Shown one piece after another: positions 1-64,000 of a stretch of 64,000 nt of DNA. The DNA comes from Candidatus Nitrosocosmicus arcticus (GTDB taxonomy: Archaea > Thermoproteota > Nitrososphaeria > Nitrososphaerales > Nitrososphaeraceae). Within the stretch, counting starts at the first letter, position 1. Each line of letters starts with the position of its first letter. The DNA lies in assembly GCF_007826885.1 (NCBI RefSeq), contig NZ_ML675580.1, positions 124,001-188,000 on the forward strand, in the 5' to 3' direction. The position numbers were made by a program, and so were the translations under genes. The notes below the pieces were generated by a model. It saw nothing but the letters and a program-made list of their open reading frames with translations. It had not been told where the DNA came from and made no database searches.

Positions 1-212
1 CGCGAAAATGATAGTAGTTTTTTCTGCAGTAATCGGTCATCTTCGTTATCCTTTTTAAACTCATTAACAAATACTTTAGATTGATTTTCAATATCACCTT
101 CTAGACCAAGAAAGTTAAAGAAAACCTGTAATCTAGGTGGATATTGCCTTTTTGATTCAGGAGCACGGAGCAAAGACAGAAATAATGATGTAGGACTATC
201 ATCATTCTTCAT
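1..212 (-). CDS. Tyrosine recombinase/integrase, N-terminal part (runs off left edge)
   Basis: Only about 70 residues are visible because the frame continues past the window edge. The start is ATG at 212. The visible part (SLFLSLLRAPESKRQYPPRL, then VFFNFLGLEGD) resembles the core-binding N-terminal domain of integrases common in ammonia-oxidising archaea, where SLFLxALxSPxTR is followed by a FFDFLGL-like segment. The catalytic Arg/His/Tyr half lies outside the window, so activity cannot be judged. The gene lies just downstream of the 3' end of tRNA-Met on the same strand, which is the usual place for an element integrated in a tRNA gene. The family call is from pattern memory. Confidence 0.62.
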   Translation of the reverse strand, partial: MKNDDSPTSLFLSLLRAPESKRQYPPRLQVFFNFLGLEGDIENQSKVFVNEFKKDNEDDRLLQKKLLSFS

Positions 213-268
213 AATATACTTCCATAGGAGCCTAGTATGTATACCCTAATTTATAGTCAGATTTGACG

Positions 269-342
269 TGGGCCCAAGGGGGTTTGAACCCCTGACCTAC
301 CGGTTATGAGCCGGTCGCTCTACCAGGCTAAGCTATGGGCCC
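269..342 (-). tRNA. tRNA-Met (CAU)
   Basis: The minus strand folds as a full cloverleaf. The 7-bp acceptor stem is GGGCCCA/TGGGCCC with discriminator A. The anticodon loop CTCATAA carries CAU between CCGG arms, and the T-arm is GGGG-TTCAAAC-CCCC. No intron is seen and CCA is not encoded. CAU could also belong to elongator Met, initiator Met or a lysidine/agmatidine-type Ile2; the plain A-U closing pair argues against the initiator. Its 3' end points at the integrase start, so it is a plausible attachment site. Confidence 0.93.
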
Positions 343-396
343 ATTCATTTTAGTTTAAAAATGAAATGAGTGTATAAAGGTTTTGTTTATCACTGG

Positions 397-1134
397 CTAA
401 GCCTCAATATTCTTCTCGACATATTTGCTGTGAACAGAATCCAACAATTTATTCTGAGAGACAAGAGAAATTTTTACGGCGTTCAGTATTTTTTGGTGTT
501 TATCTTCCGAACAGTCATTTATTATATTCTCCCAAACTTTGGCATGATAAATATCAACTTCTTTGTGAATATTAAAATAACGATGAGAGTCATCGTCAAC
601 TTTATTATAAAATTGTCTAAGCCCTTTGCTCTTTGTTTCACTAATCTTTGGTAATTCTTTTTCAAAAGCATAGAGACATGCGACTCCCTCTTCAAATGAT
701 GATTTAGAGATGTCTAGCAAATCATTTATGGCCTTCCTGGTCATGGTTTCTCCAGAATATTCATTTAATTCCTCTGCACTTACATTTAATGATGAAGCAA
801 ATCGAATCCAAGGTTCAATATGGTCTCTCTCTTCAGACAAATTAGTCTTAATTAAATTATCATACTGTTCGCTCTTGTTATTAATTAGTGTGTTCTCAAC
901 AAGATTTGGTACATGTTTCACCAATTGAAAATATTCTTTTGAATATCCAGCTAAATTTTCGAGAGTAAGTTTACCTTCTTGCCACATTTGGTAAAACTTG
1001 TGCTTCAATAAACTACTTTTTTCTATCTCAGCATTAATTTGATCCATTAAAAGAGTCATACATTCTATTTCTGGCATTTTTCCAATAATAAACATTTTGC
1101 ATTCACAGCCTCGCATGATGTGAATAATTATCAA
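397..1134 (-). CDS. CADD-like di-metal oxygenase (TenA/PqqC fold), probable pABA synthase
   Basis: This is an all-helical protein of the TenA/THI-4/PqqC superfamily, closest in pattern to Chlamydia CADD. CADD makes p-aminobenzoate for folate from one of its own tyrosines with a di-metal centre. Likely metal ligands are E101, H105, E149, H190, D194 and H197 (HKEVDIYH near the end). Y48 in KFYQMWQEGKLT matches the tyrosine that CADD cleaves. The conserved core begins near residue 28, so Met20, Met26 or Met30 may be the true start; the longest frame is given. It stands alone, but folD and 5-FCL occur elsewhere in the window, which fits a folate role. A TenA-type thiaminase is less likely. Confidence 0.72.
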   Translation of the reverse strand: MIIIHIMRGCECKMFIIGKMPEIECMTLLMDQINAEIEKSSLLKHKFYQMWQEGKLTLENLAGYSKEYFQLVKHVPNLVENTLINNKSEQYDNLIKTNLSEERDHIEPWIRFASSLNVSAEELNEYSGETMTRKAINDLLDISKSSFEEGVACLYAFEKELPKISETKSKGLRQFYNKVDDDSHRYFNIHKEVDIYHAKVWENIINDCSEDKHQKILNAVKISLVSQNKLLDSVHSKYVEKNIEA

Positions 1135-1653
1135 AAATGTAACTTTCAGGTATGTAAAACCAATAAACAGTGAATTGCCACCCCCCTTTTGTTTTTTGCT
1201 TTATCATCATTTTATGATGTGAATAGTACGATTCACAAAATTGATCCCATCCTTAATAACCCCTAGATACTACTGTCAGGGCGGCTTGATAAAAATTGCA
1301 ATAAGATGACAGGGATATATGCAAATTAGGGTGACCACAGTGATCAAGTATTGATATTCAAGACAACCTACAAGGATCAGACTGGATAATTCGCATAATC
1401 GAATATATAAGAAAAAAGACTGGTGATAATAATATAGATTATTAATCAATTTTGGCAATTTGAAATAGTTACGTTATTTTATTCTGTTAATTTATGGAGC
1501 CATCAATATTCCCTCAAGGTCATCGAAAGAATAGATTAAAGGTCGATGTCTTCCCATATGTATTGTATGAGAATGATTAGGGAATTCTCCAGATCAGATG
1601 TTAGCAAGGTGGGCGTATAAGGGATTTTTCTGTCAGACTGTAAATTTATCTAC
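1135..1653. other. Intergenic, no gene seen
   Basis: AT-rich spacer upstream of the CADD-like gene. It contains a 60-residue minus-strand frame with no domain, no ribosome binding site and no coding character. I see no tRNA, repeat or promoter that I can place with confidence. Confidence 0.5.
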
Positions 1654-2250
1654 TCAATTATTTATTCGACGGATTAGGGATGAATACCTTACGGCTTCCT
1701 TGACCAATACAGTGGCATGATGGATAGGCATATTCTGAGCTTCGGACACATGTTTAGCAATTAGATCTAATCCCATGTTGGATCGATATTTGTCGGATAT
1801 TTCACTCAACAATTTAACTGGGTTATAGGACAATAGTGATGAGATAAAAGAGGTAGATAATACTCTTGCCTTAGTTTCTGGGTCCGCATGATCTAGTGAA
1901 GATTGAAGGTCAAGATATAGTTTGATCATTTGACCAATAATTTTCATAATTTTAGTATCAGTGTTGTTGTCTTGCCCGATTAATAGATAATCTAAAATGT
2001 CGTCATCGTCTTGAGATCCGTATTTTGATTCCCAATGTTTGAATTTGTGAAAATTAATCCCATAAACCTTATTCACATCTTTTGAACGATTTGGTGAAAG
2101 ACTTAAGGTGGATGAGTTAGTCGGGTATAAGGCGATTTTGGCTAAATCACTATGGACTGTCAGATTATGTCGAAACGCATTCCATTTTCTCCTAAATTTA
2201 CGCTTACACATCGAACAATAGTATAGTTTGGACTCCATTAGAAGTTTCAA
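1654..2250 (-). CDS. C2H2 zinc-finger protein, unknown function
   Basis: A 198-residue protein with one C2H2 finger at residues about 11-34 (YYCSMCKRKF, then H...H; spacing C-x2-C-x12-H-x4-H), rich in Lys/Arg like a DNA-binding finger. The rest is helical with an acidic stretch (QDDDDILDYLLIGQD) and no recognised domain. The C-terminus holds amphipathic helices that could mediate dimerisation. Start is ATG at 2250, although Met5 also fits. Single C2H2 fingers occur in archaeal viruses, plasmids and their integrated relics, and the neighbourhood is accessory. A transcription-factor role is an inference. Confidence 0.6.
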   Translation of the reverse strand: MKLLMESKLYYCSMCKRKFRRKWNAFRHNLTVHSDLAKIALYPTNSSTLSLSPNRSKDVNKVYGINFHKFKHWESKYGSQDDDDILDYLLIGQDNNTDTKIMKIIGQMIKLYLDLQSSLDHADPETKARVLSTSFISSLLSYNPVKLLSEISDKYRSNMGLDLIAKHVSEAQNMPIHHATVLVKEAVRYSSLIRRINN

Positions 2251-2493
2251 TATGCAGGTTATTTATGAGTTACTCCGAGTAACTCAGATTTATATATCAG
2301 GATATGGTAAAAGATTTGAGATAATTGCTAATTCAAAGACTAAATTCTATGCAACAATAATATTTCAACGAAGCAACTTATTTCCTCAAAGTAAAATTTG
2401 ATTATGTACGTCATAGTACCCTTACCAGGCCTAAATAATCAAGATTAGGTCATGACTTATTATGATATTATGGAACCTATTTAGCTGTAATCG

Positions 2494-2682
2494 CTACGCT
2501 GCTGTGTGGTGACATCTGGAATGTGAGGCGGTACAATTTTCAAAATACAAAGCATATGGTGCTTTTTCTTTCTCCTTCAAAGATCCGTAAAATCGCAATT
2601 TGTTAGCATTTCCGGCCTCAAGGACAAATTTTTGAACTAGTAAAAATAGATGCGCGATATTGATGGCGTTAACTAAAATTGG
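2494..2682 (-). pseudogene. Decayed coding fragment, unknown family
   Basis: The 2251-2699 gap holds one stretch with protein-like composition: a minus-strand frame of about 60 residues (NKLRFYGSLKEKEKAPYALY) ending at TAG 2494-2496. The frame is closed upstream by another TAG and has no start codon, so it looks like the tail of a dead gene. I do not recognise the family. The rest of the gap shows nothing. Confidence 0.3.
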
Positions 2683-2699
2683 AGCCTATGGCGAAAAAA

Positions 2700-2981
2700 T
2701 TATAGATTAAAATATAAATATTCACATTTGACACATTGAATCTTCTTTGGTTTATTGTACCCAAAAGGCTGTAATACAGTACATTTGGATAACTCGCAAT
2801 CTTGACATAACACCCGACATCCGAACTTATCCTTAATTCGATTATTTTTTTTCAAAGAGGTTATAGTAAGATACCGTTTATCATCATTCAATGCCTCTTC
2901 TAAAAAGCGTATGCTATTTTCATCATATTTTGACACAACAATATCAGAATCTATTTGTGGAGGTTCCAGTCTCTTGCTCAA
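2700..2981 (-). CDS. Small zinc-ribbon-like protein, unknown
   Basis: A 93-residue protein. The N-terminal half is helical and charged. The C-terminal half has six cysteines (CRVLCQDCELSKC, then QCVKC) that could bind one zinc ion as CxxC...CxxC. The C-terminus stops right after the last motif (CEYLYFNL). No family is recognised. Start is ATG at 2981, with no clear ribosome binding site. Confidence 0.5.
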   Translation of the reverse strand: MSKRLEPPQIDSDIVVSKYDENSIRFLEEALNDDKRYLTITSLKKNNRIKDKFGCRVLCQDCELSKCTVLQPFGYNKPKKIQCVKCEYLYFNL

Positions 2982-3163
2982 TATTTAGATATGAAAGTAC
3001 ATATACTTGAGATTTTCCTTATTGGGTAAAATCTAACCTCAGAAAATACACCAAACAGTTTGAGCACAAAGCCTTCATAATAAAATACTCTTTAAGACAG
3101 GCACAATAGTAGAATCTCCAAATAAAAAGGATTTTATAATATCTATAAAATACTCAAATTGAA

Positions 3164-3259
3164 GCTCCGGTGGTGTAGTAGCAATAAAAGCTGCACAATC
3201 CGGTCAAGCATTGCGGCCTTTCGAGTCGCAGATCCCGGGTTCAAATCCCGGCCGGAGCA
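3164..3259 (+). tRNA. tRNA-Glu (UUC) with a 20-nt D-loop intron
   Basis: Acceptor arms GCTCCGG (3164-3170) and CCGGAGC (3252-3258) pair perfectly, with discriminator A at 3259. The anticodon loop CTTTCGA carries UUC. The T-arm is CCGGG-TTCAAAT-CCCGG. The D-arm is interrupted: the normal archaeal GGTGTAGTCCGG is split after GTGTAG. Removing 3179-3198 leaves a standard 76-nt tRNA-Glu. The overlapping minus-strand frame is an antisense artefact. Confidence 0.93.
3179..3198 (+). other. BHB intron in tRNA-Glu D-loop (between nt 15 and 16)
   Basis: The precursor forms a bulge-helix-bulge motif. The central helix is GUGU (3173-3176) with GCAC (3193-3196). The 5' bulge is AGU (3177-3179) and the 3' bulge is AAU (3197-3199). 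The inner helix is AGC/GCU around an AAUAAAA loop. Cutting after the second base of each bulge, as tRNA splicing endonuclease does, gives a normal tRNA. The outer helix is weak, so this is a relaxed HBh'-type motif. Noncanonical intron positions are known in archaeal tRNAs. Confidence 0.82.
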
Positions 3260-3588
3260 TTGATAATTTGCGAAGATAAATCTTTTATGAATACATGCAT
3301 ATCTGAAGATAAATTTGAAAAGTTTTTTATCAAATACTGAAGGCAACGGTCCCAGGTATAACGAGACGGGACTAGAAAAAGACCGAATCACCACCTTACC
3401 AAATTTAGTGAGATTATCACCAACCTTAAATAATTCAAATCTATGGTTGGATTCCAGAAAATACCTCGTAACGGAAGGACAGAGAAAAACATAGTGTAAG
3501 GAATAAGATAGGTCATACAAAATGATACTGTCAGATACCGGTCTAAAAATGCTCGCGTATTTCTGAATTTATCCCACGGTTCTAAGGT
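3260..3588. other. Intergenic, no gene seen
   Basis: Spacer downstream of tRNA-Glu. The only long frame here is the minus-strand one antisense to the tRNA, which I reject. No repeat or promoter could be placed. Confidence 0.45.
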
Positions 3589-3855
3589 TCATACAATGAA
3601 AGCACTCGATTCGGTATCCAAATACTCGTGGATTGCAACCTCCTTTGCCTCTGCTAAGACATCCTCGTTTATCACCTATTTGAATAGTTTTTTTGTTTTT
3701 CCTATAAAAGAATGAATAGAATCAAGCGCTAAAACTTTTCCGTTTTTCATCGATTCAACTACCCTATTGAATTCCCTATCTCCTTTGAATACATTATTAA
3801 AACACATTAAAGAATCGCAATACTCAACTATATTGAAAGTTGAACGTGATTCCCC
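3589..3855 (-). pseudogene. Broken small gene with internal stop, unknown family
   Basis: One minus-strand frame has coding character over 89 codons but is cut by TAG at 3676-3678 and has no start codon after the upstream TGA. The pieces read NRVVESMKNGKVLALDSIHS before the stop and LAEAKEVAIHEYLDTESSAF after it. Continuity on both sides of the stop suggests a nonsense mutation in a once intact gene. The family is unknown. Confidence 0.35.
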
Positions 3856-3940
3856 TCAAAAGTATTATATCACTCATCTTCTTTTACATCATTTTGTACT
3901 CCGAGGCCCAAGTAGGTGATGAAATATGACTATTCTTAGA

Positions 3941-4174
3941 TTATTCAATACCAGTGATATCACAGGCCGCAGTGGAATTCGCCACCGAGTCACTACTAGA
4001 AACAGAATCTGTATTGGTCTGATTTAAACCAGAGTCACCAAGAGGCTGACCGTACGAGTTAGTTGGTACCAAATAATTATCTAATGATGATAATAACAAT
4101 AGTACAAGTATCAATGTAGGAACCATGGTCAAAGAACAAAAGGCCTTGATTCTCATTATTTTAATAGTAATCAA
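3941..4174 (-). CDS. Small secreted or membrane-anchored peptide, unknown
   Basis: A 77-residue protein with a typical signal sequence at residues about 8-42: a basic start, a hydrophobic run (LILVLLLLSS) and a possible cleavage site near NSYGQPLG. It is followed by a Ser/Thr/Asn-rich tail. One cysteine lies near the C-terminus (AACDITGIE). It may be a truncated member of the low-complexity exported proteins common in soil ammonia-oxidising archaea. No function is assigned. Confidence 0.45.
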   Translation of the reverse strand: MITIKIMRIKAFCSLTMVPTLILVLLLLSSLDNYLVPTNSYGQPLGDSGLNQTNTDSVSSSDSVANSTAACDITGIE

Positions 4175-4425
4175 TCCCTTAAAAATTTATTGCGGGGATT
4201 CGAGATTAGGCATCACATTGAGAAGGTTCATGACCTGATAGAAATCTAATAGGCAGACTGAGCAACAGGTGTCATCGGCGACCTATTTAATTAAAGATTT
4301 CAGAAATTGATGTACTTGAATCGGTATATTTCAGACTATTAACCGTGATCAAAATTGACACCTTCGGTCATCAACTGATTTATATTTCATTTATATACTG
4401 TTCTTAACACCCTTTTAGTTTAGGA

Positions 4426-4938
4426 TTAAGATTTTCCGTATTCCTCGAATGAAACCAATTCGTGCATTGTCAATCTGTTCTTCTTTTTTGTCTTGCCATT
4501 TATTTTCTTCTTTGGATATCCAAATCCCACTACAATTACAGGCTTATAATCAATTGGGATTGAGAAATCTTTGCGTAGCAGTTCTTCATCAAGTCCTGTA
4601 AATAGAGCAGAACCAACACCGTAGTTCCATGCAGCAAGCTGCATATTCTGCACTACCTTGCCAGCATCAATTAGGTGAAACCGAAAGTAAGGATTAGTTA
4701 GAATGATTATCGCGAAATTAGCCCCATAAATCCACTTTCCGCTAGTGCTATCTTCTGATAATTTCTTCAGATTATCTTTATTCTGTATGACTATAAATCT
4801 CCAAGGCTGGGTATTTAGAGAACTACCAGTAAGCCTAGCTGATTCCAAAATTTTTAACCTTATTTCGGAAGAGACACCATTCTGATCATTAAATTCCCTT
4901 ACCTCAAGTTTGGTTACTATACAATCATAAGCATCCAT
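4426..4938 (-). CDS. Nitroreductase-family FMN oxidoreductase
   Basis: A compact 170-residue member of the nitroreductase family. These enzymes bind FMN as dimers and reduce nitro groups, quinones or flavins with NAD(P)H. Visible family features are the REF segment near residue 14, the SSLNTQPWRFIVIQ motif that contacts FMN (residues about 39-52), the VVQNMQLAAWNYGVGS helix (about 95-110) and a terminal VVGFGYP. It is shorter than the usual ~200 residues, lacking part of the middle region. Start is ATG at 4938. It stands alone, so the substrate cannot be deduced. Confidence 0.85.
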   Translation of the reverse strand: MDAYDCIVTKLEVREFNDQNGVSSEIRLKILESARLTGSSLNTQPWRFIVIQNKDNLKKLSEDSTSGKWIYGANFAIIILTNPYFRFHLIDAGKVVQNMQLAAWNYGVGSALFTGLDEELLRKDFSIPIDYKPVIVVGFGYPKKKINGKTKKKNRLTMHELVSFEEYGKS

Positions 4939-5462
4939 AATATATCAATGTATAATTAATCATATTAATCATTTCAGATTATTTTATAGTAAAAAATTAT
5001 GAAATATTTAGTCAATTAGTGTAAAGATGAATCTAAAATCTTCAAATAATGTCCTTTGCCAATAAGTTAATTTTTGCTACTTTTAGATTTGATCAAAGTA
5101 TTTAAATCGGTTTGCTTGGGAAATTGATAGTCAGTTGATAATATAACGACTATTGGGATTCGGTCTTCGTGTAGGATATTTCTTGTCATTAAAAATAATC
5201 CAGGTTATTGCCCGAAATTTTATGATAACACACGGTCTTTACTGAGATCAGTAAAAGGGGTTTTCGATAAGAACTATTGAAAATATGAAATCATTCATTC
5301 CTTTTTAGCCATCTGAGGAATTATCTATCCAAAGGAACGAAAAGGCTGATATAGATTAGTTCGTGGAAGCAAATAGAAAAAATCTACTGGAGATGCTGGG
5401 TAATGACGAAAACAAAAAATCAAAGTATTCGAAACGGCATAGAACTGTCATAAGATTTGATT
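4939..5462. other. Intergenic with a possible decayed plus-strand fragment
   Basis: No intact gene is seen. From about 5300 to the GNAT stop the plus strand shows a coding-like piece (FVEANRKNLLEMLGNDENKK) preceded by two in-frame stops (PF*PSEEL, DID*FVEAN), so it would be a relic. The rest is AT-rich and featureless to me. Confidence 0.3.
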
Positions 5463-6125
5463 TCATTTTAATGACTGTCGATAATGAGGATTAATCCATT
5501 CGATGAAGCTAGCATAGTTTAAGGAACGAGCATCATCCAGATAGTTTGAAAGGATTTTGATAAAATTAAATCCATTAATAAGGTCGAAACTCAATACAAG
5601 GTCGTGCACGTTACATTCTACAACTTTTATGGCATATTCTAATGGGGACAATTTTTCAGAATATTCACAATAGTTATACAATCTACCGCCTCCAATCATT
5701 CTTTTTAAATTCATCCTCATTGCAATATCCTTTCTCCCTTGATACAACTTGTGGCCTATTCCCCTATGTCTAACTCGGGGATGTGTGGAGATATCCGCGC
5801 CATAAAGACTATCCCCGGCTGGAAAATGTGTTGTTAGCATTCCATTCCCTGTAATCCCATTCCATGTGTGATCGGCATAAACAGGACTTAATTGAATGAT
5901 TAAACTTGTAGCGGATCCTACAATTTTTCCCTCAAGCTCAGCGACGAGCTGACCCTCTGGAAAAATATTCAGATGACTTTTCAATTCATCAGGATGCCAA
6001 ATATTACCAATCTTTGCTAAATCAGCGAAAGACTCCTCCTGTAACTTTACAATTTCTGGAATATCAGCTACCGCAGTCTGCCTAATCGATACCGAATCTG
6101 AATCAAGAACATAAAAGGAACTCAT
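5463..6125 (-). CDS. GNAT-family N-acetyltransferase
   Basis: A 220-residue acyl-CoA-dependent acetyltransferase. The N-terminus (VSIRQTAVADIPEIVKLQEE) is the usual first strand and helix. LVAELEGKIVGSATSL is the central strand pair. HPRVRHRGIGHKLYQGRKD (residues about 115-135) is the acetyl-CoA pyrophosphate-binding motif A, with R-x-x-G-x-G. The substrate is unknown, and a C-terminal 70-residue extension may shape its pocket. Start is ATG at 6125. It is transcribed alone. Confidence 0.85.
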   Translation of the reverse strand: MSSFYVLDSDSVSIRQTAVADIPEIVKLQEESFADLAKIGNIWHPDELKSHLNIFPEGQLVAELEGKIVGSATSLIIQLSPVYADHTWNGITGNGMLTTHFPAGDSLYGADISTHPRVRHRGIGHKLYQGRKDIAMRMNLKRMIGGGRLYNYCEYSEKLSPLEYAIKVVECNVHDLVLSFDLINGFNFIKILSNYLDDARSLNYASFIEWINPHYRQSLK

Positions 6126-7110
6126 TTATGCACTATAGAATTAAACTAAAGATTTAAATTTTTTCCAGGATACTGATATACTAGATTGGTGACTAGTTAT
6201 CGGTGAATTCTGCACCAGTTTATTGGACATAAATAATTAAATCACCTTTTGGGCGAGGTTTTGATATAGGAGAAATAGCAGAGAGAGAGAGCCGGTCTCA
6301 AATTTCGGTGGTTCTTTAGGAGAAAATTTCAATTTAACTTCACAAGATATCTGGAGGCCTGATGAAGTTAGAAACTTCCTATCTTAATTGAATGATCATT
6401 ATATTATTTCGCGGCTGCATGAATCTTAGTTGATGCCCCATCACGCGGTCAAAGAATTACTGTGTCAAATACCAATGTTATTCCAACAACTCGATGTGTG
6501 GACTATACACATGTTGGAACGAATCGAGGAACGATTTCAAACTTCAATCATGTAAAAGAATTAACCGATGAGTAAATTTTTTAATGGTATTGAATTAAAC
6601 TAGCGTCGACTCGGGTAACCATGACATATGATAAATTTAGCCTTGCTAAGGAAACCACCTATTTCACAAGTCAAGTCCTCAAATAATGAATGTATATTTA
6701 CTTTTTTCGAAAGGATGTATGTTAAATCGGCAAATTCCGCTATCGATCTCAATTCTAAAACAATATCAAATTTTTGGAATTCAATCTCGATCAAAAAAAA
6801 GTAAGAGTCATCTGAAAAATAATACCATGTCGTGAAATTATTAACTATTATCCACTAGAGAAAACAGTTTGCACGTAACTGTGACATATCGAGTACTGAG
6901 AAATTGGGTGACTTTTTTGTTGCCATATCAATATAAAAACTAAAAATAAGTAGACAAATACTTTTTGCAATATCTAATTAGCGTGACTATTCTTGATCTA
7001 ATACTATAAGGAAAACAGATTCATAGGGATTTATAGGGATAACTCCATGACGACAAAAACAAGCATTAATAAGTTCAGAGTAAATTACTTATGTAGGCTA
7101 GGAAATATTA
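6126..7110. other. Gene-poor stretch with doubtful or decayed frames
   Basis: A minus-strand frame of 64 codons lies at 6600-6794 (IAEFADLTYILSKKVNIHSL) with no recognised domain. On the plus strand a start-less frame ends at TAA about 6574-6576 (NTNVIPTTRCVDYTHVGTNR) and looks like the tail of a lost gene. Neither is convincing as a working gene. Nothing else is seen. Confidence 0.3.
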
Positions 7111-7989
7111 TTGAATGAAAGAGACTTTCAGGTAAATCCGTTTGTTGAAAGGTTTAATGATTATATTAATAAAATCAATGAATCCTTATCGAGAGAGATA
7201 GAGTCTTATTCTTGGTCAGAATTTTATCTTCCTCTTAAATATGCTTGTCATGGTGGTAAAAGAATCAGACCACTAATTTTGAATCTAGCAGCCGAAACCA
7301 TTAACAATGACAATATTAGCTCTCTAAACTCAAAGTCTAGGGAAAATATATTTGCTGTTTCTTCAGCAATCGAATTACTACATACAGAATCAGTGATACA
7401 CGATGATATTATTGACTCAGATAACATTAGAAGAGGCCTACCTTCTTTTCATGTAAAATACGGTTATAATGCAAGTATTCTTACAGCAGATTTCATTTTA
7501 GGCATCATATTAAATATAAGTGCCAAAACTAATAACAATCGCGTTACCCAAGAACTATCTACAGCATCAATTAAGATGAGCGAAGGTGAAATGCTTGAAT
7601 TACGATTAGTTAAGAATCATAAGATATCTCAAGAGGAATATATCACTGTCATTGAAAATAAAACGGCATCATTGTTTGAGGCTTCGGCTAAAATCGGTGC
7701 AATATTAGCAAATGGGAACGAAGATCAAATTAATGCTCTTGCAAATTTCGGACGCCTTCTGGGTATCGCTTATCAGATCCATGATGATTTGATTGATTAT
7801 AACAATGAAGAACGGTTATTCAATATACTTGTCAAGCAGAATGACGAGGATAATATATTTATTGAAATAATGGAGAACACTTATCTTAATTATTCACAGC
7901 TTGCTAAGAAAGAGCTCGACGGCATAGAAAGCAATCATCATTCCAAAAAAATACTGCAGGATTTGACCAATCTTGGTTCATTTTCTTAA
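7111..7989 (+). CDS. Polyprenyl (geranylgeranyl-type) diphosphate synthase
   Basis: A trans-prenyltransferase that condenses IPP onto allylic diphosphates, supplying C20 chains for archaeal ether lipids. GGKRIRPLI binds IPP. The first Asp-rich motif is HDDIIDSD and the second is HDDLIDY, which sets head-to-tail condensation. The region before the first motif (SSAIELLHTESVIHDD) has small and His residues, compatible with chain length C20 or slightly longer. The protein is 292 residues, a little short at the C-terminus. Start is TTG at 7111. It stands alone; geranylgeranyl reductase near 60.3 kb would act later in the same pathway. Confidence 0.9.
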   Translation: MNERDFQVNPFVERFNDYINKINESLSREIESYSWSEFYLPLKYACHGGKRIRPLILNLAAETINNDNISSLNSKSRENIFAVSSAIELLHTESVIHDDIIDSDNIRRGLPSFHVKYGYNASILTADFILGIILNISAKTNNNRVTQELSTASIKMSEGEMLELRLVKNHKISQEEYITVIENKTASLFEASAKIGAILANGNEDQINALANFGRLLGIAYQIHDDLIDYNNEERLFNILVKQNDEDNIFIEIMENTYLNYSQLAKKELDGIESNHHSKKILQDLTNLGSFS

Positions 7990-8309
7990 TAAGCCTGTTA
8001 CCATTTTAGATTTAAATCGTTAAATAACTCGTTTTTGAAAACTCTACAAAATAACTACCAAGTGTTATAGATTAAGGATTTGTCGCTAAAAAAAATTAGA
8101 CACAAAGTTTAATACTAATTAATAGTTCCGTTAGTAATTAAGCGTGACTTTATTCTCTTTCAGGTCTGCAGATGCTTCCCCCGAAGGTCAGTAAACTAAT
8201 AAAGATGCTCTGTACTTGTTCACAGTAATGGTCTTTATAATTATATAGTATCAAATAGATTTTGATAAAGGCAGGAAAAATTAAAATCTAACAATTGGAA
8301 TCACTTTCT
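7990..8309. other. Convergent intergenic spacer
   Basis: A gap of 320 bp between two convergent genes. It is AT-rich with several T-runs that could end transcription. I see no gene or repeat. Confidence 0.45.
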
Positions 8310-9077
8310 CTATTTTAAAACTTTTCTTGCAAAACCTAAATACGTAGTATGTCCAATCATTCTCATAGAAGGGCGGGTTTTACCTTCTCTGGCCTCTATT
8401 TTTCTAATAAATGTCTCTACACAATCTGAATCAATAAAACCACCATGGAAAAAATGGGTTGCCAAGTTTTCCAATTGATTCATTGTGGGGCATATACACA
8501 CTACTGATGCACCGCTCTTCATGGATGGATGAATAACATCCAAATAATTCCAAGGATCACCAAGATCGATAATCACCAGATCAACGTCATGGATTTGATC
8601 TATTTTCGCTGGTTCATATATTTCCTGAGTAACATATGCATCCATCCCAGATTTTTCCAGATTCTTCTTTGCTATGGACATGAAATCCTCATTAACATCA
8701 AATGTATAAACGTGCCCTTGCGGCATGACTATACTTGCAAGAAAGGTAGATAGAGCAGCACTTCCAGTTCCAATCTCTAATATTTTGGAGCCGTTTCTCA
8801 GCCCTGTCCTTGCAGCAATATACCCATAGTCCTTTGGGTATACAATTTGGGTAGTTCTCTGGGATTTCATTACGAAATCATATGTATTAGGAGGTAAAAG
8901 GAAAATTTTTTTATCCTTATTCGTCATGATGTGAGAACCATATTCTAGGCCAATCGTTGAACCTGCATCGATAATCCCAAGATGGGTATGTAATTTCTTT
9001 TCATTTTCAATACGTATGAGCCATTTTTTATCACTGTTAAAAAAAAATAGGACAAAAGAGCCTTCTGATATTATCAA
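8310..9077 (-). CDS. trmI: tRNA (adenine-N1)-methyltransferase TrmI (m1A57/58)
   Basis: An SAM-dependent enzyme that methylates N1 of A57/A58 in the T-loop of tRNA as a homotetramer. The N-terminal beta domain (to ~80) ends in LLPPNTYDFVMKSQRTTQIVYPKDYGYIA, typical of the TrmI/Gcd14 family. SAM motif I is ILEIGTGSAALS (residues about 109-120), followed by the acidic VYTFDVNEDF and the catalytic-region LVIIDLGDPWNYLD. The C-terminal RPSMRMIGHTTYLGFARK is also a family hallmark. Start is TTG at 9077. It diverges from the secreted protein at 9166. Confidence 0.92.
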   Translation of the reverse strand: MIISEGSFVLFFFNSDKKWLIRIENEKKLHTHLGIIDAGSTIGLEYGSHIMTNKDKKIFLLPPNTYDFVMKSQRTTQIVYPKDYGYIAARTGLRNGSKILEIGTGSAALSTFLASIVMPQGHVYTFDVNEDFMSIAKKNLEKSGMDAYVTQEIYEPAKIDQIHDVDLVIIDLGDPWNYLDVIHPSMKSGASVVCICPTMNQLENLATHFFHGGFIDSDCVETFIRKIEAREGKTRPSMRMIGHTTYLGFARKVLK

Positions 9078-9165
9078 GGATTTCTTTTATCTATGTAGGG
9101 CTAAATATATATTATTTTGAGAATGTGCTAAAGGTTAATCTAATCATCGCCTTCAAATAATACTA

Positions 9166-9858
9166 ATGAAAAGTGTGTTCGCTATTTACAATTCGAATTA
9201 TTTGTTAGGAAACTTATGCTGTCTAATCCTTTCTGTTGCAGTTATATTCAGTTATTCAGTAGCCCTAACAAATGAACAATCAGTGTTTGGCTTAAAATTA
9301 GTACAAACACACTTGACTCAAGATCACAACAAATTTCATCATATAATCGGTTTAGCTCAAAATGATTTGAATATGACTTTGGACAAAATATTCGTGCATG
9401 CAATTATTTTAGACGAGAGTAATACTATATTAGGTAATTATAGCAGTCAAGTCGAGGTTCATCCTCTAAACCCGTCAGAAGAAACTCCGTTTGATGTCCT
9501 CATATATGATAAGAATTATAACAGTCTAATCAGGAATTATACTGTAGACTTAACCTATGAGGAGGCAAAAACTAACAAAAGAGATCTTGAAATACTTTCC
9601 ACAAGTTCTAAACTAGATGTAACCGGATTTTACTATATAAGTGGCAGAATAATCAATAATTTGAACATTGTTTCGAACAGCACAACCATAATCGCTGCAT
9701 TAAATGACAAAAATGGTGATCTAATCGGCATTTGGAAAGCTCAGTCAGAACCATACAATATACCCCCCTTTTCTACAGCTTCATTTACAATTCCAGTAAC
9801 AGATCGCATCCAAGGGCCTATTATCAACAATTATACATTGTATTCAAATAATTCTTGA
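9166..9858 (+). CDS. Exported protein with FxLYD-like beta domains
   Basis: A 230-residue protein with an N-terminal signal or anchor (LCCLILSVAVIFSYSVAL, residues about 17-34). Two similar beta repeats follow, about 45-130 and 150-225, of the form 'G-x-x-x-N-x-L... V-x-A-I-L-D-E-S-N-T-I-L-G... V-x-P-L-x-P-S-E-E-T-P-F'. This matches the FxLYD-type domain common in exported archaeal proteins. Many N-x-S/T sequons suggest surface glycosylation. Function is unknown. Start is ATG at 9166. Confidence 0.65.
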   Translation: MKSVFAIYNSNYLLGNLCCLILSVAVIFSYSVALTNEQSVFGLKLVQTHLTQDHNKFHHIIGLAQNDLNMTLDKIFVHAIILDESNTILGNYSSQVEVHPLNPSEETPFDVLIYDKNYNSLIRNYTVDLTYEEAKTNKRDLEILSTSSKLDVTGFYYISGRIINNLNIVSNSTTIIAALNDKNGDLIGIWKAQSEPYNIPPFSTASFTIPVTDRIQGPIINNYTLYSNNS

Positions 9859-9914
9859 AAATCTTTACTAAAATGAGTGGCAATAGCATACTATGGTAAT
9901 AGTAAAAAAACAGA

Positions 9915-10268
9915 TTACTCTGTACTAGGATTCTTTAAAGAGAGGACATATTTCTCAATCTCATTAAATCTTAGTATCGCATTTTCACTTTGCAATACCG
10001 GAGCAAAAGTCTCATCATTTTTGACTTTGTGCAAAACTTGAATAACTTCATCTATTGTAACACCATGTTTAAGATCGTAATCCACTTGTTTACAACAATT
10101 TGCTATAGTTCCATATCTTTTGTGCTGTCGTTTTTCCCATATGCTAGCAGTTTCTGATAGTCCTGTAATAAATTTTTTAATAGTTTTTTCAACATGCTCC
10201 AAATGCCATTCCTTCATGGGAAAACTATTTTGGGTCAAAAAAATATCATTATATAGTATATCATACAT
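9915..10268 (-). CDS. Conserved-looking helical protein, unknown
   Basis: A 117-residue, largely helical soluble protein with no domain I recognise. Features are an aromatic, acidic start, two adjacent cysteines (ANCCKQVDYDLKHGV) and a KxH/ExH-rich first helix (MKEWHLEHVEKTIKKF), which could be the true start at Met18. It is divergent from the phosphoesterase at 10326, 57 bp away. Composition and codon use look like the neighbouring genes. Confidence 0.55.
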   Translation of the reverse strand: MYDILYNDIFLTQNSFPMKEWHLEHVEKTIKKFITGLSETASIWEKRQHKRYGTIANCCKQVDYDLKHGVTIDEVIQVLHKVKNDETFAPVLQSENAILRFNEIEKYVLSLKNPSTE

Positions 10269-10325
10269 ACATATAAGTGAAACTTGTATTTTTCAGAATT
10301 TAAATATTAGCCGATTAGGACCCCT

Positions 10326-11150
10326 ATGATAGAAGATATAAATACTAATAAATGTAGATGTTTCCCGCTTTACCCTCATCCCATACTATTGATAGAAACC
10401 CCGGGTTCCAAAAAATTCCTAGCCATTTCCGATGTGCATATTGGATTGGAAGACAAAATAAGAAGAAATGGTGTATTAATTGATTCAAGAAAAAATACCG
10501 ATGAATTAATAAAGCTATTAACCAACATTTGTTTGGAAACCGGTGTCAAGGAATTGATCATCCTTGGTGATTTGAAAGCATCGATAAGAGTTATAACGAG
10601 AACAGAATGGGATAACGTTCCTTATTTTATGGAATCATTAAGTAAATTATTCAATATTTATCTTATTCCAGGCAATCATGATGGTAATATTAAGCAATTA
10701 TTACCAGAAAACGTTAATATAATGCGTTCACAGGGGATGCAAATCAATAACATATTGTTTACACATGGCCATACCCTCCCTCGAATTGGAATTAATGTAG
10801 AAAAGATTATTGTAGGACATTTGCATCCAATAATCCAAAAAGAAGGAAGTATTTTACAGGGTAACAAAATTTGGGTAAAAATCCGTCTAATTAAAAAGGA
10901 TGCTTTGAGGAGCAAACACAATCAAAATACGAGAAATATAGAACTGATTATTATGCCTCATTTCAACAACATTTTAGACTACTATAGTAAAGTAAACAGG
11001 AACATATCGGGGACAACAGGAAAATCTAGATTACCATTACTAGATAAGTTGATAAATAAGCTAAACTGGTCAATAGACAAAGCGTTTTTGTTTTCCCTGG
11101 ATGGATCGATCATTGGTTTGGAAGAAGATTTAGCAGGATTGCTTTACTAG
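10326..11150 (+). CDS. Metallophosphoesterase, archaeal SbcD/Mre11-related type
   Basis: A calcineurin-like phosphoesterase with the five metal motifs in order: ISDVHIG (D-x-H), LGDLK, GNHDG, FTHGHT and VGHLHP (residues about 35-165). It belongs to the small archaeal group often found beside helicase genes. Substrate is unknown; nuclease or nucleotide phosphodiesterase activity is usual. The active-site GDLK is followed by A-S rather than the H-x usual in this group. The C-terminal 60 residues form a lid. Start is ATG at 10326, and the gene converges on carB with a 22-bp gap. Confidence 0.82.
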   Translation: MIEDINTNKCRCFPLYPHPILLIETPGSKKFLAISDVHIGLEDKIRRNGVLIDSRKNTDELIKLLTNICLETGVKELIILGDLKASIRVITRTEWDNVPYFMESLSKLFNIYLIPGNHDGNIKQLLPENVNIMRSQGMQINNILFTHGHTLPRIGINVEKIIVGHLHPIIQKEGSILQGNKIWVKIRLIKKDALRSKHNQNTRNIELIIMPHFNNILDYYSKVNRNISGTTGKSRLPLLDKLINKLNWSIDKAFLFSLDGSIIGLEEDLAGLLY

Positions 11151-11172
11151 ATAACCGTTAAAGAACCAATGG

Positions 11173-14100
11173 TCAGTAGCTATCCATTGGTCTAACCGTG
11201 GGCTCGTTATACTTAATCCACTCCAGGGTTTTCACGAAGGAAATTGTACTTTCCACTGTAGTAAGAACCGGCATCCCCATTTCTACCGCTTTGCGTCTTA
11301 TTTGGTATTCATCATAAAGCATTCCAACGTATTTTTCAATAGTAGATGTTGATGGTATATTTACTATAAAATTGATTTTCCGTTCAGTAAGTAATGGCAA
11401 TATATTTGGATGTCTTTCGGGCTCGCTAATTTTGTGTACTAATTCCACATTCTCAATTCCAGATTTCCTAAAATATTCTGAGGTATGTTCAGTTGCCAAT
11501 ATTTTGAAACCTAATGCAGATATAAGAGAGACAATCGGAAGTAGTTTTTCTTTATTTCTTGTTCCACCTATTGTAATCAACGCTGCTCCTGCAGTTGGTA
11601 AAGAGTATCCGGCAGCCAGATATGATTTTGAAAGAGCATCATAAAACGAATTCCCAAAACAGGCGACCTCACCCGTTGATTGCATTTCAACCCCCAATAC
11701 AATATCAGCTCCTTCTAACTGCATAAAAGAAAATTGGGGAACTTTAATTCCAAATCCAGATTTCTTGAGCCAATGTTCATTATCTATTGATGGGAAATCA
11801 TCACCAAGAATGGATCTTGCCGCCAATTCTATTAGATTCAAGTTAAAAAACTTTGATACAAAAGGCATTGAACGAGACGCCCTAACGTTAGCTTCAATCA
11901 CTGACACTTCATTATCCTTTACCAAATATTGAATGTTCAGCGGGCCTTTTACATTCAATGCTTTACCTATCTTAACAGTGTAATCAATAATCGTCTCCAT
12001 AGTTTCCCGATTTAGTCGCCACGGTGGAATGCACATCATAGCATCACCGGAATGGATTCCTGCATTATCAATGTGTTCTATAATTGAACCGATAACGATC
12101 TCATTAGTGCTACCAATGGCGTCAACTTCAACCTCTGATGCCTCTTCTAAAAATTTGCTAATCACAATTGGATAGTCAGGACTTATGCTCGAAGCCTCTA
12201 AAATGAATTGTTCGAATTGAGTTTCACTCCAAATAACTTTCATGGCGGCACCACTTAAAACATACGAAGGTCTTACTAAAACAGGATATCCTTCTTCGTT
12301 CGCAAATCTCTTTGATTCTTCCAAATTGGTAAACATTTTCCATGGAGGTTGTTTTATTCCTAATACATCCAATAAGTGGCTAAATTTAGAGCGATCCTCC
12401 GCATTATCAACGTCCTTACTAGATGTTCCTAATATTTGAATATCATACTTACTCAATTTAGAAACTAGGTTATTTGCACTCTGGCCGCCCACACAAGCTA
12501 CTATACCTTTCGGGTTCTCTTTTTCATAAATATCCAAAACCCTTTCCAATGTCAACTCTTCAAAGTATAACCTATCTGGGACATCATAATCTGTGGAAAC
12601 CGTTTCAGGATTACAGTTTATGATAGATATGTTATTTGCACCACTCTTTCTTAAACCAAATACCATGTTGACAGTTGCCCAGTCAAATTCAACGCTACTC
12701 CCAATTCTATATGGCCCAGCTCCAAGTACAATTATAGACCGTTCTTCTTTATCGTTACCAAATGATAGGTCATCAGACATACCGTTGTATGTAAGGTACA
12801 AATAATTTGTTTTTGCGGGCCATTCAGCAGCTAAGGTATCAATTTGCTTTACTACCGGAGTTATCCCGAATTTTTTTCTTAATTCCCTTACCTGATCTTC
12901 TTGAAGATTCAAACAACGACCCACTTGTTTATCAGAAAACCCTAATTTTTTTGATTCTTCAATTAAATGCAAATCAAATTTCGAGTTTTTCAATTCATTC
13001 TCTTTATCAATTACGTTCTTAATTTTAATGAGAAACCAAGGATCAATAGATGAGAGTTTGTTTATCCTATCGATACTAAACCCGACCTTTATTGCTCTTA
13101 CAACGTTGAAAATTATTTCATCATCTGGGTGAATTAATGAGTATTCTATTTTTTCTATAAGAGAAGTGTCTTGATTAGCCTTTGAGGTTTCAACTCGTTT
13201 AGTTATGGAGTTATAATAGTCCTCATCTCCGTCATTAGACACTAACCCATCCTTGCCGATTTCACACATCCTAATTGCCTTCTGTATAACTTCTTCAAAA
13301 TTTTTCCCAATAGCCATTACTTCGCCAACAGATTTCATAGCACTTCCCAATTTTCTTTTTACTAGCTCAAATTTCCTGAAATCCCATCGAGGCATTTTCA
13401 CTACCATATAGTCCAATGCAGGTTCGAAACATGCAGAGGTCACTTTTGTAATCTGGTTAACAAGTTCAGGTAGTGTGTATCCCAGTCCTATTTTTGCGGC
13501 CATATAAGCTAATGGATAGCCTGTAGCCTTGCTAGCTAGTGCCGAAGATCGTGACAAGCGTGCGTTAATTTCAATAGCGCAATATTCATCAGATAAAGGA
13601 TTTAAACCGAATTGGATATTACACTCTCCATTAATTTTACAATATGTTGTGGCTCTTAAGGCTGCATCTCGCAACATATGATATTCTCGATTATTTAGTG
13701 TTTGAGATGGGGCGACAACAATATTGTCTCCCGTGTGGACTTTCATCCCCAATACATTTTCCATATTGCATATAATCACGTTGTTTCCGATAGAGTCCCT
13801 CATTACTTCATATTCAATCTGCTTCCATTCTCCAACGTACTTTTCGATCAGTACCTGGTGAACCATACTCAACGACAATCCTCGTTGTACTATTTCGTGT
13901 AAATCATATTCATTGTATGCCACACCACCGCCCCTACCACCTAAAGTGTATGCCACCCTAATTATCACAGGGAAGCCAATTTCCCTTGACACTTTCAAAG
14001 CCTCCTCATAGGAATAGGCAGTTGCACTATCGAGCACAGGAACGTTACTTTTCAACATTGCTTCCTTAAATTTTTGCCTATCTTCTGTTAACTTAATACC

Positions 14101-14489
14101 CTCTATCGAAGTATTTAGAACTCTCAAATCATATTTTCTAAGAACTTCATTTTCAGAAAGATCAACTCCGCAATTTAAGGCAGTTTGACCACCAAAGCTT
14201 AGCATAATAGAGTCAGGTCTCTCTATTTCAATAACCCGTTCAACAAAATTCCGATTTATTGGTAACAAATAAACTTTGTCTGCGAATTTGCGATCGGTTT
14301 GAATAGTTGCAATATTTGGATTAATTAAAACACTAGTTATACCCTCCTCTTTCAAGGCCTTTAAGCATTGAGAACCAGAGTAGTCGAAATGGCGGCCAGA
14401 TATTTGATCTAGCTTTCGCCCGCTTCTCCGATTTTTATTGCTCCGCTACCGAGTACTAAGACCTTATGTATATCCCTGTTTCGAGGCAT
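11173..14489 (-). CDS. carB: Carbamoyl-phosphate synthase large subunit CarB, split by a 26-nt intron
   Basis: CarB makes carbamoyl phosphate from bicarbonate, ammonia and two ATP for arginine and pyrimidine synthesis, using ammonia channelled from CarA. Exon 1 is 14415-14489 (25 codons from ATG, MPRNRDIHKVLVLGSGAIKI then GEAGE). Exon 2 is 11173-14388 (1071 residues, starting FDYSGSQCLKALKEEG). The joined protein would have 1096 residues, normal for the family. Two ATP-grasp halves follow one another (AYTLGGRGGGVAYNE in the first, RPSYVLSGAAMKV in the second) and a C-terminal MGS-like regulatory domain starts near ITIGGTRNKEKLLP. Without intron removal, translation from the ATG meets TAG two codons after GEAGE. 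It lies downstream of carA. Confidence 0.9.
14389..14414 (-). other. Putative BHB (tRNA-type) intron inside carB mRNA
   Basis: Read on the mRNA, GGCG pairs with CGCC as a perfect 4-bp central helix. Bulges are AAA on the 5' side and AUU on the 3' side. The inner helix GCUAGAU/AUCUGGC (7 bp, one U-G) closes a CAAAU loop. Cutting between bases 2 and 3 of each bulge removes exactly 26 nt and joins codons GAA and TTC in frame. The intron holds an in-frame TAG and its length is not a multiple of three, so it must be removed for a full protein. An outer helix is weak or absent. Confidence 0.8.
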
Positions 14490-14555
14490 TAATTTTCATC
14501 ACAACTGACATTTTGACTAAAACTATGGACATTACGAATTAAATTTATATCTTTT

Positions 14556-15677
14556 CTATGATGCCACAATTCCATGAGTCTTTACTAGATCTTTAAACTT
14601 ATCAAAGATGTACAAGCAGTCATCAGGTCCAGGTGAAGCTTCCGGATGAAATTGTACCGCTATAACTGGCTTCTCAGAATGTTTAATGCCTTCAACTGTG
14701 TGATCATCAATATTTTTAAACCATATTTCAAAATCAGTCTTCTCCAAACTATCTAATTCTATACCATATCCATGGTTTTGACTTGTTATTATCGTATGAT
14801 TCGACTCCAAGTCCAGACAGCTTTTGTTTTGACCCCTGTGTCCAAATTTTAACTTATGTGTTTTAGCACCTCCAGCCAAAGCGAGAATTTGGTTGCCTAA
14901 ACATATGCCTAATGTAGGGATGGATCGCTCGATTAACTCAGAAGCAGTCTCTATAGTCTGCTTACAAACTATCGGGTCCCCAGGGCCGTTGCTTAAAACA
15001 ACACCTGCCGGGTTATGAGCCAATATTTGATCGATTGATGTGTCCCAAGGCATTCTCACTACCTGGAATCCAATTCTTAAAAGATTTCTTATGATACTAA
15101 ATTTTGTTCCCGTATCAATTAATACGACTTTTGGAGCTGACGACTCTTTTCCATAATAAGTAGGCTGATTAATTGAAACCTCAGGCATAAAATTATAAGA
15201 ATCATAGTCAAAACGTTCATTATTCCGGTATTCAGACCCATCCATCACAATTTTCGCGTTCATGACACCATTCGATCTGATCTTTTTTGTCAATTCTCTG
15301 GTATCCACATCGCTGATTCCTGGAATTTTCTCGTCATACAGCCATTGATCCAGAGTCTTTTTACAAGACCAATGACTTGACACATTTGATAGATTATTAA
15401 CTATTATTCCTCTTGTTTGAATTCTATCAGATTCAAAATATTTTGGTAAACCAAATTCGTCTAATTCCTTCTGAGATGGAACGCCATAATTACCAATGGA
15501 AGGATACGTAAAGCACAATATTTGTCCTCTATATGATGGGTCACTAAGTGTTTCAGTATAACCGACCATACCAGTATTGAACACTATTTCTCCAGATGCA
15601 CTTGTTGGAAATCCAAACCCATTACCTTCAAAAATAGAACCATCATCAAGAATTAGTTTTGCTTTATAATCAGTAAT
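14556..15677 (-). CDS. carA: Carbamoyl-phosphate synthase small subunit CarA (start unresolved)
   Basis: A glutamine amidotransferase that feeds ammonia to CarB. The N-terminal small-chain domain runs from AKLILDDGSIFEGNGFGFP to about residue 150. The class I GATase domain has the nucleophile loop LGICLGNQILALAGG and the His-Glu pair in AVQFHPEASPGPDD. The conserved N-terminus is in a frame with no ATG, GTG or TTG upstream of a GTG at 15584 that would cut into the domain. The coordinate given is an ATT at 15677 (reads TDYKAKLILDDG). A better-placed ATG at 15714 is one base out of frame across a run of five A (15698-15702). Confidence 0.85.
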   Translation of the reverse strand: MTDYKAKLILDDGSIFEGNGFGFPTSASGEIVFNTGMVGYTETLSDPSYRGQILCFTYPSIGNYGVPSQKELDEFGLPKYFESDRIQTRGIIVNNLSNVSSHWSCKKTLDQWLYDEKIPGISDVDTRELTKKIRSNGVMNAKIVMDGSEYRNNERFDYDSYNFMPEVSINQPTYYGKESSAPKVVLIDTGTKFSIIRNLLRIGFQVVRMPWDTSIDQILAHNPAGVVLSNGPGDPIVCKQTIETASELIERSIPTLGICLGNQILALAGGAKTHKLKFGHRGQNKSCLDLESNHTIITSQNHGYGIELDSLEKTDFEIWFKNIDDHTVEGIKHSEKPVIAVQFHPEASPGPDDCLYIFDKFKDLVKTHGIVAS

Positions 15678-15733
15678 TCTGTTTAAAAGAGTCGGAATTT
15701 TTATTGTCCCTCATACACCAAAAATTAAAATCA

Positions 15734-15741
15734 TTTATAAA
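15734..15741 (-). promoter_or_regulatory. TATA box of carA
   Basis: TTTATAAA lies about 24 bp upstream of the ATG at 15714, which is the spacing that puts transcription start at or next to that ATG. Leaderless transcripts are common in these archaea. The site therefore supports 15714 as the intended carA start even though that frame is not continuous with the protein. Confidence 0.5.
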
Positions 15742-15757
15742 TTTTTGTAAATATTCC

Positions 15758-17002
15758 TTAGCAATTAATGCCCTTACTATAATTATATTCCCTATCTCTC
15801 CACTTTATCTTTGCATTCTTTTCTGAGGTCAATATAGACCAGACAAATGAGAGAGACACAACAAAGCATCCAATTGGGGTACCTAGAAAGTAAATCGCTT
15901 TGTGAGTTTTGGCTTTTTTCAATTGATAAAAATTTGTTGCGTATATACTCAGTACGCTCAGGATCGAAAATAAGATCAAAATATTAGATGAGATATCAGT
16001 TACTGCAGTGAAGTCATAGTAAGCAACTAAGCAATATGTGAGGCTCAGGAATGGAAAGGCCATTAAAAAGAATATCCCAATGGTCATAAGGATCGAGTTT
16101 AAACGGTCAGTAAAGTATAAAGGAATAATCAATCTCTTCAATGAATTCCACAAGGTGTTAAAATCACGTGCCCAGTAGGCCTCTAATAAATTTTCACCAC
16201 GGAACATTTTTAATTTATGGCCTTCTTCCTTCAATTTTTTACCCAAAGCTCCGTCTTCAACTATTTCTGATTTGACCGCAGCATGAGTACCTACTCTTTC
16301 ATAGCACTCTCTCGTAATTACAAAAAAGCTACCAAACAAATATCCAATACTGATATTAGGATCATTTACTCTCATAGGAGAGTATCTAGAAAACATGAAA
16401 ACAGATAATACCGGCAATACCATTTTTACGATTAAGTTTGGATATTTCAACTTTGGAACTGCGGTAAGGACATCCAACTTTTGCTTGATCAGAGTACCTA
16501 ATGAATCCCGAACACTCCTGTTTGAATGGATCGTATCAGCGTCGGTAAACAGTAGGTATTTACCTTTTGAATTTTGATAGCCAATGTAACACGGCCAGTT
16601 TTTTCCAACCCAACCTGACGGCTTTTCCCCTGCTTTGAATATTCTAACTCTAGGATCTTGACTAAAATTTTCCATCAAGCCCAAAGTAGAATCAGTTGAA
16701 TTATCGTCTATAAGTAATAATTCATAGTTTTTCATGTTCTGATCAAGAAGACTTTGAATACATTGTTGAATATATTTTTCTTCATTTCTAGCGGGAATTA
16801 TTACACTAATTATTTCCTTCTCAACATCTAAACTATCATCTGAATATATTTTTGGGGATAAATCAAATGATCTTCTTAATACTAGAAAGAGATAAATCCA
16901 TATTCCAAACGAGCCTAACATGATTACGGATAATAATATATTAATTAATATGGAAATTTCCACCATTGAATCAACTTTCATTTTGCCATATAAATATAAC
17001 AT
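15758..17002 (-). CDS. Family 2 membrane glycosyltransferase
   Basis: A 414-residue processive-looking GT-A glycosyltransferase. There is one N-terminal membrane helix (about 15-42), then a catalytic domain with SVIIPARNEEKYI, the nucleotide-binding LLIDDNSTDST, the metal motif LFTDADTIH and the acceptor-side VEDGALGKKLKEEG. A C-terminal group of three to four membrane helices follows (about 290-395). The order resembles HpnB/CrtQ-type enzymes that glycosylate lipids. Substrate is unknown; a cell-surface or membrane-lipid glycan is likely. Start is TTG at 17002, though Met8 or Met13 is equally good. It ends 43 bp before the carA promoter region. Confidence 0.85.
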   Translation of the reverse strand: MLYLYGKMKVDSMVEISILINILLSVIMLGSFGIWIYLFLVLRRSFDLSPKIYSDDSLDVEKEIISVIIPARNEEKYIQQCIQSLLDQNMKNYELLLIDDNSTDSTLGLMENFSQDPRVRIFKAGEKPSGWVGKNWPCYIGYQNSKGKYLLFTDADTIHSNRSVRDSLGTLIKQKLDVLTAVPKLKYPNLIVKMVLPVLSVFMFSRYSPMRVNDPNISIGYLFGSFFVITRECYERVGTHAAVKSEIVEDGALGKKLKEEGHKLKMFRGENLLEAYWARDFNTLWNSLKRLIIPLYFTDRLNSILMTIGIFFLMAFPFLSLTYCLVAYYDFTAVTDISSNILILFSILSVLSIYATNFYQLKKAKTHKAIYFLGTPIGCFVVSLSFVWSILTSEKNAKIKWRDREYNYSKGINC

Positions 17003-17058
17003 ATTACTATCAGGATATTAGTAAACATTTTTAAGTAAAACTTTTTATTAGCTAGATA

Positions 17059-18228
17059 ATGCTAAAAATTAAGATCAATAAACATACATTTAGTTTATTT
17101 TTACTCGTAATTTCAACATTCTTTATATCTCAAAGTTACAATACAGCAACTTCATTTGCTCAAACGGAGTCAGGTTCAGCCAGCGGAGAAACTCAGAGTT
17201 CAACCGAATCAATACTAGTTTGCGAATTTGTGCAATTTTGTTCTAACCCGGTAGAATCGAGTAGGAACGACAATGAGACATCCGTTATTTCTCCAGTTAC
17301 AGCAGAGAGTGAAGCTCAAACAACAGCAGAGAGTGAAGCTCAAACAACAGCAGAGAGTGAAGCTCAAACAACACCTGATTCATCAGACGTTTTACCAGAT
17401 GTTACCTCGAATATCTCATTAATAATGACGCCCGATTTACCGGGTAGCGTGGCAGAGGAAGATTCCCAGAACCCGATTAATCAAGATTTATCAGGTGCTA
17501 ATGAAACTCTTCAGATCTCACTTAATGCTACTGATAATAACCAAATGGTAGTACCTGAAAATGCGACGGTAATTACCCCGGATGCTCCAATACCATTTGA
17601 AACCACAGGTGAAAACATTTCGATGACAATTCAAAATAACAATGATACTATCACTACCGGCAATAAATCCAATAATCAAAGTGAGTTTGTAAATACAATT
17701 CCTCTCAATAATTTAACAATGTCAATTGACGATAGTAATAAGTCTCAAGACTCCCCCTTGGAGGTAACCATTGATTCTTTAGGTGCAAATGAGACCATTG
17801 ATTCTTTAGGTGCAAATGAGACCATTGATTCTTTAGGTGCAAATGAGACCATTGATTCTTTAGGTGCAAATGAGACCATTGATTCTTTAGGTGCAAATGA
17901 GACCATTGATTCTTTAGGTGCAAATGAGACCATTGATTCTTTAGGTGCAAATGAGACCATTGATTCTTTAGGTGCAAATGAGACCATTGATTCTTTAGGT
18001 GCAAATGAGACCATTATACTAGACACACCTGTACAAAATGAAAATCAAAGTACTGCATCAAATGAAATCACAAGCTCAGCCACTCCAAACGAAGGCCAAC
18101 AGGACAACACATCAAATGCCAATGACATCCAGTCAAGCTCCAGTCCCAGTACTGAAAATCAAACTACACCCACCTCATTCTTGGATCCGATAATTAATCC
18201 ATTTAAGGAACTTTTTGGACTAAAATAG
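17059..18228 (+). CDS. Exported repeat-rich low-complexity protein
   Basis: A 389-residue protein with a signal sequence (LFLLVISTFFISQS, cleavage near TSFAQTES). The mature part is almost entirely Ser/Thr/Asn/Glu with many N-x-S/T sequons. It has three perfect AESEAQTT repeats (about residues 82-105) and nine perfect DSLGANETI repeats (about 239-319). The C-terminus has a hydrophobic-basic tail (FLDPIINPFKELFGLK) that may anchor it. Two cysteines near residue 55 are the only ones. It is likely a glycosylated surface or matrix protein. The pattern is disordered, so no enzymatic role is expected. It diverges from the glycosyltransferase upstream. Confidence 0.75.
   Translation: MLKIKINKHTFSLFLLVISTFFISQSYNTATSFAQTESGSASGETQSSTESILVCEFVQFCSNPVESSRNDNETSVISPVTAESEAQTTAESEAQTTAESEAQTTPDSSDVLPDVTSNISLIMTPDLPGSVAEEDSQNPINQDLSGANETLQISLNATDNNQMVVPENATVITPDAPIPFETTGENISMTIQNNNDTITTGNKSNNQSEFVNTIPLNNLTMSIDDSNKSQDSPLEVTIDSLGANETIDSLGANETIDSLGANETIDSLGANETIDSLGANETIDSLGANETIDSLGANETIDSLGANETIDSLGANETIILDTPVQNENQSTASNEITSSATPNEGQQDNTSNANDIQSSSSPSTENQTTPTSFLDPIINPFKELFGLK
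17302..17373 (+). repeat. Three 24-bp perfect tandem repeats (AESEAQTT)
   Basis: Three identical 24-bp units inside the exported protein gene. Each keeps the frame. They are DNA-level repeats, not just a protein motif, so they are recent expansions. Confidence 0.95.
17773..18015 (+). repeat. Nine 27-bp perfect tandem repeats (DSLGANETI)
   Basis: Nine identical in-frame copies of a 27-bp unit encoding DSLGANETI. No base differs between copies. Two 90-plus codon frames on the opposite strand exist only because of the repeat. Confidence 0.97.
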
Positions 18229-18261
18229 TATTTCTATATTTTTTTGAGTATTTGATTCAAA

Positions 18262-18603
18262 ATGAGCGAAACCGAGAATAAAATAACATTCGAGGAATTC
18301 CGCAAAGTGGAGCTTAAGGTTGGTAGAATTTTAAGCGCGGAAAATTTGCCAGGTTATAAGAAAATATTGAGGATAATAGTTGATCTGGGCGGTGAGGAAA
18401 GAGAAATAATGTCTGGACTGGCCAAACACTACCAACCAGAAGAAATAGTAAATAAAAATGTTATAGTTTGTACCAACTTAGAGCCCAGAAAATTTGGAGA
18501 TCAAGTCTCGGATGGTATGATACTGGCTGCCTCAAACGATAATGGTAGACCCATTTTATTAACAGTTGTTGAGGACACAAATCCTGGCTCTCAAATTACC
18601 TAA
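18262..18603 (+). CDS. Stand-alone tRNA-binding (EMAP/MetRS-C) domain protein
   Basis: A 113-residue OB-fold protein like the C-terminal domain of methionyl-tRNA synthetase and CsaA. The motif FRKVELKVGRILSAENLPG starts the fold, IVDLGGEEREIMSGLAKHY is the tRNA-contact part, and LEPRKFGDQVSDGMILAA is the signature end. It binds tRNA non-specifically and can improve MetRS delivery. Start is ATG at 18262. The gene follows the exported-protein gene by 33 bp but is probably separately read. Confidence 0.9.
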   Translation: MSETENKITFEEFRKVELKVGRILSAENLPGYKKILRIIVDLGGEEREIMSGLAKHYQPEEIVNKNVIVCTNLEPRKFGDQVSDGMILAASNDNGRPILLTVVEDTNPGSQIT

Positions 18604-18908
18604 CCCAAACGGATCTACCGAGATTTTAGCCTAATAATATTACCTTTCATTTATTTGCTATATTCAAGTCTGGAAAGCCAGTATCCCGTAAATCTCGTTG
18701 CTTCTGATTGACGATCCCCCGATTTGTGTATCCATTCATCCATTCATTCGATATAAATTCATCAATCAGTAAAAGGCATTAGAAGAGAATCAAAACAAAG
18801 GCCGGGCGGCTCACTGGAATAGAAAAATTAAATCGATCTAAAAATTGTCTCCAAAATGAATTTCAGGTTTCCTATAAAGTTATAATCTGTATTAATAACT
18901 GATGAGTA
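18604..18908. other. Intergenic, no gene seen
   Basis: AT-rich spacer with a short GC-rich patch near 18802-18812 (GGCCGGGCGG). I see no gene or clear promoter. Confidence 0.4.
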
Positions 18909-19241
18909 GTGGATAATGATTTCATTGATAGTGATGTTTTTTTTGATGGATCATTAACAGCTGAAAGAATAACGCTCAAAAAACATATCTTTATACCGTC
19001 GGGCCTTTTCATGTGGGAAATTCAGAGCAGGAAAAACAATACAAGTTACTATGTTGATCCTACCCTAACATTTTGCTCCTGTAAGGGGTTTTATTATAAT
19101 TACAACAGAAAAAAATGCTATCATTTATCTGAAGTATCCGATTGCATTGAAAATTCGGATTACACAATCTCTATTTATGAAGATGAATATTTTGATCAAG
19201 TTGTTAAAAGAATACTTCTTCAGATTATTTCTGACTTATAG
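18909..19241 (+). CDS. SWIM-type zinc-finger protein
   Basis: A 110-residue protein with a SWIM motif, CxC-xn-CxH, at residues about 57-75 (FCSCKGFYYNYNRKKCYHL). SWIM domains are found in DNA repair partners and helicase-associated proteins and bind zinc. The rest has an acidic start and a helical C-terminus with no other domain. Start is GTG at 18909, without a clear ribosome binding site. The gene is 50 bp ahead of purD on the same strand and may be co-transcribed. A partner is not evident. Confidence 0.75.
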   Translation: MDNDFIDSDVFFDGSLTAERITLKKHIFIPSGLFMWEIQSRKNNTSYYVDPTLTFCSCKGFYYNYNRKKCYHLSEVSDCIENSDYTISIYEDEYFDQVVKRILLQIISDL

Positions 19242-19291
19242 AGGACAAAAGCTTAATTTCAAATATATGTTAGATAAGAATTCTATCGATC

Positions 19292-20578
19292 ATGCATGAT
19301 TATGAGGATGTACTAATCGTAGGTTCGGGTGGTAGAGAACATGCTTTGGGTTGGAAGATTTCTCAAAGTAAAAAAGTAAAAAAGGTAATATATGCAAATG
19401 GCAACGGTGGGACTGCGGAGAATATTCAGATATCACCTACTGAAATAGACAAATTAGCACAATATGCTAACGAAAATAGATTATTTACTGTTGTTGGACC
19501 AGAAGTCCCATTATCATTGGGCATAGTCGACATGTTTAATTCTTATGACTTACCCATTTTCGGTCCCACAAAAAGTGCTGCTAGACTAGAAACCAGTAAG
19601 GAATTTTCAAAGCAATTTATGAACAGCCATTCTATTCCGACTAGCGAGTTCAAAGTATTTACTGATGCTGGAAAAGCTACCGACTATGTCGAGAGGATTG
19701 ACTTTAATGCAGTAATAAAAGCTGATGGACTAGCAGCAGGTAAAGGAGTTTTTGTGAGTAACAACAAAACAGAAGCCATGGACGCAATTGATCAACTATT
19801 GAACAAAAAAATATTCGGTCAGGCATCCGAAAAAATTATTGTTGAAAGGAAAATCACAGGAGAAGAGGTTTCCCTTATGGCCATTTGTGACGGAGGATCT
19901 TTCGTAATTATGGACCCCTGCAGAGATCATAAGAGAATTTTTGACGATGATTTGGGCCCTAATACAGGAGGTATGGGTAGCTACTCGCCCGTTCCTGAAA
20001 TAACAGAAAATGACTTGAATTACATTTCAGATAAAGTATTCAAACCCGTTATCCACGGAATGAAGGGCGGGGGCAGTCCATATAGTGGTTTCCTGTATGC
20101 AGGCCTCATGATTGAAAAACACACGGGTAAGCCTTTTGTTTTAGAATTTAATGCGAGGATGGGCGATCCTGAGTGTCAACCACTTATGATGAGAATGCAA
20201 TCCGATTTGTTTGAATACATAAAGGCAGCAGAAAAACAGTCATTGGATTCTATGCCACCTTTTGAGTGGAAGGATAAGTTTTCTACATGTGTTATTATGA
20301 CATCTAAGGGATATCCCGACAAATACGAGACAGGGTACGCAATAAAAGGTTTGAACGAGTCACCTGACAATGATCTCATGATATTTCATTCTGGAACAAA
20401 ACTCAACCAAGCCAATGAACTTGTCACTTCTGGAGGACGAGTATTGGGAATAACATCCTTGGGAAAATCAATTGATGAGGCCATGAATAAATCCTATGAG
20501 AAAGTGCGAGAAATATCTTGGGGAGATAATCAGCAGCATTATAGAACTGATATAGGTAGGAAAGGCTTAGAAGTCTAA
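19292..20578 (+). CDS. purD: Phosphoribosylamine-glycine ligase PurD
   Basis: PurD (GARS) makes GAR from phosphoribosylamine, glycine and ATP, the second step of purine synthesis. The N-terminal loop is VGSGGREHALGWK. ATP-grasp features follow: IKADGLAAGKGVFV (about 146-159), EVSLMAICDGG, and DHKRIFDDDLGPNTGGMGSY. The metal-binding LEFNARMGDPECQ lies at about 285-300. Length of 428 residues is normal. Start is ATG at 19292. The gene converges on 5-FCL with an 8-bp gap. Confidence 0.95.
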   Translation: MHDYEDVLIVGSGGREHALGWKISQSKKVKKVIYANGNGGTAENIQISPTEIDKLAQYANENRLFTVVGPEVPLSLGIVDMFNSYDLPIFGPTKSAARLETSKEFSKQFMNSHSIPTSEFKVFTDAGKATDYVERIDFNAVIKADGLAAGKGVFVSNNKTEAMDAIDQLLNKKIFGQASEKIIVERKITGEEVSLMAICDGGSFVIMDPCRDHKRIFDDDLGPNTGGMGSYSPVPEITENDLNYISDKVFKPVIHGMKGGGSPYSGFLYAGLMIEKHTGKPFVLEFNARMGDPECQPLMMRMQSDLFEYIKAAEKQSLDSMPPFEWKDKFSTCVIMTSKGYPDKYETGYAIKGLNESPDNDLMIFHSGTKLNQANELVTSGGRVLGITSLGKSIDEAMNKSYEKVREISWGDNQQHYRTDIGRKGLEV

Positions 20579-20586
20579 TAGTTGGC

Positions 20587-21156
20587 TTACCCCAAATGTA
20601 AAAGCCGTTTATCTGAAATCACCGTATTCATTTTAACATCCTGAGCCTCACAAGTTATTTTTTCTAATATTATTTGGAAATCATAACCGAGTCCTACCAA
20701 AGTCCTGTTTTGAAATGTATTAGAATTAAAGAATTTGTCATAATAGCCTTTGCCATACCCAATCCTGTTACCAATCATGTCAAACACAATACCCGGTGTT
20801 ATCACAGTATCGAGACAAGAGTTCATATTTTCGCTAGTTACCTCAGGTTCCATTATGCCATATTTGCCAAATCGGAGCCTCTTTGTCGGATCGTATTTGA
20901 AAAAAACAATCCGCTCGTCTATTATTGTGGGAAGGCATACTGTCTTTGAATTTGAAATGGCTTTTGAGATGATTCGAAATGTTTGGATTTCGTTTAAGAT
21001 AGGATAATAAAGCCCGATAACTTTGCTTTCTGTAAAAAACCTTGAACCGAGAAATCTTTGTTGAGCAGACCAACTTTTAATAAAACAATCATATGAAGGC
21101 AAGTTTTTTCGTATCAGGAGGTATTTCTTTCTCAAGACCTCTTTAGAAAGAACCAT
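20587..21156 (-). CDS. 5-formyltetrahydrofolate cyclo-ligase (5-FCL)
   Basis: It converts 5-formyl-THF to 5,10-methenyl-THF with ATP, returning stored folate to the one-carbon pool. Family marks are KKYLLIRKNLPS near the start, GKYGIMEPE (the substrate-pocket strand) and the ATP motif GNRIGYGKGYYDKFF near residues 130-145. It is 189 residues long, with no deletion. It starts at ATG 21156 and lies 4 bp downstream of the folD stop, so the two likely form one transcript. Confidence 0.92.
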   Translation of the reverse strand: MVLSKEVLRKKYLLIRKNLPSYDCFIKSWSAQQRFLGSRFFTESKVIGLYYPILNEIQTFRIISKAISNSKTVCLPTIIDERIVFFKYDPTKRLRFGKYGIMEPEVTSENMNSCLDTVITPGIVFDMIGNRIGYGKGYYDKFFNSNTFQNRTLVGLGYDFQIILEKITCEAQDVKMNTVISDKRLLHLG

Positions 21157-21160
21157 TTTT

Positions 21161-22024
21161 TTACTTTGCGTATGCCTTTGAGGCCTCGACGGTATTACGC
21201 AAAAGCATGCAAATAGTCATTGGTCCAACTCCGCCAGGGACCGGAGTAATGTATCTAGCTTTCTCTTTTACCTTTTCAAAATCTACATCTCCACATAGTT
21301 TGCCATCAACTCTATTGGTCCCGACATCAATTATTGTTGCGCCGTTCGTGACCATATCATCTGTCAATACGAATGAATCTCTATTCCCTACAGCAGTAAC
21401 AATTATGTCGGCATTTTGTGAGAAAAACTTTAGATTCTTAGTGTGAGAGTGAGAAATAGTAACAGTTGAATTTTTACTCAATAACAATGAAGCCAAAGGC
21501 TTTCCGACCAAATTACTCCTATTAACAATCAAGACATTGGCCCCGTCCAATTGAATTTTATAATTACGGAATAGTTCCATTATTCCGAGAGGAGTGCATG
21601 GGATTAGATTTGTTTTATTGTTAAGTAACAAACCAGAATTGATAAATGTTAACCCATCAACATCTTTCCTGGGATCCACCATGTTGATTACATTATATTT
21701 ATCCAGGTGATCAGGCAATGGTAATTGTATAAGTATTCCATGTACAGTAGAATCTAGATTAAGCTTTTCAATTAATCGAATCAATTTAGTCTGTGAAATA
21801 TCAGCATCAAATCGAAAATCAAGAGTTCTTATCCCTATCGAGTTGGCAGCTTTTTGTTTATTATTAATATAAACCAATGATGGCGGGTCGGATCCAATAA
21901 GTATGGTAGCCAAACAAGGTATCACACCTTGGGTTACTAGTCCAGAAATTTCATTTTTTAGACTATTTTTTATGCGATTTGATACCACTAATCCGTCTAT
22001 TATCATGGCTGTCAATATATCCAT
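21161..22024 (-). CDS. folD: Methylene-THF dehydrogenase/methenyl-THF cyclohydrolase FolD
   Basis: A bifunctional enzyme that interconverts methylene-, methenyl- and formyl-THF with NADP. The substrate pocket has SLVYINNKQKAANSIGI (the Tyr and the catalytic Lys), VHGILIQLPLPDHLD and DVDGLTFINSG. The NAD(P) site is VLIVNRSNLVGKPLASLLL, and the end has TPVPGGVGPMTICMLL. Start: ATG at 22024, with a second ATG six codons later (MIIDGLVV). The gene is followed by 5-FCL, and the pair is folate-dedicated. Confidence 0.95.
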   Translation of the reverse strand: MDILTAMIIDGLVVSNRIKNSLKNEISGLVTQGVIPCLATILIGSDPPSLVYINNKQKAANSIGIRTLDFRFDADISQTKLIRLIEKLNLDSTVHGILIQLPLPDHLDKYNVINMVDPRKDVDGLTFINSGLLLNNKTNLIPCTPLGIMELFRNYKIQLDGANVLIVNRSNLVGKPLASLLLSKNSTVTISHSHTKNLKFFSQNADIIVTAVGNRDSFVLTDDMVTNGATIIDVGTNRVDGKLCGDVDFEKVKEKARYITPVPGGVGPMTICMLLRNTVEASKAYAK

Positions 22025-22124
22025 TTAATTATAAAATTGATATAATTTTAGTTTTATTAATAATAATAACTAAAAGAATAAAAAAAATTTATTTCAAAAA
22101 GATAAAAGTGAACTCAGTATGTGC

Positions 22125-22946
22125 TTACTTGAGTTTGACTTTGATTTTCGGAGAGTCAGTTACGTTTTTCAATTTGGCTACTGCTAGTTCGCCCGCTTTT
22201 CGACCCGATAATAGCATTGATCCAAAAGTTGGTCCCATTCGAGGTAACCCATAGGTTTCAGTCACTGACATTCCAGCCGCAATCAATCCCGGGTAAACCT
22301 CCCCAGTTGAATGGACAACTCCGTCTTCGCCACCTTCTACCCACATCGGATTCATACCTTTCCAATCAACCAGACCCCTTTCCATTAATCGTTTTACTGC
22401 TACAGAATCGTGACCCGTAGCATCAATTACAATCTTACTTTCAAAGGCCACTGGGTCAACACAAGTTATATTTCTAGGCAGTGCGGATACCGGCATCCAG
22501 TTTATGACTACTCCACATACTTTTTTATTTTTCAAAACAAGATCATCAAATTTAGTTAATTGTAAGAATCTAACTCCAGAATCACACGTTGCAGAAATTA
22601 ATTTAGAGCAAGCATCAGGACCCCAAGCTGCATACAGATTATCATTAATCTTTCTATATGGAACTCCTAACTCATCCCAGACTTTTTGGGCTGGCGCTCT
22701 CACAGTGACAGGATTCATCATATATCCACCGACCCAGTAGCCGCCTCCAAGGTAATTATTTTGTTCTATTATCAGGGTTCTAATTCCGTTTTTTGCTATT
22801 TCTCGCCCAGCTGATAACCCTGCTGGTCCTGCACCTAAGATAATAACATCAGAATCGCTGTATTCTTGAATAGTTTCAAAAAACATAGAAGCTATGGAAC
22901 GAGTAATCTCTTTTTCACTCACATCAGCAAATATTTTCTTGTCCAT
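22125..22946 (-). CDS. thi4: Thi4-type thiazole synthase
   Basis: Thi4 makes the thiazole part of thiamin from NAD and glycine plus sulfur. It binds NAD with a Rossmann-type fold: DVIILGAGPAGLSAGREIAKNG (residues about 33-54) and the GGGYWVGGY loop. The sulfur-supplying site reads T-C162-V-D-P. Yeast Thi4 has Cys here (sacrificed for sulfur in one turnover), whereas methanogen homologues have His. The terminal MGPTFGSMLLSGRKAGE is a family signature. Start is ATG at 22946. It stands alone and is likely controlled by its own promoter. Confidence 0.92.
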   Translation of the reverse strand: MDKKIFADVSEKEITRSIASMFFETIQEYSDSDVIILGAGPAGLSAGREIAKNGIRTLIIEQNNYLGGGYWVGGYMMNPVTVRAPAQKVWDELGVPYRKINDNLYAAWGPDACSKLISATCDSGVRFLQLTKFDDLVLKNKKVCGVVINWMPVSALPRNITCVDPVAFESKIVIDATGHDSVAVKRLMERGLVDWKGMNPMWVEGGEDGVVHSTGEVYPGLIAAGMSVTETYGLPRMGPTFGSMLLSGRKAGELAVAKLKNVTDSPKIKVKLK

Positions 22947-23160
22947 ATGAGAAGTTCTTTATCGTAATATTAATACATTTTTCGACCACTCTAAATTTTA
23001 CAGTCATTCCTATATTCCAGCCCCAAAAAAATGACATGCTAGAAAAGCCCCAAGGTTTATTGGTGTAATTAGCCCAGTTTAGTTAATCAAGTAGTGATAT
23101 TATTTATCTTAATTTAGATTTAATGGACTATCAATAAGAAAAAAGAGTTTGGTCCGGACC

Positions 23161-23787
23161 CTAGTTTTTTATTCTATTCCTTCTCTTGCTATAGTGTACA
23201 TAAGAAAAGACTACTATGCCTATGGATAACAACAATATAACAGATAGAATTGGAAAGTATTCAGAAAGTATTTCTGACAAGCTATCCCAGGAATTTCCCA
23301 AAAAGTAACCCGCAAAAACCAAAATCACACTCCATACGAGGGATCCAAAAAAAGTAAAAATAGCGAATTTTGGCAAAGGCATTCTAGCAATTCCTGCCGG
23401 AACACTAATTAATTCTCTAACCCCAGGAGCCATTCTTCCTAAAAATACAGCGTAAATGCCATATTTTTCAAACCATTTTTCTGCAGCTTCTATTTTTTTC
23501 TCGCTTACAAATACATACTTACCAATTTTGATTATGGCCGGCCTTCCTATTTTGAAAGATATTAAATAAATGACAATGGCTCCGATTGTCGCACCCGCAG
23601 CTCCCGATGCAGCCATTAAAAAGGTCTCAAAGTAAGTAAAATTAGATTTAAAGCCTACGAATCCTGCAAGCGGAAATATTAACTCGCTTGGAATCGGTGG
23701 AAATATGGTTTCGGCAAATGCAGCTATGAATATCCCGAGATATCCGTAAGAGGAAACAAGAGATGTCATAATATTAATAATATCCAC
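23161..23787 (-). CDS. DedA/SNARE-associated family membrane protein
   Basis: A 208-residue integral membrane protein of the DedA (VTT) family, thought to move lipids or lipid carriers across membranes. The FPPIPSELIFPLAGF loop and GRMAPGVRELISVPAGIARM re-entrant segment are diagnostic, with Glu and Arg in place. About four to five membrane helices are visible (e.g. 8-30, 50-70, 140-160, 175-195). Start: ATG 23787. The immediate neighbours do not suggest a specific role. Confidence 0.9.
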   Translation of the reverse strand: MDIINIMTSLVSSYGYLGIFIAAFAETIFPPIPSELIFPLAGFVGFKSNFTYFETFLMAASGAAGATIGAIVIYLISFKIGRPAIIKIGKYVFVSEKKIEAAEKWFEKYGIYAVFLGRMAPGVRELISVPAGIARMPLPKFAIFTFFGSLVWSVILVFAGYFLGNSWDSLSEILSEYFPILSVILLLSIGIVVFSYVHYSKRRNRIKN

Positions 23788-23887
23788 CTTTACTCACAAG
23801 AGAATAGCAGCATTAATTTATTTAATTTTTGGTATACTTGAGAATATGAATAGAAGATTAATAAGGTAATAATACTATCGGAAGGTA

Positions 23888-24004
23888 TTGAACGATAAGA
23901 AATGTGCTCTTTGTTCAGTCGCCCTTCCCAAAGAATCACTCGTGAGTATTTGCAGCGATTGTTTAAAGTGTGCTGACTGTTGTGTAGGTTTGGAAAGGTT
24001 GTAG
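23888..24004 (+). CDS. Zinc microprotein, 38 residues
   Basis: A short frame from TTG 23888 to TAG 24002-24004 with seven cysteines: KKCALCSV, then SICSDCLKCADCC. Spacing suggests one treble-clef or ribbon zinc site. GGAAGG lies a few bases before the start and may serve as ribosome binding site. It is opposite in direction to the CBS gene that ends at 24012. The cysteine density makes chance unlikely, but the small size keeps this tentative. Confidence 0.45.
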   Translation: MNDKKCALCSVALPKESLVSICSDCLKCADCCVGLERL

Positions 24005-24011
24005 AATGTGA

Positions 24012-24572
24012 TTAGGTTAGTTCTACAATCTTAAGTGTATCAGTTAATGTGATTATTCCAATTACATTACCTTTCTCACTAACTAATACACATTTAGCAA
24101 ATCTTACTAAGGATACTAGCGCTTTTGCAGGGGTCGATTCATCTACAAGAGGGGGTGGGGGTTCCATCACAGAACCAATTTTTACCAAGTGTATATCTTT
24201 TTCAGTATTTTCTATCATTATTTTGGCTAGATCATCTTCAGTCAAAATACCAACCAATCTTGTCCCACTGAAAACCGGCATTTGACTGATACTGTGGTCA
24301 CGCATTTTTAGAATTGCTGTACTCAACGACTCTTCACTTTGAATTGTTATGAGATCTTTATTGCATATATCGCCAGCTTTTATAGAAGCATTGCTCTCCA
24401 TAGAGAGCAATATTTCGAAGATTCTCTTGGCAGTATCATAACTTGGTTTACATCTTCCTGACTCGATTTGATTTACCATAGATGTACTGATTCCGCATAA
24501 TATCGCTAACTTCTTCTGGGTCACACCTAATTTTAGTCGGGCCTGTTTGATATAATCAAGTCTAGGTAGCAT
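24012..24572 (-). CDS. XRE-type regulator with two CBS domains
   Basis: A 186-residue protein. The N-terminal helix-turn-helix (residues about 10-50, QARLKLGVTQKKLAILCGIS) is of the Cro/XRE type. A pair of CBS domains follows (about 64-120 and 125-185), with GDICNKDLITI and IGSVMEPPPPLVDESTPAKA as their N-terminal strands. CBS pairs bind adenosine nucleotides, so DNA binding may sense energy charge. This architecture is widespread in archaea. Target is unknown. Start: ATG 24572. Confidence 0.9.
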   Translation of the reverse strand: MLPRLDYIKQARLKLGVTQKKLAILCGISTSMVNQIESGRCKPSYDTAKRIFEILLSMESNASIKAGDICNKDLITIQSEESLSTAILKMRDHSISQMPVFSGTRLVGILTEDDLAKIMIENTEKDIHLVKIGSVMEPPPPLVDESTPAKALVSLVRFAKCVLVSEKGNVIGIITLTDTLKIVELT

Positions 24573-24661
24573 ACCTAATAGTCTATTCTTCTCATCGATT
24601 AATAATTCTATAAACTAATAAAATTTTACAATATTTAACATATTAACAATAAAAGTTACAA

Positions 24662-24736
24662 TGCGACGGCCGGGATTTGAACCCGGGTTACCAGATTGGC
24701 AATCTGATGTCCTAGACCAAACTGGACGACCGTCGC
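24662..24736 (-). tRNA. tRNA-Gly (GCC)
   Basis: Acceptor GCGACGG/CCGTCGC, discriminator A. Anticodon loop TTGCCAA (GCC) on a CAGA/TCTG stem. T-arm CCGGG-TTCAAAT-CCCGG. No intron and no encoded CCA. The overlapping minus-strand frame is just the tRNA translated. Confidence 0.95.
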
Positions 24737-24929
24737 ATTCGTGACTTTTTATAAAAATCCAGGTTATATTAATTATATGGTAGATCTTAGATTTCATCCC
24801 AATCTACTAAATATGATTTCAGGATTTCAGGATCTTGTATTTAAGACGGAATGGCCTGGGCTCAGTTTGTAATTGACTAATAACTAATTTGAAATCCAAT
24901 ATTTTATGATGGTGAGTAAAGAATTGATA

Positions 24930-25190
24930 CTATAATTCTATCTCGTGGGTGGGTTCTAATATTTTTTCTGTACCGGTAGGTTTTTTCATGACATTATATT
25001 CTTCAAAAAGTGCATCAAGAGTATCTTTTTTTACAAAAAATTCCTTTTCAATGAATTCGGTATCATGATTGTCATTATATTCTCGAATCAAGACTTTGAA
25101 AACACCTTTCTTTATTTCCCTCACCAAGAAATCGGCGTTTTCTCCCTCATAATTAAAGTAAGTCACATATTCAGAAATAGGTACTTCCAA
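24930..25190 (-). CDS. Small acidic protein, unknown
   Basis: An 86-residue protein, mostly beta (YVTYFNYEGENADFLVREIKK), then a helical end (KKDTLDALFEEYNVMKKPTG). No domain recognised. Start is ATG at 25190. No operon partners. Codon use is like neighbouring genes, so I take it as real. Confidence 0.6.
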   Translation of the reverse strand: MEVPISEYVTYFNYEGENADFLVREIKKGVFKVLIREYNDNHDTEFIEKEFFVKKDTLDALFEEYNVMKKPTGTEKILEPTHEIEL

Positions 25191-25321
25191 ATTCCCCCAA
25201 ATAAAGTCAAAAATTAACTAATATTAGTGTATCAAATTTCAAATGATAAGATATATAACCACCTTCCATTCCTCACCTAGATTTTAAGTTTTTGATACCT
25301 CCTAAATTTTAAATAGTAAAT

Positions 25322-25750
25322 GTGCCATGTACAAATATGCATAAAAAATATGCTGAAAAACCACCAATGGTATTAATTTCAGGATCATGTCTCGACTTTA
25401 GAAAAGAAAGAGAACATATTATGGAATTAGTGGGTGAACTGGAGTGGGGCTGTCATTATCAATCTAAGTTCGAATGCTCCTCTGTCGGGAAGACCATGGG
25501 TTGGGATTTCTTTGATCTTTATTTTGAAATGGAGTTTATAACTACTTTATCGCAGGTGCATCCAAAGATGCTGAAGGAAGAGGGAAACATTTTGGAGCAG
25601 CAGTTCTTGTTGTGGCTAGGGAAGCAGTTTAGAAAGATGAAAAAGGAGTACCACCTTAAACTTGTTGAAACACCATATGAAGTATCAAAAGGGTTTAGAA
25701 TAGATCCTGAAAGTTATAGAACTGAAGAGACTTTATGGGATCTTAGATAG
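25322..25750 (+). CDS. Conserved-looking soluble protein, unknown
   Basis: A 142-residue protein with strong coding character but no motif I know. It has several Trp and Cys residues (SCLDFRKEREH, LEWGCHYQSKFECSS, MGWDFFDLYFEMEF). A helical stretch (QQFLLWLGKQFRKMKKEYHL) forms the middle. Start is GTG at 25322, but ATG at 25337 (MHKKYAEKPP) is as good. The gene is 63 bp ahead of the DHH protein on the same strand and could be co-read. Confidence 0.6.
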   Translation: MPCTNMHKKYAEKPPMVLISGSCLDFRKEREHIMELVGELEWGCHYQSKFECSSVGKTMGWDFFDLYFEMEFITTLSQVHPKMLKEEGNILEQQFLLWLGKQFRKMKKEYHLKLVETPYEVSKGFRIDPESYRTEETLWDLR

Positions 25751-25813
25751 GAGATTTTTTATGCGTTGTATAGTTATAGTTATTATTGAATAAGCATACA
25801 GATTGGCAGAAGG

Positions 25814-26779
25814 TTGAACTCTATAATAGTTTCTCATGAATCAGATGTTGATGGAGTATTCTCTGCTTCAATTGCGCTCATGAGATACCCTCAATCTAAA
25901 GTAATATTTACTTCATATGGTAGGGATAACTTTTTGAGGATTTCAGATTTAATATATAAGGAAGTCGTCGCGACTCAGGGAAATGGTCTAGTGATTTTCA
26001 CCGATCTCGGCCTCAATGATGAATCGATCTCGCCTATTTCAGACACATTTAGTTTCCTAAAATCAAATTCATGGTCCGTTCTTTGGATTGATCACCATCC
26101 TTGGTCAGAGACGGCTTTGAACTTATTTGAGAAGGATAAAACTTTTGAATTGGTACTAGACAGAGGCGGAAACAAGTGCGCTTCTGAATTGATGTACGAG
26201 CACCTTCTCTATGGTAATAACAAGGCAAAGCAATTAGCAAGCATTGCACATACGTCAGATTACCTTCTAAAAGATCAAGACATACCGCCCTTGCCCGAGT
26301 TAATAGTATATTATAGGACCCTTTCAAATTTCTACTCAAAGATTACTCGTCTTGCCCAAAGAGTTTCTGACGGAATATTGTGGGATACCGAGATGCAGTC
26401 AGACTTTAATAATTATGTCAATCTTCGGAACGAAGCAAAATCAAAATCGCTAAAAATGATTAGAATACAAGGGTTATCAGGTGGACTTCGGATGGCAATT
26501 ATACCAGTTTCATCATATATCCAAACTAGTTTGTTTTCGGAAGAAATATTCCAAAAAACAGCAGTAGACGTGGCATTCTTCTTCAATAAAGAAGGTAAAG
26601 TTAGTATTCGGAGAAATAATCCTATAATTGAGTGCAATAAGATAGCTAATGAACTCTTTGAAGGAGGTGGCCATGAATATGCGGCAGGGGGTAAGATGAA
26701 ATCTGATGCGGATCAAATTGATAAAGTTTTAAGAGAGCTTCAGGATGCTACCGAAACTTGGCTAAAAAAAAAGATATAG
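25814..26779 (+). CDS. DHH-family phosphoesterase (DHH/DHHA1)
   Basis: A 321-residue protein with the RecJ/NrnA-like order. The first motif is SHESDVDGVFSA, then FTDLGLND and the diagnostic WIDHHPW (residues about 90-96). The C-terminal DHHA1 domain has the glycine-rich GGGHEYAAGGKM that binds substrate. Members hydrolyse short RNA/DNA or cyclic dinucleotides with Mn2+. The first motif has D-V-D-G in place of the more common D-x-D-A. Start is TTG at 25814. It converges on rps10. Confidence 0.85.
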   Translation: MNSIIVSHESDVDGVFSASIALMRYPQSKVIFTSYGRDNFLRISDLIYKEVVATQGNGLVIFTDLGLNDESISPISDTFSFLKSNSWSVLWIDHHPWSETALNLFEKDKTFELVLDRGGNKCASELMYEHLLYGNNKAKQLASIAHTSDYLLKDQDIPPLPELIVYYRTLSNFYSKITRLAQRVSDGILWDTEMQSDFNNYVNLRNEAKSKSLKMIRIQGLSGGLRMAIIPVSSYIQTSLFSEEIFQKTAVDVAFFFNKEGKVSIRRNNPIIECNKIANELFEGGGHEYAAGGKMKSDADQIDKVLRELQDATETWLKKKI

Positions 26780-26799
26780 AATAAGACAAATAAAATTTT

Positions 26800-27111
26800 T
26801 TATTGAGTTAAAGATACCTCAATATAAACATCTTCGGGGATCTTGAGGCGCATTAATTGCCTAATCGACCTGTCATCTGCGCCCAAGTCAATTACCCGTC
26901 TATGAACTCGTAACTCATACTTATCCCATGTATTAGTTCCTTGTCCGCATGGAGACTTGCGTGTAACGACCCGCATCTTCTTTGTAGGCAGTGGGTGGGG
27001 CCCTTTCAAACGGATTCCGTTTTTTTCCCCCATATCCTTAATTTCTGTACATACACTTTCTAACTTCAATAAGTTCGTGCTTGTGAGCTTGATTCTAGCT
27101 TCTTGAGGCAT
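26800..27111 (-). CDS. rps10: 30S ribosomal protein S10 (uS10)
   Basis: A 103-residue protein of the small subunit head. It reads EARIKLTSTNLLKLESVC then GPHPLPTKKMRVVTRKSPCG, with the family's R-x-H-x-R (ELRVHRRVIDL) and DLGADDRSIRQLMRL near the end. It follows EF-1alpha by 10 bp on the same strand, the standard archaeal tuf-rps10 order. Start is ATG at 27111. Confidence 0.97.
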   Translation of the reverse strand: MPQEARIKLTSTNLLKLESVCTEIKDMGEKNGIRLKGPHPLPTKKMRVVTRKSPCGQGTNTWDKYELRVHRRVIDLGADDRSIRQLMRLKIPEDVYIEVSLTQ

Positions 27112-27121
27112 TTAACTTCAC

Positions 27122-28435
27122 TTATTTCTTGTTTGGATCGTGCTTTTCAGTAATATTCTTTACGATCCCTGCTGCAATAGTCGTTCCCATGTCTCTCAAT
27201 GCAAACCTCCCAATTTCCGGGAATTCCTTAAAGGTCTCTATTGCCAATGGTCTTACTGGCCTGATTTTTACTATTGCGGCATCTCCTGTTTTCAAAAACT
27301 TTGGTTTCTCTTCTACAATTCCACCAGTCTTAGGATCAATCTTGGCTACAAATTCTGATATTGTAGCTGCAACTTGAGCTGTATGAGCGTGCAATACCGG
27401 TGTATATCCTGGTGCCATTGCTGTAGGATGGTGAATTACAATAATTTGTGCTTCAAACTCTTTAGCGACACTGGGTGGGTTATCTATATTCCCTATTATA
27501 TCACCTCTATGTATAGCCTTTTTATCTACACCTCTCAGATTAAATCCAATGTTGTCTCCAGCCTCCGCATAATCCATCTGAGTGTGATGAGTTTCGATCG
27601 ACTTTATCTCACCGGGCACACCTGAGGGCATAACAATAACCTTCTCATTTGTTTTCATTTTACCAGTCTCAACCCGTCCAACAGGTACTGTACCGACACC
27701 CGTTATTGTATATACATCTTGAACTGGAATACGCAACGGTTTATTGATAGGTTTTTCAGGAGGCGTAAAAGAATCTAATGCTTCTGCTAGTGTAGATCCC
27801 TTATACCAAGCCATATTTTCAGATTTTTTCACAAGATTATCACCCTTCCAAGCAGAAACTGGAATGAATCCCACTTTAGCCGTATTATAGCCTACCATTT
27901 TCAACATTTTTTCGACAATTTCTTTTACCTCATTGAATCGGGCTTCTGAAAAATTAACGTCATCCATTTTGTTTAAAGCAACTACTATTTGTCCTACACC
28001 TAGTGTTCTGGATAGGAAGGCATGTTCTCTTGCTTGACCACCTGGTTCTGTGGCAGCCTCTGTTTCTCCCGGCTTTACTGAAACCACTAGAATTGACGCA
28101 TCAGCTTCAGAGGCTCCAGTAATCATATTCTTGATAAAATCTCTGTGCCCTGGTGCATCAATTAACGTATAGAAGAATTTATTGGTTTCAAATTTTTGAA
28201 ATGCCAAATCAATAGTGATACCCCTTTCTCTCTCATCCTTTATGCTGTCCAAAACCCAAGCATATTTGAAGGTATCACCCTTCCCTGTTGCTTCTGACTC
28301 CTTTGCAAAAGAATCAATAGTTCTTTGATCTATAACACCCAAATCGACCATTAAATGACCAACAGTAGTTGATTTACCATTATCGACATGTCCTGTAACC
28401 ACCAGATTCAGATGTGGTTTTTTACTTGCGCTCAT
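27122..28435 (-). CDS. tuf: Translation elongation factor 1-alpha (EF-Tu family)
   Basis: The GTPase that brings aminoacyl-tRNA to the ribosome. G1 is GHVDNGKST, then DAPGHRDFIKNM (G3), NKMD (G4) and SAWKGDN (G5). Domains 2 and 3 follow after residue ~225 (GVGTVPVGRVETG, DNIGFNLRGV). It has 437 residues, as usual for archaea. Start is ATG at 28435. The 290-bp leader upstream is AT-rich, with a T-run/A-run (TTATTAAAAAA on the coding side) that could be its TATA region. It is co-transcribed with rps10. Confidence 0.97.
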   Translation of the reverse strand: MSASKKPHLNLVVTGHVDNGKSTTVGHLMVDLGVIDQRTIDSFAKESEATGKGDTFKYAWVLDSIKDERERGITIDLAFQKFETNKFFYTLIDAPGHRDFIKNMITGASEADASILVVSVKPGETEAATEPGGQAREHAFLSRTLGVGQIVVALNKMDDVNFSEARFNEVKEIVEKMLKMVGYNTAKVGFIPVSAWKGDNLVKKSENMAWYKGSTLAEALDSFTPPEKPINKPLRIPVQDVYTITGVGTVPVGRVETGKMKTNEKVIVMPSGVPGEIKSIETHHTQMDYAEAGDNIGFNLRGVDKKAIHRGDIIGNIDNPPSVAKEFEAQIIVIHHPTAMAPGYTPVLHAHTAQVAATISEFVAKIDPKTGGIVEEKPKFLKTGDAAIVKIRPVRPLAIETFKEFPEIGRFALRDMGTTIAAGIVKNITEKHDPNKK

Positions 28436-28728
28436 AAAGGATAAAAATCATTCAGGGGTTTATTTGTATTTCGCTATCTTTTTTTTAATAACGTTTTGAA
28501 ATCTAATTTCTATGATTATAGAACATATCGGAAAACCATTAAAACAACAAAAACCTCTGTGTTTTGCTCCGAAATCCATGGTTCTATACTATTGAGACGA
28601 TTAACAACCAATACGATGAAGTGGTAGAGCTTAACTCAAGGTTAGAATTACAAACTATAATGAAAAAAGGAAGATAAAGACGGCTAAAATGGAGAGGATG
28701 ATAAGTTAGTAATTATTCACGGCTTGGT

Positions 28729-29073
28729 TTATTTTCTATTATATGCATCCTCGATCCTGACTATGTCAGCTTCATCAAATTCGCCCATTGAGATTTCCAA
28801 AATGGTGGCCGGGGAGTGCAAATTCTTAACCCTGTGCTTTGAACCCCTATTTATGAAAATCACGTCGTTTTCATGTAGTATACTTTTTTTGTCATCGAGT
28901 TCTACAGAAATAGAGCCCTTTAGAACTTTCCACCATTCTTCTCTCTTATGATGATACTGCAAACTGGTTTGAGAATGCGGATTCAAATGTAATAACTTGA
29001 CAGTGCATTTTTCATTTTCAACAAATTTTTCAAATTTCCCCCAGGGCCTGTTCTCCTCATAAACCTCAATCAT
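28729..29073 (-). CDS. Cupin, mannose-6-phosphate isomerase type II-like
   Basis: A single-domain cupin of 114 residues. The first cupin motif reads LNPHSQTSLQYHHKREEWWKV (two His and Glu metal ligands), and the second is NRGSKHRVKN. It resembles the C-terminal half of bifunctional ManC and could isomerise sugar phosphates or simply bind sugar or metal. The N-terminus YEENRPWGKFEKFVE matches the PMI-II type. Start: ATG 29073. It stands alone. A possible 38-residue TTG-initiated frame in the spacer at about 28.56-28.68 kb is too uncertain to list. Confidence 0.85.
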   Translation of the reverse strand: MIEVYEENRPWGKFEKFVENEKCTVKLLHLNPHSQTSLQYHHKREEWWKVLKGSISVELDDKKSILHENDVIFINRGSKHRVKNLHSPATILEISMGEFDEADIVRIEDAYNRK

Positions 29074-29230
29074 GCTTCTAGATTTTATTTGCTCTCATAT
29101 TATTTAAAAATAAACAGCACTCTTTCTAAGACTTGGACATTCTGTGAATAGTTCCAATTGATTCGAGTGTACAGATTAAATATTTGCAAAGGGGCCATAA
29201 ATTATAACTAAATAATTTGGAAGACATGGA

Positions 29231-29593
29231 CTAGCGGATTGATATCAATGAATCGTCTAGTGTCCCAAAGCATTGGATGAATAGGTTATTGCTTCTCTTA
29301 TAGATCCAATTGGAGAACTCCTCGAACGTAAATACTCTCTGGTGCTGGATTGCAATCGGAACGTAACCTCCAAAAGTTATTACTTGGATCACGACGAAAT
29401 CCTCATTTACGATTGCAAGTTCTTGTTCTCCATAATCACTTACCTCATCAAGTAGTGTGGTGTAAAGTATTACGGGCTTGCCTGTTTCAGCAACGGTCTG
29501 AGAAAGGTCCATCAACTTCTCTCTGAAATTGTCAATCAGGCAATCTTCAAAGGACATTTGTCTACTTTCCTGCAGTCTCCGCACTTTTTTCAA
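29231..29593 (-). CDS. Hypothetical protein, thaumarchaeal-looking
   Basis: A 120-residue alpha/beta protein (ETGKPVILYTTLLDEVSDYG, ELAIVNEDFVVIQVITFGGY). It contains alternating strands ending with an aromatic helix (FTFEEFSNWIYKRSNN). No domain is recognised. Start could be Met1 or Met13 (MSFEDCLIDN). The gene is alone, with 430 bp of non-coding DNA upstream. Confidence 0.55.
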   Translation of the reverse strand: MKKVRRLQESRQMSFEDCLIDNFREKLMDLSQTVAETGKPVILYTTLLDEVSDYGEQELAIVNEDFVVIQVITFGGYVPIAIQHQRVFTFEEFSNWIYKRSNNLFIQCFGTLDDSLISIR

Positions 29594-30025
29594 GCATCCT
29601 TGTTCAATTAAAAGAATTTATCTACATTAAAGATCATTACAATTGACTTTTAACTAATAATCTTTACACATCATAGCAAATGTTTTTCAATAACATCAAA
29701 AAATGGTTGGGTCAGAGAAAATGTAAGTCATGGATCGAGCTCCCCGCATTTTCCTGTGCGACTATTAGCCTTTTTCAATTTGTTGCAAATTACTGAGTTG
29801 GATATTTAGATTTCTGGCATAATTCTAGAATTCTGATAGTACAGAATTCTTTGATAATTACATTATCATTCTTTCAGTGGTCAAAAAAAGTGATCATGAC
29901 CATTAAATTAAGCCATAGAAAAATTTGTATTTTGGTAAACGAGTAATGCGCACATTTTTAACATCTAAACCCAACGGTATTGTATTTGTTTAGTCTTGTG
30001 ACAATGACAATCACTAACTAGAAAA
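29594..30025. other. Intergenic, no gene seen
   Basis: The spacer between ileS and the hypothetical gene at 29231. No frame of note and no RNA gene. Some AT-rich stretches may carry the promoter for the gene at 29593. Confidence 0.45.
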
Positions 30026-33000
30026 TTAAAATATATAGATTGAAATTTCTCTACCGTCTAATTCTATCTTTTTAGATTTTTTAGCCTCATCGGTTTTCTC
30101 TGAAAATTCAATCTTCCTGACCCGTACCAAGTTCTGCAGATCCAATCCGAAATCACGTAATTTTGCAATTACTTCTGGTGAAAAATTGGAAATATATGCG
30201 GTATCCAATATTTGGGTAGGTGAATATCCCAATTCCTTTCTAAGCTGCTGAATGTTTCGAGCCAAGTCCTTAACCAAGCCTTTTGTAATTAATTCCTCGT
30301 TTCTGGAGGTATTTAACAAGAGAACTACATTTTCTTTCTCTCCTACTACATAATCGGTAGCTGGGACAAATGCAAAATCCATGTCTGTAATAGTCAAATC
30401 TATCGATTTATCGCGCGAATATTCGAAATGATAAAATCCCTGCTCCTCCAGTTGCTTGAGTATCCGGAATTTATCTTCACTTTCAAATTTATCAATCAAC
30501 AAGCCAATATCACCTTTAACGATCTTAGCAACAGTTTTTCTGTTTATGGTAATAGATGGAATTATTGGGGCTTCAAAGTTCATTAAGCCCATTATTTTTT
30601 CGACAACGGTATTTGCCCTGAGCTCTTTAACCTGAATATTTTCGATGTTCATTTGTTCTTTTAGCAATTCTTTTACCCCTCCCACTTTTAGAAATTCAGT
30701 CTCGTCAACGTAAATCAATGCTGATTCCAGTGGCCACCTCCTTTTCAATTTGTATCGGTTTCTCAATGAAAATGATAGAGACGAAATTTCTTTAATTTGA
30801 TCAAATGCTGCCTCAACCTTTGTATTGGCTATCACCGCCAGTTCTTCACCTCTAGGTATATTTTCCATCATAATGGAATCAAATTGCTTAAAACAGGATA
30901 GGTAAAGGTATTCAGTAAAAAACGGACAAATAGGATGAAGGATAATATCAAGCGTCAAAAGGCAGCGAGCCAAGATTCTATATACCGTAAATCTTCTTTC
31001 TTGATTATCCAGATCATCGCTCCAAAGATCATATCTTACCAATGGGACATAGGTTTGACTCAATGAATTTATGATAAAGTCTTCAATTATATGGGAAGCT
31101 TCATGAAATCTACAGTTATTTAACAAATCAGTAGATTCATCGATTAAGTTTTTCAGCTTTGTTAAGATCCAAATGTCTTGACTCCTCAATGTAAGGTCGT
31201 TTGCCTTCCAACCTGACCTTGAGTACCAATCACCGAACTGGAATTGATCATAGGAAGCGTTTTGCTGATAATAGATATGTAAGAAAAAAAGTGTGCTTAA
31301 AACCTGATGGGGTCTAGAAGACATTTCTTTAATATCAAAATTCAGGGGCTCTATTGGAGAAGATTTCCAAATAAAGTATAATCTGACCAGGTCAACAGGG
31401 TTACTGACCAAGAGAGATTTTGCATCAACAACGTTTCCCAGACTTTTGCTCATCTTGTTTCCTTTTTCATCTAAAACATGACCGGTGAACAAGAATGATT
31501 GAAAAGGAGATTGAGGACTTTTTTTGAAGATCACATTCAGCATCAATAAGGTGTATGCCCAACCTCGAGTTTGGTCGATCCCCTCTGTCAAAAATTCAGC
31601 TGGAATTAATGTATCGTATTCAACATCAGATAATGATGAATAAGGGGCACTTCCGCTATTATGCCACGTATCTAAAACAAATAATTCTCTTTTCATTTTA
31701 TTTTGACATTTTGGACAATTAATTAACACTTCATCAATCCAGGGCCTGTGCAGTTCAAAGTTTTCTCCATCTGGCAGATACGAGGATCTCGCAACAATTG
31801 CTTCCCTGGAAAATAATCCTTCTTTAAAAGAGCATTTAGTACATTTCCAAATTGGAAGAGGTGTACCCCAGACTCGTTCCCTTGATATACACCAAGGAAC
31901 TTTTTCCTTAATAATCTCGAGAAACCTATTTTTAGGTTGCTCATAAAAATAATTCACTTTTGATGCGGCGGCAATAGGCTGGTCTCCTAAAACATCAATC
32001 ATGTAGAAATACTCCTTCCTCGCCAACCAGACTATTTTGTGATGAGATCGCCAGCATGTAGGGTATTTATGAGTTAGTTTGCCTATCTTTATTACCGAAT
32101 TTGCTAATCGCATGTCATTAACGACAATTTGATCCACATCTCTTACGAACTGATCTTTGTATTTCCCGGCGTCTTTAGTAAAGAACACCTTATCATCTAT
32201 GGGTACAAAGATTGGTATTTTTCTTCTAGTTGCGATTTCAAAATCCTCTTCTCCATTTGCCGGGGATAGGTGGACAATTCCGCTACCAGTAGTAACATCC
32301 ACAAAATTTTCTGCGACTACAAAATGGATTTTTCCTTGGGATGCGAGACTATTCAAGCCAGGTATATTATTTAGCAGGGGATGGATATAATGCTGGCCTT
32401 CTAAATTTATGCCCAAGAATGTATCGAGTACTTCATAATTTTCAAATTTCAAATCGGCCATTAATTCTTTAACCCTATTTTCGGAAACAATCCATTTTTC
32501 CTTTTTACCCTCAATATCGACCTTTATAGTTAGATATCGAGCCTCAGGATTTACACCAACTAATTCGTCGGTAATCAATGTAAAAGGCATCGTAGTCCAT
32601 ACCACTAGGAAAGTTTCTGAATCTTTTAGATTTACCTTGTAATAGAATGAAGGATCTTCCACCTGCTCATAACTTTGATTGATTTCAGCATTACTCAATG
32701 ATGTCTGACAAGAAGGACAATATGCTACGACGCGAAACCATTCCTTCAAGATCCCATCCTCTAGTGCCTTGCTAATGTATTTCCATTCTCTTTCAATATA
32801 TGTATCAGTATAAGTCCAATATCCCTTTTCATAATCGAATGACATCCCAATCAAATTATCTACTTCTATCCATTTTTTGTTATATTCAAGAATTAATTTT
32901 TTACATGTTTCAACAATCTTCTTGATTCCAACTTTACGAAGATTATCGGATTTATTCCCAGTTAAGCCTAGAATCTTTTCTGCTTGAAGTTCCACTGGTA

Positions 33001-33274
33001 AACCTTGAGAATCCCATCCCGGTCGAAACTCCATCTTCTTTTTTTCTAAGATAGATTTTCTAAACCATAAATCTTTAATTATCCTCCCTCTGATATGACC
33101 TAAGTGTGGTTCCCCATTCATGGTAGGCGGCCCCTCTACGTAGCCTATCTTCCTTTGAAAATTTTCAGAATCACTAAAGTATTCATTGATATTTCTTTTT
33201 ATTGTGGGATCATCATAATATGCTCTAACTTGATTTTCAAACGTCTTCAACTCAAATTTATCCCCCAATTTCAT
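30026..33274 (-). CDS. ileS: Isoleucyl-tRNA synthetase
   Basis: A class I synthetase that charges tRNA-Ile and proofreads valine. The adenylation signature is GEPHLGHIRGR (HIGH-type, about residue 55) and GNKMSKSLGN is the KMSKS loop (about 610). The editing domain (CP1) holds VVWTTMPFTLITDEL. Two zinc-type CxxC sets are visible (CPSCQTSLSNAE and CTKC/CPKC). Length, 1082 residues, is archaeal/eukaryotic-type. Start: ATG 33274. It is a single gene; tRNA-Ile(GAU) lies at 41.5 kb. Confidence 0.96.
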   Translation of the reverse strand: MKLGDKFELKTFENQVRAYYDDPTIKRNINEYFSDSENFQRKIGYVEGPPTMNGEPHLGHIRGRIIKDLWFRKSILEKKKMEFRPGWDSQGLPVELQAEKILGLTGNKSDNLRKVGIKKIVETCKKLILEYNKKWIEVDNLIGMSFDYEKGYWTYTDTYIEREWKYISKALEDGILKEWFRVVAYCPSCQTSLSNAEINQSYEQVEDPSFYYKVNLKDSETFLVVWTTMPFTLITDELVGVNPEARYLTIKVDIEGKKEKWIVSENRVKELMADLKFENYEVLDTFLGINLEGQHYIHPLLNNIPGLNSLASQGKIHFVVAENFVDVTTGSGIVHLSPANGEEDFEIATRRKIPIFVPIDDKVFFTKDAGKYKDQFVRDVDQIVVNDMRLANSVIKIGKLTHKYPTCWRSHHKIVWLARKEYFYMIDVLGDQPIAAASKVNYFYEQPKNRFLEIIKEKVPWCISRERVWGTPLPIWKCTKCSFKEGLFSREAIVARSSYLPDGENFELHRPWIDEVLINCPKCQNKMKRELFVLDTWHNSGSAPYSSLSDVEYDTLIPAEFLTEGIDQTRGWAYTLLMLNVIFKKSPQSPFQSFLFTGHVLDEKGNKMSKSLGNVVDAKSLLVSNPVDLVRLYFIWKSSPIEPLNFDIKEMSSRPHQVLSTLFFLHIYYQQNASYDQFQFGDWYSRSGWKANDLTLRSQDIWILTKLKNLIDESTDLLNNCRFHEASHIIEDFIINSLSQTYVPLVRYDLWSDDLDNQERRFTVYRILARCLLTLDIILHPICPFFTEYLYLSCFKQFDSIMMENIPRGEELAVIANTKVEAAFDQIKEISSLSFSLRNRYKLKRRWPLESALIYVDETEFLKVGGVKELLKEQMNIENIQVKELRANTVVEKIMGLMNFEAPIIPSITINRKTVAKIVKGDIGLLIDKFESEDKFRILKQLEEQGFYHFEYSRDKSIDLTITDMDFAFVPATDYVVGEKENVVLLLNTSRNEELITKGLVKDLARNIQQLRKELGYSPTQILDTAYISNFSPEVIAKLRDFGLDLQNLVRVRKIEFSEKTDEAKKSKKIELDGREISIYIF

Positions 33275-33546
33275 ATTATATTGAAAATCAACTGTCCATC
33301 CATTCTTATATTTTTGGAAAACATCCTAGCAAACTCTTCAAGTTTCTAAAAAAAACAACTCGATTTCAGCGGTCGAGACTGATTTTTTTATATTACGTAT
33401 GAATTCGAACGTTAGCGTGATGTTTGTACATCATAGCAAAATTCAGGAATGAAAGAAACTTGTAGAATAGTTGTTCTCGTTCAGGAGCACCTGTATATAT
33501 TTTCCTTACAAATAGAATTATATTAAAATTGGAGAAATCTCTTAAT

Positions 33547-34083
33547 GTGAATAAATTTGATCAAATCGGAGCGGGAAAGAATCCGCCTGGCGACATTTAT
33601 GTGGTAGTTGAAATTCCTAAAAACAGTAACATCAAATATGAATTAGATGAAGAAACTGGTATTCTATTTGTTGACAGAAAGCTACATACTTCTATGGTAT
33701 ATCCGTTTAATTATGGATTTGTCCCTCAAACTAAGGAAGATGATGGGGACCCAATAGATATTCTGATATTGAGTAACGATGAATTTTCGCCGCTTTCAGT
33801 AATCAAAGCAAAGCCTATTGGCGTTCTAATCATGGAAGACGAAGAAGGAAAGGACTCCAAAATTATCGCCGTACCTCATACAAAGATTGATTTTGATTAT
33901 TCCAGATTCGATGAAATCGATCAATTGGATAATCGGACTTTAGATAAAATAAAGCATTTTTTTGAACACTATAAGGAATTAGAAAAAGGCAAGTTTGTGA
34001 AGGTCACCGGCTGGGAAAATAGCAAGACAGCAAAGCAGATAATTAATCAGGGAATGGATAGGTTTAAGACGGAATCATCATAG
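33547..34083 (+). CDS. ppa: Inorganic pyrophosphatase, family I
   Basis: A soluble Mg2+-dependent enzyme that splits pyrophosphate. The motif EDDGDPIDILILSND holds the active-site Asp set. Substrate residues are in GKNPPGDIYVVVEIPK and YPFNYGFVPQT. Family length is ~175 residues. GTG at 33547 gives MNKFDQIGAGKNPPGD, matching the usual start; a TTG at 33529 extends it by six residues. The C-terminal codons overlap cdvC by 6 bp in the convergent direction. Confidence 0.95.
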   Translation: MNKFDQIGAGKNPPGDIYVVVEIPKNSNIKYELDEETGILFVDRKLHTSMVYPFNYGFVPQTKEDDGDPIDILILSNDEFSPLSVIKAKPIGVLIMEDEEGKDSKIIAVPHTKIDFDYSRFDEIDQLDNRTLDKIKHFFEHYKELEKGKFVKVTGWENSKTAKQIINQGMDRFKTESS

Positions 34084-35379
34084 GGCTTTGAATTGTTCAC
34101 TCCAACGCATATAAGCTCTAACCATATCTGAACTCACACTAGGTTTTCTAACTTTAAACATTTCTTTAAAATCTGCTAAATTTAGTTCCCTTGGTAAATC
34201 ATCTGCTACTAATGGTTCACCCTTTTCAAATAATTCATTTACCACTCTTAGTTGTGCAGACTGACAAATGTCTTTAATGTCACTGGCACTGTAAGCTTCA
34301 GATAATCTTGCCAATTCGTCTACTTTAAGTAATGGGTCCTTTGTTAATTTCGAAACGTACTGTTTGAAAAGGTTACGTCGGGAAGCCATATCAGGAAGGG
34401 TTACATAGATCCTCTTTTGAAACCTCCTCAAAAATCCAGATTCAAGGCTCCAAGGCTTGTTAGTAGCACCTATTACATAAAGAAATGATTCTTTAGATTT
34501 TCCATTTATTCCATCCATTTCGGTCAAAAATTGATTCTTTACACGGACTTCTCCTCCAACCTCCCCATTCCTGGTCCCCAATAGGGAATCTATTTCATCA
34601 ATAAAAAGTAATATTGGGATTCTTTCTTTCTGGTGCAAAGCTCTCGCAAAAGTAAATAGCTTTGAGATATTTTTTTCTGCTTCTCCTAACCATTTGCTCA
34701 TCATCGATGCTGCATCAATATTTATGAAATACCCGTGTATCTCGGCAGCCGCAGCGGCAGCAAGTAAAGTCTTTCCGCAACCAGGCGGTCCAAAAAGCAA
34801 GATACCTCTAGGCCATCCGAGGGGGAATAGATCAGCACGTCTTGTTGGATATACAATGGATTCACGAATGGCTCTTTTTGCATCTTCGAGGCCCACAACC
34901 TCTTTCCAACTCACCATGGGCTTTTCCTTAAGTATTAGGTTTTCTAGCTCTGAACTCAACTCTTGTATCTTATTTGTATCTGAAGTTTGAGGATTCTGAC
35001 GTCCATTCTGAACATCATGCTGCAAATTTGTTTTATTTGAGGGAATAACGTGATTAATTCTTGTGTTCATCTTTGGCAATGGATTATCCATTATACCGTT
35101 TCTCTTAGGTTCAGGCTCAGCGAAAGAACGCCTATCATCCTCTAGTATACCATTTGCCATCTGTATTGCCTTTATTCTATTCTGATAAGCACTTGCCCTC
35201 TCGAGATAGACTCTATTTAACTTGTATTCTGGATAAATTTGAACCAACTTTATTAATGCTTCACTAGCTCTTTGATAGGAGTTTATTGCTGACGAATGTG
35301 ATCCTTGAGAATCGAGCTTGATAGCTTCGGCAGCGAATTTGCTTGCAGTATTCTCTAATTCCTGTGGCGCAAGTGTCAT
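34078..35379 (-). CDS. cdvC: CdvC, Vps4-like AAA ATPase of archaeal cell division
   Basis: A 433-residue ATPase. The MIT domain (residues 1-80, three helices) binds ESCRT-III-type CdvB tails. A linker of low complexity (81-140) follows. The AAA domain has Walker [10 protein letters not shown] (196-204), Walker B LLFIDEID (257-264) and an arginine-finger region FLRRFQKRIYV. The Vps4-type linkage is clear from the MIT. In ammonia-oxidising archaea CdvB/C carry out division. The cdvA and cdvB genes are not in this window. Start: ATG 35379. Confidence 0.95.
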   Translation of the reverse strand: MTLAPQELENTASKFAAEAIKLDSQGSHSSAINSYQRASEALIKLVQIYPEYKLNRVYLERASAYQNRIKAIQMANGILEDDRRSFAEPEPKRNGIMDNPLPKMNTRINHVIPSNKTNLQHDVQNGRQNPQTSDTNKIQELSSELENLILKEKPMVSWKEVVGLEDAKRAIRESIVYPTRRADLFPLGWPRGILLFGPPGCGKTLLAAAAAAEIHGYFINIDAASMMSKWLGEAEKNISKLFTFARALHQKERIPILLFIDEIDSLLGTRNGEVGGEVRVKNQFLTEMDGINGKSKESFLYVIGATNKPWSLESGFLRRFQKRIYVTLPDMASRRNLFKQYVSKLTKDPLLKVDELARLSEAYSASDIKDICQSAQLRVVNELFEKGEPLVADDLPRELNLADFKEMFKVRKPSVSSDMVRAYMRWSEQFKAL

Positions 35380-35570
35380 AGTATTATGTTCTCATATTAT
35401 ATTTTTAATTTGTTGATAGGATATGAAGTAAATAGTTTTAATCAAAAGAATAAAAAAAAATAAACCTTTTTACAGTTAATCAAAAAGGAATTGTAGTTCT
35501 CTTTTTTTTAATTATTAATATAAAAATTTTGACACACGATCTTACTATCCTTTACGATACAATATTAATT

Positions 35571-36365
35571 ATGATGTCAAATGATGGTAATGTAAATAAT
35601 GAAATTCTTGGTGGTCTAGAAGAATTGGGATTATCACAATACGAGGCATCAGCTTATTATAGTCTGCTTGGAAAGGGCATGATTTCAGCAACTGAAATAG
35701 CATATTACTCCAATTTGCCAAGGACAAAAATCTACTTTATCTTAAAGAAGCTGGAAAAAAAGAACCTAGTTTTTATAAATTACCAAAAGCCATTAATGTT
35801 TAGGGCTCTATCTCCGAAGGAATCTTTTGGCAACATATTAAGTAAGTATGAAAACAGGATCAAGAGTTTAAAAAAAATAATAGAATCGCTTCAACAAATT
35901 AATGAAAATGGCTTGAAAAATAAGGGGATAGAGGAGAAAAGATACCTAGTCTTAAATCAATTTTCCACAGACAGTAAGATTATTGAGTTAATCAAAAATA
36001 CAAACGAATCAATTGACATCTCTCTAAATCATTGGGGTAATGTGATTCTAAATGCCTCAAAGGAAGAAATATTGAAGGCCATATATAGAGGAGTAAAAGT
36101 GAGGATTCTTTTTGACTTTATGTGTCGGGATGAATCAATCATTCTACCTAATGCAATTGATAAAAGAAGGGCAAAAATTAGTACAAACATGTTTATCTTT
36201 GATACTAATACTATGATAATAATTAATAACGATGGGACAAAATCAGCGTATTTTGATTCCCATGAGATTTTTGTTCCCACTTTAGTTAGTCAATTTAACG
36301 ACACATGGCTCAAGATGGAAACAGCATCTTTGGAAAATAATAAAGTAGAGTCTATTAATTTATGA
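35571..36365 (+). CDS. TrmB-family transcriptional regulator
   Basis: A protein of about 264 residues. The N-terminal winged helix (LGGLEELGLSQYEASAYYSLL, residues about 14-80) is the TrmB DNA-binding domain. A coiled coil follows (KYENRIKSLKKIIESLQQ), then an alpha/beta effector domain in the style of a phospholipase-D-like fold (VKVRILFDFMCRDES). Ligand is unknown; TrmB members often bind sugars. Start is taken as ATG at 35571, with Met2 just after; a TTG at 35529 adds 14 residues, less likely. It converges on nnrD. Confidence 0.88.
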   Translation: MMSNDGNVNNEILGGLEELGLSQYEASAYYSLLGKGMISATEIAYYSNLPRTKIYFILKKLEKKNLVFINYQKPLMFRALSPKESFGNILSKYENRIKSLKKIIESLQQINENGLKNKGIEEKRYLVLNQFSTDSKIIELIKNTNESIDISLNHWGNVILNASKEEILKAIYRGVKVRILFDFMCRDESIILPNAIDKRRAKISTNMFIFDTNTMIIINNDGTKSAYFDSHEIFVPTLVSQFNDTWLKMETASLENNKVESINL

Positions 36366-36377
36366 GTGGTCAGTTAA

Positions 36378-37241
36378 TCATTTGAGAGAATCATATTCCT
36401 TCATTACATATGCTAACTCGGTCAAAAGGTCAGATGCAAGCATATGAGATCCGATTTTGTTTGAAAGCCTTAATGCTGCCTGCCCATTAAAAAATAAGCC
36501 TAGTAAGCAAGAATGGACTGCTCCATATTTTGTCCTAAATCCAGTAATGAGTCCTGATAGTATGTCCCCTGTCCCACCTACGGTCATTGATGGGGTTGCT
36601 CTTTCGATAACAAAAGTCGTCTCGCCGTCAGAAACTATATTCTGATGGCCCTTTAGTACTATTATCAACCCAAATTCCTCTGCTTTTCGCGACACTAATT
36701 CGATCTGCTCAGATAACTTATTGGTAGGGCTATCACCAAATAGCCGTTTGAATTCTCCAGCATGAGGAGTGACCACAGTTTCATTGTTGGATATATCTGG
36801 TAGTATATCCGGAATTAAAGCCCCAGCATCAATTACCAAATGAGAATTATATTCCAACAGCTTTTGTATTAGCAAAATCAATGGCTGTGATTTTGATATA
36901 TTTAATCCCATTCCAATTCCTGCTGCATCAATTTTTTTCGGTAAGATGTTTAACAGTCTCCTAACCGAACCAGTAGTCAATTTATCATCTGGAAAGGGCA
37001 ATATTATAAGATCTGGAGAAAAGATTCGGGATGAAATTAAGTTGATCTTTGGAATCGCGGTATAAACTAAGTCAGTCCCACTTCTTAAGGCTGCTAAAGA
37101 GGATAGGAGAGGAGCCCCATGATATATTCTGCTGCCCCCAACCACCAAGGCTATACCGTTATCACCTTTTCTTGAAAATATATCTCTTGGTTTAACAATT
37201 TTTCTAATAAGGTCATCATCAACTAATGAGTAGTCTTTCAT
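36378..37241 (-). CDS. nnrD: NAD(P)H-hydrate dehydratase NnrD
   Basis: It repairs hydrated NAD(P)H with ADP or ATP. The YjeF C-terminal fold is visible: GIALVVGGSRIYHGAP near residue 28, VIDAGAL, TPHAGEFKRLFG, VLKGHQNIVSDG and TVGGTGDILSGLITG (substrate and nucleotide loop, ~220-235). It has 287 residues and lacks the epimerase half, NnrE, which must be encoded elsewhere. Start: ATG 37241. Confidence 0.93.
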   Translation of the reverse strand: MKDYSLVDDDLIRKIVKPRDIFSRKGDNGIALVVGGSRIYHGAPLLSSLAALRSGTDLVYTAIPKINLISSRIFSPDLIILPFPDDKLTTGSVRRLLNILPKKIDAAGIGMGLNISKSQPLILLIQKLLEYNSHLVIDAGALIPDILPDISNNETVVTPHAGEFKRLFGDSPTNKLSEQIELVSRKAEEFGLIIVLKGHQNIVSDGETTFVIERATPSMTVGGTGDILSGLITGFRTKYGAVHSCLLGLFFNGQAALRLSNKIGSHMLASDLLTELAYVMKEYDSLK

Positions 37242-37332
37242 CTTGGATTATTATTAGAGAGAATCATTATAATAATTAATTTTAGTGACAATTAAATTGA
37301 AATATAGGATTGCCCATATAATAATTTGAGTA

Positions 37333-37536
37333 TTGGATAAAAAGGAAAAAGATTCACATAGAGATCCCAAAGAAGATAACACATATCAAAACTTCAAGGT
37401 TCCCCTAGAAATCGATGCACATTATCAACTATATGGCAAGCATATGTGGGAAGTTAATTACTTAGAAAAATGTCCTAGATGTGATAAACGGATTGATGAA
37501 TTCGGCTATTGCGCGTGTACTGGTTTTGCAGAGTAA
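37333..37536 (+). CDS. Small CxxC zinc-binding protein, unknown
   Basis: A 67-residue protein with a charged start and a C-terminal zinc-type site, CPRCDKRIDEFGYCACTG (four cysteines). The middle part has aromatic-rich YGKHMWEVNYLEKC. Start is TTG at 37333. It is followed by rpoP 130 bp later. The partner is unknown. Confidence 0.6.
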   Translation: MDKKEKDSHRDPKEDNTYQNFKVPLEIDAHYQLYGKHMWEVNYLEKCPRCDKRIDEFGYCACTGFAE

Positions 37537-37665
37537 TCAAAGTCTTGTGCTGTCTAAAAGATTGACATGATTTATTGATAGATCGATGAGAATGAGGTAG
37601 TTTGGTATTTTAATAAATGTCTTGATTGGATAATAATTATATAGCTGTTCAAAGAGATATTAAGT

Positions 37666-37830
37666 ATGAGTAACGAAGTTATGGGTGCAGTAACGTATGA
37701 ATGTATGTCATGTGGTACTAACGTAACAGCAGAAGAGTTGTCATACTTACCAGAAATAAAATGCATTTGCGGGTTCAGGGTATTCAGAAAAGTAAGACAG
37801 CCAATAATAAAACAACTGAAAGCGATCTAA
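37666..37830 (+). CDS. rpoP: RNA polymerase subunit RpoP (Rpb12-like)
   Basis: A 54-residue zinc-ribbon subunit joining the assembly platform of RNA polymerase. Cysteines are YECMSCG (C-x2-C) and IKCICGFRV (C-x-C). The second pair has one residue fewer than the usual C-x2-C, but RKVRQPIIKQLKAI matches the family end. Start is ATG at 37666. It ends TAA directly before the next GTG (TAAGTG), so the two genes are read together. Confidence 0.88.
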   Translation: MSNEVMGAVTYECMSCGTNVTAEELSYLPEIKCICGFRVFRKVRQPIIKQLKAI

Positions 37831-37995
37831 GTGAAAATCAGATGTCCAGATTGCAAAGAAGCAGCATTTCTCAGTGATGATTTTTCTATAGTCAAGTGTG
37901 ATAATTGCGGTTTTGATAAGACCTATGGAGAGTACGTCAAATACGTTGCGTACAAGGATCCGAGATACTCAGACATATTAAGTGATTACAAGTAA
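37831..37995 (+). CDS. Zinc-ribbon microprotein, partner gene of rpoP
   Basis: A 54-residue protein with two CxxC pairs: RCPDCKEAAF and KCDNCGFDK. The rest is aromatic (YGEYVKYVAYKDPRYSDI). Start is the GTG that immediately follows the rpoP stop, so translational coupling is likely. Function is unknown; the position suggests a link to transcription. Confidence 0.7.
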   Translation: MKIRCPDCKEAAFLSDDFSIVKCDNCGFDKTYGEYVKYVAYKDPRYSDILSDYK

Positions 37996-38046
37996 AAAGA
38001 TGAAAGTAATACCACCATAATTCTTTTAGATTGTTGTGTACTATAT

Positions 38047-39276
38047 ATGATAACTAGTGCTAAAAGCAAAGAAATGTACGAGGTAGGAAAATCAGAGTAT
38101 TTATGGGCAAAGAAGAGCATGCCCGTTCTAAATCGTTTAGTTCACAGGTTTGTTTCTAAAAGGTACTTAGAAAATCTTAAACTTGGTATTTGTCTTCACA
38201 TAACTAAAGAAACATCGGTATTACTGATGGCACTTAAAGAGGCTGGCGCCAAAGTTACCTTATGTCCTGCCAATCCACTCTCAATTCAGGAACCTGTCAA
38301 GTTTTTCTTGATTAACAATGACATTAGAATTTTTGCTAAAAAGAAAGACACCCTCCGTGATTTTTACAGGAATATGGAAAGTGTACTAGATACCAAACCT
38401 CACATGATTACCGATGATGGGGGGGAGCTTCATAAAAGAGCACTCCGTAGAAAATTCAAAATAATTGGCGGAACGGAGGAAACTACATCTGGAGTTAACA
38501 GACTCGAGGTATGGGGTAAAGAAGGTTTATTGTTGTACCCGATCATCGCCGTTAATCGTTCAAGGACAAAATACTTGTTTGATAATAAATACGGAACAGG
38601 TCAAAGTACAATAGAGGGAATATTAAAAACTACTGGAATATTATTATCTAGTAAAAGGATTGTAGTTTGCGGGTATGGCTGGGTTGGAAAAGGAGTAGCA
38701 AGATGCGCTATGGGGATGGGAGCCAAAGTGACAATTACAGAAGTTAATACCCTTAGAGCATTAGAGGCGTATTTCGATGGTTTTGAAGTAAAGCCATTAG
38801 ATGAAATATTATCAAATGCGGATCTTTTCATAACATGTACCGGTCAAGTAAATGTCATAGGCCAAGATCAAATTGAAAAAATTAAAGAAGGCGCAATACT
38901 ATGTAATGCGGGCCATTTTGACGTAGAAATTGATGTAAATTATTTGAATTCTGTAGATCCTAATCATTTCTCTCCGAGAATGAATGTCACATGCTACAGA
39001 GTTGGAGAAAGCAAAAAAAAAATTTACCTGCTAGCAAGAGGGAGGGTCATAAACTTGGTCGGTGCAGAAGGGAACTCACCAGAGGTGATGAGTATTTCTT
39101 TCGCAAATCAATTTTTGTCAATTATTTACCTTTCACAATTTCATGAAAAGTTAGAAAACAAGATCTATAAAACACCAAAAAAAATTGAAAGAAAGATAAT
39201 GCTGACTGCTTTAGATTCCTTTGGTGTAAAGATAGACAGTCTAACTCCAGAACAAAATAATTACTGTAAGACTTGA
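38047..39276 (+). CDS. ahcY: Adenosylhomocysteinase (SAH hydrolase)
   Basis: It clears S-adenosylhomocysteine after methylation, giving homocysteine and adenosine, with tightly bound NAD. Catalytic residues are in ITDDGGEL, GGTEETTSGVNRLE and NRSRTKYLFDNKYG (Lys, Asp, Asn conserved). The NAD loop is CGYGWVGKGVA (about 200-210), followed by CNAGHFDVEIDV. The 409 residues are the archaeal short form with a reduced C-terminus. Start: ATG 38047. It follows the rpoP pair on the same strand. Confidence 0.94.
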   Translation: MITSAKSKEMYEVGKSEYLWAKKSMPVLNRLVHRFVSKRYLENLKLGICLHITKETSVLLMALKEAGAKVTLCPANPLSIQEPVKFFLINNDIRIFAKKKDTLRDFYRNMESVLDTKPHMITDDGGELHKRALRRKFKIIGGTEETTSGVNRLEVWGKEGLLLYPIIAVNRSRTKYLFDNKYGTGQSTIEGILKTTGILLSSKRIVVCGYGWVGKGVARCAMGMGAKVTITEVNTLRALEAYFDGFEVKPLDEILSNADLFITCTGQVNVIGQDQIEKIKEGAILCNAGHFDVEIDVNYLNSVDPNHFSPRMNVTCYRVGESKKKIYLLARGRVINLVGAEGNSPEVMSISFANQFLSIIYLSQFHEKLENKIYKTPKKIERKIMLTALDSFGVKIDSLTPEQNNYCKT

Positions 39277-39304
39277 TCTTATCAACTGGCTTGTACATGG
39301 TTTT

Positions 39305-39526
39305 TTAAATATTAACTTTGACTTGATCTAACCTTAACCGATGTTTAGAAAACGAATTATGTGGTCTACTTCTCAAGATAGTATTACAACAAGGACATTT
39401 AAATCCCTGCCATTCAAGAAATAATTCACATTCTTTGCATAATTTGTAACCTTGGCTATAGTAACTAAAAGAGTCGTTTGTCTTGTATGATTTATACTTT
39501 TTGCAGATTGATCTACAATACATCAC
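39305..39526 (-). CDS. Small zinc-ribbon protein of ammonia-oxidising archaea
   Basis: A 73-residue protein with eight cysteines in three places: YCRSICKKYK, GYKLCKECELF and GFKCPCCNTILR. This layout recurs in many small proteins of Nitrososphaeria (recalled, not checked). It is basic and may bind nucleic acid. Start: ATG 39526. It converges on ahcY (28-bp gap). Confidence 0.65.
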   Translation of the reverse strand: MMYCRSICKKYKSYKTNDSFSYYSQGYKLCKECELFLEWQGFKCPCCNTILRSRPHNSFSKHRLRLDQVKVNI

Positions 39527-39776
39527 TTAAAAAATAATTAATCATTTTGGCCATTCTGCTATACAGGAAATCTAAATTATTTTTCTTATACCCCAAGTAC
39601 GTTAATTACTTAAGAACTTAGATTTCTATTTTCATGGTCGAACGCCATAATTATTCAATCAAGACTGTCCTGACCGGTTATTACTGAGGACATAAATTTT
39701 CGTGAATTCATGCTCACAGAACAATTTGAAACTGCCAATGAGTCATAAATGAGTTGGTTTACAGGATAATATTATA

Positions 39777-40271
39777 CTAGCTTATCCTCTCTTTCTTTAG
39801 TACTAAACTGTTACCACACTTATCACAAAAGCTTGATTTGAGATCAAAAAAAGTTTTACATATACTGCAATACTTTATTGTTTTTTTTGTCACAAAATTT
39901 TTTTTTCCAGGCGTCAATATATTTAATGAAAAATATTTTGCAGCATTGACCAGAGCGTAATCGGCAGATAAAATGGGTAGATTTAGCTGTATACTCAGTG
40001 CAATTATAGAACAATCTGCTTTTGACAATTCCACCTGACCTCGTTCTCTACACTTTTGTCGGACCATAGAAAGGATTTTGATCTCTGGTTCATGAATTAT
40101 TACCTTTCCTGCGGTTATTAATAAATTCAAACCATCAAGCCGTCTCTTAATATGATTTATTTCTTCCTGAATATCAGGTGTTATATAATAAATATAATCA
40201 AAGGTGGTCTGAAAGGGTATTCCACTGTAGAAGATATTGGAATCTGTTACAAATTTTTTTCTAGAATCCAA
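39777..40271 (-). CDS. nob1: Nob1-like endonuclease (PIN plus zinc ribbon)
   Basis: Nob1 cuts 20S pre-rRNA to make the 3' end of 16S rRNA. The PIN domain (residues 1-125) has its first Asp in VTDSNIFYSG, then SKADCSIIALSIQL and LSADYALVNAA. The C-terminal zinc ribbon is YCSICKTFFDLKSSFCDKCGN. Length 164 is typical for archaea. Start: ATG 40271, overlapping the end of nadK by 11 bp, so the two are co-transcribed with nadK upstream. Confidence 0.9.
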   Translation of the reverse strand: MDSRKKFVTDSNIFYSGIPFQTTFDYIYYITPDIQEEINHIKRRLDGLNLLITAGKVIIHEPEIKILSMVRQKCRERGQVELSKADCSIIALSIQLNLPILSADYALVNAAKYFSLNILTPGKKNFVTKKTIKYCSICKTFFDLKSSFCDKCGNSLVLKKERIS

Positions 40272-41061
40272 GTTTATTCATCTGTCTAGTATCATTTTTA
40301 TTGAACCTGAGAAACACTGCATCATAACGATATTTTGTAATTTTCATTGGCTGATTCTCTTGGATTTCCTTTACAAGCTGTCCATCCATAATTAATTTGA
40401 GATTATGATTTGCACTAATAGTAATTCCTATTAAAGGTAACACAAAGGAGGGCAGCCTGTTCACGGATCCTATAGAAGTAATCAACATACAATCCAAATG
40501 TTCTTGAAGTATAGGTCCGCCATTGGAAAGGGAATGTCCAGTTGATCCCGTAGGAGTTGAAACTATCATTCCATCCATCTTTTGACTATAACCGTCGTCA
40601 TTGACAGAAAGATAAAATAAAGGTGTTTTAGTAAGATCTGAACGCATTATGACGTAATCGTTCAAAACAGGGACTGTAATCTCATCGCCAATTTGTGCGA
40701 CTATTCTAATCCTTCTGTCGAGAAAGTATTGACCTTTTAGGAGAGGGTCTACAATTGAATCAACGGAATCTTTTGAAACTTCTGATAAAATTCCACGAGT
40801 ACCACCTGCATTTATGCATAGTACTGGAATACTTGGGGGTAACGTTCTAAATGTTTTAATCGTAGTTCCGTCGCCACCTATTGCAATAGCCAAATCAACA
40901 TCACTATTCAACTCGGGCTGATGCAAATCATAGTCCTTTTTGAAGTCTATGACATTAATCCCTTGTTCACCCAACTTTTCTCTTAACAATTGAGAAACTT
41001 TTCTAGATTCTTCATTATTTCTTTTGGTGAACAGGGCAATACATCGGATTCGATTACTCAA
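40261..41061 (-). CDS. nadK: NAD kinase
   Basis: It phosphorylates NAD to NADP. Signature motifs are AIGGDGTTIKTFR (GGDG, residues about 61-73) and TPTGSTGHSLSNGGP (about 170-184). The C-terminal beta domain ends with LIMDGQLVKEI. Length 266 is normal. Start: ATG 41061. It leads the nob1 pair. Confidence 0.95.
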   Translation of the reverse strand: MSNRIRCIALFTKRNNEESRKVSQLLREKLGEQGINVIDFKKDYDLHQPELNSDVDLAIAIGGDGTTIKTFRTLPPSIPVLCINAGGTRGILSEVSKDSVDSIVDPLLKGQYFLDRRIRIVAQIGDEITVPVLNDYVIMRSDLTKTPLFYLSVNDDGYSQKMDGMIVSTPTGSTGHSLSNGGPILQEHLDCMLITSIGSVNRLPSFVLPLIGITISANHNLKLIMDGQLVKEIQENQPMKITKYRYDAVFLRFNKNDTRQMNKLGF

Positions 41062-41470
41062 ACACTTAATGATATAATGTGGGGGTATATTTTTTTACTT
41101 ATTATATTTATATCGGTAGACTGGTTTGAAAATTTTTGATGGAATTTTTACTGAAAATCTAAACAAATTGTTAAAATACTGATTCTTAAAGCATATTATG
41201 AATTTGATCAAAAAAAATATAATTTCAGGTTTGAAGTAGCTGATCATCATTTAGATTAGTTCATCATTTCATTACAATTTGAGGAATAACAGAAGGAAAG
41301 ATAATTTTAGAAGCATATCGTACACTAAATTGATAAGCAAGCTTTTGGAGAAAAGTCAGTGATTCACTTATTTTAATTGGTGAGATGAATGTTTACCAAA
41401 ATTTGGCCGATAGAAGGCAATAAATTACATTTATATTACAAAAATAAAGCCTTTAGAAAATAGAAAAACA
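41062..41470. other. Intergenic spacer before tRNA-Ile
   Basis: No gene. A TATA-like TTATATTA near 41431-41438 lies about 35-40 bp before the tRNA 5' end and may be its promoter. Nothing else is seen. Confidence 0.45.
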
Positions 41471-41544
41471 GGGCCGATAGCTCAGCTTGGTGGAGCGTTC
41501 GACTGATAATCGAAAGGCCGAGGGTTCAAATCCCTTTCGGCCCA
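41471..41544 (+). tRNA. tRNA-Ile (GAU)
   Basis: Acceptor GGGCCGA/TCGGCCC, discriminator A. The anticodon loop CTGATAA (GAU) sits on a TTCGA/TCGAA stem. The T-arm is GAGGG-TTCAAAT-CCCTT. No intron. A decayed integrase starts 375 bp downstream, so this gene may be an old attachment site. Confidence 0.95.
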
Positions 41545-41919
41545 CTACGAAGATGTCTCTTTATTTGGGCCCAGTAGTAATAATATTTTGTGACCTTAGA
41601 GGCTACAAACATTTTGGGATTGCATATTAGTCCTTTTGGTTTATTACTTACGCTTTAAAATCACTCGAATCACAGAGGCATTAACCGAGATTTAATGTAT
41701 TTTTAGATTTTCTCGAGTTAGGATAGGAGTATATACAAAGACATTCTATAGCGTTTCTTAAATTAGCAAAAATAAACCTATGTGGGCCAAGGTAATGCTT
41801 ATGAAATTTTGTAATCATCAAAAAAGTGTGGTATAAATGGCGAAATTTCCGAATCGACAATACCTAATTACTTTAAGGCTACCAAACTTTTTTGTGACAT
41901 TAATAATATAACGCTCTTT

Positions 41920-42597
41920 TGGAAAAAGGTTTCAAGATGTTCCTACTGGAAGGAAATCTGCTAATAATAGGGCACCAACAAGCGAGGAAATATTGAAACT
42001 AACAGATTATCTAGACAGAAGAATTAAGGCAATTGTATATATGATGGTTGCTTCAGGCATAAGAATAGGCGCTTGGGATTATCTCAAATGGAAACATGTA
42101 ACTCCTTAGATGGAAAATGGGAAAATAACCGTAGCCAGATTTGTCGTATATGTAGATGCTTTAGAAGAATATTACACTTTCATTACACCGGTAGCATATA
42201 ATGAATTAGAAGATGGAAGAATTTTAGTTCCTCCCATGGGGAAAGAATTTCATGAGAAAGTTGGTTAATGAGAGATTTTGGGCAGACAACAAATCCAATC
42301 TATGGAGCCAACTACGGACTATTTACTGTTCCGCAAAGACTATACAGCTAGGGAATAATTAAAATACGATCTAGGCCATTGTGGGCACAAGGATTAAGAA
42401 CAGATCAGCAAAAGTTCAAAAGAGGTAAGAAATTATTTGAATGTAGTAGAATTACATTCTTTAGATGTAAATAGGAATATGTCATCTAAAGAAATACATC
42501 ATTTGAAGGAAAAAAATAAATACAGTGAATACATCATAGATGGAAAATTACAAGAAAAGGATGAAATTCTACAGGCTTTCTTCAATAATATGAGATA
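41920..42597 (+). pseudogene. Decayed tyrosine recombinase (Nitrososphaera-type integrase)
   Basis: The catalytic-domain start reads NRAPTSEEILKLTDYLDRRI, then VASGIRIGAWDYLKWKHVTP (containing the first catalytic Arg) up to a TAG. It resumes after the stop (VYVDALEEYYTFITPVAYNE), shifts frame and reads again (ANYGLFTVPQRLYS in another frame). The RHEW..HGYR catalytic block is missing. A tail reappears near the end (KYSEYIIDGKLQEKDEILQA). Several stops and frameshifts make it clearly dead. Confidence 0.8.
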
Positions 42598-42654
42598 AGT
42601 TCTAACTCAAAGGAATGTGTCATAAAATTTTGAAAATATATTTAATTTAATTAG

Positions 42655-43542
42655 TTATTCTGTTTTATTACCGCATTTATTGCAATAGACTGAATCTTTA
42701 GGATAAATGAATCCGCACTTGCTACATCCTACATCCTGATTGTAAATATTCTTGTGCAAATCTCGAATTTCTTCTATCATGTTATTCACTTCCGCATGAT
42801 GAATGGATTCAAGAATATCTATCCTGTCTTTTAGAGAATCCTTTAAATCATGAGCAATTCGTCTTTTACCTAGTCCTTTCTCCATTATTGTGGTCCCAAA
42901 ACTTGCTATAAAACCCAATATAGTGGTTAGCCCCACAACTATCAAGATTGTAGCGATTATTCTTCCTTCAATGGAAGTTGGGGCCATATCACCAAAACCG
43001 GATATGGTGATAGTGGTTATTGAAAACCACAGAGCATCTCCAAAATTATTTATGTTGCTATCACTATTATCTTGCTCAACTACAAACATACCTACTGCAC
43101 CAAAAATTACCGAAACAACTAAAAGTATTACGAGATAAACAAACCCGCTTGCTTTGAGATACTTTGCAATCTTAAACAGACTGAAAAGTCTAAGTAGTCT
43201 TAAAAGTCTGAATACATTGACTATCTTAAACGCTCTAAACAATGCCATAATGGCAGCATCATTTTCAAGAATTCCAAAGAACAGCAGAGGTATCAAGGCA
43301 GGTATTTCATATAAATGACGTATAATAAATTTACCATGATCTTTTGATCTCTTATACCGATCCAAAAAGTCACACAGAAGAATAATGGTTACTCCCAGAT
43401 CAACGATATAGACAATAATTAATTGTGTATTAGAAACTGGGACAACATAAAGCAGTATGGATAGCATCACGGAAGCCGCTGTAATTGCCACTATAAATAA
43501 TTCTCTTCGTACGTAAGGACTTGTCTCAACAGGCTTCCGCAT
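42655..43542 (-). CDS. Voltage-gated-like potassium channel with zinc-ribbon tail
   Basis: A 295-residue membrane protein with six helices. The S4-like segment is RAFKIVNVFRLLRLLRLFSLFKIAK, with Arg/Lys every third or fourth residue. The pore reads LWFSITTITISGFGDMAPTS; the filter is S-G-F-G-D rather than V-G-Y-G-D. The last ~50 residues form a cytosolic helix and a CxxC-CxxC ribbon (CSKCGFIYPKDSVYCNKCGN). Start: ATG 43542. K+ selectivity is expected for GFG-type filters. Confidence 0.88.
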   Translation of the reverse strand: MRKPVETSPYVRRELFIVAITAASVMLSILLYVVPVSNTQLIIVYIVDLGVTIILLCDFLDRYKRSKDHGKFIIRHLYEIPALIPLLFFGILENDAAIMALFRAFKIVNVFRLLRLLRLFSLFKIAKYLKASGFVYLVILLVVSVIFGAVGMFVVEQDNSDSNINNFGDALWFSITTITISGFGDMAPTSIEGRIIATILIVVGLTTILGFIASFGTTIMEKGLGKRRIAHDLKDSLKDRIDILESIHHAEVNNMIEEIRDLHKNIYNQDVGCSKCGFIYPKDSVYCNKCGNKTE

Positions 43543-44429
43543 TTGTAATTCATTTACTTAAATATTTTATAAATCTTGATTATTCTTGTAGAGAATTTGT
43601 TGAAATAATTTATAACAATGAAAATTTGTTCAAATAATATTATAATTATATTAATTAAGCCCAAAGTGAACTGCTCCTAAAAATCGAATCGCAAATAACA
43701 AGAAGTTTTTATCAGGAGGGTTGTTATTAATAATATCTTCGCTTAAAATTTTGTATTTATTGCTTATGACACCCGGATTAAGTCTAATTGCCATTTTGTT
43801 AAAGCACGATGTAAATATCAGAATCTTGTTTAATAATAAGGATATAGATATTGCAAACAAGTTTATTTCTATAAACAGTATAGGTTTAGGTAACAAAATT
43901 GAAATATGGATTTTCTAATCAAATGAACTTTCAGCATACTTTTCTACTGAACTGTCTACTATTCATGTCCAAGAAATATTATTCAAGAAACATTGGAATG
44001 AACATTTGAGTTGCGAAACAGTAAGTAGATCGTAGTCAACACTTAATAAAGCGAATGATGAAGATTATCTAGACTTATCGAAATTAATTGGACTTAGATA
44101 TGAGGTATTAAGTTTATAATAATACCCACATTTGTATTACATACCTCTTGGCCATTGAGTATACGATTTAAATACAATTGAATCTAGATAGAGTCATTAA
44201 GGGAATTGTACGAAAGACCATTTAGCTCGTCAAGATTGTTCTCAATGGAATAATCCCAGATTCATGGATGGCTCACTTGGGAATTATGTTTCTCATTTCA
44301 GTCCTAGATTGAGATTGGAATTAATCTATACAAAATACCTTGTTTTCAAATCGATGTCCATAGAAAGTTCAAAAACGTAAATGATATAATTTGATAAAGA
44401 CAAAAAGTAAAAAAAATTATGATATCTGA
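43543..44429. other. Gene-poor stretch; possible signalling-protein relic
   Basis: Two overlapping frames in opposite directions span 43651-43918. The plus one (LSLIAILLKHDVNIRILFNN, ending at 43918) resembles the part of archaeal sensor proteins that reads '...KRGVNIRIL...', but it begins without context, so it may be a relic. The rest, to 44429, carries no gene I can support. Confidence 0.3.
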
Positions 44430-44678
44430 TTAGCAGCTACCTTTTGACCAACCAACTTTATATCCCTTGGCTACCTCCCCGGTTCCTGGGTTGTAACTCT
44501 TGCAATTGTCATGATCGGCCCACCCAGCCTTGCATCCCTCTATCCATGCATTGGACTTTCCTTTCTCGTCTGCACAATAATGTGAAGCAGCATTTACAGG
44601 TTGATTCATTATCAAAGGAGACAATGCCATTGATGCAACCGCTATTGTAATTGCTAATAAACTTATTTTAGCATCCAT
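44430..44678 (-). CDS. Small secreted Cys/Gly/Trp protein, unknown
   Basis: An 82-residue protein from ATG 44678. The signal sequence is ISLLAITIAVASMALSPLIM with cleavage after PVNAA. The mature part has four Cys (HYCADEKGKS, EGCKAGWADHDNCKSYNPG, WSKGSC) and a repeated G-W pattern. Disulphides are likely outside the cell. A longer frame to 44759 adds 27 residues with no signal character. Function is unknown. Confidence 0.62.
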   Translation of the reverse strand: MDAKISLLAITIAVASMALSPLIMNQPVNAASHYCADEKGKSNAWIEGCKAGWADHDNCKSYNPGTGEVAKGYKVGWSKGSC

Positions 44679-45132
44679 CAGTTTTCTACTATGCACTTGT
44701 TTATTTAAACATATATCTAGTATTCCGGAATAAGAACATTTATAGACTTTTATTTCCAAACGACCTCAATTACAAACAAAATTATTATTTAGTTGTTACT
44801 TGATTAATAATTAGTTGCATTACTTAGACACAGTAAGATAATATGCACCTAATCTTTCTTGTCAGGAAAGAATATGTAGTTGTTCCATTGTCTTGAATAA
44901 GAATCAATCCGATGGAAGATCTGAATTTGAAAATTATTAAATCTAAGCGTAACACAATGGAGGGCATTTCTTTACATCTTCTATTAAACTATTATTATTG
45001 TTCATTCTTGACCAATACTTTTTGACGATGCATATTACCGAATGACTAACAACTAAAATATCTCAATTTTAGATTCTCAAAACTTGATTCAAATTTGAAG
45101 GTGAATGTATAGTATGTTATTAAAATTAGTGG
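44679..45132. other. Intergenic, no gene seen
   Basis: AT-rich spacer between the small secreted protein and the CHRD pseudogene. The frame on the minus strand overlapping the latter (45046-45258) is antisense noise. Confidence 0.4.
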
Positions 45133-45631
45133 ATGACGATCAAAACTAACCCAATGGCACTTTACCATATCTTTAGCGGTAGGTAGTATATTTGCTATAG
45201 CATCAATTTCGAATACATCATCAGTATTTGCAAACCATGGTTTTACTGCAAATCTCACCGGTTAACAGGAAGTTCCACCAGTCGATACACAAGCAACAGG
45301 CGAAGCAATATTTATTCCTGTTTTGCCCAGAAATGAAGCAATTGAGTTTTATGCGAATGCTACATGGATTCAAGGAGTAGCACAGGGTCACATTCATAAT
45401 GGAATTCAGGGCGAAAACGGTCCAGCTATAGTAACATTATTCAATTTCACATCTCAACACGAGGTTTCTGAAAAAGGTACCATAGCTGGAAGTAGATTGG
45501 AAGGCCCAATGCAAGGAAAAGCAATAGTTGATTTGATAACAGCAATGAAAGACGGTAGCACATATGTTAACTTCCATAATCAACAAAATCCAACCGGTGA
45601 AATCAGAGGGCAACTAAACAGTGCTAATTAG
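45133..45631 (+). pseudogene. CHRD-domain exported protein, broken by a frameshift and a stop
   Basis: The domain reads HGFTANLTG, a TAA, then QEVPPVDTQATGEAIFIPVL and continues to GEIRGQLNSAN, which is a full CHRD domain. The signal peptide (ISLAVGSIFAIASISNTSSV, cleavage at VFA) precedes it in the same frame but has no start codon. An ATG at 45133 (MTIKTNPMALY) is one base out of frame. So two lesions separate start, signal and domain. A frame from ATG 45332 would make only an incomplete domain. In this region it is best read as a recent pseudogene. Confidence 0.72.
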
Positions 45632-45996
45632 AAGTCAAATCAAAGTAGCTCAATAGATAATAAATTTATTGTTATTTTTAATCCCTCTCGTAGCTTTGAT
45701 TTTCGAAGTTGCAATTATGGAGCCAATTCAATTCCGTCCTTTCTTTACTTTCAAGAGATACTTTCATAATTTTTTATCAAGATTTCGACTTGTAGGTAGG
45801 GTTCAGATATTGTTTGTTGTGGGTCCAAATCTAGAATGAGCACTGTCACTATTTAATCGTAGACCATAATATTTTGAAGGTTAACCTTGAATCAATCCTC
45901 TTCTCAGAATAAGAATTTATTGAAATTTTTCGTCTTTGGAGAAAAAATCTTATAGAGTAGTCTAGAAAAATTGGATATCGGTATGAGTACTCACAG

Positions 45997-46017
45997 CAGT
46001 TATAGCAGCTATAACTG
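45997..46017. repeat. Perfect 10-bp inverted repeat with 1-nt centre
   Basis: CAGTTATAGC, one A, then its exact reverse complement. It lies about 190 bp upstream of the TackOD1 gene. The form suits an operator for a dimeric regulator or a tight RNA hairpin. Confidence 0.7.
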
Positions 46018-46105
46018 ATCAAAATGCGCATAATGATAGGATGTCTCGATACAAAATAAGACCACCTAAATGAAAAATAGGCAAATCATGATGCATTCGT
46101 CCAAA

Positions 46106-46141
46106 AATATTAAAAACAGTTATGACCAAATAAAAAGAAAT
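46106..46141 (+). repeat. 36-bp direct repeat, upstream copy
   Basis: Identical over 36 bp to 46519-46554 inside the gene. Sequence beyond both ends differs. This copy is 66 bp from the gene start. Confidence 0.9.
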
Positions 46142-46206
46142 AAAAAATTTATGGTCAATTAACAGTACAACTCTTAAATAATTTATTACAAACTTGTTTT
46201 AGTACG

Positions 46207-47916
46207 ATGCAGTATTCAGAGGGGTATAAAAAAGTAATCGATGAATCCATTGAAGAATGCTATCGATTATTCAAAAGTGACTCGATTGATAACCTCATCA
46301 AACTTAACTCCAAGTTAGATCTAATTATTTCCTGTTCGAAGCTCGAAGATCATCTAAATATCTGCTTACTTACTGAAAAGATAAAATATATTGTGGACTC
46401 CTTAGTAACGGGCCACAAAATCAACTCAGACATTCGTTCTCTAGTCCTGAAGTATCTATCTACGATAAAACAAGATTTGACATCACAAAATCATTCGTTG
46501 GATCTGAATTTGATTGATAATATTAAAAACAGTTATGACCAAATAAAAAGAAATGAAAGAGATTATATTTACACGAAGCGGCTAAATTGCCTATTAATAA
46601 CCTCAGATAAGTTTCTTTGTGGCATTGTCCTAAATGCAGTTGACGAATCTATCAATGTAATTGTTTCAGAGAGCTATCAAAAATCTTTCGAAAGAGCCGG
46701 AACTGAAAATTTTGACGTTATTATGTGTGACGCGATGAGAATAGATCCTATCATTGATGATTTCATTTCTACATTCTCTAAGAAGATACCAATTGCTATA
46801 ATTTGTAGATCTAATGATATGCACTTAATTCTAAACATTGCAAGATTCGGAATAAAGTATGTCATAATGGGGGACGAATTAGGAATAAAATACTTAACCA
46901 AATCACTGCATGCGATTTATACCGAGTGGATAAAAGAAAGGAAGAAATTTTCTCTTAAACCGGTTTTAGAAAATCCAGATACAAGAATTATCTTTAGAGA
47001 CATGTTACTGACTGAATTGCCTATTTATCAAAAAATAAGATGTTATTTCACAAATGAGATAGATGTAAATCCAGTAATCAAGGAATCATATAACATCAAG
47101 GTAAATGAACTGGTAAAATCAAATTCAGACTTGATCGACCTGTTAGTAAAAGAGAAATATCTAATCAAAGAAAAAGTAAAGAACTACATCATTTGTCCTA
47201 ACTGTAAGTCGGTAGATTTGGATATTAGTTACGGCTGTCACAAATGCAACGACAATCTATTTGCGAAATATGAAGAAGTTATCACTCATGATGGATGCGG
47301 ATATACTGGACTTAAAAATATTTTTACCATTGGGGACAAATTTTATTGCCCTGGCTGCAAAGTTCGGTTTGATGATTTAGACGACTGTATAAAAAGATCG
47401 TCATATTTTTGTCAAAATTGTTTAGAATATTTCGAAGAACCAGATCTAAGATATAAATGCAATTTTTGTGATTTTGGACCCTTTCGACATATTTCAGGTA
47501 TTTTGAAAACTATTCATAAGTATGAAATTAATTCGCTACTCCATAAAGAATTTAAGAAAAATTTTTTAATATTGCAGAAATTAAGCGATTATTTGATCCA
47601 AGTAGGTTATGCCTTGTCATTTAATGAGAAATCTACCAAGAATACCACTTCCGATATATTTTTCGATTTAATCGCAAGAAAGAAAGATCAAATGGTAATT
47701 GTGATTATCCTGAGTTCTGATCTTGAATACAATATAGAGCTTCTTTACCATATAGAACTTTTGAGGAAAGAGCAGATCAATTTTGTCCCATTAGTCGTTT
47801 CTTTAGATGAGCCTAGTCAATTAATTTTCAATCTTTTGTCAAAATTTAATATTAACATGATAATTTCTAATAATGAGAACGAAATTTTTTCTAGATTCAA
47901 AAAATATTTTCAGTAA
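46207..47916 (+). CDS. TackOD1 signalling protein with REC-like and nuclease-like domains
   Basis: A 569-residue protein in three parts. Residues about 1-120 are helical. About 125-240 form a REC-like domain (NCLLITSDKFLC, FDVIMCDAMRID); the phosphorylatable Asp seems kept but the acidic pair and the Lys are lost. About 265-430 is the zinc-rich thaumarchaeal output domain TackOD1, with ICPNCKS, GCHKCND, HDGCGYTG, YCPGCKV, FCQNCLE and KCNFCDFG. The last 130 residues (DIFFDLIARKKDQMVIVIIL) look like a restriction-type nuclease fold without its full active site. Start: ATG 46207. No histidine kinase adjoins it. Confidence 0.75.
   Translation: MQYSEGYKKVIDESIEECYRLFKSDSIDNLIKLNSKLDLIISCSKLEDHLNICLLTEKIKYIVDSLVTGHKINSDIRSLVLKYLSTIKQDLTSQNHSLDLNLIDNIKNSYDQIKRNERDYIYTKRLNCLLITSDKFLCGIVLNAVDESINVIVSESYQKSFERAGTENFDVIMCDAMRIDPIIDDFISTFSKKIPIAIICRSNDMHLILNIARFGIKYVIMGDELGIKYLTKSLHAIYTEWIKERKKFSLKPVLENPDTRIIFRDMLLTELPIYQKIRCYFTNEIDVNPVIKESYNIKVNELVKSNSDLIDLLVKEKYLIKEKVKNYIICPNCKSVDLDISYGCHKCNDNLFAKYEEVITHDGCGYTGLKNIFTIGDKFYCPGCKVRFDDLDDCIKRSSYFCQNCLEYFEEPDLRYKCNFCDFGPFRHISGILKTIHKYEINSLLHKEFKKNFLILQKLSDYLIQVGYALSFNEKSTKNTTSDIFFDLIARKKDQMVIVIILSSDLEYNIELLYHIELLRKEQINFVPLVVSLDEPSQLIFNLLSKFNINMIISNNENEIFSRFKKYFQ
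46519..46554 (+). repeat. 36-bp direct repeat, copy inside the TackOD1 gene
   Basis: Codes for NIKNSYDQIKRN in the gene's frame. The upstream copy is 413 bp away. Confidence 0.9.
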
Positions 47917-48005
47917 AGGCATAAGGACGTGAATCATAAAAATCCAATTATAGCTTGGCAGCAAGCAATTCTTGGATATTTATCTTTTATTTCAGGAGGT
48001 TACTA

Positions 48006-48167
48006 ATGAGATATCTAAGGATATGTAAAGAGTTGATTCAAACTACATTTTCCCAGATTATATTTTATTCCCAATCCAGAATGGAATGTTTTAGGATTTA
48101 TCTAGGTCCCCCTAATGAAAATGTATCTAATAAAATAAATCTAGAATTGTTAAGTGATTTCTTATGA
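48006..48167 (+). CDS. Possible 53-residue protein with strong ribosome binding site
   Basis: An AGGAGGT sits eight bases before ATG 48006, a near-perfect match to the archaeal anti-SD, rare in this AT-rich window. The frame reads MRYLRICKELIQTTFSQIIF and ends in NKINLELLSDFL. No domain is recognised. The remaining parts of 47917-48427 show nothing. Confidence 0.35.
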   Translation: MRYLRICKELIQTTFSQIIFYSQSRMECFRIYLGPPNENVSNKINLELLSDFL

Positions 48168-48427
48168 AAGCACCAAAGAGAGCTTTATACCTTCACATAG
48201 GAAATAAGATTCCAAGTAGGACATCATCCATCCTCAATAATAGTTCATCAATCTAGACGGAAATTAGGCTTAACGTCTTATTGGTATGATATTATATGAT
48301 GTGAGGCCACCTTAATGGCAGGACCAGATTACCAATCATTACACCATAAGAATAGATTTCCACGATATAGTTTCAAAGTAATTTGATTGTTAATTTGCAT
48401 AATTCGGACATATATATAGTTAGTTAT

Positions 48428-49192
48428 TCAGTCATTTCTTCTTTGAATATTCAAGTAAAAAATTCGCGTCATGAGTGCAATTCCCAGCATCAGATACCCT
48501 ACATTGAAGAAAAGGTCGTACAAATGGTAATCTTCAGTATGCCCATATAAATCATTTATACCAAAAATTACGTCCGCTGCGAAGAAGAAAAATCCGCACG
48601 CTGAAATGAGTAACCAGGAGACATACTCCCTATTCAATGAAATATCCCTTTCTCTAAAGTAGTATACAACACCTCCTATGACAATAATCAGATCAAAGAT
48701 TGGGTAAGAAAAAACAAGTATCGAGTCAATTAAACCCCCACTAAATGAATATACGTTAAATATGAAAACTGTAATATATAACACATAAAAGGCAAATAGG
48801 AAAAAAGTTATTAATAAGCTAATAATTATACTTGGCTCAATTTTGTATGTTTTATTTAGGCTCCATAGTAACAATATAAAAAAAATATGACCTGCAAGAT
48901 AAAAAATGTCTGCAATCGAAGGATATGGATCAATTTTTAAAACTCCACTATAGTATCCAAATATTGCTTCCGCTGAAAACCAACATACAAATGATATCAT
49001 AAGAAACATTTGCATCCTATCCATTTGGAGGAATGAATTTCCGGTTCTATGAATTAGAAAGAAAATCAAGTAAATAACAATTCCAGAAGTTATAACATTG
49101 GGAATATTATAATAGCCAAGATAAGATTCTGCAAAATAGAATAATAGGGATATTATTCCGAAGACAACAAATACCAAAATTAGCGATTTCAA
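48428..49192 (-). CDS. Polytopic membrane protein, unknown
   Basis: A 254-residue protein with about seven to eight hydrophobic helices (e.g. SLILVFVVFGIISLLFYF, IIISLLITFFLFAFYVLYI, EYVSWLLISACGFFFFAADV). Conserved-looking polar residues lie inside membranes: EAIFGYYSGVL, FGINDLYGH. It resembles the N-terminal sensing membrane modules fused to archaeal kinases, but no kinase is attached. It is divergently placed next to the histidine kinase at 49357, so they may function together. Start: ATG 49192. Confidence 0.7.
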   Translation of the reverse strand: MKSLILVFVVFGIISLLFYFAESYLGYYNIPNVITSGIVIYLIFFLIHRTGNSFLQMDRMQMFLMISFVCWFSAEAIFGYYSGVLKIDPYPSIADIFYLAGHIFFILLLWSLNKTYKIEPSIIISLLITFFLFAFYVLYITVFIFNVYSFSGGLIDSILVFSYPIFDLIIVIGGVVYYFRERDISLNREYVSWLLISACGFFFFAADVIFGINDLYGHTEDYHLYDLFFNVGYLMLGIALMTRIFYLNIQRRND

Positions 49193-49356
49193 AGATAAAC
49201 TAAAGATGAAATGGAAATTCAGAAATTATATTAATGGTAGGTTACATATTACTTTTTATCAGATAATAATAGATGAAAACATGTGTATATAGAAATCTAT
49301 TTAATATTTCTAGTGCTATCTGGATTTGAGATATCACGAAAGTAGCAACTAATATT

Positions 49357-51267
49357 TTGATTTTAATCATACCATTAATCGTGGGATCAATCATCATTAC
49401 CTCTATGCTCTCGCTCCAAAATATTTCTGGGGTTAGGGCAAAGTTTTATGATATTTTTGAAATGTCCGGTATTCAGTTAATGAATAGGCTCTCTGTCGAG
49501 GTGAATGAAATTGTAGATGAACTTAATCATCTGTCAACTTACACTATATTAGCTAATTCTTCAACTCCCATAAACGAACAAATAAACATGCTGCAAAGAC
49601 ATATCAATTTTAGTAACTCAGAATATTTAGCTGTATCAATTTATGATACAAATGGTACTGTTATCATGCATACTTCCGATAAACCTCCTGAGGGTAATGT
49701 GTTGCAAGAGGAATTTTTCAAACAATCATTAGCTGGAGAAACCTATTTTGATAAGAATCCAGAAGAAATCGCATTCAATCAAACAGGATTTCATTTATCG
49801 GTTCCGATCTATGATTCTAATAAGGTTATAAAACGTATAATGGATGTTGAGGTTTCAATAAGTTTTATAGACAACGTAGTCAATAACACTCTCTTTGATG
49901 ACGGTATTGAAAATAGCTCATTCCACTTTACTGGTAGAATAGTTCATAGTGATGGCTCAGTGATATACTCAACAAGCCAGAAGAATGACCTCAAGAATAT
50001 GGATGGTCGGCCGGATTTGAACTTCCCCCTCCCAGGACCCTCAATCACGGAGTATGAAAAAAGGAACTCTCAGAACACTATCTTAATTACGGTTCCTGAA
50101 TCCGAGAGTGCTAGGAAGTATCAATCGGATGGGAATTGGACACTCCTTCTCGAGGGAAATTTATCTCCACTCATGAGCGATTATAACAAAACGGTAAATG
50201 ATTTCTTAATTTCATCAACGTTGATCTTATTAGCAGCTGTTGGGGTTACTATTGTGGCTGTAAAGAAGATTACATCCCCAATTACTCATTTAAAGAACTC
50301 AGCTTTAGATTTAAGTAAAGGGAATTTTGGCAAGGAAATAACGGTCGAGGGATCAAATGAGGTAAAGGATCTTTCTATCAGCCTTGAGGTAATGAGAAGA
50401 AATATCGAGAATTCTAAAAAGAATTTGATTCGTAAGGTTAGAGAAAGGACTAGAGACCTTGAACGGGCTAATGAAGAATTAAGAACTAAAGAGTTTCAAG
50501 TTAACTCAATTAATAATGAATTAATAATATCAAATAGAGCCAAGGAAGAATTTCTTTCAATGATCAGTCATGAACTCAAGACTCCCATCACTCCTATGAA
50601 GCTATATATCGAAATGATGCTGAAAGGGAATAAATCAGCAAATCTAAATGAATTCCAAAGGAAAGCACTTTTCATTATGCATAAGAACATCCTAAAGCTT
50701 GAGACCATAATAGAGGACATTTTTACTGTGTATAAGTTAGAATTGAATAATTTTCCCATCAATAAGGAGAATACTAATATTGTTGAATTAGTGGAAAACA
50801 ACATGTCAGGATTATCCCCATTAATGAAGGATAAGAACATCCAGTTTAATTCAATAGTTAATGCCACAGGTAGTGTATTATGCGATCCCGTAAGAATTAG
50901 CCAGGTACTGTTCAACTTGGTAAATAATGCAGTTGATCATGTCCCCGAGCACGGTGGAGAAATTACTATTCGAGTCGATGAAGGTGTGAAACCAAGTGCA
51001 ATCAGCCCTAATGGTAATGATAATAAGGACCACAAATCAGTCATATTTACCGTTAAAGATAATGGTATTGGAATACAACCAGAAAATATAGAAGGACTAT
51101 TCAAGAAATTTTACCAAATTGATACAGGTATTAGAAGAAAGTATGGCGGAACTGGATTAGGCCTAGCAATATGTAAAGGTATCATAGAATCTCACGGTGG
51201 TAAAATTTGGATCGATTCTTCCTATCTGAATGGCGCATCATTCAAGTTTTCCCTTAATGCGTTTTAA
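49357..51267 (+). CDS. Membrane histidine kinase (dCache-like, HAMP, HisKA, HATPase)
   Basis: A 636-residue sensor kinase. The first membrane helix (LIIPLIVGSIIITSML) and a second (about 284-304, FLISSTLILLAAVGVTIVAV) flank a dCache-like extracellular domain. A HAMP domain is next (KKITSPITHLKNSALDLSKG), then HisKA with H405 in FLSMISHELKTPITPM. The ATPase domain has N-box FNLVNNAVDHV, G1 VKDNGIGI, F-box LFKKFYQI and G2 GGTGLGLAICKG. Start is TTG at 49357, though the frame extends upstream (TKVATNILI) without an ATG. The response regulator follows. Confidence 0.92.
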   Translation: MILIIPLIVGSIIITSMLSLQNISGVRAKFYDIFEMSGIQLMNRLSVEVNEIVDELNHLSTYTILANSSTPINEQINMLQRHINFSNSEYLAVSIYDTNGTVIMHTSDKPPEGNVLQEEFFKQSLAGETYFDKNPEEIAFNQTGFHLSVPIYDSNKVIKRIMDVEVSISFIDNVVNNTLFDDGIENSSFHFTGRIVHSDGSVIYSTSQKNDLKNMDGRPDLNFPLPGPSITEYEKRNSQNTILITVPESESARKYQSDGNWTLLLEGNLSPLMSDYNKTVNDFLISSTLILLAAVGVTIVAVKKITSPITHLKNSALDLSKGNFGKEITVEGSNEVKDLSISLEVMRRNIENSKKNLIRKVRERTRDLERANEELRTKEFQVNSINNELIISNRAKEEFLSMISHELKTPITPMKLYIEMMLKGNKSANLNEFQRKALFIMHKNILKLETIIEDIFTVYKLELNNFPINKENTNIVELVENNMSGLSPLMKDKNIQFNSIVNATGSVLCDPVRISQVLFNLVNNAVDHVPEHGGEITIRVDEGVKPSAISPNGNDNKDHKSVIFTVKDNGIGIQPENIEGLFKKFYQIDTGIRRKYGGTGLGLAICKGIIESHGGKIWIDSSYLNGASFKFSLNAF

Positions 51268-51285
51268 TCCGAAGAAAGTATTAAT

Positions 51286-51678
51286 ATGAAAAATATGAAA
51301 TATTCCATGCCGACTATGAAGGTATTGATAATTGATGACAATGAAAGTATAACCGAAGCAGTGAAGGATTTTTTTGAATTTGAAAATATTGAATGCAAAA
51401 CAGTGAATGAAGGTCGGGATGGGATTTCAGAAATCGAAAATCAAAAATTTGACCTTATACTGCTCGATATAGCCATTCCAAGCTTTACTGGTGTAGATAT
51501 ACTCAATGAACTTAAAAGGGAACGAATTGAAAATCAGAATATAATTATTTTTACAGCTTCGGTTTTCAACTCGGAACAGATTAATGAATTTTTGGAAATC
51601 GGAGTAAAAGAAGTTTTGACAAAACCTATCTCATTGGACAAATTGGAGTACATTAAACAAAAATACCTGAAAAAGTAA
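51286..51678 (+). CDS. Stand-alone response regulator receiver protein
   Basis: A 130-residue REC domain with all key residues: the acidic pair in LIIDDNES, phospho-acceptor D61 in LILLDIAIP, the Thr in IIIFTASV and the Lys in VLTKPISL. No output domain is attached, so it must act by protein contact. It lies 18 bp after the kinase gene, so the two are a cotranscribed pair. Start is ATG 51286; Met at 51307 is an alternative. Confidence 0.93.
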   Translation: MKNMKYSMPTMKVLIIDDNESITEAVKDFFEFENIECKTVNEGRDGISEIENQKFDLILLDIAIPSFTGVDILNELKRERIENQNIIIFTASVFNSEQINEFLEIGVKEVLTKPISLDKLEYIKQKYLKK

Positions 51679-52026
51679 TGTATGTTAAAACTCAATCTTT
51701 CAACTAAAGGCGGCGAGCTTTTAGCAATAGATCTGATTATAGGTGGGGCATTGGTGGTCAAAATGTCATATTTTAGTTCCACGTTAACCAATAACTAATA
51801 ATATTAATAGTATTGAATTGATTTTCGAAAATATTCTTAATCTGCGGTTGTCTTTTTTACTTAGCCTCTTCTGTAAAAGTCTTTATTGTCGATTATTTAC
51901 AAGGATTGTTTACGAACTTGGCTCCGGCAACTGGCATTGTAAAAAAATATCTATTTCATATTAATCCATATCACATCCAAGAAGGTACTGATAGCTACAA
52001 CTTTTAACAAACAAATCAAAAAAAGG
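51679..52026. other. Convergent intergenic spacer
   Basis: No gene. Several T-rich runs on both strands are consistent with terminators for the flanking convergent genes. I see no repeat. Confidence 0.4.
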
Positions 52027-52782
52027 CTAGAGTGTATTATTTAAATATTGAGCAATAACATCATCAAAGACGTTTATTGGTTGAGCACCCTCCACAGCCG
52101 CTATTTTTGTTGAATTTTCCTTAAGAACCAAGAAAGTAGGTGTACTGCCTAGTCCAAGATTTTTTGCGAATATATCATTTTGTACCACTAGCTGGTTGTA
52201 TTTATGCGAATCCAAGCAATCTGTGAACTGCGTAATGTTTGTCATGTTTATGTTATTGGCAAATCCTACTAAGCTGTCATTACTGATCCAACCCGTGTTT
52301 TCCCCTCTTGAGTTTCTATAAACTTCATCATGATAATCCCAATACTTGTCCTGCTCAGCTGCACAATAAGAGGCCTCTGCACCAAGTGTAGATAGTTTAT
52401 CCTTGGGCAGGTCGTTGATGACTAGATCTTTAAATCCAAATCTTACTATCCCTGTATCAACATATTTTGAAACAAGTTCATCCTTAGTTTCTTGATTGAA
52501 CCTAGCACAAAATGGACATTGATAATCACCAAATTCGATAATATTTATGGGGGCATTATCCTCACCAATTGCTTTGGCACCTGGAATCACTGGAGTAGTC
52601 AGATTGGAAATCAATTGCTGGATATCAGCAGGGTCAGAAGAAGAGGAGTTATTTTGGCCCCCAAAATTAGAAAATGCCGTAATTGAGCCTCCAATTAAAA
52701 GTGCTCCAAATAGAACTGCCATAATTACTACCTTGCGATAATTAGTTTTATTACCACGCGTTTTCCTGTTTCTATGCTTCAA
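52027..52782 (-). CDS. Membrane-anchored DsbA-like thiol oxidoreductase
   Basis: A 251-residue protein with a basic start, one membrane helix (VVIMAVLFGALLIGGSITAF, residues about 18-37) and an exported thioredoxin-fold domain of the DsbA/BdbD kind. The active site is GDYQCPFCARF. Two other cysteines (ASYCAAEQ and FTDCLDSHK) may form a structural disulphide. GSTPTFLVL is the cis-Pro loop. It likely introduces or shuffles disulphides outside the cell. Such proteins are numerous in these archaea. Start: ATG 52782. Confidence 0.92.
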   Translation of the reverse strand: MKHRNRKTRGNKTNYRKVVIMAVLFGALLIGGSITAFSNFGGQNNSSSSDPADIQQLISNLTTPVIPGAKAIGEDNAPINIIEFGDYQCPFCARFNQETKDELVSKYVDTGIVRFGFKDLVINDLPKDKLSTLGAEASYCAAEQDKYWDYHDEVYRNSRGENTGWISNDSLVGFANNINMTNITQFTDCLDSHKYNQLVVQNDIFAKNLGLGSTPTFLVLKENSTKIAAVEGAQPINVFDDVIAQYLNNTL

Positions 52783-52891
52783 ATTAGAACACTAAATAAA
52801 AAACCGACCGGTTATTTAAAATAAATATATTGAGAATACAAATAATTATGTCTGTATTCAAAAAGTCAAAATCAAAGCAATATTTTTTAAA

Positions 52892-53311
52892 TTAATTGAG
52901 TTTGGATTTAATTAACTCGAACGCTTTTTCGGCTTGATCTTTCTTGGGCAATTGGACAAAAAAAATATTGCTGCTTTTTGATTCATGCGGTGCGATACCT
53001 AACATTCCAGCCGTTGAAAGAAATCTAAAAAAATCGATAGTTTCATTTGCGTATAATAAGAAATCAAATTCAAGGTCGGCATTAAAAAAGTTTATATTCA
53101 AATTTACAAAAACATGGCGTCCATCATCATAAATATTTAAGTTAGTATCGATCAAATTCGGCTTGCCATATGATTTACTCATAATATTTTCAAATTGAAC
53201 ATTTTCGACTAGTAAGTAGGGCACTTTAATCCCATTATAGTCAATAACAGAAAAACCTAATTTATGAACATTGGCTAGGAAATCTTCAAGCGAATTCAAG
53301 TTTCTATTCAA
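52892..53311 (-). CDS. Hypothetical alpha/beta protein
   Basis: A 139-residue soluble protein. Beta strands (RHVFVNLNINFFNADLEFDF) are followed by a helix (DQAEKAFELIKSKLN). No domain recognised. It lies 77 bp after the ATPase pair on the same strand, so it could be the third gene of that unit. Start: ATG 53311. Confidence 0.55.
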   Translation of the reverse strand: MNRNLNSLEDFLANVHKLGFSVIDYNGIKVPYLLVENVQFENIMSKSYGKPNLIDTNLNIYDDGRHVFVNLNINFFNADLEFDFLLYANETIDFFRFLSTAGMLGIAPHESKSSNIFFVQLPKKDQAEKAFELIKSKLN

Positions 53312-53387
53312 GTTTATACAGCATCTAGAATATCAATAAAATATAAATCAGATCATGGTTGTAAAGCGGAAGATTAGGAATTCTGGA

Positions 53388-55025
53388 TCAGCAAATTTGA
53401 ATTGATTTTGCCAGCAGTATTGCCTTTTGAGGATCCTCTGATTTGATTTCATCACTGTCGTATTTCTTGCTAAAATATAGTAAATCAGCTAGTTTCCATT
53501 TGTCAATAGTTACAAGCGTAGTACCATTTTTTTTTATGTTTGTAATATTAGTAGTCAATATTACCAATTTATCCACTACAGAGTTCTTTTTAGTGCTTTT
53601 AACGATTTTTTCAAAGTTTTTGTTCTTATCAGAATCGACTGCAATCGATATGCCCACCTTTTTTCCCATCTGATCGTTATAAACTGCATCTAAATAATCG
53701 GTATCGATCCTTTGTTCATATATTTTTACAGTTCCCAACTCATCAAAATAACTTATCAAGTTTCTAATGGCATCTTTTACATTCGATTCGACAATGTCTT
53801 TATCAATAGATATTTTTCTCATTTTAATGAAATCGGATATCGGTATCCCCATAATGCTCCCTCTCAAACGCAATCCTGGATAGACATTTTTGATTGTCTC
53901 TTCAATTGATTGTTCGTCTATATTTGAAGAATTCTTTTTAAAGGACATTTCGAAGGCATGATACAGGACGTTTAAGATAGATCTTATGTTTCTAAAGTCT
54001 GGAAATTCATCATATATTATTTTTATTTTTGATGATAAGTCTTTCTTTTCCAATGATGATAGTTCACTGTTATAATGCAATACATATTGAAGAACAATAC
54101 TATTTATTTCGTCAAAGGAATTGGATCCTGCCAAATCAATTTTATAGTTTGCTTTTTCTAGGCGATCGAATAATGATGGATTAATCCTTGAAATATCTGC
54201 ATAAAAGGAAGGGGTCGTTACTATCATAAACAGTGCATATGGAACGTGAGAGTTAATCAATCCTTTCATATAATCCAAGGAATTTAAGTTGGTGTCAAAC
54301 TCATCGATCTGAAAAATGGTAATTTTTTTAAATAATTTATAGTTAATCTTAGCCAGGTTGGTTAGGACCATTGTAAGATTTTCAAATGTTTTTAAATCAG
54401 AATAATTTAAGGTCCCTGTCTTGATAATTTCAGTGATCAAATGTGTCTCTATTTTAGTAAAATCATTTGACATCAATTCAAATAAATGCTCATAAGATAT
54501 TCTTATTTTTCCTCCAGTTATTTGTTCTATTTTGTCAGAAATTGAGTTCCGATTGAGTGAGTCAAAAAAACCATGTTTGACTATCTTCTTTACTAACTTT
54601 GGATTCCGAATATAACTTTCTTTTAGATAATCAATTAACTTTTCCTTTATAGAGTCATAGTATTCTTTTCCAAATCCACTTACAATTGAATGAAAGAAAT
54701 TATCAATCTCCCTTGGTTGAACTTGAGTGAGGTCTACATATGAAATTATTGATTTTTCATTAATTTCAGGCAAAGTCTTCATATGCAGAGTTAAATGTGT
54801 TTTACCTGAGCCAACGTCTTGGATTACCGTAATTATCTTAAACAGATCTTCATTCAGAGGCTCCATACTGTTTAATTTCAAGTTCAAATCATTCAAGCAA
54901 TTTTTAATAGAAGTTAACGCGGCAATGTGCCTTTTCCCCCCAAGAATATTAGCGCTGGACAGAGTAGGTGTGGGACTACTGGGAAAAGGATTAACGGTCA
55001 GATTGTAAGGAGACATCAAATGCAC
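53388..55025 (-). CDS. ORC/STAND-like P-loop ATPase with nuclease-like tail
   Basis: A 545-residue protein. The N-terminus LTVNPFPSSPTPTLSSANIL precedes a P-loop at about 69-77 (QDVGSGKTHL; the first Gly of the usual motif is replaced). Walker B is TIFQIDEFDTN (about 245-255). Its pattern, with a helical lid (YVLHYNSELSSLEK), is like Cdc6/ORC and BREX-type ATP-binding proteins. The last ~110 residues (DYLDAVYNDQMGKKVGISIA) resemble a degenerate PD-(D/E)xK fold. Start: ATG 55025, inside the end of the gene before it (10-bp overlap). It may load or regulate DNA transactions. Confidence 0.65.
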   Translation of the reverse strand: MHLMSPYNLTVNPFPSSPTPTLSSANILGGKRHIAALTSIKNCLNDLNLKLNSMEPLNEDLFKIITVIQDVGSGKTHLTLHMKTLPEINEKSIISYVDLTQVQPREIDNFFHSIVSGFGKEYYDSIKEKLIDYLKESYIRNPKLVKKIVKHGFFDSLNRNSISDKIEQITGGKIRISYEHLFELMSNDFTKIETHLITEIIKTGTLNYSDLKTFENLTMVLTNLAKINYKLFKKITIFQIDEFDTNLNSLDYMKGLINSHVPYALFMIVTTPSFYADISRINPSLFDRLEKANYKIDLAGSNSFDEINSIVLQYVLHYNSELSSLEKKDLSSKIKIIYDEFPDFRNIRSILNVLYHAFEMSFKKNSSNIDEQSIEETIKNVYPGLRLRGSIMGIPISDFIKMRKISIDKDIVESNVKDAIRNLISYFDELGTVKIYEQRIDTDYLDAVYNDQMGKKVGISIAVDSDKNKNFEKIVKSTKKNSVVDKLVILTTNITNIKKNGTTLVTIDKWKLADLLYFSKKYDSDEIKSEDPQKAILLAKSIQIC

Positions 55026-55672
55026 CTCACAAATCCATGGATTATGCCTCTTAACACTACACCTTCATACCCTCCTGATGATAGTTCATATTTCTCTGGA
55101 TACAACTCAATGAGTTCACTTACAAAGTTGTAAAATTCATTGTTAGAAAGATCGAGAGTTTCACATAACTCATCCTTAACGGAAGAAAGTTCTACCCAAC
55201 CGATGGAAGTAGATCGAGTCACTATTGCTTTGTCAAAGTGTTCTTTAAAGGTGTCGACAGATATTTGGTTATTATCATACTCTACGCTATTGGAATCAAT
55301 CTTTGTGTTACTAATTTTATCTTCGATTCTATTAAAGGAGTTCTTGACTTCTGTTAATTCGCAGTCAATTTTTTCTACATATTTAAATATGCTATCAGAG
55401 TAGTTATTAAGTTTCCTCTGAATACCTATAATAGAATCATATAGATATTTGAATTTTATATCTGATACGAGTAGATAATCTAAATAGAATTCCTTACCCC
55501 AGCAATAAATGTATGTTCCTTTTTTAGATATGCATATTTTATCCTGTGACGTTAGTTCATTCAATTTATCCTCAAAATTTTCCTCAGGATATTTTTTCTT
55601 TAATTCAGATTTCTTAACTCCGGCAGATCCAAAAGAATTAATATCATCATAGATCATATCTAAATCGGACAC
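55016..55672 (-). CDS. Double winged-helix protein with central coiled coil
   Basis: A 218-residue protein. A wHTH (residues about 1-55, GSAGVKKSELKKKYPEENF) is followed by a coiled coil (YSDSIFKYVEKIDCELTEVK) and a second winged helix (WVELSSVKDELCETLDLSNN). It is the first gene of the ATPase operon and overlaps it by 10 bp, implying coupled translation and complex formation. The stop overlaps with the ATPase start. No homologue is recalled by name. Confidence 0.65.
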   Translation of the reverse strand: MSDLDMIYDDINSFGSAGVKKSELKKKYPEENFEDKLNELTSQDKICISKKGTYIYCWGKEFYLDYLLVSDIKFKYLYDSIIGIQRKLNNYSDSIFKYVEKIDCELTEVKNSFNRIEDKISNTKIDSNSVEYDNNQISVDTFKEHFDKAIVTRSTSIGWVELSSVKDELCETLDLSNNEFYNFVSELIELYPEKYELSSGGYEGVVLRGIIHGFVRCI

Positions 55673-55931
55673 AATAGCAAAATAAAAAAAACAGGATAAA
55701 AAAAAAGAATAGTGAATAAAAAAATAAATTATACTGTAAAAAAAAAATAAACAAATAATAAGAATTAATACATCTGAGTGAGATCCATGGGAATGATGAT
55801 ACTTTTGTCTGATAAAATAATGATGATAGCACTAGGGTATCTGACCTAATTTATAAATATTATGACCTTCTGAAATCGGAGATAACATATACATTAATAA
55901 ATATTCTTTTGGGAATAATTCTGCAGCTAAG

Positions 55932-56246
55932 TTGTCCGATAATGATAAAAGATATGATAATACCGTCGGTATAGACGAAATAACTAAAAGAACCAATAGA
56001 TTACTCGATGAATTTAAGGAAAATTATATAAAGAACAATAAAAACGATTTTATTAATGATGCAATAACAAATATGGTTGTTTGTTGCAGGACATATGAAA
56101 AAATTTTCGCAGGCTTCATAATTGTATCTCAACGAAATAATATGCCCCAAGAATTAATAGAAGGGTTCGTAAAATGGTCTACCGGACAACTTGAGGACCT
56201 CAAGGAAAAAATTCAAGAAATAGACAAAAAAAGAGATATGCGATAA
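55932..56246 (+). CDS. Hypothetical helical protein
   Basis: A 104-residue helical protein with charged start and end (ITKRTNRLLDEFKENYIKNN, QLEDLKEKIQEIDKKRDMR) and a middle segment with two adjacent cysteines (MVVCCRTYEKIFAGF). Start appears TTG at 55932. It precedes ctaB by 77 bp on the same strand. No domain recognised. Confidence 0.55.
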   Translation: MSDNDKRYDNTVGIDEITKRTNRLLDEFKENYIKNNKNDFINDAITNMVVCCRTYEKIFAGFIIVSQRNNMPQELIEGFVKWSTGQLEDLKEKIQEIDKKRDMR

Positions 56247-56323
56247 TTGTTGCCCGTTTTCTAGAATTATATATCCATCGAATGAGTTAAATTCAAGAAT
56301 AGAGTTTTTAATATTGAAAACCT

Positions 56324-57238
56324 GTGTCATTGAGTGGTCGAGTAGAATCTTCTACGATTAAAGATTATATCGAGGTTTCAAAGCCGCGAATTGTAATTGT
56401 ACTTGTCATTACAGCATTGACTTCTATGCTTGCAGCGACTAGATTTGACGGTTCACCAAACTCGGCATGGGATATTTCTGGATGGAGATTTTTGTTTCTG
56501 ATCATTTGTGGATCCCTTTCCTCAATGGGAGCAAGTGCAATTAATCAATTTTATGATAAGAACATTGACAATTTGATGGTAAGAACAGCCAAGAGACCGA
56601 TTCCTTCAGGTAGACTGAAGGCAAATAATGTTTTGATATACGGCCTGGCTCTGAGTGTTATATCGGTTACACTCGCATGGTTCACCTTAAATCCAATGGC
56701 AACTTTTATGATAGGGCTAGGAATTTTTTTCTACGTAGTTATTTACACGTTACTTCTTAAGAGAAGGAATGTTTGGAATATTGTAATTGGGGGATTTGCA
56801 GGAAGCGCAGCTGCTATGGCCGGTTGGGCAACAACCACAAATAGTATAGACATTTTGGGATTTTTGGTAGGATGGATTGTCTTTATGTGGACACCACCAC
56901 ATTTTTGGTGCCTCGCGATCAAAACAAGGGAAGAATACTCAAAAGCCAAAATTCCTATGTTACCAGTTATATATGGTAACCAAATAACAGCTAAATACAT
57001 ATTTATAAATTCTTTGATATTGATTCCCTACTCACTTTCATTATATTTTTTTGGATTGGGAATTTTATATTTAAGTGTGGCAGTAGTGTCTGGATCACTA
57101 ATGACTTTCTACCATTACAAGCTTTTAAAGAATCCAACTCCGGAACTAGCCTGGAAAGCATATAAGGTAACAGCACCCTACTTAGTAATAATTTTTGTAG
57201 CAATTGCCCTTGACTCTTTATGGTACTTTAGATTTTAG
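56324..57238 (+). CDS. ctaB: Protoheme IX farnesyltransferase (heme O synthase)
   Basis: An integral membrane prenyltransferase of the UbiA family that makes heme O for terminal oxidases. The first Asp-rich motif is NQFYDKNIDNLMVRTAKRPI; the second conserved loop follows FMWTPPHFWCLAIKTREEYS. It has about eight membrane helices. The sequence between (LFLIICGSLSSMGASAINQF) is typical. Length 304 fits. Start is GTG at 56324. Ammonia oxidisers use heme-copper oxidases, which fits. Confidence 0.94.
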   Translation: MSLSGRVESSTIKDYIEVSKPRIVIVLVITALTSMLAATRFDGSPNSAWDISGWRFLFLIICGSLSSMGASAINQFYDKNIDNLMVRTAKRPIPSGRLKANNVLIYGLALSVISVTLAWFTLNPMATFMIGLGIFFYVVIYTLLLKRRNVWNIVIGGFAGSAAAMAGWATTTNSIDILGFLVGWIVFMWTPPHFWCLAIKTREEYSKAKIPMLPVIYGNQITAKYIFINSLILIPYSLSLYFFGLGILYLSVAVVSGSLMTFYHYKLLKNPTPELAWKAYKVTAPYLVIIFVAIALDSLWYFRF

Positions 57239-57278
57239 AGTCAGATTCGGATACTGGAAGAGAAGTTCACTTAATTTA

Positions 57279-57512
57279 TCATTCTGTTAATTCGATTCTT
57301 TTCTTATCTTTTGTCAACCAACTGACCCTAATGAGACCATAAATTTCCAAGTCCAAGAGTACTTTATTGAATTCGTCTTCTAATACGCTCACACCATCTT
57401 TAGACACAGAATTAAGTAAATCTTGATCGGTAGTAGTACCTAGCTGTTTAATTTTTTCAAATATAATATTCCTTATTGGATAATTCACATTATCAGTTCT
57501 AACTTGGAGCAT
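57279..57512 (-). CDS. Small winged-helix-like protein
   Basis: A 77-residue protein with the pattern of one winged helix (IRNIIFEKIKQLGTTTDQDL, then LEIYGLIRVSWLTKDKKRIE). It may bind DNA. It is the gene after cdc48 on the same strand (36-bp gap). Start: ATG 57512. Confidence 0.65.
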   Translation of the reverse strand: MLQVRTDNVNYPIRNIIFEKIKQLGTTTDQDLLNSVSKDGVSVLEDEFNKVLLDLEIYGLIRVSWLTKDKKRIELTE

Positions 57513-57548
57513 ATTATAGGTTTAGAAATAAAGCATTTTTTTAACTAA

Positions 57549-59753
57549 TTAACCATAAAATATTTTGTCATGAAATTTCGGAATTGCGGTTGTCAATTTT
57601 TTTTCTATTGATGAGTACCAGTTATGTACATCATTTGTTATCGATGGCTTGACGGTGTTAAGTGCCTCTTCGAAATCGATATTAAATATCGTTTCTGAAT
57701 TTTTATGAATCGCATTAATTGCCGCAAATCTACACAGGGCTACTAGATCTGCTCCACTGAATCCTTTAGTTAGTGATGATATTTTGTTCAAATCCACATC
57801 AGAAGATATAGGCATGGCAGAGGTTATTTTTAATAAAATATCGTATCTAGAAATCTCGTCTGGTGGATTGACAAATATTATGAGGTCAAATCTTCCGGGC
57901 CTCAATAGCGAAGTATCCAAGAGATCTGGTCTGCTAGTTATTCCTATTACTATAACTCCAAAATTACCAGAATCATCCATTTCAGACAAGATCTGCGATA
58001 AAACCCTTTCATTTCCAGAAACATCATCAGAGGTACGTGGTCGACCGAGAGAATCCAATTCATCGAAAACCACTATGCACGGAGATGAGGAGCGAGCTTT
58101 CCTAAATATTTCTCTAATAGCCTTTTCCGATTCTCCTACCCATTTTGATAACACTTCTGGCCCGCGAACAAAAATGATATTCATGGAACCTTCGTTTGCA
58201 AAGGATTTCGCCAGCAGGGTCTTACCGCATCCAGATGGTCCAAATATCAAAGCGCCTTTGGCTGGCTTTATCCCCATTTTCAAAAATTTTTCTGGAGATA
58301 TAATTGGAGACAATAGGTTTTCCTTAAGAAGGCTTTTTTCCTTAACTAGACCTCCGACTTCATCCCAAGTAATATTAGTTGGTTCGACATAAAATTCTCT
58401 TAGGGCAGTTGGTATTATTTCCTTCATAGCGTTGAGGAAATCCTGTTGATTAATTCTTATACTGTTCAAAATTTCAGCAGGCACTTGATTTTGATTCTCT
58501 AAATCAAAATCTGTAAGGGTTCTTCTTATAGATTTCATTGCAGCTTCTCTAGACAGAGCCTTAATGTCCGCACCTGTATAACCATTCAATAATTTTGCCA
58601 GATCTCTTAATTGAATGTCTGAATCAAGTGGCATTTCATGGGTATGGATTTTTAATATTTCGAATCTTCCATCCATATTATGAATCCCAATTTCAATTTC
58701 ACGATCAAATCTACCTGGCCTTCTCAAAGCTGGGTCCAAACTGTCAGGTCTGTTTGTAGCACCTAATACGACCACATTCCCCCTATCAGACATTCCATCC
58801 ATTAAAGCTAATAATTGTGCTACAACCCTTTTTTCCACATCGCCAAACGTATCTTCTCTCTTAGGTGCAATGGCATCAATTTCGTCAATGAAAATAATAC
58901 TAGGAGCTGATTCTTTGGCTTTTTGAAAAATCTCCCTTAGTTTACTTTCCGTTTCCCCATAATACTTGTTCACAATTTCAGGTCCATTAATGATATAAAA
59001 ATTTGCTTTTGATTCAGCTGCTAATGCTTTGGCAATAAGGGTTTTTCCGCATCCGGGAGGACCAAAAAGGAGAATACCTTTATGGGGTTCGATTCCTATT
59101 TTTGAAAATACTTCCGGATGCCTGAGTGGAAGCTCCACTATTTCCCTCAAACGTGTGATTTGATTTTTCAAGCCGCCGATTTGCTCGTATGTTACATGGG
59201 AACTATCATGATAGAGTTTTTCTATGCCCGTCCTGATCACTATTTTGGTAAACTTAGTAATTTTTACCACTTCTCGAGGCGTCGTACTATGGACCTTAAA
59301 CTCCAAAGATGTGCCTAAGAAATTTAGAGTAAATTGCTCACCTTTAGTCACAGGATATCCATCAAATCGATTATTTAGATACAAATTAAATTCATCTGAA
59401 AAATTCTTAGAAGTATTACTTGACAATATTATTCTCTCAGCAGGCTTTGGATCAGTCTTTTTGACCAAGACATAATCATTCAGGCTAATGCCTGCATTTT
59501 GTCGTGTCTGACCATCAATATGAATACAACTGTTTTTTTTAGTCTTATCCTCAAGACCAAAAACGGATACGGTTGTTATTTTCTTTCCAGCAATCTCTAT
59601 TATGTCACCATTCGAAACGCCCAATTTCTCCATTGAAAGGCTATCAATAATCGCTTTTTTCTTTCCTACATCCTTGATTCGACACTCTGCAACTTTCATC
59701 TTGATAGTTGCTGCTTTGTGGGAACCAGTAAGGGATTTATCTTTTTTTTTCAA
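57549..59753 (-). CDS. cdc48: Cdc48/VCP AAA ATPase
   Basis: A double-AAA unfoldase. The N-domain (residues about 20-200) starts [21 protein letters not shown]1 has Walker [19 protein letters not shown] and Walker [16 protein letters not shown]2 has [15 protein letters not shown] and [14 protein letters not shown]. Arginine-finger blocks ([27 protein letters not shown]) are in place. It serves protein extraction and proteasome feeding. Start is TTG at 59753, with ATG at 59699 (MKVAEC) as a good alternative. No other protease gene is nearby. Confidence 0.95.
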
Positions 59754-59779
59754 TTGAATCCGGATGATAATTTTAGATA

Positions 59780-60061
59780 TTATTTCATCTTTACAGACTG
59801 TCTGCTAATATTGATGACTTGAATTTCTCCGGCTCCTTCTATTTTTTTTATGGATTCTTCTAGTTTATCCATCTCTCCTTCAGCATCATCCAATAAGAAA
59901 TCACCCACAAGGGCGTTTATGCCAAAGGCTATTGGCTCTTTAGCGTGTGCCTTCAATTCCATACCCTCTGGTACGCCTGATTTTAGATTATTTGCGAATG
60001 CGTCCATATCGGTTTCCGAATCTGCCGGTAGAATTTTGATCCGTGCTACAAGTCTAGCCAT
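59780..60061 (-). CDS. Elongation factor 1-beta (aEF-1B)
   Basis: A nucleotide exchange factor for EF-1alpha with a ferredoxin-like fold. MARLVARIKILPADSETDMD starts the domain, and PIAFGINALVGDFLLDDAEG is the family hallmark. 93 residues from ATG 60061; the longer frame to 60097 runs into the zinc-ribbon gene in another frame. It lies 5 bp after that zinc-ribbon gene. Confidence 0.95.
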   Translation of the reverse strand: MARLVARIKILPADSETDMDAFANNLKSGVPEGMELKAHAKEPIAFGINALVGDFLLDDAEGEMDKLEESIKKIEGAGEIQVINISRQSVKMK

Positions 60062-60066
60062 TTTAA

Positions 60067-60246
60067 TTACGGCCCCTCGAATCCACAACCTACACATTTG
60101 TAAGGTCTGGCAAATTCCCTACAGCTCTGGCATCTCCAAATTATAACATACCCACAATTTGGACAATAAAATCTTACACATGCATCGTTAGGCATGATAG
60201 GTCTGTTACAAGAGGTACAAACAGGTAATTGTAACTGCTTTGACAT
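60067..60246 (-). CDS. Zn-ribbon RNA-binding protein (HVO_2753-like)
   Basis: A 59-residue protein with four zinc-type pairs: CTSCNR, FYCPNCGY, WRCQSCRE and YKCVGCGFEGP. This is the archaeal double zinc-ribbon family that pairs with EF-1beta in most archaea. Start: ATG 60246. It is the first gene of a two-gene unit with EF-1beta. It is thought to contact RNA or ribosomes. Confidence 0.9.
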   Translation of the reverse strand: MSKQLQLPVCTSCNRPIMPNDACVRFYCPNCGYVIIWRCQSCREFARPYKCVGCGFEGP

Positions 60247-60272
60247 GTTATCTAAAGACCTGCAAACCGCAT

Positions 60273-61475
60273 TTATATCTTGCTTAGATCTTTAACTATT
60301 TTGCGGTATTCATTTCCCAAGAGAGTAGACATCAAATTTATGCTCATTTGAGTATTCAAGAAGTGTTTGAGAGCAAAAGAATGAAAATCAAAATCTCCTG
60401 TTGAAGAGATCTTTTCTATGGTGTTTTTTGATATATCAGAAAATAATTTGTCCAAGGCCTTATTATCTAGCCGTTCAAGAATTCGCCTAAATAAGAGTAA
60501 CTTATCAAACTCACTTCCAAATCGAGTCAACCAATTATTTTCATATTGGTCTAATGACGAAGAACCATTACCCTCTAAAACAGATTCAGATATTGCACGG
60601 CCAGCATAAATTCCTCCCATTCCTCCCGTATATATCCCTCCTGCAGTCGTAGGTTTAGTCTGCCCTGCAGCATCCCCTACAATGACGGTTTTACCGTCAA
60701 AAAACGGCTTGACATACCCACTAATCCATATAGGAGCATAAATCTTTCTGACGATCGAATATGGCTTGCCCCGGGTTTCTAAGAATTGTTCAATAGATAG
60801 ATTCGGATTTATATTTTTCCCTGCTACACCTACTTTGCCTTTTCCTTCACCAGTTGGAATTATCCAGGCAAAAAAACCAGGGTATAAATCAGAATCAAAA
60901 ATTACCTCTATGGTGTCTTTCATTATCCATGGGGCATAAACTTCAAACTGTCCCGATGGAATTATGTTCCTCTTACCTTTGTTGACTAATGTTCCAACTC
61001 CCCGTGCATCAACAAAGAACTTGCTAACAAATACTTTTCCACCTTGGATCTTAACTTTGAATCGACTCTCTTCAAACCTAACGGAAATAATAGAACTCCT
61101 AGTGTTAATCTCGGCCCCATTTTTCTGAGCTTGAAGAGCTAGCTCCTTATCAAAGGATCTTCTATCTATTACTATAACCCTTTGATTTTCAGAATTTATG
61201 TCGAAAGAGCTATTCCGGGTCCGAATAAGGGCGCTCTTTATTTCATTATCAATTGTTTTCAATCTAGGGATTATTCCTAGACTTTCAAGGGCTTTTTGGC
61301 TGACAACGCCCCCGCAATGTTCTGGTGTTCCAATTTCGTGATCTTCTTCTAGAACTAGAACCTTAAGTCCTTTCGATGACATTTCGCGTGCCGCCAAAAG
61401 TCCAGATACACTTCCACCACCTACTATGGCATCATAATAGTCTGCTTTTAATACTGAGCTCAAAATTATGAACAA
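60273..61475 (-). CDS. Geranylgeranyl reductase family flavoprotein
   Basis: An FAD enzyme that saturates geranylgeranyl chains of archaeal lipids (or related prenyl groups). YDAIVGGGSVSGLLAAREM is the FAD Rossmann motif. PEHCGGVVS and IVGDAAGQTKPTTAGGIYTG are the two family motifs; the latter marks the flavin and substrate site. WIIPTGEGKGKVGVAG sits between. Length 400. Start is a TTG at 61475; a later TTG (at about 61460) would drop five residues. It works downstream of the prenyl synthase at 7.1 kb. Confidence 0.92.
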   Translation of the reverse strand: MFIILSSVLKADYYDAIVGGGSVSGLLAAREMSSKGLKVLVLEEDHEIGTPEHCGGVVSQKALESLGIIPRLKTIDNEIKSALIRTRNSSFDINSENQRVIVIDRRSFDKELALQAQKNGAEINTRSSIISVRFEESRFKVKIQGGKVFVSKFFVDARGVGTLVNKGKRNIIPSGQFEVYAPWIMKDTIEVIFDSDLYPGFFAWIIPTGEGKGKVGVAGKNINPNLSIEQFLETRGKPYSIVRKIYAPIWISGYVKPFFDGKTVIVGDAAGQTKPTTAGGIYTGGMGGIYAGRAISESVLEGNGSSSLDQYENNWLTRFGSEFDKLLLFRRILERLDNKALDKLFSDISKNTIEKISSTGDFDFHSFALKHFLNTQMSINLMSTLLGNEYRKIVKDLSKI

Positions 61476-61933
61476 TATTAACTTGACAATTATTTATTCT
61501 ATAGAGTATCAATATCATAAACCTAGCTGGTAAACGATCTTAATTACAAGTTGGAACGTAGGCTGAATGAACATCAGAATAGAAGTTGATCTATAAAGGA
61601 TATGATAAATTACTTTTTCGAATTAGATTATTAGTGTATTAATTGAATACCTATCAATTGAAGTGAAGCATAAAGGCTATCGATGGATCGCATCATAAAA
61701 AACATATCAATCTTAATAGACGCAAATATGTCATTCAGTAACTTGGAGTAGAGTCACTTCTAACACCATTCAAAAAAATTATAGATTTGGTTTAGTTTAA
61801 TTAAAGTCCAATTTATGAAATAGAACTGCAATAGTTTGTGGATTATCCAACTCTAACAATAGTTCCTGCAGTTAGTATGAATTCTATAAATAATGTGGTT
61901 GCACAATCGCAATCAGCAACTCCATGTAGTCTA
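61476..61933. other. Intergenic; possible relic of exported protein
   Basis: On the plus strand a short frame reads MNSINNVVAQSQSATPCSLS and ends at TAA near 61944. Its AVS...VVAQSQ pattern looks like the end of a signal peptide, cut off by a stop upstream. It is probably a fragment. No other content. Confidence 0.3.
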
Positions 61934-63133
61934 TCAATCCCTTAAAATATCTATTCCAGGCATTTCATCTCCAGCTAAAAATCTGAGTGTAGCACCCCCT
62001 CCTGTAGAAACATGAGTTACTTCCTTTTCAGAGACCCCAGATATCTTCATGGCCTCTAGAGTATCCCCGCCACCAATCAAGGTCTTTACTCCCCTCCAAT
62101 ATGCCAATGCCATGCTTACAGCAACACTTTTAGTTCCATTAGAAAATATCTCTTTTTCAAAGTACCCCATTGGTCCATTCCAAAAAATCGTACCCAAGCC
62201 ATTATTATGAATTTCAAAACTAAACTTTTGAATTGTCTTATCTCCAATATCAAACCCTTTCATGTTTTTTGGAATGTCGGCTTCAACAATCTGATATTGA
62301 CTACTATTATCATGAGCCACTTTGTGGTCTATCGGCAGAATTATCTTATCACTATGATCCCCTAAAGCCTTGGTAGCCCATGGTAAGTAGTCTTCTTCAA
62401 TGAGTGAATCTCCCACGGAATAACCTTTTGCCTTAAGGAATGTATATGAAGCAGCACCACCTATGAGGACCTTATCAGCTTTGGGTAAAAGATGATTCAG
62501 AGCTCCAATTTTATCCTTGATTTTCACACCTCCTATTACAAGGGTAAAGGGGGTTGAAGGATTTTCTCTCAGTAGGGATAAGTATTGCAATTCCTGGGCA
62601 AGACTAAAACCAGCAATCTTAGTGTCAAAATACTGGGCAGTTCCATAAGTAGAAGAGTGTTTTCTATGGGATGTACTAAATGCATCATTCACGTAAATAT
62701 CAGCGTAATTAGCAAGTTTTTCAGAAAATACCGGATCATTTTTTTCCTCTTCGGAGTAGAATCTCAAATTTTCAAGTAACAAGACGTCGCCATTTTTCAA
62801 ACCATTTACCATATCTATAGTATCCTTACCGATGCAATCATCTGCAAAATTAATTCCGGCATTAAATGAGGATAACATTTCACCCAGTTTTTTTGATACA
62901 GGTCGTAAAGAATGTCGTAAGTCTTTGCCCGAAGGCCTATCCAAATGGGATGCAAGAATAACTTTGGCGCCTCGCTTTACTAAATATTCTATAGTTGGAA
63001 TTGCAGATCTTATTCTATAATCTTCACTAACTGCATTATCTTTAACCGTGACATTAAAATCAACACGAACAAATATTTTCTTATTAAGGTAAAACCGATC
63101 GTCAAAATCTGTAATAAATTTTATCTGTTCCAT
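61934..63133 (-). CDS. pgk: Phosphoglycerate kinase
   Basis: It interconverts 1,3-bisphosphoglycerate and 3-phosphoglycerate with ADP/ATP; in autotrophic archaea it serves gluconeogenesis. Substrate residues are in FVRVDFNVTV, ASHLDRPSGKD and YVNDAFSTSHRKHSS. The nucleotide site has GGVKIKDKIG and GGGDTLEAMK, and the end has HVSTGGGATLRFLAG. 399 residues, as usual. Start: ATG 63133. Confidence 0.96.
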   Translation of the reverse strand: MEQIKFITDFDDRFYLNKKIFVRVDFNVTVKDNAVSEDYRIRSAIPTIEYLVKRGAKVILASHLDRPSGKDLRHSLRPVSKKLGEMLSSFNAGINFADDCIGKDTIDMVNGLKNGDVLLLENLRFYSEEEKNDPVFSEKLANYADIYVNDAFSTSHRKHSSTYGTAQYFDTKIAGFSLAQELQYLSLLRENPSTPFTLVIGGVKIKDKIGALNHLLPKADKVLIGGAASYTFLKAKGYSVGDSLIEEDYLPWATKALGDHSDKIILPIDHKVAHDNSSQYQIVEADIPKNMKGFDIGDKTIQKFSFEIHNNGLGTIFWNGPMGYFEKEIFSNGTKSVAVSMALAYWRGVKTLIGGGDTLEAMKISGVSEKEVTHVSTGGGATLRFLAGDEMPGIDILRD

Positions 63134-63249
63134 AAAATAGAGAAAAATTATTCGTTATAAAATATTTGTTGTGAATTTTTTGCACATGAGAAAAAATTGA
63201 ATCTAAATAGTAATCATTCTTGAGGTTTAACCCTGACCTTTATTTTGAT

Positions 63250-63756
63250 TCAGGCTGTTTCCTTTTTAATAGGAGTTACTTTAGTAATCGTTGGACATCC
63301 CAATTTACTTGAAGCCACTCTGAATGCTTTTTTAGCTAATTCCAAGTTTTCCTTCGTGACGTGAGCTTCATAAATAGTTCGTCCCCGTTCTACTCGGGCG
63401 GCTAAGCCTGTGGCTTTACCGAATGCACGTCTCATTCCCTCCTGGAGACGATCTGCTCCTGCCGTAGCGATCATTTTATTTTCCCTCAAAATTACATGTG
63501 GATATACCCTTAGTCTTGCAAAAAAGCTCATGTCACCTGCTTGAGCCATTGTTTTATTAGCTGCTAGTCTAGCAGCTTCAAGAGAGTTATGACGAATTTG
63601 AATTCGTTCTGTAACAATCAGTTCAAGTAAATAATCATAATTACCCTTCGGTTGCCCGGATGCAAACCTGGCAATCTTAATTTGAGGTTTACCTTTAATG
63701 TACTCACGCCTTACGTATGGCATACCACGAATTTCTCTATAATTGACACCTTTCAC
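63250..63756 (-). CDS. rpl10e: 50S ribosomal protein L10e (uL16)
   Basis: A large-subunit protein by the tRNA A/P sites. The start YREIRGMPYVRREYIKGKPQ, the LEAARLAANKTM segment and DRLQEGMRRAFGKATGLAAR are family signatures. 168 residues, normal. Start: ATG 63756. Downstream is pgk on the same strand, 116 bp apart. Confidence 0.97.
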   Translation of the reverse strand: MKGVNYREIRGMPYVRREYIKGKPQIKIARFASGQPKGNYDYLLELIVTERIQIRHNSLEAARLAANKTMAQAGDMSFFARLRVYPHVILRENKMIATAGADRLQEGMRRAFGKATGLAARVERGRTIYEAHVTKENLELAKKAFRVASSKLGCPTITKVTPIKKETA

Positions 63757-63810
63757 AATTATTCCTCTCTTTAATAAATAAATGAGGCTGCTGGCTGTGA
63801 TTTATTTGTT

Positions 63811-64000
63811 ATGACTTCAGGAATTGATCCACACAATGACTCTGAATCCGTTCAGAAGGATTTATCAACAGATCTAGATCTGTCTGAAACTCACACCGAA
63901 ACTTCAAATGAAGAGAAAACCAGTAATGAGGAAAATATTGATTCGAACTTTCTGATAGAGGCAGTTCACCACATAAAAGAAAGAAAAACAATTGTTCTTG
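63811..64000 (+). CDS. Start of an unidentified gene (runs off right edge)
   Basis: The first 63 codons are open from ATG 63811. The start is acidic and Ser/Thr-rich (SGIDPHNDSESVQKDLSTDL), then a helix and strand begin (FLIEAVHHIKERKTIVL). Such disordered starts are common and do not reveal function. It diverges from rpl10e with a 54-bp gap. Confidence 0.6.
   Translation, partial: MTSGIDPHNDSESVQKDLSTDLDLSETHTETSNEEKTSNEENIDSNFLIEAVHHIKERKTIVL

Follow-up and report, generated by a model that had tools for sequence, protein, structure and literature searches.

The carB gene of the window, by which we mean the whole 64-kb stretch of DNA analysed here, almost certainly carries a 26-nt archaeal bulge-helix-bulge (BHB) intron that would be spliced from the transcript by the splicing endonuclease and the RtcB ligase. 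The intron reads 5'-AGCTAGATCAAATATCTGGCCGCCAT-3' on the carB sense strand, and in the minus-strand reading it stands between ATG CCT CGA ... GAA GCG GGC GAA and TTC GAC TAC TCT GGT. The features of the locus and of the RNA element are listed in Table 1.

The carB locus and the exon join

When the two exons are joined without the insert, they encode 1,096 amino acids with a single terminal stop, GEAGE/FDYSG is restored, and the residues spanning the junction are GEAGEFDYSGSQCLK. Residues 1-180 of the spliced CarB align without gaps with residues 1-180 of E. coli CarB, and the join falls between the codons matching Glu25 and Phe26 of the latter. The join is unambiguous, since the two borders carry different bases and moving the cuts would alter the protein. 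Without splicing, the frame reads GEAGES*, because the second codon of the insert is an in-frame TAG (UAG, 14409-14411), and the coding capacity of the RNA is a 26-residue peptide. The original prediction had placed a 26-nt insert after GEAGE, carrying a TAG, breaking the frame and leaving the conserved CarB sequence upon standard cutting; its coordinates prove exact, and the reading of the frame and of the join given here agrees with it.

Exon 2 alone scores 1302 bits against TIGR01369 over 11176-14355, the curated cut-off being 1027. No second carB above the family cut-off is found in the genome, and carB is thus single copy. Exon 1 shows a pN/pS of 0.15 within the genus, indicating that it is under purifying selection and hence translated. 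The reading frame of carA stops 144 nt short of the exon 1 end. Plain ORF calling places the carB start at TTG 14355, inside exon 2. Elsewhere in the window, an ORF on the plus strand (17059-18228) encodes an Asn/Thr/Ser-rich protein with a signal-like N-terminus and about nine tandem DSLGANETI repeats.

Table 1. Coordinates of the carB locus and of the predicted BHB element in the window
Feature	Position	Strand	Remark
carB exon 1 (25 codons, ATG start; MPRNRDIHKVLVLGSGAIKIGEAGE)	14489-14415	minus	gapless alignment to E. coli CarB 1-25
Putative 26-nt BHB intron AGCUAGAUCAAAUAUCUGGCCGCCAU	14414-14389	minus	phase 0
carB exon 2 (1,071 codons + stop)	14388-11173	minus	TIGR01369 match
carA	14556-15584	minus	from ORF list; directly upstream of carB, start uncertain
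Central helix, 5' strand GGCG (exon 1)	14417-14420	minus	pairs with 14391-14394
Central helix, 3' strand CGCC (intron)	14391-14394	minus	pairs with 14417-14420
5' bulge AAA, predicted cut after second A (14415/14414)	14414-14416	minus	position set by coding join
3' bulge AUU, predicted cut before last U (14389/14388)	14388-14390	minus	
Inner helix, 5' arm GCUAGAU	14407-14413	minus	7-bp stem
Inner helix, 3' arm AUCUGGC	14395-14401	minus	7-bp stem
CAAAU loop	14402-14406	minus	length and sequence variable among relatives
Outer helix, 5' arm ATCGGAG (exon 1 codons Ile-Gly-Glu)	14426-14432	minus	codons frozen in carriers
Outer helix, 3' arm CTCTGGT (exon 2 codons Tyr-Ser-Gly)	14374-14380	minus	codons frozen in carriers

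Architecture of the BHB element

The central helix in the window consists of four G-C pairs flanked by the AAA and AUU bulges. The minimum-energy fold of the intron with its flanks takes the BHB shape, the alternative being a 4-nt 3' bulge. A strict BHB scan, demanding four G-C central pairs, a strong inner stem and 3-nt bulges, matches the carB site and no other on either strand of the 64-kb window; the same scan of six shuffled windows gives zero matches. Outside the bulges an internal loop breaks the outer helix, beyond which ATCGGAG/CTCTGGT pairs well, and the element departs from the strict hBHBh' form. Because its outer helix is split in this way, the carB element is a relaxed BHB. Relaxed BHB motifs are known substrates of broad-specificity endonucleases (PMC6379350), so a strict outer helix is not required for membership of the BHB class. 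Of the motif as first proposed, the central helix, both bulges, the inner stem and the CAAAU loop stand in every detail and are borne out by the fold; the original prediction did not mention the break in the outer helix. With a length of 20-40 nt among carriers, the intron is too short to be of group I or group II.

Selection on the RNA structure

The two bulges are strictly kept. In all 93 unique carriers the 5' bulge has the form A[AG]/[AU] and the 3' bulge the form A[AGU]/U, and in both the conserved form leaves two bases between the central helix and the cut. Three of the four central pairs are also kept in 93/93; the outermost pair is G-C or G-U in 74/93 and G-A in the other 19/93. With this G-A pair and the interrupted outer helix, the element could be cleaved only by an enzyme that accepts relaxed motifs. 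One locus (L161) shows a compensatory double change across the exon-intron border, C-G to T-A (U-A in the RNA), giving GGUG/CACC.

The inner helix uses T-A, C-G, A-T and G-C pairs across the 93 unique carriers. Of the 372 cells for its first four pairs, 371 are paired, and 2,000 shuffles reach 87.9% at most. In 40 aligned sequences the covariation score exceeds all 500 shuffles and lies far above that of slid structures; kinship of the sequences can inflate such shuffle comparisons, whereas the codon control described below is independent of it. In a separate count on the 40 aligned sequences, 95.7% of cells are paired and 40 cells are changed on both sides; the inner helix is 100% paired with 38 both-side changes. 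Structures slid by 1-3 columns have 19-51% of their cells paired.

The codon control rests on synonymous codons: carriers and intronless genes encode identical amino acids here, and codon choice therefore reveals the demand of the RNA. Glycine is GGC in 120/122 carriers and in 2/42 intronless genes, aspartate is GAC in 117/122 versus 13/42, and tyrosine is TAC in 117/122 versus 15/42. The upstream glycine is GGA in 90/93 carriers versus 7/40 intronless genes. Elsewhere in exon 2 of the carriers, GAC makes up 39%, TAC 37%, GGC 23% and ATC 22% of their own codon families. These codons are nearly frozen in carriers and free in intronless genes, so the RNA structure holds the exon sequence and absence of the intron releases it.

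Distribution among relatives

The intron is present in all of the first 30 carB loci fetched (several genera of the window's family). The original prediction had proposed looking in other Nitrososphaeria carB genes for the same or a lost intron; among 164 non-identical carB loci across the order, 122 have the intron at the identical codon boundary and 42 lack it, with a precisely clean splice junction. Intron length in the 122 carriers is 20-40 nt and falls into the three classes modulo 3 as 59/33/30. Reading through the unspliced intron meets a stop within 40 codons in 122/122, and the predicted cuts restore the exact CarB frame in every carrier. Names among the carrier records include Nitrosocosmicus, Nitrososphaera, Nitrosarchaeum, Nitrosotenuis and Nitrosotalea, and the carriers comprise complete single-contig genomes (G006-G008, G025, G026 and G042). 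The intron is absent from many Nitrosopumilus, from a close relative in the window's own family (L052 of G029) and from several deeper families. Judged by these comparisons, the carB intron is no isolated oddity but an old feature that a large part of the ammonia-oxidising archaea has conserved.

In a covariance model search of 250 genomes of the phylum, strong full-length matches are confined to the order. The weak matches are mostly 36 nt long, the length expected for joined, intronless exons; a few others (E > 0.002) have a chance-like appearance. A mobile intron with copies in other genes was considered and rejected, as no genome of the 250 has more than one strong full-length match.

A FastTree tree of exon-2 proteins, with many open forks, requires at least 11 changes of intron state. 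No intron is present in the class-level outgroup or the earliest branches. These changes are compatible with gain or with loss. The intron-bearing, Nitrosopumilus-like genes L183, L187, L192, L206 and L208 (family code f9) are nested inside an intronless clade, which suggests repeated loss, gene transfer or regain.

Some further observations concern individual records. Genome G087 has two carB genes, L157 with the intron and a divergent one (G087:C32:11162-11698) with an ungapped N-terminus and 42% identity. The CarB proteins of L067 and L072, from metagenome records titled Nitrosopumilus, are 97% and 80% identical to that of the window and group with Nitrosocosmicus; the record titles are probably mislabelled. 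At L022, L023, L025-L031 and L034-L036 (same family, mostly genus code g6; Nitrososphaera-like), carA overlaps or abuts carB and the usual carB start codon is replaced by TCG or GCG, and many of them show an RBS-like GGAGG upstream. At L027 and L028 the exon-1 frame, from a stop up to the intron, is devoid of ATG, GTG and TTG.

Splicing machinery of the host

Two members of the splicing endonuclease family are encoded in the genome, an alpha (L147, G000:C10) and a presumed beta (L148, G000:C3). L147 is closest to the catalytic subunits of Sulfolobus tokodaii and Aeropyrum pernix (2cv8, 3p1z, 3ajv) and retains the active-site Tyr, His and Lys. Its Lys39 aligns with K44 of A. pernix, which lies within the crenarchaea-specific loop shown to confer broad substrate specificity (PMC6379350). 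L148 is without the active-site His and looks like the structural (beta) subunit. Its gene (G000:C3:188186-188440) shares a contig with carB, from which it is about 50 kb away, and lies shortly past the right end of the window. The genome has one RtcB ligase. At the gene level, the host appears to possess a hetero-oligomeric, broad-specificity splicing endonuclease and a ligase, an enzyme assignment that rests on homology.

Proposed splicing and alternative explanations

The carB transcript is expected to fold into a BHB built from exon 1, intron and exon 2. An (alpha-beta)2 tRNA-splicing endonuclease would cleave each 3-nt bulge two bases in, RtcB would ligate the exons, and the excised intron would be released, probably as a small circle. 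Full-length CarB would then be encoded by the spliced mRNA only. We infer the cutting, the joining and the enzymes behind them from what is already established for splicing in archaea. The BHB intron reading of the insert, put forward in the original prediction, is strengthened by the 122 carriers with their compensatory changes, stops and frozen codons, by the precise absences and by the machinery genes. Splicing might moreover be regulated, and the intron retained, in order to tie the supply of carbamoyl phosphate (for pyrimidine and arginine) to endonuclease and ligase activity, with the excised circle perhaps acting further; this idea draws on the unspliced RNA giving a short peptide only, and we consider it unlikely.

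The hairpin sits at the frame break, where it could instead act as a stimulator of programmed frameshifting or of translational bypassing across the 26 nt, and archaeal cbf5 introns were formerly mistaken for frameshifts (PMC2738675). However, a frameshift needs a constant offset, and intron lengths in all three classes (59/33/30) leave no single shift that works; 59 of the 122 introns even preserve the frame and yet bear a stop. The frozen exon codons match a BHB and not a slippery site. Bypassing of the known type depends on a landing codon that matches the take-off codon, and the final triplets seen in the introns (CAT, AAA, TAA, CAA, CAG, AAT and others) are neither GAA nor GAG. Frameshifting and bypassing are therefore extremely improbable. 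Hardly any probability attaches either to the insert being a frameshift mutation or an assembly error, with carB a pseudogene or starting inside exon 2, although a plain ORF caller does begin at TTG 14355. The same insert occurs in many independent assemblies, complete ones included, exon 1 is under purifying selection (see above), and this is the sole carB of the genome. No internal start is conserved, and in 35/122 carriers none of ATG, GTG and TTG occurs within the first 40 codons of exon 2. Each of these readings, from frameshifting to an internal start, was tested and rejected.

Cutting and joining are separable, and in Haloferax the endonuclease processes a BHB that lies in the 5' UTR of an mRNA (PMC7714728), so the main effect of cleaving the carB element might be to control or degrade the mRNA, few exons being joined. 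We regard this as very improbable, since the cuts join the frame to exact CarB in every carrier, RtcB is encoded and, with no other carB, CarB needs a joined mRNA.

If the intron is spliced as proposed, CarB supply would be made dependent on tRNA splicing. The intron would represent a second protein-coding BHB case, with very strong comparative support and in a core metabolic gene whose synonymous codons are frozen by RNA structure. The hosts are globally important ammonia oxidisers and include cultured genera, so the proposal is testable at once, and the roughly ten changes of intron state across the tree provide material for studying intron gain and precise loss. A further implication is that the start sites annotated for carB in such genomes may be wrong.

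Comparison with known systems

The cbf5 BHB intron of Crenarchaeota (Desulfurococcales, Sulfolobales) is 16-44 bp long and shows precise losses; cbf5 was scored intronless in Cenarchaeum and Nitrosopumilus, and no other protein-coding intron had been confirmed by 2009, though some were predicted (PMC2738675). A 2020 paper, which itself describes a 5' UTR BHB, lists no other reported archaeal BHB intron than that of cbf5 (PMC7714728). The original prediction called such introns rare, with cbf5 as the classic case, and knew of no carB case. We found no earlier report of one in the open-access literature; one paper mentioning both carbamoyl and BHB (PMC2614490) is unrelated. By its predicted form, the carB intron belongs with the BHB introns of protein-coding genes, a very small class of which cbf5 is the type.

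Like the cbf5 intron, the carB intron (20-40 nt) is a short BHB intron in a protein-coding gene, at a conserved protein site, in a host with a hetero-oligomeric endonuclease and with precise losses in some lineages. It differs in its gene, which serves pyrimidine and arginine synthesis, and in its clade, the Nitrososphaeria; and cbf5 splicing is experimentally shown, whereas we infer carB splicing from sequence. With the BHB introns of archaeal pre-tRNA and pre-rRNA it shares the central helix, the 3-nt bulges, cuts two bases in and the same presumed enzymes, but it lies in an mRNA and its codon-built outer helix is split by an internal loop (relaxed). The Haloferax HVO_1309 element (PMC7714728) is likewise a BHB in mRNA, processed by the splicing endonuclease; it lies outside the coding region, whereas the carB element interrupts the coding frame.
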